The translations under genes were made by a program, and so were the position numbers. Below are positions 1-32,659 of a stretch of DNA of 32,659 nt, one piece after another (position 1 is the first letter of the stretch; each line of letters begins with the position of its first letter). Under the pieces are notes generated by a model, which was not told the DNA's origin, did not search any database, and saw nothing but the letters and a program-made list of their open reading frames with translations. Source of the DNA: Caryophanales bacterium (GTDB taxonomy: Bacteria > Bacillota > Bacilli > Paenibacillales > CANHCR01); the NCBI GenBank assembly GCA_947459205.1, contig CANHCR010000027.1:1-32659 (forward strand). Direction: 5' to 3'.

Positions 1-1013
1 CCTAGCACGTCGATCACTTGTTGCTCTGGGCAGTCGTGCTCCGTAAGGCAGATAAGCATCTGTTGGCGCAGCAAATGTTGCTTGTTAAGTTCCTCTTGCC
101 CAGGCAGAGCGTGATATAGGAAGACTGGCAACTCCGATTGTAGGCACTCGCTCAATGTTACGCCGCCCGCCTTCGTGATGACCGCATCGACCGTGCGATA
201 TATTTCCGACATTTCCGCCTTGTCGGCAACATATCCGAGCGCTTGAAAAGCAGGGTTGGCCTGCCGAATGACGAATGTTTGCAACGCCTGATTCGTGCCG
301 CAAAGCACGAGATAACGGCACTGTGTCCCTGGTAGTCGGCGCAACAAATCTTGAATGTAGCCGGAACCTGCATGCCCGCCTGCAATCAGCACGAGCGGTC
401 GCTGATCGAACGGGGTTGGTAATGCGGGTGATCGCATCGCATCGAACTTGTCACTCAGTTCAGGTGCAATCGGTATGCCGCTGATGACGCGCACACCCGA
501 TACTGTTCTATTTTGCAAAAGCGCCGCCGCCGATAAACGGTCAGGAAACAAATGATAGGCAATCCGTTCTGTATCCCACAGTTGGTGAATGAAAAAGTCG
601 GTGTATGCATTGACGACCGAGATGTTCATTCGTCGCTGTTTTTTTAATTGTCCGCACAAATAGGAGGGCAATGAATGCGTGCAAAATATGAGATCCGGTT
701 GCGTCTCTTTAATGATTGATTCTAGGATTGGTAAAAATAGTGCTCGATATAGGCTGAGCAGCAGCTTTGACGGTCGCTTGCGTGTGACCATGCGTGTATA
801 CAAACGTCCGTAACTGCCGGGGAAATGGTGAATCCACTGCAGATAAAACCGAGACAACCAGTGCTCGCAACGACCGATTCCTCGCCCGAGCAGGTCCACT
901 TTGTGAATGATGAGTTGGGGATTTGCACGCAACAGATGGTCACGGAGCGCATCGGCAACATGTTGGTGACCGGACGGCATCGAAAAAAGCGGCAAGAGCA
1001 GAATCGTTTTCAT
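1..1013 (-). CDS. MGDG-synthase-type glycosyltransferase (YkoN/UgtP-like), partial at window edge
   Basis: Reading leftward from an ATG at 1013-1011 gives 337 uninterrupted codons running off the window start. An AAGGAG ribosome binding site sits 7 bases upstream of the ATG. The first half matches the MGDG synthase N-terminal domain: MPSGHQHVADAL near the start (acceptor-side loop after the first strand), then FCTHSLPS and NAYTDFFIHQLW. The second half matches a GT28 C-terminal domain: LIAGGHAGSGYIQ (nucleotide-sugar loop), LGYVADKAEM, ITKAGGVTLSE and a final GQEELNKQ. Such enzymes transfer a sugar from a UDP-sugar to diacylglycerol or a similar lipid at the inner membrane face. The sugar cannot be read from sequence. 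Roughly 40-50 C-terminal residues are probably missing. It is divergent from the phosphodiesterase gene at 1139, and the nearby YkoP- and YkoQ-like genes recall the ykoN-ykoP-ykoQ neighbourhood of B. subtilis. Confidence 0.85.
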   Translation of the reverse strand, partial: MKTILLLPLFSMPSGHQHVADALRDHLLRANPQLIIHKVDLLGRGIGRCEHWLSRFYLQWIHHFPGSYGRLYTRMVTRKRPSKLLLSLYRALFLPILESIIKETQPDLIFCTHSLPSYLCGQLKKQRRMNISVVNAYTDFFIHQLWDTERIAYHLFPDRLSAAALLQNRTVSGVRVISGIPIAPELSDKFDAMRSPALPTPFDQRPLVLIAGGHAGSGYIQDLLRRLPGTQCRYLVLCGTNQALQTFVIRQANPAFQALGYVADKAEMSEIYRTVDAVITKAGGVTLSECLQSELPVFLYHALPGQEELNKQHLLRQQMLICLTEHDCPEQQVIDVL

Positions 1014-1138
1014 AGGCGCGCTCCTTTTTACAAAGATACGATTGATTGTAGCGTGGCACTGATGCGAGCAGACTATGCATCAAACATGAATCGCGCGGGC
1101 ACGCTAAACGGCATCAAGTAGAGCACGGGAGGTCGTTT

Positions 1139-2656
1139 ATGCCGAAGGTTGTGATGGTTCTCGTCGATTCGCTCAGTGAACATCAGTTGCAAGAAGCGCT
1201 CAGTCACCGGAGCGTGCCAGGGCTGCAGTTTTTGTCCGAACATGCGCAGTATAGAGGCTTGATGAGCACTGTCTATCCGGCAATGACGGCGACCGTCGAC
1301 AGTTCGCTGCTGACCGGCACGTATCCAGATATGCATAAAATTCCGGGGCTTGTTTGGTATGATTCAGAGCAACGGAGAATCATCAATGATTTGAACGGCC
1401 TTGCATGTGTGGCGGCAACGGGCATTGTGCAATCAGCGATTGACAATTTGCATGCATTGAATGAGCGTCATTTGAGTACAGATGTAGAGACGATTTACGA
1501 GGCGTTGCAAGCACACGCAATGACGGGTGCTTCGATCAATGCATTGGTGCATCGCGGTCAGGCAAGGCATTTGTTGCGTTTGCCGGGCTGGTTGCGCTGG
1601 CTGAGCGGTTGGCGTCTGGCGAAGACGATGGAGGTGAGCGGACCGGAGCAGTTGGTACTTGGTGATTTGACGAACAACCGTTGGTGTAGCGAGTTGCCGG
1701 ATCACCTGCGAAGGCCGTGGCGCGCGTACGGAATCAATGACGGTTATGCGGTGGCGGCATTTACGCAAATGCTGCGGACGGTCGGTCAGGCCGATTTTAC
1801 GATGATTTATTTGCCTGATAATGACCATGCAATGCATCGCAAAAATCCAGCGCACATGCGTGATGCGACGTTGCAACTTGATCGGCACATTTGCGGGCTG
1901 CTCGATGCGTGCGGTGATTGGCGGCAAGCGCTAGAAGATTCGGTGTGGATTTTGCTGAGCGATCACGGACAGGTGCAAGTGGCGAAGCAGGCGGTCGGGC
2001 AAATTGATTTGGATGCGATGTTACGACCGTTTCGCGTCTTACCGCTGCGCGAGCGGGCCGACGAGCGCCATGAAGTGGCGGTTGCGAACAATGAGCGGAT
2101 GGCGTACCTTTATCCGCTCAAAGCGGGAGTGCAAGCGCGGCTCATCGAAGTGCTGGAGCGGGAAGCGCGCTTCGACGTGATTGCCGCCAAGGAGGGGCAG
2201 TGGGTGACGGTCGTGCAGGGCGGTTCGCGGCGCCGGTTGCGTTTTGCTAAGGTGCAGAAGTCGGCAGATGAGTCACAGCAACCCGTCTATGCCGACATTT
2301 ATCGACAAAAGTGGCGACTTGACGGTGATGAATCGGTGCTCGATTTGCAGATTATCGGCGATGAACTGCAATACGGCGATTACCCTGATGCGCTGGCTCG
2401 GCTTTACGGCGCTTTGTACGCCCATGAGGGACCGGTCATTGCTGTCAACGCGCGCCCCCGTTACGAAATTCATTGCGCCACCTATCCACGTCACAAAAAC
2501 GGCGGGGCACACGGTTCGCTCCATCGCTCCGAATCGGAGGTGCCGCTTTGGGTTTGCGGTGCAGAGCCGCATGTTGCAGGGGCTACCTTCTCATTTCCGA
2601 CACGCATCACTGACATAAAATCACTCGTCTTGCACATAATGTGCAACGGGAGGTGA
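1139..2656 (+). CDS. Alkaline phosphatase-fold phosphodiesterase/nucleotide pyrophosphatase family protein
   Basis: A 505-residue protein of the type I phosphodiesterase/nucleotide pyrophosphatase family (alkaline phosphatase superfamily, two-metal hydrolases). Visible metal or catalytic positions are D10 in VLVDSL, the likely nucleophile T50 in YPAMT followed by the family's TGTYPDMH, DNDHAMH in the middle, LLSDHGQV, and GGAHGSLH near the C-terminus. No signal peptide is evident, so it is probably cytoplasmic. The ATG at 1139 is preceded by GGGAGGT at 1127-1133. Its substrate is unknown; the neighbourhood (lipid glycosyltransferase, YkoP, YkoQ) suggests a phosphorylated lipid or nucleotide-sugar-related compound, which is inference. 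The stop codon overlaps the ribosome binding site of the next gene, so the two are likely translated in a coupled way. Confidence 0.85.
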   Translation: MPKVVMVLVDSLSEHQLQEALSHRSVPGLQFLSEHAQYRGLMSTVYPAMTATVDSSLLTGTYPDMHKIPGLVWYDSEQRRIINDLNGLACVAATGIVQSAIDNLHALNERHLSTDVETIYEALQAHAMTGASINALVHRGQARHLLRLPGWLRWLSGWRLAKTMEVSGPEQLVLGDLTNNRWCSELPDHLRRPWRAYGINDGYAVAAFTQMLRTVGQADFTMIYLPDNDHAMHRKNPAHMRDATLQLDRHICGLLDACGDWRQALEDSVWILLSDHGQVQVAKQAVGQIDLDAMLRPFRVLPLRERADERHEVAVANNERMAYLYPLKAGVQARLIEVLEREARFDVIAAKEGQWVTVVQGGSRRRLRFAKVQKSADESQQPVYADIYRQKWRLDGDESVLDLQIIGDELQYGDYPDALARLYGALYAHEGPVIAVNARPRYEIHCATYPRHKNGGAHGSLHRSESEVPLWVCGAEPHVAGATFSFPTRITDIKSLVLHIMCNGR

Positions 2657-2680
2657 GTCAACATACTGAAACAATTCGCC

Positions 2681-3247
2681 TTGTCCGTTTGGCAAGCTTG
2701 CGATCCGTTCTACTTTGCCTGCACGCGCCTGCAATACATCGAACCGCCGCCACACAATATTTTCCGCGTGAGACTGTTACGCTACCGCGGTCCGGCGCTA
2801 CAACTGCGTGACGGCACACATATTCTGCAAGGTGACTTACTATTGAAAATTCATTTTCACAACGTCCGTCTTCTCAGCCAAATGTTGCACGTCAACGATG
2901 CCATCGCAAAGTCGCGGCTACTTTATCGGCTCGTCGAACAATCATTGCCGGGCCTGGCGCGATATTGCAGCGAGCACCCGCGCTTCGCTGAACTGAAAGC
3001 GATCATCGGCATCACGCAAATCAACCGTGGTTGCACAACACTCGGTTTTGACGTTTGTGACATTCAAAACCGCGGTTATCGGTTTCTAAAGCGAATGATG
3101 CTCCTGCCGATTTATTTGCTATCTGTCGCACAGCCGCTGCGCTCGTTCGCCAAACATGAACCGAAACTGTTGCTCATGTCGCAAACGGCGCTGCACCAAC
3201 GCTACGGCGCACAATCCGGCGAGCGATTGCCTATCATTTCATACTGA
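2681..3247 (+). CDS. YkoP-like conserved protein
   Basis: A 188-residue protein from the TTG at 2681, resembling the uncharacterised YkoP family by the opening WQACDPFYFACTRLQYIE and by its place between a ykoN-like glycosyltransferase and a ykoQ-like phosphoesterase. It is basic with a hydrophobic C-terminal half (MLLPIYLLS) and has no recognisable catalytic motif. The start is doubtful: the only good ribosome binding site, GGGAGGTGA, overlaps the stop of the upstream gene at 2647-2656 and lies about 27 bases before the TTG, which is too far. The frame is open back to 2657 and would allow initiation at ATA 2663 (9 bases after GGAGG) or CTG 2666, adding the residues ILKQFA. Function unknown; the neighbours suggest membrane lipid or cell envelope metabolism. 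Confidence 0.7.
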   Translation: MSVWQACDPFYFACTRLQYIEPPPHNIFRVRLLRYRGPALQLRDGTHILQGDLLLKIHFHNVRLLSQMLHVNDAIAKSRLLYRLVEQSLPGLARYCSEHPRFAELKAIIGITQINRGCTTLGFDVCDIQNRGYRFLKRMMLLPIYLLSVAQPLRSFAKHEPKLLLMSQTALHQRYGAQSGERLPIISY

Positions 3248-3272
3248 CGAATCTCTCGGCCTGCTCTATACT
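3244..3272 (+). promoter_or_regulatory. Putative sigma-A promoter before the ykoQ-like/zur/yidD cluster
   Basis: CTGACG at 3244-3249 (4 of 6 to the -35 consensus), a 17-base spacer, and TATACT at 3267-3272 (5 of 6 to the -10). A small hairpin, CCTGCT at 3260-3265 with AGCAGG at 3276-3281, overlaps it just before the ribosome binding site of the next gene. Proposed from sequence only. Confidence 0.35.
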
Positions 3273-3295
3273 TACAGCAGGAGGGAGGTTTTTTT

Positions 3296-4204
3296 GTGGA
3301 ATTTTATTTTTTGGCGCTCTTCGCAGCGCTTTTTCTATGTCCGCTATTGATTGACTGGCTGTATCGCGGCTATCAAAATACGAAACGCTTGAATTTGGTT
3401 GAGGTGCGTCTCGAGTCGGCGACGTCGGCTGATGACCCGCGTCTGCACATTTTGCAAATTAGCGACATGCACATGGAACATTTGCCGATTTCGGCGAGGC
3501 AAATGGTTCGCGAGCTGGAGGGGAAACGGATCGATCTGATTGCCTTGACCGGCGATTTTCTTGACCGTGCCCGCAGTTTGGAGAAGTTGGAGACGTACTT
3601 GCAGGCGCTTCAAAAATTGCAAGCACGTTATGGCATGTTCGCCGTGCTCGGTAACCATGATTATTTGCTAAAACCAGATGCCATGGCTGACTTGCGCGCA
3701 CTATTCGCTCGCTACGAGATACGATTGCTGCAAAATGAGTCCGTCACGTTACACATTGAGGAGCGGACGCTGCATGTCATCGGCATCGACAATTTTGGTA
3801 CCGGCCATAGTGATGTGGCGCGTAGTTATCACGCGGTTGGGACAGGCAGTCGGCTGGTGTTGACGCACGATCCGAATGTTGTCCTGCACATGGAGGGGTA
3901 TGGCTTTGACTACTTGCTCGCGGGACATTTTCACGGCGGCCAAATCCACTGGCCACGACCGTATCATTTAGTAAAAATGGGGCGTTTGGCACGGCAAAAT
4001 CGGGTGCGCGGCTTGCACCAGCAGCACGGTCGACCATTTTATATCAGTGAAGGGCTCGGTCAGACGGGATTCAATTTGCGCATCGGTACGTTGCCGGAAC
4101 TGACACTTCATCAGATGCCGCTGACAACGAACAATTCGCCGCAAGACGCCTCGGCAGGTTGCGATTTTTCACAAATTCATGCAATATTAGAAGAAAGGAT
4201 TTAA
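3296..4204 (+). CDS. Membrane-anchored metallophosphoesterase (YkoQ-like)
   Basis: A 302-residue calcineurin-like phosphoesterase. An N-terminal hydrophobic segment (about residues 2-21) should anchor it in the membrane. The dinuclear metal motifs appear in order: ISDMHMEH, LTGDFLD, LGNHDY, LTHDP and AGHFHGGQ. The GTG start at 3296 follows a strong GGAGGGAGG and a T run. Family members hydrolyse phosphoesters of lipids, nucleotides or UDP-sugars; the YkoQ/YaeI-type arrangement (N-terminal anchor plus GHxHGGQ) suggests a membrane-lipid substrate, but that is inference. The last codons overlap possible upstream starts of zur, so this gene, zur, yidD and perhaps metG are likely co-transcribed. 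Confidence 0.85.
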   Translation: MEFYFLALFAALFLCPLLIDWLYRGYQNTKRLNLVEVRLESATSADDPRLHILQISDMHMEHLPISARQMVRELEGKRIDLIALTGDFLDRARSLEKLETYLQALQKLQARYGMFAVLGNHDYLLKPDAMADLRALFARYEIRLLQNESVTLHIEERTLHVIGIDNFGTGHSDVARSYHAVGTGSRLVLTHDPNVVLHMEGYGFDYLLAGHFHGGQIHWPRPYHLVKMGRLARQNRVRGLHQQHGRPFYISEGLGQTGFNLRIGTLPELTLHQMPLTTNNSPQDASAGCDFSQIHAILEERI

Positions 4205-4242
4205 CGTTGTGTGAGTCTGCTGAAGTGGAGGAACTGCGATCG

Positions 4243-4671
4243 ATGGTGCGATTGGACGATTTGGTACGCAAAATGAGTGAACACGGCTGGCGCGTCACCG
4301 ATCAGCGGAAAACGTTGGCCAATATTTTTTTGGAAACGCAGTCGTACTTGACGCCGCGTGAAGTGTATGAGCGGATGGGTCGCCATTATAATGGGCTTAG
4401 TTATGATACGGTGTATCGAAACTTACGTTCGATGGCGGAAATTGGTTTAATTGAGCAGGCCACGCTGGATGACGTCGTCAAGTTCAAACTTCATTGTGCT
4501 GAACATCATCATCACCATCATTTGATTTGTGTGAAATGTGAAAAGACGTTTTCGTTCGTGTTTTGTCCGCTTGATCACGCACCGCCTATGCCCGATCAAT
4601 TCACTGCGCTGTCGCACAAGTTTGAAGTGTACGGACTGTGTAAAGACTGCAATCAGGAGCCGGCGTCATGA
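4243..4671 (+). CDS. zur: Fur-family zinc uptake regulator Zur
   Basis: A Fur-family repressor, 142 residues from ATG 4243 (GGAGG at 4227-4231). A longer form from TTG 4207, preceded by AAAGGA, would add 12 residues and is a real alternative. It resembles B. subtilis Zur rather than Fur or PerR: the DNA-binding stretch SYLTPREVYERM and GLSYDTVYRNL, a six-histidine run followed by LICVKC, CPLD, and SHKFEVYGLCKDC. The two CxxC pairs form the structural zinc site of the family; the His run is at the sensing site region. With zinc bound it should repress zinc uptake, and a perfect Zur operator lies before znuA at 9628-9646. Its stop overlaps the yidD start (ATGA). Confidence 0.9.
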   Translation: MVRLDDLVRKMSEHGWRVTDQRKTLANIFLETQSYLTPREVYERMGRHYNGLSYDTVYRNLRSMAEIGLIEQATLDDVVKFKLHCAEHHHHHHLICVKCEKTFSFVFCPLDHAPPMPDQFTALSHKFEVYGLCKDCNQEPAS

Positions 4672-4898
4672 TGAAGCCGTTGTTGCTGGGCGTGGTCCAC
4701 TTCTACCGCTCCGCGATTTCGCCACTGTTGCCGCCGCGTTGCCGCTTTACGCCGACGTGTTCGCAGTATGCGCTCGAGGCGCTCGAACGGCACGGTGCTG
4801 GCAAAGGCTCGATGTTGACGGTCATCAGGCTGTGCAAGTGTCATCCGTTTCATCCAGGTGGCGTCGACGAGGTGCCCGAGCGTCCTGATTCTCACTGA
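4668..4898 (+). CDS. yidD: Membrane protein insertion efficiency factor YidD
   Basis: A 76-residue protein with the complete YidD signature: HFYRSAISPLLPPRCRF, PTCSQYALEAL, then RLCKCHPFHPGGVDEVP. The family associates with the inner membrane through an amphipathic N-terminal helix and assists YidC-dependent insertion. Length and the three conserved cysteines are typical. It begins at ATG 4668, overlapping the zur stop by four bases, with a second in-frame ATG at 4671. In many genomes yidD is near rpmH and yidC, so its location downstream of zur is unusual but the sequence identification is firm. Confidence 0.92.
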   Translation: MMKPLLLGVVHFYRSAISPLLPPRCRFTPTCSQYALEALERHGAGKGSMLTVIRLCKCHPFHPGGVDEVPERPDSH

Positions 4899-6908
<2,010 letters not shown>

Positions 6909-6977
6909 CGTATAAAATCGACACAAATGCACACAATAACTCTGCTTTCGTTGATGAAAGAGGAAAGGAGGGTTACC

Positions 6978-7202
6978 ATGGCATTCGCAAAAACGGCTTT
7001 GACTTTGATTATCATTGGTGCGGTCAACTGGCTGCTTGTCGGTTTGTTCCAATGGGATCTGGTGTCTTTTCTGTTTGGCGGCGATGCAATCCGTGATTCC
7101 TCTGGCTTAAGCCGAGCGATTTACACGATTGTCGGCGTTGCGGGCTTGTTCAGTATCCCGCTGCTGTTCCGCAACTGGTTCGGCAACCGAGTGGCCGCTT
7201 AA
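6978..7202 (+). CDS. DUF378 small membrane protein (YuzA-like)
   Basis: A 74-residue protein with two transmembrane helices and the DUF378 signature: LIIIGAVNWLLVGLFQWDLVSFLFGG and, after a short loop, SRAIYTIVGVAGLFSI. Function is unknown. ATG 6978 is chosen because AAAGGAGGG ends 6 bases before it; an upstream in-frame ATG at 6927 lacks such a site and would add residues foreign to the family. The gene ends 23 bases before a strong terminator, so it is probably the last gene of its transcript. Confidence 0.85.
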   Translation: MAFAKTALTLIIIGAVNWLLVGLFQWDLVSFLFGGDAIRDSSGLSRAIYTIVGVAGLFSIPLLFRNWFGNRVAA

Positions 7203-7225
7203 CAAACAGATAGTCAACGAATGTC

Positions 7226-7249
7226 CCGCCGCGCAAGCGGCGGTTTTTT
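7226..7249 (+). terminator. Rho-independent terminator after the DUF378 gene
   Basis: A perfect 7-bp stem CCGCCGC / GCGGCGG (7226-7232 with 7237-7243) closed by a GCAA tetraloop, followed by six T. The copper ATPase start codon is only 18 bases beyond the stem's T run. Confidence 0.9.
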
Positions 7250-7266
7250 AATTGGAGGTGATGGCA

Positions 7267-9579
7267 ATGGCATCGGAAAAATGGTCGGTTAGCGGCATGA
7301 CGTGTGCGGCGTGTTCGGCTCGCGTCGAAAAAGCGATTGCAACTGTCTCCGGCGTTCAGCAAGCACAGGTCCATTTGCTGGCGGAAACGGCGTTCGTCGA
7401 ATTTGACGAGCAGCGCACGGAGCGAGCGGCAATTACGACTGCTATCACGGCTGCAGGTTATCATGCGGAGTGGCTCGGCGCTGTCTCGCAGCCATCTTTT
7501 CGCGTGAAAAAGCAGATTGCCTTTACCGTGCAAGGCGAGGACGGCGGACAAGCGGCTGCGCCGAACGCTCAAACAGCTCCCACTATGCGTGAACAACAGG
7601 AGCGCAAGCGCGCACGCCAATTTGCGGAACAGCGCAAACAGGGGATTGTGACGTTGCTCTGCGTCGTGCTGAGCATTCCGTTTGTGCTCGCGATGATCGA
7701 GATGTTGCTCGGCCAAACGCAAGTGTTCCATCTTCCGTGGCTACAACTCGGACTTGCGACGCTCATCCAACTGTTTGGCGGGGCGGGGTTTTATCGCAAC
7801 GCTTGGTACGCTCTCAAAAACAAAACAGCGAACATGGATGTGCTGATTGCGCTCGGCTCGAGTGCCGCTTACTTATATAGTGTGATAATGTTGCTGTCGG
7901 GCCACCCGCATCAGATTTATTTTGAGGCATCAGCGCTCATCATTACGTTTGTGTTATGCGGGAAATGGTTGGAAACGCGTGCACGCCGGCGCACGACAGG
8001 GGCAATCGAAAGTTTGTTGCAGCTTCATCCGCAGCGAGCGCGAGTACTCCGTCAAAATCAAGAGGTCGAAGTGGATCCGGTGGATGTGCGGATCGGCGAA
8101 ACACTTCTCGTAAGAGCGGGTGAGCAGATTCCGCTTGATGGTGAACTTTTAAGTGGTGAGGCCATCGTCGATGAATCGATGCTGAGCGGTGAGTCGTTGC
8201 CAGTGGAAAAAATCGTCGGCATGAAGGTGTTAGCGGGCACCATCAACACGAGCGGGACGTTCACGATGAGCGTCGGCAAGGCACTTGGCGAGACGCTGCT
8301 CGCACAAATGATCCATGCCGTCGAGCGGGCGCAGGCGAGCAAAGCGCCTGTCCAGCAACTTGCCGATCGCATCTCGGCACATTTCGCCGTCATCATGATC
8401 ATCATCGCCACTTTGGCTGGGGCCTTGTGGTTATTTTTCGTTCAACCGTACGATTTCGGACGTGCAGTCATCATCTTCACGAGCGTGCTGGTCGTTGCTT
8501 GCCCGTGTGCTTTGGGGTTGGCGACGCCGGCTGCACTCGTCGCGGGCATGGGGCGAGCGGCGGAAGGTGGCATCCTTTTTCGTGACGGTGAAGCGTTGCA
8601 AAACTTGAGCGCGGTAAGGCGCATCGCATTCGACAAGACCGGCACGCTCACCAAAGGTCGTCCAGAACTGGTAGCGCTCATCGTTGATCGCGATTCCGCC
8701 ATGACGGAGACGCAAATGTTACAACGAATTGCGAGCGTGGAAACATTTTCCGAGCATCCGCTTGCCCGAGCGGTCGTCCGCAAAGCTCGTGAAGCAGGGT
8801 TAACATTGTCGCAACCGCAACAATACAAAACACAAAACGGCCATGAGTTACAAGCACAGGTGGACGGAGTGAGTGTAGCGATTTTGTCGGCAAAAAAAAC
8901 TTTGCAAACCATCCAGGGTCTGCCCGCTACATTGGCAGCTCAATTGGCGATAGAGACAGAACAGGGGCGCACGGTGAGCGTGGTGCTGTTCGATGATCAA
9001 CCGAGTGCCTTGCTTGTGTTTGCCGATCGTCTACGCGACGAGGCTGCGCAAGTGTTGCAGCAATTAACTGAAGATGGATATACACTGCGGATGCTGACCG
9101 GTGATAGTCGCAACGTCGCACAACATGTCGCTACACAGCTGAAAGCGACGAGCGGACAAGCGTTGCCAATCGAACTGCATGCGGACTTGTTGCCTTTAGA
9201 AAAGCTACAACTAATCGAGCAATGGAAAGATGCGCCAGGCAGCGAGAAGGTTCTTATGGTGGGCGACGGTATCAATGATGCGCCTGCGATGGCTGCTGCG
9301 GAGGTGGGCATGGCGGTTAGCAATGGCACGGACATCGCACGTCATGCATCGGCCGTTGTTCTGATGCGCGAACAGTTGCTGCTTGTCCCTAGAGCGCTAG
9401 ATATAGCGAGGCAGACGATGAAGGTCGTCAAACAAAACTTGTTTTGGGCGTTCGCATTCAACGCATTGATGATTCCACTGGCGGTGAGCGGCATGCTGCG
9501 TCCCGAGTGGGCGGGCGCGGCGATGGCCATCAGTTCATTGGTCGTGATGGCGAATGCGCTTCGATTGAAACGTGCGTAA
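7267..9579 (+). CDS. copA: Copper-translocating P1B-type ATPase
   Basis: A 770-residue heavy-metal P-type ATPase. The single N-terminal HMA domain carries GMTCAAC (C13, C16). The transmembrane metal site is CPC (412-414, in [12 protein letters not shown]), the phosphorylated aspartate is D456 in DKTGTLTKG, the P1B hallmark SEHPLA follows, and the hinge is GDGINDAPA from about residue 666. The CPC motif plus HMA indicates copper(I) or silver export across the cytoplasmic membrane. A His-poor, charged linker of about 40 residues separates HMA from the membrane part. ATG 7267 is preferred over in-frame TTG 7252 and ATG 7261 because GGAGGTG at 7254-7260 is its ribosome binding site. No copZ or csoR is adjacent. 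Confidence 0.93.
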
Positions 9580-9587
9580 TCGATGAT

Positions 9588-9617
9588 TTGACAATCGACG
9601 ACAAAGTTTTTTATAAT
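9588..9617 (+). promoter_or_regulatory. Sigma-A promoter of the znu operon
   Basis: A perfect -35 TTGACA at 9588-9593, an 18-base spacer and a perfect -10 TATAAT at 9612-9617. The expected transcription start near 9624 lies a few bases before the Zur box. Confidence 0.8.
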
Positions 9618-9627
9618 TTTACTACAT

Positions 9628-9646
9628 AATCGTAATCATTACGATT
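9628..9646 (+). promoter_or_regulatory. Zur operator (Zur box)
   Basis: A perfect 9-1-9 palindrome, AATCGTAAT C ATTACGATT, containing the B. subtilis Zur consensus TCGTAATnATTACGA without mismatch. It covers the start of the znu transcript, immediately downstream of the -10 element, which is a repressing position. The Zur protein encoded at 4243-4671 is the expected ligand. Confidence 0.9.
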
Positions 9647-9677
9647 TAGACAGATGAATCAAAAGGGGAGTTTTTTT

Positions 9678-10721
9678 GTGAAAAAGAAGTTTGGATTACT
9701 CATGTTGAGCGCAGTCATGATTTTGTCCGTTTTGGCTGGTTGCAGCGAGCCGGAGACGAAAATTGTCGATGAAAAGATTAATGTTTATACCACATTTTTT
9801 CCGCTGTACGATTTTACGCGACAAATTGGCGGTGAGCATGTGAATGTTGTGAATTTGGTGCCAGCGGGAGTTGAGGCTCATGATTGGACGCCAAAGAGCC
9901 GTGAATTGAGCGATATTCGCAAGGCGCAAGTGTTCATCTACAACGGTGCTGGATTTGAAGGCTGGGTCGAGGATTTTCTTGGCAGTTTAGAAAAAACAGA
10001 TGCGCCACACGTCGTTAAGGCGACGAAGGGGCTTAATTTAATCAACGTTACAGAAGTCGAAGAAAAAACCGCAACAGACGAGCATGCTCATGAAAATGAG
10101 CACGGTCATGATCATGGACATGCTGATGAGCACGCGCATGAGGAGAAAGCAACAAGTACTGAAAAAGAAGCGGCACATGACCACGCGCACGACCATGGCG
10201 GTGTAGATCCGCACACTTGGCTCAGTCCGTTGCAAGCAAAAGAGATGAGCAAGAACATTTTCGAGGCGCTCGTCAAAGTCGATCCGCAACATAAAGCCGA
10301 TTACGAGAAAAACTTCGCCACTTTCAGTGCGAAATTGGATGAATTGCACAAATTTTATCAAGATTCATTGGCTGCAACGAAGCGTAAAGAAATCGTTGTC
10401 CAACATGAAGCGTACGGCTATTTGTGCCGCGACTATGGCTTGACGCAAAAAGCAATTATGGGCATTTCGCCGGATGCGGAACCTACCGCTCAGGACATGA
10501 AAGCAATTAGCGACTTTGTGAAAAAGCATGACGTGAAGTACATTTTGTTTGAGGAATTGGTGAGTGACAAAGTGGCGAAGACGCTTGCAGATGATTTAAA
10601 CATCGGCACGTTAGTGTTCAGTCCAGTCGAAGGTTTGACGGAAGAGCAGGACAAGGCCGGCGAGACGTACATTACGATGATGGAGAAAAATTTGACGAAC
10701 CTTGTCAAAGCATTGCAGTGA
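9678..10721 (+). CDS. znuA: Zinc ABC transporter substrate-binding lipoprotein ZnuA (AdcA-like)
   Basis: A 347-residue cluster A-I metal-binding lipoprotein. The signal peptide ends in the lipobox LAGC with acylated C22. Candidate metal ligands of the ZnuA/AdcA family are in GVEAHDWTP, VDPHTWLSP, VQHEAYGY and the C-terminal FEELVSDK. Between the first two lies a long His/Asp/Glu-rich loop (about residues 135-176) typical of zinc-specific rather than manganese-specific binding proteins. The GTG start at 9678 follows AAGGGGAG at 9663-9670; an in-frame ATG at 9654 lies before that site and would put extra residues before the signal peptide. First gene of znuA-znuC-znuB, directly under the Zur box. 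Confidence 0.93.
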   Translation: MKKKFGLLMLSAVMILSVLAGCSEPETKIVDEKINVYTTFFPLYDFTRQIGGEHVNVVNLVPAGVEAHDWTPKSRELSDIRKAQVFIYNGAGFEGWVEDFLGSLEKTDAPHVVKATKGLNLINVTEVEEKTATDEHAHENEHGHDHGHADEHAHEEKATSTEKEAAHDHAHDHGGVDPHTWLSPLQAKEMSKNIFEALVKVDPQHKADYEKNFATFSAKLDELHKFYQDSLAATKRKEIVVQHEAYGYLCRDYGLTQKAIMGISPDAEPTAQDMKAISDFVKKHDVKYILFEELVSDKVAKTLADDLNIGTLVFSPVEGLTEEQDKAGETYITMMEKNLTNLVKALQ

Positions 10722-10728
10722 GGCAACG

Positions 10729-11472
10729 ATGAACATTATCGAGATTGATCATGTCCACTACGCATATGAGGACAAGCCGGTGCTCAGCGATATCCAGTTT
10801 ACAGTCGAAGAGCGCGACTTTGTCGGTTTGGTCGGCACGAACGGTGCTGGCAAAACGACCTTGCTGAAATTGATTGTCGGCTTGCTGAAACCATGGAATG
10901 GTGAAGTGCGGCTGTTCGGAGAGCAGGTCGGCAAATTTCGTGAGTGGGACAAAATTGGTTACGTGCCGCAAAAAAACCAGTTTAACCCGCTGTTTCCAGC
11001 GACAGTTGAGGAAATCGTGATGACAGGACTATTTTCCAACAAAACTATCCATCGCCGAGTGACGCGCGAACAGCAACAGAAGTGTCATGATGCGCTTGAA
11101 GCATTAGGTGTGCAAAACTTGCTGCGCAACCGGATTGGACAATTGTCTGGCGGCCAGCAACAGCGCGTCTTTTTGGCGCGTGCACTCATTAACAACCCTG
11201 CGTTGCTCATCCTCGACGAACCGACGGTCGGCATCGACACGCAGACACAAAATGAGTTTTTTCATCTCATTCGTCATATGCACGAGCACCACAATATCAC
11301 ATTTTTGATGGTTACGCACGATTTACAAATGGTGCGCACACATATCGGTGAACAGCCAGCAGTCAGTCACGACGCACTTCATTTTTATGTAAAAAAAGCA
11401 GACCCGACGCACGCCTGCAGCCAGCACGATTTGACGCACTCGCTCAAAACGATGCGACTGCCACACGTCTAA
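10729..11472 (+). CDS. znuC: Zinc ABC transporter ATP-binding protein ZnuC
   Basis: A 247-residue ABC ATPase that powers zinc uptake with ZnuB. Walker A is GTNGAGKTT, the Q-loop is VPQKNQF, the signature is LSGGQQQR, Walker B is LLILDEPT and the switch histidine is in VTHDLQM. The C-terminus is His/Cys-containing (DPTHACSQHD), a tail seen in some zinc transporters' ATPases. ATG 10729 lies 7 bases past the znuA stop; its weak site (GTGAGG) overlaps that stop, implying translational coupling. The in-frame TTG at 10702 lies inside znuA and is unlikely. Confidence 0.93.
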   Translation: MNIIEIDHVHYAYEDKPVLSDIQFTVEERDFVGLVGTNGAGKTTLLKLIVGLLKPWNGEVRLFGEQVGKFREWDKIGYVPQKNQFNPLFPATVEEIVMTGLFSNKTIHRRVTREQQQKCHDALEALGVQNLLRNRIGQLSGGQQQRVFLARALINNPALLILDEPTVGIDTQTQNEFFHLIRHMHEHHNITFLMVTHDLQMVRTHIGEQPAVSHDALHFYVKKADPTHACSQHDLTHSLKTMRLPHV

Positions 11473-11482
11473 GGAGACTCCT

Positions 11483-12289
11483 ATGTTTGATATTATGTTC
11501 GAACCGTTTTTTGTGCGCTCGCTGCTAGGCGGACTGCTGATTGCGCTGATGGCACCGCTCCTGGGGATGTTCGTCGTGTTGCGGCGGCAGTCGATGATTG
11601 GCGATACGCTTGCGCACGTGACGATAGCTGGGGTGGCGCTCGGCTTGCTAATTGAGACGTACCCGTTACTGCTCGGCATCGTGTTCGCTGTGCTCGCTTC
11701 ATTTGCGATTGAGCAGATTCGGAAAATTTATAAGACGTACGCAGAATTGTCGATTGCCATCATGCTCTCGGGCGGGGTGGCATTTGCGACCTTCTTGTTC
11801 ACGCTTGGCAAAGGTTTCAACATCAATGTGATGAGTTATCTTTTCGGCAGCATCTACACGCTCGACCGCACCGATTTGTGGGTTATCTTGATTGTTACGG
11901 TCGTAGTTTGTATGATAATTATGACGTACTTCAAGGAACTGCTGTTGATGACATTCGACGAAGATGCTGCCAAAGTGAACGGGTTGCCTGTGCGTCGCTT
12001 TAACCTGATGCAAGCGGTGCTTGTGGCATTGGTTGTGAGTGTGGCCATCAAAATTGTCGGTGCGTTGCTCGTGTCGGCGTTGCTCATCATCCCGGTTGCG
12101 ACGAGTTTGCTCATTGCGCGCGGGTTCAAACATGCGATGTTGTTATCTGTCATATTCTCGGAAATCGCTGTCGTCAGCGGTTTGATGATTGCCGGCGTAT
12201 GGAACATGGCGCCGGGTGGCACGGTTGTGCTGACAGCGCTTGCGATGCTCGTGACGGTGATGGTCGTCAAGCGTGGCTTCAAAATTTAA
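11483..12289 (+). CDS. znuB: Zinc ABC transporter permease ZnuB
   Basis: A 268-residue, very hydrophobic ABC-3 family permease with about seven or eight membrane segments. Family features are the N-terminal FVRSLLGGLLIALMAPLLGMFVVLRRQSMIGDTLAHV and the central GALLVSALLIIPVATS. It forms the membrane channel for zinc delivered by ZnuA. It starts 10 bases after the znuC stop with AAGGAG as ribosome binding site. No terminator is seen after it, so transcription may continue into the CcdA-like gene. Confidence 0.92.
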   Translation: MFDIMFEPFFVRSLLGGLLIALMAPLLGMFVVLRRQSMIGDTLAHVTIAGVALGLLIETYPLLLGIVFAVLASFAIEQIRKIYKTYAELSIAIMLSGGVAFATFLFTLGKGFNINVMSYLFGSIYTLDRTDLWVILIVTVVVCMIIMTYFKELLLMTFDEDAAKVNGLPVRRFNLMQAVLVALVVSVAIKIVGALLVSALLIIPVATSLLIARGFKHAMLLSVIFSEIAVVSGLMIAGVWNMAPGGTVVLTALAMLVTVMVVKRGFKI

Positions 12290-12311
12290 GCAAATCGGCG
12301 GTGATGTAGGC

Positions 12312-13010
12312 GTGACAGATGTATCGATTTGGGTTGCTTTTTGGGCGGGCCTCGCCTCGTTTATTTCGCCGTGTTGTTTGCCGCTTTATCCATCTTATTT
12401 ATCGTACATGACCGGCGTTACGGTGCACGAGTCGACGGCGAGCAATCGCTGGTTGGCGGTGCGCCACGCGCTTTTTTTTACGCTCGGCTTTTCGCTTGTG
12501 TTTTTCACGCTCGGCTTCAGCGTCGGCAGTCTGGCTGAATTTTTTAAAGACAACCAGCAGTTGTTGCGGCAAATTTCAGCGTTGCTGATCGTCGCTTTCG
12601 GTTTGGTGATGCTCGGTTTGTTCAAACCGACTTTCCTCATGCGTGAGCGCAAGTTTCAATTCCGTAGCAAGCCCATTGGCTACTTCGGTTCGCTGTTGAT
12701 CGGCATCGGCTTCGCTGCCGGTTGGTCGCCGTGCGTCGGCCCGATTCTCGGTTCCATCTTGGCGCTCTCCGCGACTTCGCCGGGCACCTGGTTCCCGCTA
12801 ATCAGTGCGTATTCGCTCGGCTTTGCGATTCCGTTCATCGCCTTTGCATTTTGGCTCGGCGGCGCCAAAGCACTCGTCCGCCACTCCGAATTGCTGATGA
12901 AAATCGGCGGTGCTGTGATGGTGCTGATCGGTGTGCTGCTCTATTTTGACCAACTCGCGCAACTGACCAATTGGCTCAATGCGCAGACGCCAGATTGGTT
13001 GAAATTTTAG
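12312..13010 (+). CDS. CcdA/DsbD-type thiol-disulfide membrane transporter
   Basis: A 232-residue protein with six predicted membrane helices of the CcdA/DsbD transmembrane family, which passes reducing power from cytoplasmic thioredoxin to extracytoplasmic thiol proteins (cytochrome c maturation, disulfide repair). The two pseudo-symmetric cysteine motifs are present: FISPCCLPLYPSYLSY in the first helix and GWSPCVGPILGSIL in the fourth. The first motif has CC where CcdA usually has CV. GTG 12312 is chosen since it begins exactly where CcdA proteins begin; an in-frame GTG at 12273 would overlap znuB. Its ribosome binding site is weak (GGTGAT), so it may rely on coupling to znuB. Calling it ccdA itself is likely but not certain. 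Confidence 0.85.
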   Translation: MTDVSIWVAFWAGLASFISPCCLPLYPSYLSYMTGVTVHESTASNRWLAVRHALFFTLGFSLVFFTLGFSVGSLAEFFKDNQQLLRQISALLIVAFGLVMLGLFKPTFLMRERKFQFRSKPIGYFGSLLIGIGFAAGWSPCVGPILGSILALSATSPGTWFPLISAYSLGFAIPFIAFAFWLGGAKALVRHSELLMKIGGAVMVLIGVLLYFDQLAQLTNWLNAQTPDWLKF

Positions 13011-13027
13011 TGTGGTACGGCTTGCAG

Positions 13028-13057
13028 TTGCCATCTTTGCGGTTTGCGGTGTATCAT
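13028..13057 (+). promoter_or_regulatory. Putative promoter of mntR
   Basis: TTGCCA at 13028-13033 (5 of 6) and TATCAT at 13052-13057 (5 of 6) with an 18-base spacer. A 7-bp inverted repeat, CTTTGCG at 13035-13041 and CGCAAAG at 13071-13077, brackets the -10 and the expected start site. No clear MntR box is visible. Confidence 0.45.
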
Positions 13058-13088
13058 ACAGTATAGCAATCGCAAAGTAGGTGAATGC

Positions 13089-13514
13089 ATGGCAACTCCG
13101 ACGATGGAGGACTATCTTGAGTGCATATACAAGTTGATGGAACAGAAGGGCTACGCTCGTGCCTCTGACATCGCTGAAGTGCTGCAAGTGCATCCTTCTT
13201 CGGTGACCAAGATGATTCAGAAACTCGATAAGGACAAGTACTTGATTTATGAAAAATATCGCGGACTGGTGCTGACGGCGAACGGCAAACGAATCGGCAA
13301 GCGCTTGTTGATGCGCCACCAGCTACTCGAGCAATTGTTGAAAATGATTGGCGTGCGCGAGGAGAACATTTACAAAGATGTCGAGGGAATCGAGCACCAT
13401 TTGAGCTGGGACTCGATCACTTGCATGGAGTCGCTCGTCGAATTTTTTCGTCGTGACCCGGCTCGCTTAGAGGAATTACATAGCATTAAGCAGGAACTTG
13501 AAAAGACCGACTGA
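13089..13514 (+). CDS. mntR: Manganese-responsive transcriptional regulator MntR
   Basis: A 141-residue DtxR-family repressor closely resembling B. subtilis MntR along its length ([29 protein letters not shown] forms the winged helix region; quoted in parts: [18 protein letters not shown]). All six manganese ligands known from the B. subtilis protein are conserved at the same numbers: D8, E11, H77, E99, E102 and H103. With manganese bound it should repress manganese importers, none of which is in this window. ATG 13089 follows AGGTGA; the homologous N-terminus MATPTMEDY supports this start. It is transcribed alone, ending in a strong terminator. Confidence 0.94.
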
Positions 13515-13520
13515 AACTCA

Positions 13521-13549
13521 AAACAGACTCCGATGCGGGGTCTGTTTTT
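13521..13549 (+). terminator. Rho-independent terminator after mntR
   Basis: An 11-bp stem AAACAGACTCC / GGGGTCTGTTT (13521-13531 with 13537-13547, one T-G wobble), a GATGC loop and a T run to 13549. Confidence 0.88.
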
Positions 13550-13595
13550 GCATAAGCGCCACTTTTTTCGCCATATACTTGATTGAGGTGGCGAG

Positions 13596-14504
13596 ATGAA
13601 AATTAATGGAGTATTTGAGGGTGGCGGCGTCAAAGGGATGGCGCTGGTCGGTGCAATTGCAGCGGCGGAGCAGGAAGGGTTCACGTTTCACCAACTTGCC
13701 GGAACGTCGGCAGGCGCGATCGTCGCGTCGTTGTTGGCGGCCGGCTATGATGCCGCGCAGCTTCGACACGTGCTGGGATCGACCGATTTCGCGCGCTTTA
13801 CCACGGGCACATGGCTTCACAAGATTCGCTTCGTCGGACCACTCGTTCGCCTGATGGTGATGCAGGGACTTTATTCTGCGCAGGCGCTCGAAGATTGGAT
13901 CAACGACTGTTTGCGAGCCAAAGGCGTGCGAACATTCGCCGATTTACCGCCCGGTAAACTGCGAGTCATCGCTTCCGATCTTTCGCGCGGTCGGATGCTG
14001 GTACTGCCCGATGATCTTGGTCAATATGGCGTTGAAGCACGGCAATTTTCTGTCGCTCGAGCCGTCAGTATGAGTGCGCGCATTCCGTTTTTTTTCGAGC
14101 CTGCCCGCTTGCAAAACAGCACCGTTGTCGATGGTGCTTTGTTAAGCAATTTCCCGCTATGGATGTTCGATTCAGGGGATCAGCAAGTGCGCGAGTATGT
14201 GCCGACCATCGGTTTTCAATTGTTCGATCGGCAGACGGCACAGGCACACGCCATCCGCGGTCCGTTATCGATGCTAAAAGCGATTTTCACAACGATGATG
14301 ACTGCCCATGATCGGTTGGCGATTGAGGAAGGGCAGCAGTTTCGGATTGTCAAAATTCCTACGCTCGGCATCGGCACAACACAGTTTGAGGTGAACAAAC
14401 AGCAACGAATGAAACTGTATGAATCCGGCTATGTCGCCAGCAGCGCCTTTTTTCGAAATTGGGATCTCTCTACTTATCACAAACAAGTGTACAAACGCTC
14501 CTAA
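13596..14504 (+). CDS. Patatin-like phospholipase
   Basis: A 302-residue patatin-family lipid acyl hydrolase. The oxyanion hole loop is EGGGVKGMAL near the N-terminus, the catalytic serine is S38 in GTSAGA, and the catalytic aspartate is D179 in VDGALLSNFP. Family members cleave acyl chains from phospholipids; the physiological substrate here is unknown. No signal peptide is present. ATG 13596 follows GAGGTGG. It sits alone between the mntR terminator and the exported-protein operon at 14567, and nothing links it functionally to either. Confidence 0.88.
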   Translation: MKINGVFEGGGVKGMALVGAIAAAEQEGFTFHQLAGTSAGAIVASLLAAGYDAAQLRHVLGSTDFARFTTGTWLHKIRFVGPLVRLMVMQGLYSAQALEDWINDCLRAKGVRTFADLPPGKLRVIASDLSRGRMLVLPDDLGQYGVEARQFSVARAVSMSARIPFFFEPARLQNSTVVDGALLSNFPLWMFDSGDQQVREYVPTIGFQLFDRQTAQAHAIRGPLSMLKAIFTTMMTAHDRLAIEEGQQFRIVKIPTLGIGTTQFEVNKQQRMKLYESGYVASSAFFRNWDLSTYHKQVYKRS

Positions 14505-14518
14505 AAATTCGGTATAAT
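14490..14518 (+). promoter_or_regulatory. Possible promoter of the exported-protein operon
   Basis: A perfect -10 TATAAT at 14513-14518 within GGTATAATAA, 49 bases before the next start codon. The -35 is poor (TGTACA near 14488-14493 at 19 bases spacing), so only the -10 supports the call. Confidence 0.3.
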
Positions 14519-14566
14519 AAAGTTATCATGGATTGATAGGCTTGTACGCTCGATGGAGGTAAGCGA

Positions 14567-15796
14567 ATGTTGGCAAGAAGCATCACGATTACGATCCTGA
14601 TTTGCATATTGATTTGGAGTCCGTTCGAAGTTCGTTTCGCTAGTCCGACTGAAAATTTGAACATTTCCAATTGGAGCGAGCGCTCGCTGTTACTGACTTG
14701 GCAGGCGCCTGCAAATCGCGACCGTGTAGACCGATATGAAATCTACCGGAACGATCAGAAAATCGGTGAAACGACCGCATTACAATTTCAGGTAACAGGT
14801 CTGTCGCAAAATGCCGTACAGACTTTCAAAGTGTACACGCGAGAAGCGGCGGAGACTCCTTCTATGCTGTGGTCAACGCGCTCCACGCCTAACGTGATTC
14901 AAGTCCGCGGCACACAACTCACACATTTTTTTCAACCGATGAAGTTTACTGAGTCGTTGCAACCGATGCTTGTTGACGGCAGAATGTACGTTGCAGTAGC
15001 TCCGTTTGCTCAACAAATCGGGATGTCCGTCAGCTGGTCGGCACAACCGCGGACACTGATATTAGCCAAAGACGGCGAGCAGTACGTTTTTTCGCAACCC
15101 ACGCTGCAATATCTTGACCGTACATGGCTACCATTAGCAACGCTCGCCAAAACATTAGGGTATCAGTTAATCGTACACCATACTGTCGTACAGACACCGC
15201 CGCGGACATCGATTCACCTCGACGTGCCGCTTATCTTACAAAAACCTGAACTTTATAATGGTTGTGAGATAACAAGTGTTGCCATGTTACTGGCGTTTGC
15301 AGGACAAAAGGTCAATAAACTCGAATTAGCAAGAAAGATGCCCAAAGATCTGACTCCGATTCGCAAGGACTCATCCGGTAAAGCGGTCTTTTGGGGCAAT
15401 CCGAATGTGGGCTTTGTTGGCGATGTGACCGGTAAGAGACGCGGATATGCGATCTACCACCAGCCATTGCATCGTTTTCTTAAGACATACATTCCATCGG
15501 CGGTTGATCTGACCGGTTCGCCGTTTGCGAGCATTGAGCGCAAACTGCTGTCGGGAAAGCCGGTTGTCGTTTGGACAAGCGTACACTATAATCCGCCTTA
15601 TCGTTGGGTTCGTTGGCAATCTCCTAGCGGACCGGTACGCGCAACATTTGAGGAACATGCCGTTGTCTTGACTGGTGTGGACAGGCATTCTGTATATTTA
15701 AACGATCCGCTATCCGCCAAGAAACACATTCGCATCGAAAAAACGCGATTTATTCGCGGTTGGCAAGCACTAGGTAAACAAGCGATTAGCTATTAA
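14567..15796 (+). CDS. Exported FN3 / copper-amine-oxidase-like stalk / C39-like cysteine peptidase
   Basis: A 409-residue exported protein. After an N-terminal signal or anchor (about 1-26) come an FN3 domain (about 30-110, with LLLTWQAP, YEIYRND and VTGLS), a copper amine oxidase N-terminal-like stalk domain (about 130-205), and a C-terminal Peptidase_C39_2 domain (about 215-400). The predicted triad is C233 in YNGCEITS, H364 in EEHAVVLTG and D380 in LNDPL. C39_2 proteins of this kind are extracellular papain-like enzymes with mostly unknown targets. ATG 14567 follows TGGAGGT. It opens a tight operon with the GH26-like gene 12 bases downstream. The FN3 motifs resemble those of the large protein at 19933, hinting at shared surface context. 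Confidence 0.82.
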   Translation: MLARSITITILICILIWSPFEVRFASPTENLNISNWSERSLLLTWQAPANRDRVDRYEIYRNDQKIGETTALQFQVTGLSQNAVQTFKVYTREAAETPSMLWSTRSTPNVIQVRGTQLTHFFQPMKFTESLQPMLVDGRMYVAVAPFAQQIGMSVSWSAQPRTLILAKDGEQYVFSQPTLQYLDRTWLPLATLAKTLGYQLIVHHTVVQTPPRTSIHLDVPLILQKPELYNGCEITSVAMLLAFAGQKVNKLELARKMPKDLTPIRKDSSGKAVFWGNPNVGFVGDVTGKRRGYAIYHQPLHRFLKTYIPSAVDLTGSPFASIERKLLSGKPVVVWTSVHYNPPYRWVRWQSPSGPVRATFEEHAVVLTGVDRHSVYLNDPLSAKKHIRIEKTRFIRGWQALGKQAISY

Positions 15797-15808
15797 AGGG
15801 GCAATGGA

Positions 15809-17401
15809 ATGAAGAAAACGCATGTAGCGACGGTATTGGCACTGGCATTGATGATGCAAATCATCAGTTTCAGTTTCGGGGCAGTGCAAGCGACACCGCA
15901 GACGCATCATTGGAAACATTATGTACAAGGCAAGTCGTTTTTTGACAAGAAGAAGTACGCAGAGGCAGCGCATGAGTTGGAGCATGCAGTTGCGCAAGAG
16001 AAAAAAACAGCCAGTTACTATTTGCTGCTCGCAAAAACGTATGAGCAACTCAATCAGTTCCAAAAAGCCTCAGAGAACTATTATCGTGCTGGCGAACTAT
16101 ACAAGAAAAGTGATTATAACGCCTACTTGGTGAACAAAATGCGCGGTGATGCGTTGTCTAGCCAAATTGAGTTATACGCATATGAGCAGGCGGGGCCTTC
16201 GTCTGCGAAATTAGCGAAACATGAACCTGCCCATGGTCTGTATATTGGTGCATTTGTTGAATATGACGCCGCGATTGGTCCACGCAACGTCCAGAAATTT
16301 AACCAGATGACTGGCAAACAGCACGCGATGTATTTCACGTATCACAAGTACGGCAGTCCTTTTCCAATCAATTGGGCGAATCAGGTGAAACAAGCAGGCG
16401 GTGCAATTCAACTAGCATTAGAACCCGGCAGCGGGTTGGCAAGTGTCAGAGATGATGAATATTTGCGCCAGTTCGCACGCGATTGCAAAGCGTTTGGCGC
16501 TCCGATCTTTCTGCGCTATGCGGCAGAAATGAACGGTCCTTGGGTCAAATGGCACGGAAATCCGCAGCAGTATATTGAAAAATTCAGATTGGTCGCTCGC
16601 GTGATGAAAGAGGAAGCGCCGAATGTAGCGATGGTGTGGACACCGAACAGCAATCCGCAAAACCAAATCGATCGCTACTATCCTGGTGATGCATGGGTGG
16701 ATTGGGTCGGTGTTAACATGTACAGCGTTCGTTTTTTTAATGGCGATGTGACACAACCAGCCGACCATGTGAATCCGCTAGATTTGCTTGATTATGTATA
16801 TAAAACGTACGCTGCTCGCAAACCGATTATGGTTGCGGAATACGGTGCTACTCATTACAGTGCGGCCGGCAAACAAAACACCACCACTTTTTCGATGAAC
16901 AAAATGAATATGCTCTATCATGGTGTGAAAATGAAGTACCCGCGCGTCAAATCAATCAATTGGTTCTCGGTCAACACAATCAATCGCAGCGAGAATCCGG
17001 AACGCAAGTTGAACAATTTCAGTATAAGTGAAAACAGCAAAGTGTTAGTTGCCTATCAAACGATGATTCGCGACCCTTATTTTCTACCTAGCGTTCAAAG
17101 TCAAGGTGAAGCAAACATCGCACCATTGAAAAACCATCGAATGGCGATTTTGCAAGGGAAAACAATCACTTCTGTGATTGACGGTCACGCGTGGATCAAA
17201 ACGTATGACCCTTATATTTCACGAGTGGAATACAAACTCGATGGCAAGCCGATGTCTGTGGCGACTCAATATCCATTTAAGTTCAAACTTGATCCAACGA
17301 AATTAAGTAAGGGTGTACGTAAACTTGAAGTGATTGTGTTTGACTCGAAACAAAGGAAAGCGGCAAGCAAGGTCGTTACATTTACGGTGGGTGGGAAGTG
17401 A
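15809..17401 (+). CDS. Exported TPR plus GH26-like glycoside hydrolase
   Basis: A 530-residue protein with a signal peptide (cleavage near QATPQ, about residue 29), a TPR-like helical region (about 35-130, with KKYAEAAHELEHAV and YEQLNQFQKASENYYRAG), a GH26-type TIM barrel (about 145-420) and a C-terminal Ig-like domain (about 440-530). The predicted acid/base is E240 in YAAEMNGPW, matching the HEMNG-type motif of GH26 with Ala in place of His, and the predicted nucleophile is E344 in MVAEYGATH. GH26 enzymes cut beta-mannans, beta-1,3/1,4-glucans or related chains; the substrate cannot be assigned here. TPR attached to a secreted glycosidase is uncommon and suggests binding to a partner protein or polymer-export machinery. 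The stop overlaps the next gene's GTG. Confidence 0.8.
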   Translation: MKKTHVATVLALALMMQIISFSFGAVQATPQTHHWKHYVQGKSFFDKKKYAEAAHELEHAVAQEKKTASYYLLLAKTYEQLNQFQKASENYYRAGELYKKSDYNAYLVNKMRGDALSSQIELYAYEQAGPSSAKLAKHEPAHGLYIGAFVEYDAAIGPRNVQKFNQMTGKQHAMYFTYHKYGSPFPINWANQVKQAGGAIQLALEPGSGLASVRDDEYLRQFARDCKAFGAPIFLRYAAEMNGPWVKWHGNPQQYIEKFRLVARVMKEEAPNVAMVWTPNSNPQNQIDRYYPGDAWVDWVGVNMYSVRFFNGDVTQPADHVNPLDLLDYVYKTYAARKPIMVAEYGATHYSAAGKQNTTTFSMNKMNMLYHGVKMKYPRVKSINWFSVNTINRSENPERKLNNFSISENSKVLVAYQTMIRDPYFLPSVQSQGEANIAPLKNHRMAILQGKTITSVIDGHAWIKTYDPYISRVEYKLDGKPMSVATQYPFKFKLDPTKLSKGVRKLEVIVFDSKQRKAASKVVTFTVGGK

Positions 17402-18495
17402 TCGGTTTGCGGTTCCGCTATTTACTGCTTTTTTTAGGATTGCCGTTGTTGATTGGTTGTGCGCAGCAAGATTCAGAAATCCAATTTACCGAACTGTTCG
17501 CGAAAGGCGAGTTTGAACAACCCGTTGCAGTGCGGCATGCAGATGACGGAAGTGGACGTTTGTATGTCGTTGAGAAAACCGGAAAGATTGTCGAGTTGAT
17601 TCCAAAAGGCCATCGTAGTTATGAGCGCCGAACCTTTGCTGATTTGACGAATCGAGTGAATGCACGAGGTTCGGAGCAAGGATTGCTAGGACTTGCTTTT
17701 CATCCCGATTATGACGGAAATGGTCTCTATTATGTGAACTACACAACTGAGAACAATGAAACGGTTGTTGCTGAGCGGCAAACGAACACGGATCGCGAAC
17801 GTGAACTTCTCCGCTTTGTACAACCGTATGAAAATCATAATGGTGGTGATTTGACGTTCGGACCTGATGGCAAGTTATACAGTGCCTCAGGTGACGGCGG
17901 ATCAGCCGGAGACCCCGAAGGATATAGTCAGAATAAAGACTCGATGTTAGGCAAAATTTTGCGTGTAGATGTAAACATTCGAGATGAAGCCGCTGAAGTT
18001 TATGCATATGGACTAAGAAACCCTTGGCGAATCAGTTTTGATCGAGAAACAGGAGAACTATGGGCGGCGGATGTTGGACAAAACGAACGTGAGGAGATCA
18101 ATATCATCGAAGAGGGTGGGAATTACGGGTGGAACATCATGGAGGGCACGTATTGCTACAAACCTAACAGTGCAGATGGAACGTGCCTACAAGAATCATT
18201 GATTCCGCCTGTGTTTGAGTATGAACACGGCTGGGGCGGCGCTTCGGTGACCGGTGGTTATGTGTACCGCGGCAATGAAATCAAGCATTTAAGAGGAAAG
18301 TATCTGTTTGCTGACTTTTTGGACGGACGAATTTGGACGCTCGCTAAAGAGGCAAATGGCTCATTCAGCGCCAGTTTGTTACGGGACAACATAGAGGGAA
18401 TTTCCTCATTTGGTGAAGACGAACAAGGAGAGATATACGCGGTCACATATGCAGGAGCATTACTAAAAGTCGAAGAGAGCATTAATAAAAAATGA
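17398..18495 (+). CDS. PQQ-dependent sugar dehydrogenase-type lipoprotein
   Basis: A 365-residue beta-propeller of the soluble glucose/sorbosone dehydrogenase (GSDH) family. It has a lipoprotein signal with lipobox LIGC (C21), so it should sit on the outer membrane face. Family motifs in order: QGLLGLAFHPDY (containing the catalytic histidine), ENHNGGDLTFGPDGKLY, SGDGGSAGDP, YGLRNPWR, and VGQNEREEINI. Homologues oxidise aldose sugars with PQQ, although many family members have no proven activity. No PQQ synthesis genes are in the window. It starts at GTG 17398, overlapping the previous stop by four bases (GTGA), so translation is coupled to the GH26-like protein; release and oxidation of a sugar is a plausible but unproven link. 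Confidence 0.85.
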   Translation: MIGLRFRYLLLFLGLPLLIGCAQQDSEIQFTELFAKGEFEQPVAVRHADDGSGRLYVVEKTGKIVELIPKGHRSYERRTFADLTNRVNARGSEQGLLGLAFHPDYDGNGLYYVNYTTENNETVVAERQTNTDRERELLRFVQPYENHNGGDLTFGPDGKLYSASGDGGSAGDPEGYSQNKDSMLGKILRVDVNIRDEAAEVYAYGLRNPWRISFDRETGELWAADVGQNEREEINIIEEGGNYGWNIMEGTYCYKPNSADGTCLQESLIPPVFEYEHGWGGASVTGGYVYRGNEIKHLRGKYLFADFLDGRIWTLAKEANGSFSASLLRDNIEGISSFGEDEQGEIYAVTYAGALLKVEESINKK

Positions 18496-18508
18496 TGGAG
18501 GCAGACTC

Positions 18509-19810
18509 ATGTTGATAAGATGGGTATTGATTGTTAGCTTGTTTTTAGTCGGCATCACAGGAAGTGCAAATGCAACGAGCGTAGGGAGCACACAGACTGC
18601 TAAACCAACCCCGAAAATCGGGCAATATGTCCAATTCGGTAGTTATTTATCAAAACCGGTTGTTTGGAGAGTGATCAACCTAGATGCCAACGGCAACCCG
18701 CTACTCTTTAGCGAATCCATATTGGCATTGAAAGCATTCGATGCGGCAGGTCCATTACATAATGATGCCGTGCGTAAGAAATTCGGCAGCAACTTGTATG
18801 AGCATTCTACATTGCGCAGATGGCTCAATTCTAATGATGTCGCGGTGACTTGGAAAAAGAACCTTCCGGCCCCGCAAAACTTCATGGACAAAAAGGGCGA
18901 CTACACGAAAGAACCGGGCTTTTTGTCAGCGACTAATTTTACGACGTGGGAACAATCTTTGATGGTGCCAACGACAAACCGCGTCATTCTCCATCATTCG
19001 GACCAGGTAATCAAAACGGGAGGCAACTCCTCGTTGCTTTTTGATGCGAAAATTTCATCGGCATTGCAAAATTATGACAAAAACGCTTTCTATCAACTGT
19101 TGTCTGATAAAGTGTTTTTGCTATCCGTCCAACAATTACATGCTTTCGTCTACAATCGCGGTTATGACATTCGCAGCAAACCAACATTGCAAGCAGTCAA
19201 CTCAAGTCCTGATCGTTATCCGGGTCTAAGTGCGAATGACTACTGGCATTATTGGTTGAATACACCGAACGGACAACATGCAGGTTCAACCCGTTTCGTG
19301 TTTTTTGACGGTATGGTGAATAAGCATTTTTCTTACAGTGAAGTGATTGGCGTCCGGCCAGCAACAGTTTTGGATATCCGCAAAGCCGCTATTTCCAGTG
19401 GCAGCGGATCGCTGAATTCTCCTTTTGTTGTCGGTCGCAGTGCACCTTCGGCGCCGGTTGTCTCACCAAAGAATGAGTTGACAATCAGTGGCAATCAGAT
19501 GTTTGTCAATCAAAAGCGAGTATCGCTTAGTGCCAATGTCAAACCGATCCGCATAAAGGGGCAGATGATGGTACCTGCAAGAGCCACACTGCAAGCAATG
19601 GGCTTGAACGTTTCTTGGAATGCGAATAGCAAATCAGTTGTTGCAACAAGAAAAGGGGTTTCGATGCAGTTCACGAATGGAAGAATAGCGGCCGTTGTCA
19701 ACGGGACTCCGAAAACAATGTCGGTGGCAGCAACGGACATCGGCGGAACCTTGATGGTACCCGCACAATTTATGACGCGCGAATTGAAATATTCGCTTAT
19801 TATTCGATAA
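18509..19810 (+). CDS. Exported DUF6273 plus copper-amine-oxidase-like stalk protein
   Basis: A 433-residue exported protein with a signal peptide (about 1-23). Residues 35-310 form a DUF6273 domain (GQYVQFGSYLSKPVVWRVI, then LLFSESIL, LRRWLN, and a later NDYWHYWLNTP and VIGVRPA), a fold of unknown role with C-type-lectin-like resemblance. Residues 325-433 form a copper amine oxidase N-terminal-like domain (IRIKGQMMVPARATLQAMG and GTLMVPAQFMTREL), the same stalk class as in the protein at 14567. It begins 13 bases after the dehydrogenase gene with GGAGG, so it is the fourth gene of the operon. The stalk domain is commonly found on Firmicutes surface proteins. No enzymatic function can be read. 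Confidence 0.8.
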   Translation: MLIRWVLIVSLFLVGITGSANATSVGSTQTAKPTPKIGQYVQFGSYLSKPVVWRVINLDANGNPLLFSESILALKAFDAAGPLHNDAVRKKFGSNLYEHSTLRRWLNSNDVAVTWKKNLPAPQNFMDKKGDYTKEPGFLSATNFTTWEQSLMVPTTNRVILHHSDQVIKTGGNSSLLFDAKISSALQNYDKNAFYQLLSDKVFLLSVQQLHAFVYNRGYDIRSKPTLQAVNSSPDRYPGLSANDYWHYWLNTPNGQHAGSTRFVFFDGMVNKHFSYSEVIGVRPATVLDIRKAAISSGSGSLNSPFVVGRSAPSAPVVSPKNELTISGNQMFVNQKRVSLSANVKPIRIKGQMMVPARATLQAMGLNVSWNANSKSVVATRKGVSMQFTNGRIAAVVNGTPKTMSVAATDIGGTLMVPAQFMTRELKYSLIIR

Positions 19811-19826
19811 GTTTATGAATTTTTTG

Positions 19827-19840
19827 TGAATGCGCATTCA
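19827..19840. repeat. Palindrome upstream of the large FN3/CBM gene (candidate operator)
   Basis: TGAATGCGCATTCA is a perfect 14-base palindrome 16 bases before the -35 element at 19856. It is bracketed by a direct repeat TTTTGTGAA at 19822-19830 and 19841-19849. No T run follows the palindrome directly, so a regulator-binding site fits better than a terminator, though it also follows the end of the upstream gene. Confidence 0.5.
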
Positions 19841-19855
19841 TTTTGTGAACTTTTT

Positions 19856-19884
19856 TTGACAGAAAGTATATTCATTTTTATAAA
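19856..19884 (+). promoter_or_regulatory. Sigma-A promoter of the large FN3/CBM gene
   Basis: A perfect -35 TTGACA at 19856-19861, a 17-base spacer, and TATAAA at 19879-19884 (5 of 6). The predicted start is near 19891, giving a short leader of about 42 bases with AAGGAG before the ATG. Confidence 0.75.
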
Positions 19885-19932
19885 AAAGCGTTAACATTAA
19901 TCTTGTATTCTAATACTTAAGGAGTGAAAACA

Positions 19933-22900
19933 ATGAGTAAGTCAAAGAAAATGGTTGCCTTGTGCCTCGCTTTTCTAATGATCTTTAATTTGGTCATGAT
20001 CCAAAGCGCGACTGCGACAACCACACCTTATTCCCACACGATTACACTGGATGGCAACAATGATTTTTATGGCAATGCAACGACGGAACGTTGGAAGAAT
20101 GAGACGTTCGCCACTTCCTCAGATGGGATGTTATCGTATATTACTTGGGATCAAGATCATATTTATCTTGCCTATCTGTCAGATGACATTCGCGGTAATC
20201 AAAGTGATGCGGCGAGCAAGTGGTTGCTCGCTTATTTTGGTGGCACAGGAGGTACAAAGACAGGCGTTAACTACGCTGGACAACAACCTTCACTGCCCTT
20301 TGACGCAAAATTCCATCTACGTTTTAAAGTGGATGGAAGTTACACGAACCTCCAAACTTGGAGCGGAACATCTTGGCAAAATGTAAAGAATTACAGTTGG
20401 GGTAGCAATGTTGCCCGCAATGACAGCAATAAATTTATTGAATTCAAAATTCCCAAAGCGGATATTGGATTGACGAATGCAAGCACCTTGCAGTACGTTT
20501 CGACTTTAGCTTTCGAGCATGCAGCTGACTTTGATTCGATGTGGGCGTCTGTCCCATCTGGATCGTTTGCGAATGGAAATGGTCGGGATCGTGATTTTTC
20601 ATCGTTTTATGAGTTTGATTTGAATTCGCTAAATACTGCGGCGGCGGCACAAATTTACAGTTATGATTTTAAGGATACTTCTGCCTCCCACAGTACGGCA
20701 AACTTCTCTTTGCGTGCAATGTCTGGAGCAACTGCGATTGCTGTTCAGCAATCAACAGATGGCGGAGCGACGTGGTCCGTTTCCAACATTTCTGAGGCAA
20801 CTCCTCTTACGCAGACAAGTAGTAATGTAGAAGTTACGGGTCTCACTCCGGACACCGCCTACAAATTTAGGCTCGTCACTACGGGCGGAGCGTTCGTAGG
20901 TTCTTCCGCAATTGTAAACTTGAAAACCTCGGCTGCACCGTTAGTGGATACAATCGCTCCAACAGCGCCAATCAGCTATAACATTACTAATCTGAAACAC
21001 AACAGTCTAACATTAAGCTGGGCTGCTTCAACGGATAACGTAGCCGTAACCAAGTATGAAATTTCACAGGACGGTGCCAAAATCGCTGAAGTGACTGGCG
21101 ATAAGATTTCGTATGCGATTACAGGGCTTAACGCATTGACTTCCTATTCGTTCACTGTTGCAGCATTAGATGCCGCTGGTAACAAGTCAGCACCAGGTGA
21201 AACAGTGGATATCACCACAACGGCTGCACCTGTAAACAACAATGTGACCATTTGGTACAAAAAAGGCTTTGCAACACCTCATGTTCACTATTCACCTGAA
21301 GGTGGAGCATGGACGACAGCACCTGGAACGGTGATTCCTGCATCTGAGATTGACGGTTACAACAAAATCGTAATCGACATCGGAACAGCAGACAAAATTA
21401 CAGCGGTGTTCAACGATGGCGGATTAAACTGGGATAATAACGACAGCAAAAATTATGTCTTCAATGCAGGTGTTTCGACGTTTATCCCAGGTGCCAATGG
21501 TGCGCCGGGAACCATCACTGCGGGTGCGCCTGCAGTAGATACAGAAGCGCCGAGCGCTCCGACTGGCTTGGTACAAAGTGAGTTGACGCAGAGCGGCTTC
21601 AAAGTGACGTGGACAGCATCGACTGACAACGTGGCGGTGACAGGCTATGAGATTTATCGCAATGATGCGAAAGTAGGGACTGTCGCAGGTGATGTAACGA
21701 CCTTCACGTTAACCGCCTTGACGCCGGAAACCACATACAGCATTACCGTGAAAGCAGTGGATGCAAAAGGTAACGTGTCTGCAGCAAGCAGCGTATTGAG
21801 CGTGACGACTGCAGCGGCGCCGCCGAGCAACAAAGTTACGATTTGGTACAAAAAAGGCTTTGCAACGCCATACGTCCACTACTCACCTGAGAGTGGGGTA
21901 TGGACGCTGGCGCCTGGCTTGGCAATCCCTGTATCTGAGATTGACGGCTACAACAAAATCGTGATCGACATTGGCACAGCGGACAAAATTACAGCGGTGT
22001 TCAACGATGGCGGACTAAACTGGGATAACAACGACAGCAAAAATTATGTCTTCAATGCAGGTGTTTCGACGTTTACCCCAGGTGCAGAGGGTGCGCCTGG
22101 AACCATAACTGCGGGTGCGCCTGTGGTAGATACAGAAGCGCCGAGCGCTCCGACTGGTTTGGTACAAAGTGAGTTGACGCACAGCGGCTTCAAGGTGACA
22201 TGGTCAGCATCGACAGACAACGTGGCGGTAACAGGCTACGAGATTTATCGCAATGATACGAAAATCGGCACTGTCGCAGGGGATGTAACAACATTCACGT
22301 TAGCGGCCTTGCCCCCGGAAACCACATACAGCATTACCGTGAAAGCAGTGGATGCAAAAGGTAACGTATCTGCAGCAAGCAGTGCATTGAGCGTGACGAC
22401 TGCAACGGCGCCGCCGAGCAACAAAGTTACGATTTGGTACAAAAAAGGCTTTGCAACGCCATACGTCCACTATTCACCTGAAGGTGGAGCATGGACGACA
22501 GCGCCTGGCTTGGCAATCCCTGCATCTGAGATTGACGGCTACAACAAAATCGTGATCGACATTGGCACAGCGGACAAAATTACAGCGGTGTTCAACGATG
22601 GCGGAGTAAACTGGGATAACAACGACAGCAAAAATTATGTCTTCAATGCGGGTGTTTCGACGTTTACCCCAGGTGCAGAGGGTGCGCCTGGAACCATCAC
22701 TTCGGGCGAACCAGTCATTGCTGATGTTGAATCGCCGAGTGTACCGACCACCCTTACTTCGACAGATATTACAGAGACTGGATTCACCGTTTCTTGGACT
22801 GCATCCATCGACAATATTGGCGTTACAGGGTACGAAGTATATTTAAATAATGTATTGATTACGACTGTCACTGGATTGAGTTATTCATTCACTGGATTAA

Positions 22901-24678
22901 CGGATGGCACGGCATATTCAGTCACAGTAAAAGCGATTGATGATGCAGGTAACAAATCTGAATCGTCGGACCCTATCAGCGTTACTACGATTGAGATTGA
23001 TGATGTCGCTCCAAGCGTTCCGCAAACGCTAAACTCTTCATCTGTAACAGCAAACAGTCTCGTTTTGAATTGGACGGCATCAACAGATAATGTTGCGGTT
23101 ACTTCTTATGAGATTTTCCAAGGTGCGGAATCAATTGGCACTTCTACTACCACAACATTTAATGTGACAAGTCTGACCTCAGGTTTGAACTACACATTCA
23201 CGGTAATAGCGTTCGATGCAGCAGGTAATAAGTCGGCTTCTAGCATTGCACACTCGGTACGCACTGTTGATAATGTTGCACCTACCGCTCCGCAGAATGT
23301 GGTAGCTGCTAATATTAGCGGATCTGGTTTCCGGATCACGTGGACCGCATCGACTGACAATGTGGGTGTAAGTTCGTATAATGTCTATCGAAATGGTGCA
23401 TTTGCTGGAACTGTAACGGGTACATCATTTTTGTTCTCGGGTTTGACGGTTGCAACAACGTATAACATTACCGTTTTGGCGCAAGATGCAGCGAAAAATC
23501 GTTCGCCATTAAGTACACCATTGGCTGTAACAACACTTGCTTCTCTCATTGATACAACGGCTCCATCGGTACCTATCGGTCTAAATGCAACGAACGTCGC
23601 GGTAACCAGCTTTACATTGAATTGGACTGCTTCGACGGACAATGTAGGTGTTACAAAATACGAAGTATATCGTGGTACGACATTCCTTGGTTCGCCGACG
23701 ACAACTTCATTCAATGTAACTTCACTCGTTTCCAACACAAGATATACAATGACAGTTTTAGCAGTAGATGCTGCGGGCAATAAATCTGCGGTCAGTACCG
23801 CATTAAGCGTGACAACATTGCCGTTCGTTGGCACGGATATTACGCCGCCGAATGTACCGACAGGTCTAGTCAGTAGAAATATCACTGAAACTGGCTTTAC
23901 TGTTGCTTGGCAAGCAGCGACTGACAATGCAGGGGTTACATCCTACAACGTATACAACGGTGGCAAATATGTCACAACCGTTTCCATCACTTCTTACACA
24001 TTTAGCGGACTGATCGCTGGAACGACATACAGCATTACGGTGATGGCATTGGATGCAGCAAAAAATCGTTCTCCATTAAGTGCGCCGCTTTCTGTTAAGA
24101 CTACGGGAACTACGCCGGTCTTAGACACAACAGCACCAACTGCACCAACGAATCTGGTTAGCAGTGCAGTCAGTACTACTGGATTCACAGTTTCATGGAC
24201 GGCATCAACTGATAATGTAGGTGTCACTGGATATAACGTTTACCGAGATGGAAAATATGTAGCGACAACAACGAGACTTACTTACACATTCAGTGGATTG
24301 CTTGCTAATACTACCTATAGTATTACTGTACTTGCAATGGACGCAGCGAAAAATCGTTCCGTACTGAGTGCACCGTTGTCGGTAAAAACTAATTTGGTTG
24401 CACCAGACTCGATTGCGCCGACTGCGCCAACTGGACTCGTCAGCAGTAACATTACAACCACTAGCTTTGTAGTCTCTTGGACACCTGCTACTGATAACAT
24501 CGGTGTAACAGATTACAATGTCTATCGCAACGGCACTTATTTGGCAACCATCAAAACAACGACGTACACGTTTACTGGACTGGTTTCGAACACCGCGTAC
24601 AACATCACGGTTCTAGCTTTGGATGCAGCGAGAAATCGTTCACCGTTAAGCGCTCCGTTGAGTGTGAAAACAAACTAA
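19933..24678 (+). CDS. Large secreted starch-binding multi-FN3 protein without a catalytic domain
   Basis: A 1581-residue exported protein. Order: signal peptide (1 to about 29, ending SATA); a CBM9/DOMON-like beta-sandwich (about 30-230); a diverged FN3-like domain (about 235-330); FN3 (340-430); three starch-binding modules of the CBM25/CBM26 type (about 437-534, 634-731, 831-925; each with VTIWYKKGFATP, VHYSPE and AVFNDGG.NWDNN) alternating with two FN3 domains; then seven FN3 domains to the C-terminus (about 933-1581). It ends in the last FN3 strand with no LPXTG, S-layer or other anchor. No glycosidase motif is present. The likely job is to bind starch or glycogen outside the cell, as a scaffold or adhesin; this is inference. 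ATG 19933 is chosen (AAGGAG 8 bases before) over the in-frame GTG 19924. It is preceded by a strong promoter and followed by a terminator, so it is probably monocistronic. Confidence 0.88.
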   Translation: MSKSKKMVALCLAFLMIFNLVMIQSATATTTPYSHTITLDGNNDFYGNATTERWKNETFATSSDGMLSYITWDQDHIYLAYLSDDIRGNQSDAASKWLLAYFGGTGGTKTGVNYAGQQPSLPFDAKFHLRFKVDGSYTNLQTWSGTSWQNVKNYSWGSNVARNDSNKFIEFKIPKADIGLTNASTLQYVSTLAFEHAADFDSMWASVPSGSFANGNGRDRDFSSFYEFDLNSLNTAAAAQIYSYDFKDTSASHSTANFSLRAMSGATAIAVQQSTDGGATWSVSNISEATPLTQTSSNVEVTGLTPDTAYKFRLVTTGGAFVGSSAIVNLKTSAAPLVDTIAPTAPISYNITNLKHNSLTLSWAASTDNVAVTKYEISQDGAKIAEVTGDKISYAITGLNALTSYSFTVAALDAAGNKSAPGETVDITTTAAPVNNNVTIWYKKGFATPHVHYSPEGGAWTTAPGTVIPASEIDGYNKIVIDIGTADKITAVFNDGGLNWDNNDSKNYVFNAGVSTFIPGANGAPGTITAGAPAVDTEAPSAPTGLVQSELTQSGFKVTWTASTDNVAVTGYEIYRNDAKVGTVAGDVTTFTLTALTPETTYSITVKAVDAKGNVSAASSVLSVTTAAAPPSNKVTIWYKKGFATPYVHYSPESGVWTLAPGLAIPVSEIDGYNKIVIDIGTADKITAVFNDGGLNWDNNDSKNYVFNAGVSTFTPGAEGAPGTITAGAPVVDTEAPSAPTGLVQSELTHSGFKVTWSASTDNVAVTGYEIYRNDTKIGTVAGDVTTFTLAALPPETTYSITVKAVDAKGNVSAASSALSVTTATAPPSNKVTIWYKKGFATPYVHYSPEGGAWTTAPGLAIPASEIDGYNKIVIDIGTADKITAVFNDGGVNWDNNDSKNYVFNAGVSTFTPGAEGAPGTITSGEPVIADVESPSVPTTLTSTDITETGFTVSWTASIDNIGVTGYEVYLNNVLITTVTGLSYSFTGLTDGTAYSVTVKAIDDAGNKSESSDPISVTTIEIDDVAPSVPQTLNSSSVTANSLVLNWTASTDNVAVTSYEIFQGAESIGTSTTTTFNVTSLTSGLNYTFTVIAFDAAGNKSASSIAHSVRTVDNVAPTAPQNVVAANISGSGFRITWTASTDNVGVSSYNVYRNGAFAGTVTGTSFLFSGLTVATTYNITVLAQDAAKNRSPLSTPLAVTTLASLIDTTAPSVPIGLNATNVAVTSFTLNWTASTDNVGVTKYEVYRGTTFLGSPTTTSFNVTSLVSNTRYTMTVLAVDAAGNKSAVSTALSVTTLPFVGTDITPPNVPTGLVSRNITETGFTVAWQAATDNAGVTSYNVYNGGKYVTTVSITSYTFSGLIAGTTYSITVMALDAAKNRSPLSAPLSVKTTGTTPVLDTTAPTAPTNLVSSAVSTTGFTVSWTASTDNVGVTGYNVYRDGKYVATTTRLTYTFSGLLANTTYSITVLAMDAAKNRSVLSAPLSVKTNLVAPDSIAPTAPTGLVSSNITTTSFVVSWTPATDNIGVTDYNVYRNGTYLATIKTTTYTFTGLVSNTAYNITVLALDAARNRSPLSAPLSVKTN
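21241..22707 (+). repeat. Tandem 591-bp repeat encoding starch-binding module plus FN3
   Basis: The CBM-FN3 unit recurs with an exact period of 591 bases (197 codons): unit A about 21241-21831, unit B about 21832-22422, and a third CBM alone at about 22423-22707. Units share long identical DNA stretches, with B and the third CBM especially close, indicating recent duplication or gene conversion. Confidence 0.85.
22729..24678 (+). repeat. Array of seven diverged FN3 repeats
   Basis: Seven consecutive FN3 domains of about 94 codons each, starting near 22729, 23008, 23275, 23557, 23842, 24124 and 24409. Each has an AP..P..L opening, a SW.A/TDN.GVT.Y central motif, and ends in LSV.T. Unlike the 591-bp units they are diverged at DNA level. 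Confidence 0.8.
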
Positions 24679-24703
24679 AATTTACAATCCGGTAAAGTAT
24701 TTT

Positions 24704-24740
24704 AGAGGCGCAACGAATTTTAGTTCGTTGCGTCTTTTTT
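24704..24740 (+). terminator. Rho-independent terminator after the FN3/CBM gene
   Basis: A 9-bp stem CGCAACGAA / TTCGTTGCG (24709-24717 with 24724-24732), extendable by G-T, G-C and A-T pairs, with a TTTTAG loop and a T run to 24740. Confidence 0.85.
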
Positions 24741-24823
24741 CAAAAAAACGAAATTTAAATGCAACTTTTTCGCTTGTTGAGCGTTTATTATTCAGCATTA
24801 TAAAAATCGAAAGGATGATCATC

Positions 24824-25522
24824 ATGTTGAAAAAAATGAAGTTGTCTCGTTTGATGATGTATGCAGCAATGTTAGTCCTCGTTTTATCGTTTGTTGTACC
24901 TGCTATGGCGCTTGCCGAGGAAGTAGAAGAACCTTTTACACCATTTATGGTTACCTCAATGCCAGTAGAATGCTTGCCACCTGTTGACCCTCCTGCAGTG
25001 GAAGATGGTGAATCTGGTTCAAGCGAAGGTAGCGAGCCAGCTTCGGTTGATAACGTAGCGATTGATAGCGCTGTTGAGGAAAATGAAGTGAAGCCTGATC
25101 CTGTAGATGAACCAACTGACAAACCGTCTGAAGAATGTATCAATTACATGTATGATACTCCGCCTACTGTTGAGTGTGAGGAAGGCCAAGATCAATGTAT
25201 TCAACCATACTACAGAACGACAACTGTTGGTGAAGATGGTGATATGATTAAAACGACATTAGCGGTTAATGACGAGGATGCCGATGCCTCAAACACTGAA
25301 TCTACGGAAGTGACTGACGTAGAAGCAGATGCAGAGGCGCTTGCAGCCCAATCTGGCTTGGCCGAAGGCACCGAAATGCTAGAAACTCGTGCATTATCTG
25401 TGACAGCTATGCCGAAAACAGGTAATGGTGGAGATGCAATCAATTATACTTGGATGGTTGCAGTTTCACTTGTAGCTTTGTTGGTAGCAGTGACTATGTA
25501 TCGTAGAAGACAGCAATCATAA
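24824..25522 (+). CDS. Acidic cell-wall-anchored protein with MPKTG sorting signal
   Basis: A 232-residue exported protein. A signal peptide (about 1-34, ending MALA) is followed by a strongly acidic, Pro/Ser/Glu/Asp-rich region with four cysteines (VECLPP, EECINY, VECEE and DQCIQ) and no recognised domain. The C-terminus is a sortase sorting signal: MPKTG (196-200, Met in place of Leu of LPXTG), a hydrophobic helix and RRRQQS. From motif to C-terminus is 37 residues, exactly as in the wall protein at 26353. ATG 24824 is preferred because AAAGG lies 9 bases before it; ATG 24815 in frame overlaps that site. It faces the sortase gene across a bidirectional terminator. Function unknown; a spacer, stalk or metal-binding surface protein is possible. 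Confidence 0.8.
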   Translation: MLKKMKLSRLMMYAAMLVLVLSFVVPAMALAEEVEEPFTPFMVTSMPVECLPPVDPPAVEDGESGSSEGSEPASVDNVAIDSAVEENEVKPDPVDEPTDKPSEECINYMYDTPPTVECEEGQDQCIQPYYRTTTVGEDGDMIKTTLAVNDEDADASNTESTEVTDVEADAEALAAQSGLAEGTEMLETRALSVTAMPKTGNGGDAINYTWMVAVSLVALLVAVTMYRRRQQS

Positions 25523-25540
25523 AGTACAATAGCAACGCAC

Positions 25541-25581
25541 AAAAAAGGAGTCGTTCAAAAATTTGAACCACTCCTTTTTTT
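25541..25581. terminator. Bidirectional terminator between the MPKTG protein and the sortase gene
   Basis: Inverted repeat AAAAAAGGAGT (25541-25551) with ACTCCTTTTTT (25570-25580), with an inner GTTCAAA / TTTGAAC pairing (25553-25559 with 25562-25568) and one C-C mismatch. A and T runs on either side let it act for both converging genes. Confidence 0.85.
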
Positions 25582-25602
25582 GCGGGCAAATATCCCTGTT
25601 AT

Positions 25603-26235
25603 TTATTTTTTAAGTTCGGTGAAAACGACGAGACGATCAATGTGTGTTCTCAATTTCGGATCAAAATATCCAGTGCATGTGATTAGATTCAGACGAGGCA
25701 CATTGGAATTGCCGAAAATGTAATCAATCGGGGCTTGTTCGGTACGATAGGTTTTTATCTTAGTGACCGAAAACGTCAGGTTTTTACCCGATTGATCTGA
25801 AACAACGACAAGGTCTCCGATTTTGACTCGATGAAGCGGGTGGAAGACGGCAACACCTTGCAAATTGTCGACATGGCCGGCCATCACGGCGCTCCCTTTT
25901 TCACCAGGTTTAAATCCAACCTCTAGCCATCCGACTTTCGTGTCATCTTTTGGAACGCCCATGGCTCCATTTTTCAGAACACCGACTGGTTGCACGAATG
26001 CATCGATGTTTACATTCGGGATTTGGATGCGCACCGGAATCAGTCCGGGTTGTCGCTCGACCAAAGGAGCGCTTTCCTTTGCATTCGGCGGTTTCGGCGG
26101 CGGAGTGATGACTTGTTCCTGCTCGTTCGCTGCGATTGCTTCGCGTTCGAGAACTTCTGCAGGACCCTCGCTACCCGCTAATAATAGCGAAAGGAGTGCG
26201 GCGCATAAAAGTAATTCTAGACTATAAGCCCTCAA
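25603..26235 (-). CDS. Sortase (class F/D-like)
   Basis: A 210-residue sortase encoded leftward. The N-terminal hydrophobic segment (about 5-21) is a type II membrane anchor, followed by a Pro-rich linker and the catalytic domain from about residue 66 (VRIQIPNVNIDAFVQPVG, VGWLEVGFKPGEKGSAV). The catalytic histidine is H121 in AGHVDN, the cysteine is C187 in LITCTGYFDP, and the arginine is R196 or R201 in LRTHIDRLVVF. The AGHVD and LITC.G.FD pattern resembles class F (and class D) sortases more than housekeeping SrtA. TTG 26235 is selected because AGGAGGTG lies 9 bases before it; an in-frame ATG at 26271 has no such site. It lies between two candidate substrates (MPKTG and LPDAG proteins), strongly suggesting it anchors them to peptidoglycan. 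Confidence 0.87.
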   Translation of the reverse strand: MRAYSLELLLCAALLSLLLAGSEGPAEVLEREAIAANEQEQVITPPPKPPNAKESAPLVERQPGLIPVRIQIPNVNIDAFVQPVGVLKNGAMGVPKDDTKVGWLEVGFKPGEKGSAVMAGHVDNLQGVAVFHPLHRVKIGDLVVVSDQSGKNLTFSVTKIKTYRTEQAPIDYIFGNSNVPRLNLITCTGYFDPKLRTHIDRLVVFTELKK

Positions 26236-26291
26236 TTTGACGCACCTCCTGCAATCATTGAACAGTCTCATTTTAACATAAAAAATATTGA

Positions 26292-26320
26292 TTGACAGTC
26301 TATCGAATGAACGGTAGTAT
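26292..26320 (+). promoter_or_regulatory. Putative promoter of the CBM41 wall protein gene
   Basis: A perfect -35 TTGACA at 26292-26297, a 17-base spacer and TAGTAT at 26315-26320 (4 of 6). It lies in the 117-base divergent region shared with the sortase gene. Confidence 0.55.
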
Positions 26321-26352
26321 CAAGTTAGAACCTTCTATAAGGAGAACGAATC

Positions 26353-26925
26353 ATGGAGTTAAAAGGTTGCAGCAAAGTGCTTTTTAGGTGTCTTACTGTA
26401 TTGCTTTTGCTCGTGATTACCGCGAATTTGCAGCAACCTGTCCAAGCGGCTTCTGCAGTTGATGTTACGATACATTATGTGCCGGCTCCTGGTGATGAGC
26501 GCGATTGGGATTTGTGGGTATGGACCAATAATCAAGATGGTGAAGCGTACTCTTTTCAACACGACGATCAAGGTGGAAAAGTGGCATCGTTTCAATTGCC
26601 CGCCCCAACAAAATCGCTAAATTATGTCGTTCGCTTACCTGATTGGAGCGCAAGAGATTGTGTATCGGAACGTAAACTAGAAGTGGTCGATGGTAAGGCA
26701 CAAGCATGGTTGAAAGGTGGAACATGCGATGTGAGCCTCGTCAACCCAAATCAGTCCGATGAAGCGGCGATGCAAGATCAACGCGATGAAGAGAAATTAG
26801 CGTTAAACGAATTGCCTGACGCGGGTTATGGCGGAGCATCTTTTGACATCACACCTACGCTAATCTGTTTTTTAATTGGACTCACAATCATTGCATATGC
26901 GCTGCGCAAACGAAAACTACAATGA
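26353..26925 (+). CDS. Wall-anchored CBM41/PUD (pullulanase-associated domain) protein with LPDAG signal
   Basis: A 190-residue exported protein: signal peptide (about 1-33, ending VQAAS), one pullulanase-associated domain (about 36-130: VTIHYVPAPGDERDWDLWVW, VRLPDWSARDC, and AWLKGGTCDV), a charged Gln/Asp/Glu linker, then a sorting signal LPDAG (154-158), a hydrophobic helix and RKRKLQ. CBM41/PUD modules bind alpha-1,4/1,6-glucans and normally precede a pullulanase catalytic domain; here the module stands alone and is tethered to the wall. The motif-to-end distance (37 residues) equals that of the MPKTG protein. ATG 26353 follows AAGGAG. It is divergent from the sortase gene, its likely anchoring enzyme. 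The role as a glucan-capturing surface receptor is inference. Confidence 0.85.
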   Translation: MELKGCSKVLFRCLTVLLLLVITANLQQPVQAASAVDVTIHYVPAPGDERDWDLWVWTNNQDGEAYSFQHDDQGGKVASFQLPAPTKSLNYVVRLPDWSARDCVSERKLEVVDGKAQAWLKGGTCDVSLVNPNQSDEAAMQDQRDEEKLALNELPDAGYGGASFDITPTLICFLIGLTIIAYALRKRKLQ

Positions 26926-26974
26926 ACCGCACATCTCTATTCGTCGCAAACGTATAATGATGGGCGGTTTTTTT
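26925..26974 (+). terminator. Rho-independent terminator after the CBM41 protein gene
   Basis: Stem AACCGC-CATC (26925-26935) with GATG-GCGGTT (26959-26969), one internal A-G mismatch, followed by a T run to 26974. The long loop contains a chance TATAAT. Confidence 0.65.
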
Positions 26975-27016
26975 ATTGATTCAGCCGATTCATAAATATG
27001 ATAGGGGGGTTTTACG

Positions 27017-27886
27017 ATGGTAGTTAAACTGTTTCAACCGAGCGAGGCGGCTTTTCTTTCTCCAAAGTTGCGATTCACCGATGCAAAAGTGAGAGAAACA
27101 CAGACGCTATTTAACGCTTCGCAAAATCAATTGAAAACAGCGTATCATGTCAGTCCACCCAAAGAAGATCCGTATCAGATTGTCATCAATGAACGTGCGC
27201 GTCTCAAAGTGCGAAAATTAGCGCAGTCTTTTGAAGATGCACAAAACGGAATGTTGCAGATGAAAATCGCTGCCACAGGGCTGAAGTCTGCACGAAACGT
27301 ATTGTTAGAGATGAGATCGTTGGCTCTAAAGGCGGCAGATGCCTCCACTGCTGATGGGGATCGCGTCGTGTTGAATACAAAGTTGTCTGAACTGCCTGCT
27401 GAACTTGATGAATTAGTCAATCGAATGAAATACAACCAAACGAAACTGATGGATGGCTCATTTTCTGCAAATTTTAAATTAGGGCGCTCAGCTCATTATC
27501 ATGTGAAGGTAAAAATAGATGATATGCGTTCAGTCGCACTTGAACTGAACTCATTGGATATCTCATCGAAGGCAGGTGCTGCATCTGCTTATACAAAAAT
27601 CGATGCTGCGCTTGAAAAATTGCAAGTCAATGTAGGCAGAGTGAAAGGGGCAGACAAAAAAATTGCCACTATTTTATCGACACGAACCAGTTTATCCGAG
27701 AGCATTTCCGACAATTCGGCGAACTTGCGAAATCGTAGCGCTGCCAGAGATATGATCGATATCATGAAAGTTCAGTTGTTACAACCAGATGCGACCGCAA
27801 TTTCACCTAAAGAGTTACACAAGACGAACAATCACACGGTACTGGATTTATTGGCAAATGCGATGGATTTACCGTTTCGATCGTAA
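27017..27886 (+). CDS. Orphan flagellin-like protein
   Basis: A 289-residue protein related to flagellin. The N-terminal D1-like helix pair is recognisable at about residues 54-145 (VINERARLKVRKLAQSFEDA, NGMLQMKIAATGLKSARNVL, EMRSLALKAADAST, DELVNRMKYNQTKLMDGSF), and the C-terminal D1/D0-like part from about 190 (YTKIDAALEKLQ, SISDNSANLRNRSAARDMIDIMKVQLL, then VLDLLANAMDL). It differs from true flagellins: the usual N-terminal INHN..AL stretch is replaced, the SGLRIN-like segment is degenerate (AYHVSPP), the variable region is minimal, and the C-terminus carries an extra tail. No signal peptide is present, consistent with flagellar-type export. No flagellar genes are nearby. ATG 27017 follows GGGGGG. 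It could be a minor filament or junction-like protein, or a repurposed one. Confidence 0.75.
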   Translation: MVVKLFQPSEAAFLSPKLRFTDAKVRETQTLFNASQNQLKTAYHVSPPKEDPYQIVINERARLKVRKLAQSFEDAQNGMLQMKIAATGLKSARNVLLEMRSLALKAADASTADGDRVVLNTKLSELPAELDELVNRMKYNQTKLMDGSFSANFKLGRSAHYHVKVKIDDMRSVALELNSLDISSKAGAASAYTKIDAALEKLQVNVGRVKGADKKIATILSTRTSLSESISDNSANLRNRSAARDMIDIMKVQLLQPDATAISPKELHKTNNHTVLDLLANAMDLPFRS

Positions 27887-27910
27887 GTAAGTTGATCATC
27901 ATACAAAACA

Positions 27911-27938
27911 AGGCCGCCCAATTGGACGGCCTATTTTT
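27911..27938. terminator. Bidirectional terminator between the flagellin-like and GH13 genes
   Basis: AGGCCG (27911-27916) pairs with CGGCCT (27927-27932) around an inner CCAATTGG, with one C-A mismatch, followed by TTTTT on the plus side and a TTGTTTTG stretch on the minus side. The two genes converge here. Confidence 0.8.
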
Positions 27939-27965
27939 GACTAGCTCACTTTCGTTTCTACCAGG

Positions 27966-30080
27966 CTACAAGTAGACGACAACCGCTTCGCCCGCTTTGA
28001 GCGAGAGGCGCAAGTTCCAATGTTCGTCAAAATCAAACGACTCATACTGCCCACTGTACAGCGAGTACTGAATCCAGGCACGACGCGAGGAGTTTCCAGA
28101 TTCGAAGCGCAGGTGACCAAGGTTAACGGTGAATGTACGATTGTGCGACAAATCCGTGTTGCCGACGACAAGCAACAAGTTGTCATGGCTCATCCAGCGA
28201 CGATTTTCGATGATGAAGCCGAAGCCGATAGCTGGTGTGCGCCAGTCATCAAAATGGAGCGGGAACGTACTGTTTCCGTCGGTTACGGCGAAAATGTGAC
28301 GTCTGCGAATGGCAGCCACTTGCTCGATCACTTCCGGCAACACCCAACGTTGCGGGTTTGTCCAATGTAGTTGATATTTTTCGAAAAATGCCAACTTGCC
28401 ATTGTACGGATCGTTCGGGTGCAAACGCCATGCTTCATCTGGTGCGCAATCAATTCCAGTGTTCATCGGTTGCGTTTCGAACAACTCAATCCCCGAGTTG
28501 AAAAACGGCACGCCGTTCGGCATGAAGTGGTTGAGCACGGTCAACAACTTCGAGAGTGCTTGACCACCATGACGTGCTGCCAAACGCGGCGTATCCGGCG
28601 TCTCTCCGCAAGCGAACACCGGTGCGGCGTAGTGCAGTCCTTCGTAGAAAAATTCATGTGTTTTGAATTCGAACATGCGCGGCTGGCAGAAATAACCGTC
28701 GCCAAGAATCATGTTGTATCCGGCGTTGCGTGCAGACCACGCATTTTTCACTTCCACTTCTTCTGCAATCAAAGCGAAGTCAGGATCGATTTGACGCGGA
28801 CGGTCGATGATCATCCCAACAAGTTCTTCCGGCAAAGCGTGTCCCATATCGATGCGCGCGCCGTCGATCCCGAATTGCTCTTGATAGAACGGAATGACGC
28901 CCGACAACGTCTGCCACAACTCCTCGTTGCGCACCGCACCCTTGAACATGTTGGCTTTGATGACATCGAACAAAATGTAAGGCTTAATGTCGTTGTGTCC
29001 GATGTAGTGCTGCGAAGCGAGCGGATGATCGAGATATAGTCGCAAGAACGTGATATCAGACCATGGCGGTTGCGGATCATTGACACCATCGGAAAATGCT
29101 GGCGCCGTCGTAATACCATATTCTTGGCTGATCAACTCGAACACTTCGAGCGACGGATCAGCGGCAACACGCTTTTTGATAGACTGCCATTTTTGCGGAT
29201 CGAGAATGTCCGGCGAATTGACGAACTTACGCATGTGATCCCATACTTCACCAGAATTATAAATCAGGTGCAAGTTGTCAAAAGTCGGCTTGTCAGCCGC
29301 TTTAATCCCATGCACGAACGGTGGCTTGTACTCTGGCAAGCGGTCCTCATACACCCAATAAAACCAGTCTGGATGGTCTAAAATCAAGTGGCTGTCGCGC
29401 GCCGCCGTCCGCGGGATGATGTCGATCAACACGCGAATGTTCATGATGTGACACGCCTCGACAAACGCACCGAACTCGTCTTCGACAGTGAAATCTTCGG
29501 ACGTCATCGAATCTTTCAGATTCGGATCCAATTTGAAAAAGTCTTTGACCGCGTAAGGCGAACCCATGCCGCCTTTTTTGAAGTTGTCACTATACTGCGA
29601 AATCGGTAACAAATAAATCGCTGTAATGCCCATTCGTTTGAGCAACGGCAGAAGCGCAATCGATTTTACGAATGTGCCGGTCTCTTTAAGGCCGTACTCA
29701 TTTTCCGACTCCAACTCGCCGCTTTCATTGTGGTCCCACGAAGTCGAGGTGCGCACATGCATCGAATAAATTGAACTTTTGCGAATCCAATCGCCGCCCA
29801 TGTAGCCGTATTGTTGCTGGTCATCATTGCCGTGAATTTGCGTAATCGACTGACTGTAATCAACGTCCGCTTGATATCCATCCGCGAGCACATAGTCGAT
29901 GGCAGCATGATAGAACTTGTACGGATTGACTTGCAGTTGTCCGTCTTCGCGAACGAGCAAGTCTTTCCCTTTGTACTGAAAACAGTTCCACATGTCGGGA
30001 ACGGTGTAATGCATTTTTTTGCGCGATGCCGTTTTCTTTTTTAACTGCTCCTTCAATTGAAGCAACTTTGACGTTTTCAT
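27966..30080 (-). CDS. Cytosolic GH13 alpha-amylase-family enzyme (GlgE-like features)
   Basis: A 704-residue glycoside hydrolase family 13 protein, encoded leftward. The barrel begins near MGITAIYLLPIS; key positions are the nucleophile D411 in GARIDMGHALP, the general acid/base E440 (or E441) in LIAEEVE, and the transition-state aspartate D496 in GETPDTPR. Having Pro rather than His before that last aspartate is like GlgE maltosyltransferases (NTPD) and unlike most amylases (NHD). The C-terminal beta domain ends the protein. No signal peptide: it begins MKTSKLLQLKEQL, so it acts in the cytoplasm on glycogen or imported glucans. ATG 30080 follows GGGAGG by 8 bases; an in-frame ATG at 30113 precedes that site. 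The exact reaction (hydrolase, transferase or maltosyl-phosphate use) is not determinable here. It is divergent from the MoxR gene. Confidence 0.83.
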   Translation of the reverse strand: MKTSKLLQLKEQLKKKTASRKKMHYTVPDMWNCFQYKGKDLLVREDGQLQVNPYKFYHAAIDYVLADGYQADVDYSQSITQIHGNDDQQQYGYMGGDWIRKSSIYSMHVRTSTSWDHNESGELESENEYGLKETGTFVKSIALLPLLKRMGITAIYLLPISQYSDNFKKGGMGSPYAVKDFFKLDPNLKDSMTSEDFTVEDEFGAFVEACHIMNIRVLIDIIPRTAARDSHLILDHPDWFYWVYEDRLPEYKPPFVHGIKAADKPTFDNLHLIYNSGEVWDHMRKFVNSPDILDPQKWQSIKKRVAADPSLEVFELISQEYGITTAPAFSDGVNDPQPPWSDITFLRLYLDHPLASQHYIGHNDIKPYILFDVIKANMFKGAVRNEELWQTLSGVIPFYQEQFGIDGARIDMGHALPEELVGMIIDRPRQIDPDFALIAEEVEVKNAWSARNAGYNMILGDGYFCQPRMFEFKTHEFFYEGLHYAAPVFACGETPDTPRLAARHGGQALSKLLTVLNHFMPNGVPFFNSGIELFETQPMNTGIDCAPDEAWRLHPNDPYNGKLAFFEKYQLHWTNPQRWVLPEVIEQVAAIRRRHIFAVTDGNSTFPLHFDDWRTPAIGFGFIIENRRWMSHDNLLLVVGNTDLSHNRTFTVNLGHLRFESGNSSRRAWIQYSLYSGQYESFDFDEHWNLRLSLKAGEAVVVYL

Positions 30081-30233
30081 TGAAACGTCCTCCCTTCGAG
30101 GCACATAAGACAATCATATGTATTATACGAAAAAAAAAAGTGTAAGAAAAGTAGAGATTTGTTACTAGATTTTATTTTTCACGGTATATTAGCGAGTCAA
30201 GGCCTATTCCATGAAACGACAGGAGGAATTTTT

Positions 30234-31307
30234 TTGAGTATTGCTACTGTGACCCCGAATCAAGTGGTAGAGTTGCTGACACCGATTTATGCCAAAACGT
30301 CGCCACGCGAGGTGCCAACCGTCATGCTATGGGGGCAACCTGGCATCGGCAAATCTGATGCTGTCCACTTGCTGGCCGAGCATTTGCAACGCGTCACCGG
30401 CAAAACAGTGGAATTGACGGACGTCCGTTTGTTGCTTTTCAACCCGATTGACTTGCGTGGGATTCCGGTTGTGAACAGCGAGAAAGAATTTGCCGTTTGG
30501 CTGAAGCCGAAAATTTTTGATTTTCCTCAAGACGACGAACATCTGCATATTTTATTTCTAGACGAAATCTCTGCTGCGCCGCCATCTGTGCAAGCTGCTG
30601 CATTTCAGCTGACATTGGACCGCAAAATCGGCGAGCACGATTTGCCCGATAATGTGATTGTGATTGCAGCTGGTAACCGCATGCAGGACAAAGGTGTGAC
30701 GTTCCGTATGCCGACACCGCTTGCGAACCGCATGACCCATTTGGAAGTGATTGCGCAATTTGATGATTGGAAAAAATGGGCGCTCAACAATCAGATTCAT
30801 GAATGGGTGGTTGGCTTTTTAGGTTTTCAAACGGACTTATTCAACAAATTCGATCCCGTCAATGACAGCACCGCATTTCCGACTCCGCGCTCTTGGAGTT
30901 TTGTCAGCAAATACTTGTATTTGTATGACAGTTTGGAGGATGCCATGCCGATGATTACGGGCTCGGTAGGCGAAGAGGCTGCCAGCGAATTTGCTCATTA
31001 TGCCACCAACCATATGGACTTGCCTGTAGTCGATGAGATTGTCGCAGGCAAAACCGTGCAAATCGACAATTCAAAAATTGATATCGTCTATGCAATTTGC
31101 AGTGCGCTTGCGATCCGTGCCCGTAATTTTAGCGACGAACAATTGGAAAATGTGATGCACTTTTTGCTCGGCGACACACTGGCGCGAGAGTATGTGATCA
31201 TGACGACGAAAGACATGTTGCGCAACGGCATCGTCAAGCAACGTGTCAAAGCACTGCCGCGCTTTAGCGAGTTTCTCAGCAATTACGGAAAAACATTATT
31301 AGTTTAA
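30234..31307 (+). CDS. MoxR-family AAA+ ATPase
   Basis: A 357-residue AAA+ ATPase. Walker A is WGQPGIGKSDA, Walker B is ILFLDEIS, and the sensor region is IVIAAGNRMQDKG followed by PTPLANRMTH. This MoxR-type pattern is typical of ATPases encoded next to a VWA-domain partner, with proposed chaperone-like roles in protein or metal-cofactor assembly. TTG 30234 is chosen because AGGAGG is 7 to 8 bases before it; a longer reading frame to 30159 has no such site. The next gene (HExxH/VWA-like) begins 15 bases downstream, so they form an operon. Confidence 0.87.
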   Translation: MSIATVTPNQVVELLTPIYAKTSPREVPTVMLWGQPGIGKSDAVHLLAEHLQRVTGKTVELTDVRLLLFNPIDLRGIPVVNSEKEFAVWLKPKIFDFPQDDEHLHILFLDEISAAPPSVQAAAFQLTLDRKIGEHDLPDNVIVIAAGNRMQDKGVTFRMPTPLANRMTHLEVIAQFDDWKKWALNNQIHEWVVGFLGFQTDLFNKFDPVNDSTAFPTPRSWSFVSKYLYLYDSLEDAMPMITGSVGEEAASEFAHYATNHMDLPVVDEIVAGKTVQIDNSKIDIVYAICSALAIRARNFSDEQLENVMHFLLGDTLAREYVIMTTKDMLRNGIVKQRVKALPRFSEFLSNYGKTLLV

Positions 31308-31322
31308 TGGAGGTGACGGTTC

Positions 31323-32519
31323 ATGGCCATTCGACAACGGCAAAGGCACAAGCAACTTTCTGCACAAGAACGGCTCGAACATTCCCGCATTCAGCTCATT
31401 TTGGACTTTCCGTTCTTTGGCTTTTTAGCTATGCATCTGAAATTGGTAGAAACGAACAAGACCAAAACGGCTTCTACCAACGGCAAGGAATATGGCTACA
31501 ATCCGCAGTTTATTCAAACGCTCAACGATAAAGAATTGAATTTTCTTACCGCGCACGAAGTTCTCCATGCCGCACTCGGTCATCCTTGGCGTGTACGTGG
31601 GCGCAATCCCGTCATTTTCAACATCGCAGCCGATTTTGTGGTAAATGCAATGATCATCCAGTTCGATCCAAATGGCGAGGCTTTTCAGATGCCTGCGCAT
31701 GGGTTGTACGATCCGCAGTTTGCCCATCTCTCAGTTGAGGAACTATATGACTTGTTCATGAGTGATAAAAGCGACGAGTATCGTTTGAAAAAGTTGAAAA
31801 AGATGTCGATTTTGGACGATCACAAGGATTGGAACGAATCGGACTTGCATGAATCTGCTTTGTCGCGCGAGATTTGGCGCAAGCGTCTGCAAGGGGCCGC
31901 CTACAAATCGAAGGGTGGCAGTTTGCCGGCATCCGTGGTACGCGAACTCGCCAGTGACAAGGTGGCCAAAAAAGATTGGCGTCAACTACTTGCCGAGATG
32001 GTGCAACACGAAGTCGTCGATTACGGATTCACTCCGCCTGACTACAGATACCAAGGCTCCGAATTTGTCTTGCCTGGCTTCTCGGAAACGGAAGCCGTCG
32101 TCAAAAACGTGGTATTTGCAATCGACACATCTGGTTCGATTGATGACGAATTGTTGAGTCTTTTTCTAGCGGAAGTGATTGGTTGCCTCAAGCAATTCAA
32201 CGACAAAGTAAAAGGGACGCTCATCTATTGCGATAACAAGGTGCGCGCCGTGTGCGATGTGCATGATGCGCAGAACTCGACTCCGGTGGGTGGTTCCGGC
32301 ACTTCGTTTGTCCCCGTCTTTGATTGGATTGAGCAGAATTTGCAGGAATGCGCCGGTTTGGTCTATTTGACGGACGGGTACGGCACGTTCCCAGAGCGAG
32401 CACCATATTACCCAGTGTTATGGTTACTGACTGATGCGGACGAAGAATGGAGTGAAGGTGAACCGCCACCATTTGGCAACTCAGCGATGATGGAAAGGGA
32501 GGCAAAAAAATGTCAATAA
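31323..32519 (+). CDS. DUF2201-type putative metallopeptidase with VWA-like domain
   Basis: A 398-residue protein in two parts. The N-terminal part (about 1-200) has a zincin-like motif HEVLHAALGH (H78, E79, H82), as in DUF2201 N-terminal domains. The C-terminal part has a VWA-like fold with the metal-binding motif DTSGS at 268-272, a later GGSGTSF and a LTDGYG. Such proteins pair with MoxR ATPases; the VWA domain is thought to bind the target or ATPase through a metal ion. Whether the HExxH is proteolytic is unknown. ATG 31323 follows GGAGGTGA. The stop overlaps the next gene by 10 bases, completing a three-gene operon with the MoxR protein. Confidence 0.87.
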   Translation: MAIRQRQRHKQLSAQERLEHSRIQLILDFPFFGFLAMHLKLVETNKTKTASTNGKEYGYNPQFIQTLNDKELNFLTAHEVLHAALGHPWRVRGRNPVIFNIAADFVVNAMIIQFDPNGEAFQMPAHGLYDPQFAHLSVEELYDLFMSDKSDEYRLKKLKKMSILDDHKDWNESDLHESALSREIWRKRLQGAAYKSKGGSLPASVVRELASDKVAKKDWRQLLAEMVQHEVVDYGFTPPDYRYQGSEFVLPGFSETEAVVKNVVFAIDTSGSIDDELLSLFLAEVIGCLKQFNDKVKGTLIYCDNKVRAVCDVHDAQNSTPVGGSGTSFVPVFDWIEQNLQECAGLVYLTDGYGTFPERAPYYPVLWLLTDADEEWSEGEPPPFGNSAMMEREAKKCQ

Positions 32520-32659
32520 CAGAATTGTACGTCAATTGGCAGTTACCGTTTATGAGCGAGGTGCTCAAACTGCCCGAATCGCTGGCAGAACGTTTGGATG
32601 TGAAGATGCGTCACTTTCTGGCGGCATCGCGTATTTTTGACTATCGCCGCAAATATAGA
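32510..32659 (+). CDS. Unidentified protein, third gene of the MoxR operon (partial)
   Basis: From ATG 32510 the frame is open for 50 codons to the window end. A clear GGGAGG at 32497-32502 precedes it by 7 bases and it overlaps the previous stop by 10 bases, both signs of a genuine coupled gene. The visible sequence starts MSITELYVNWQLPFMSEVL and contains ESLAERLDVKMRHFLAASRIF; it is mixed charged and hydrophobic with no motif I recognise. Its place suggests a role with the MoxR/VWA pair. Confidence 0.6.
   Translation, partial: MSITELYVNWQLPFMSEVLKLPESLAERLDVKMRHFLAASRIFDYRRKYR

Follow-up and report, generated by a model that had tools for sequence, protein, structure and literature searches.

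Does the region between positions 19933 and 30080 of the window (the whole stretch of DNA analysed here, 32,659 nt) encode a surface system for capturing alpha-glucans that has its own sortase? An earlier note, made from the letters of the DNA, proposed such a system from five genes, and all five are present. For the two outermost genes, the starts at 19933, where an AAGGAG ribosome-binding site precedes the ATG, and at 30080 offer better start codons than those of the longest ORFs (19924 and 30113). The features of the locus are as follows.

18509-19810, plus strand: upstream secreted protein with DUF6273 and Cu_amine_oxidN1 (stalk) domains (Pfam)
19933-24678, plus strand: predicted secreted alpha-glucan-binding protein with a signal peptide, a CBM9-like N-terminal domain, ten Fn3 domains and three CBM25 modules (Pfam)
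20008-20667, plus strand: N-terminal domain of the CBM25 protein, a predicted CBM9/DOMON-like beta-sandwich (AlphaFold, Foldseek)
21241-21540, plus strand: CBM25 module 1 (PF03423, aa 440-539)
21832-22131, plus strand: CBM25 module 2 (PF03423, aa 637-736)
22423-22722, plus strand: CBM25 module 3 (PF03423, aa 834-933; PDB-level homology)
24824-25522, plus strand: sortase substrate 1, a secreted acidic protein ending MPKTGNGG-TM-RRRQQS (motif at 25409)
25541-25580, no strand: inverted repeat of 19 bp (A6...T6), resembling a bidirectional terminator, between the convergent substrate 1 and sortase genes
25603-26271, minus strand: class-F-like sortase with an N-terminal TM anchor (PF04203, 70.9 bits)
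26353-26925, plus strand: probable sortase substrate 2, with a signal peptide, a CBM41/PUD domain and the ending LPDAGYGGAS-TM-RKRKLQ (motif at 26812)
27966-30080, minus strand: cytosolic GH13 maltosyltransferase homologue without a signal peptide (1GJU/1GJW)

Because the genes lie on mixed strands, they are not one operon, and the grouping of all five into a single unit is not supported. The terminator-like palindrome lies between substrate 1 and the sortase, and a promoter scan stayed at the shuffled background (22 versus 21.4) and therefore gives no evidence for an operon. A flagellin-N-like gene (27017-27886), absent from the earlier list, also lies within the span. The protein at 18509-19810 is a possible associate of the locus; several amylases of the same genome end in a C-terminal stretch that matches it. 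Genome searches in the genus and family returned the window's own genome as the sole member. The co-occurrence in related genomes that the earlier note looked to was found only in part: the link between sortase and starch genes is not conserved, whereas the N-terminal module of the CBM25 protein does keep company with maltosyltransferase or amylases. Across relatives, the only recurring adjacency is that between the CBM9-like-module protein and the maltosyltransferase.

The alpha-glucan theme of the locus is sound because the genome, that of a Paenibacillales-like alpha-glucan specialist, has about 18 GH13 proteins in 2.5 Mb, several of them giant and secreted. The CBM25 and CBM41 domains match solved starch-binding modules. 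The cytosolic GH13 enzyme can be named more precisely than before. Its GH13 match in Pfam is weak (30.7 bits), but against the maltosyltransferase of T. maritima (1GJU) it scores 511 bits (E = 4e-152) over residues 25-612, a full-length homology of 588 residues in which the active-site motifs of regions II-IV are kept (GARIDMGHA, IAEEVEV and ETPDTPR); its activity is a prediction. The enzyme is a widely scattered maltosyltransferase, with relatives mainly in Bacilli MAGs, Thermotogae and Paenibacillaceae. In the neighbourhoods of 68 such relatives a PUD protein turned up once and a sortase or CBM9-like module never, and the maltosyltransferase alone is therefore no marker of the system.

The sortase is intact and lies between two motif-bearing proteins, as originally described. 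Its catalytic triad (H133, C199 and R213) is invariant in 30 homologues, and a genome-wide search identified it as the only sortase of the genome, which is 99.45% complete. We call it class-F-like because the class F model NF033748 scores best among all classes (125.3 bits) yet under its cut-off of 166. Substrate 1 has the signal peptide, MPKTG motif, TM segment and basic tail (RRRQQS) of a sortase-anchored protein and exceeds the TIGR01167 cut-off (16.6 versus 15.9 bits), which bears out its earlier designation as a sortase substrate. It contains 44 D/E, 13 K/R and 4 Cys residues, with no Pfam match or known domain. In substrate 2, the CBM41/PUD domain is well above the gathering score (PF03714, 48.6 bits against 25), is 36% identical to T. 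maritima CBM41 (2J71, E = 2e-17), and retains the tryptophans of WxLWxW. Of the claim that this protein is wall-anchored, the CBM41 domain, TM segment and basic tail stand, but the LPDAG motif has Ala in the Thr position.

Neither MPKTG nor LPDAG is an LPXTG motif, and their shared extension is rare. At the DNA level, [LMIVF]Px[TA]GxGG has four matches in 2.52 Mb (two in the reversed control), two of which are the substrates on either side of the sortase; we put the probability of two background matches within the 3 kb around the sortase at ~3e-6. The other two (on C30 and C62) fall inside housekeeping-like ORFs, an acyltransferase and a pseudouridine synthase as judged by eye, and are not C-terminal signals, and the TIGR01167 matches elsewhere in the genome have no LPXTG-like motif. 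As a C-terminal signal, [LM]Px[TA]GxGG thus occurs genome-wide in only two proteins, both beside the sortase. A stricter pattern, [..]PxTGxGGx[S]E, is found in 30 of 300 genomes of the order (reversed control, 6 matches), and in 26 of those 30 it lies, once per genome, within a few hundred bp of a sortase orthologue, tying the motif to this sortase clade.

In the relatives examined, the usual partner of the sortase is a small secreted protein that ends in [LM]PxTGxGGxSE and has no membrane tail, and most of the sortases are predicted lipoproteins. Two of the genomes with the nearest homologues (G149 and G210, 43-49% identity) share the window's layout, with a TM-anchored sortase adjoining a secreted protein that ends AMPKTG[ML]GG-TM-RRK, and we count this as support for the pairing of sortase and substrate. 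No CBM25, PUD or GH13 gene was found near the sortase orthologue in the 20 relatives examined. The sortase module is a general Paenibacillales device with a passenger that differs by lineage, and its pairing with CBM41 appears specific to the lineage of the window. Our literature search found no paper joining class F sortases and Paenibacillus, and the combination in the window, together with the unusual sortase family behind it, looks undescribed, though its parts are of known kinds. Tentatively, at a little under even odds, we propose an undescribed Paenibacillales sortase pathway in which a class-F-like sortase serves one dedicated neighbouring substrate with the signal [LM]PxTGxGGxSE but without a membrane tail, passengers are swapped between lineages, the window holds the starch-display version, and a new family of CBM9-like modules linked to alpha-glucans occurs alongside. 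The passengers of this proposed pathway are, by lineage, His/Lys-rich, lamin-tail, CBM9-like and CBM41.

The CBM25 protein matches its earlier description as a secreted, non-catalytic protein with three starch-binding modules. Pfam detects three copies of CBM25 above the gathering score (PF03423, 303.6 bits) and ten Fn3 domains (PF00041) but no catalytic domain, and the CBM25 modules are close to 2LAB and 2LAA of a beta/alpha-amylase (134 bits to 2LAB). A match to the NCBIfam model 'exoglucanase CbhB' is far under cut-off and probably stems from the Fn3 repeats. The N-terminal domain has no sequence match in Pfam or the PDB, and eight copies occur elsewhere in the same genome. Its AlphaFold model (pLDDT 87.7, from a 12-sequence alignment) has CBM9 as the top Foldseek match (1I82, E = 1.2e-4). 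The likeness to CBM9 (1I82, 7NWO) is of fold only, with a TM-score of about 0.45-0.5 at 10-13% identity and no match to the Pfam CBM9_1 model (PF06452), and the genomic context of the domain is alpha-glucan rather than xylan or cellulose. The module is present in three other genomes and adjoins alpha-glucan enzymes in each: in G011 its gene is 313 bp from a maltosyltransferase 64% identical to that of the window, and in G375 and G041 its neighbours are amylases with CBM53 or CBM25.

The CBM25 protein has no sorting signal, SLH domain or C-terminal TM segment, its one hydrophobic stretch being N-terminal, and it could be a degraded amylase or scaffold fragment that has lost a catalytic domain or an SLH anchor. 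A sister protein in the same genome (L239) carries the same modules and retains three SLH domains, and the remaining CBM25 arrays of the genome sit on GH13 enzymes. However, an open frame of ~1,580 aa, a regular module order and a signal peptide make degradation improbable, and the SLH-anchored sister is likewise non-catalytic, so that non-catalytic binders are a kind that already exists in this genome. More serious, if still doubtful, is the possibility that the CBM41 protein belongs to the membrane and not the wall, with LPDAG a decayed signal and the TM segment its anchor; without sortase action, that segment would hold it in the membrane. A Thr-to-Ala change abolished anchoring of AbpA by SrtB in oral streptococci (PMC4974636), a precedent from a different sortase class; the genome G252 encodes a PUD-TM protein of 157 aa that has no sorting motif; and the TM-anchored PUD pullulanase of the window's own genome ends in a plain TM segment. 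Yet the CBM41 gene flanks the sortase, and its GYGGAS closely matches the GYGGVS and GFGGAS of the clade, which would not be expected of an unrelated TM protein.

The neighbourhood could also be a product of chance, with a general sortase and its substrates lying among starch genes in a genome full of them, the sortase, CBM25 protein and maltosyltransferase having separate roles and the CBM41 substrate being the sole true overlap. Several transcription units, the non-starch neighbours of the sortase in the 20 relatives, and the number of GH13 proteins, which raises the odds of starch neighbours, all favour this account. It is nonetheless unlikely, as it is the sortase substrate that carries the CBM41 domain, making at least one link between sortase and starch physical, and the CBM9-like-module protein and maltosyltransferase are adjacent in G011 too.

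We favour, with a probability of roughly 0.55, a surface alpha-glucan-binding locus in which a general one-sortase module has been re-used in this lineage to display CBM41. A starch "hook" is probably exposed on the cell surface, because the only sortase sits between the only two recognisable substrates, one of them a bare starch-binding domain. Against this reading stand the unanchored CBM25 protein, the mixed strands, the absence of a sortase-starch link in the 20 relatives, and the Ala of LPDAG. We infer three things: both proteins are processed by the sortase, the domains bind starch, and the proteins work together. The sortase would most likely recognise [LM]Px[TA]GxGG and link both the acidic, spacer-like protein and the bare CBM41 protein to the cell wall, where CBM41 could hold branched alpha-glucan (pullulan, amylopectin or glycogen fragments). 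The CBM9-like/CBM25/Fn3 protein would also bind starch, non-catalytically and at a separate location, and may link granules non-covalently to cells or to enzymes. The many secreted amylases and the TM-anchored pullulanase would cut the polymer, and the maltosyltransferase would then rearrange imported maltodextrins.

One of the nearest known arrangements is in Bacillus cellulosilyticus, a polysaccharide-degrading member of the Bacillales, where sortase-dependent wall display is known for starch proteins that carry CBM41 (PMC3617157). There, class D sortases, an LPXTA signal and 27 anchor proteins are involved and the CBM41 proteins are GH13 amylases, whereas in the window the sortase is class-F-like, the signal is [LM]Px[TA]GxGG, there are two substrates and CBM41 comes without an enzyme. 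AbpA and SrtB likewise pair one accessory sortase with one adjoining dedicated substrate, and the AbpA signal (LPKTS-AVK) lacks a TM segment and charged tail, as in the Paenibacillus relatives of the window sortase (PMC4974636). However, SrtB is a class B sortase, AbpA has the motif LPKTS and binds salivary amylase, and the window substrates do carry TM tails. The locus also works like amylosome and Sus-type systems, with non-catalytic surface starch binders beside secreted amylases; we do not class it with them, and no cohesin or dockerin was found in the window or in nine large secreted proteins of its genome, and no SusC/D in the proteins scanned.

If true, a starch-binding domain held on the wall with no enzyme attached, through the one sortase of the genome, would give Gram-positive bacteria a simple equivalent of the surface glycan-binding proteins known from gut Bacteroidetes. 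The sortase clade raises the question of how substrates stay in place when, as in most of its members, the signal is missing the membrane tail that is commonly regarded as necessary. It offers a minimal, motif-defined pairing of sortase and substrate that might find use in protein labelling.

An earlier note had joined five genes at 19933-30080 into one candidate alpha-glucan capture-and-display system with its own sortase. The window is an entire 32.7-kb contig of a 2.52 Mb genome (99.45% complete), the sole species of its genus and family among the genomes searched; its order is probably Paenibacillales, judging by gene content and size of the relatives. Each of the five genes is found in the window:

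19933-24678, forward strand: CBM25 protein with three CBM25 and ten Fn3 modules; its N-terminal CBM9-like domain is at 20008-20667.
24824-25522, forward strand: substrate 1, with the C terminus MPKTGNGG, a hydrophobic stretch and RRRQQS.
25603-26271, reverse strand: sortase with an intact His-Cys-Arg triad.
26353-26925, forward strand: CBM41 protein (PUD domain), with the C terminus LPDAGYGG, a hydrophobic stretch and RKRKLQ.
27966-30080, reverse strand: homologue of the Thermotoga maritima maltosyltransferase.

The genes of this span are not all on one strand, and between substrate 1 and the convergent sortase gene lies a 19-bp palindrome of an A-run and a T-run. The five therefore do not form a single operon, and their grouping as one unit is not supported. 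A flagellin-N-like gene (27017-27886), encoding a protein with an unusual N terminus, also lies in the span, between the CBM41 and maltosyltransferase genes. The maltosyltransferase gene is followed by an AAA ATPase and DUF2201/VWA pair (30159-32519); two further such pairs flank an amylase with five CBM25 modules on contig C48 (stretch L181, 259-2541 and 13341-15000).

The sortase, the only one in the genome, scores best with the class F model, yet below that model's cut-off. A genome-wide DNA pattern search for [LMIVF]Px[TA]GxGG gave four matches, against two for the reversed control pattern; two of the four are the substrates flanking the sortase, and the other two lie inside open reading frames resembling housekeeping genes. 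The chance of two background matches beside the sortase is estimated at ~3e-6. The sortase was matched in 62 of 300 genomes of the order, ~40 of them strongly, and a stricter pattern (the extended motif ending in x[S]E) occurs in 30 genomes, directly beside the sortase orthologue in 26 (one per genome), which confirms the sorting signal. Among the nearest homologues, G149 and G210 have the same arrangement as the window: a transmembrane-anchored sortase adjoins an AMPKTG[ML]GG protein with a transmembrane stretch. All 26 remaining pattern-matching proteins, each a secreted substrate adjoining the sortase orthologue in a Paenibacillaceae-like genome, end 11-14 residues past the motif start, at [LM]PxTGxGG[AVI]SE(Q..), with no transmembrane tail (pairs in L114-L116, L120-L129 and L196-L223); their sortases are mostly lipoprotein-like, with a lipobox. 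From the motif search and these orthologues, the sortase and the extended motif belong together. A divergent sortase copy (L131, G166:C54) is found near a VPKTGDGS protein with a transmembrane stretch, on a contig that resembles a mobile element and has relaxase-like and TraG-like genes.

The CBM41 domain best matches T. maritima CBM41 (2J71) and conserves the WxLWxW tryptophans. The protein's sorting-signal layout also stands, but LPDAG has Ala for Thr, which casts some doubt on the proposed wall anchoring; the GYGGAS context fits the sortase's extended motif despite this substitution.

The CBM25 modules closely resemble 2LAB/2LAA, which are solved starch-binding modules (134 bits), and a domain search detected no catalytic domain in their protein, which agrees with its description as non-catalytic. 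No anchor was seen, and the protein cannot be called sortase-displayed. Neither Pfam nor the PDB holds a sequence that matches its N-terminal domain. Twelve copies were aligned, and a confident AlphaFold model (pLDDT 87.7) best matches CBM9 modules among solved structures, at a TM-score of about 0.45-0.5 that indicates a shared fold class, not close kinship. Of 399 order genomes only four, the window's among them, have this domain. In all three others its carrier adjoins alpha-glucan enzymes: a maltosyltransferase 64% identical to the window's in G011, and CBM53 and CBM25 amylases in G375 and G041. These neighbours place the CBM25 protein in one theme with the maltosyltransferase. The window's genome also fuses the domain to a GH66 (dextranase-family) enzyme and to a subtilase. 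This ~220-aa domain, without a Pfam entry, occurs with GH66, subtilase, CBM25 or SLH domains, in giant secreted proteins adjoining alpha-glucan enzymes (20008-20667, L235-L237 and L239-L242).

The alpha-glucan theme holds genome-wide. Alpha-amylase domains matched 28 times, in ~18 proteins; several of these are secreted giants that also contain CBM25, CBM26, Fn3 or stalk-like domains. The genome further encodes a PUD pullulanase that has a transmembrane stretch at its C terminus, and an SLH-anchored non-catalytic protein of two CBM9-like, three CBM25 and thirteen Fn3 modules. The maltosyltransferase homologue lacks a signal peptide, consistent with the cytosolic GH13 enzyme described before. 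G011 encodes another non-catalytic CBM41 protein, secreted, of 595 aa with five PUD domains (L192, 9276-11063), between genes for a GH15/CBM25 enzyme and a hybrid histidine kinase.

Conservation of the sortase-starch neighbourhood did not hold up: no CBM25, PUD or GH13 lies near the sortase in any of 20 relatives (neighbourhoods up to 17 kb each), and maltosyltransferase relatives are scattered over Bacilli MAGs, Thermotogae and Paenibacillaceae without other parts of the locus. Therefore, this sortase module is a general one, and its pairing with starch proteins belongs to the window's lineage. Its usual partner in relatives is a His/Lys-rich small protein or a lamin-tail protein, with a CBM9-like protein in two genomes; tail-less substrates with a CBM9_1 domain in two genomes of one genus (L198, L200) indicate that carbohydrate-binding passengers recur with this sortase.

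Sortase-displayed CBM41 is not new, since class D sortases anchor CBM41 amylases in B. cellulosilyticus (PMC3617157). In contrast, the window has a bare CBM41 and a lone class-F-like sortase, a new variation. For the Paenibacillaceae-like pairs the nearest precedent is AbpA/SrtB, which shares a sorting signal without a transmembrane tail (PMC4974636), making the Paenibacillales tail-less pairs a second case. These pairs are apparently undescribed, as a literature search found no paper on them, which is not proof of absence.

Most likely, the sortase would link both the acidic substrate 1 and the CBM41 protein to the cell wall, CBM41 would keep alpha-glucan close to the cell, secreted amylases would cleave the glucan held there, and imported maltodextrins would be reworked by the cytosolic maltosyltransferase. 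From the observed genes, domains, residues, uniqueness and context, we infer LPDAG cleavage, glucan binding and cooperation of the proteins. The chief doubt is the Thr-to-Ala change in LPDAG, a change that abolished anchoring in AbpA/SrtB (PMC4974636). If it blocks anchoring here too, the CBM41 protein would remain in the membrane, still at the cell surface.
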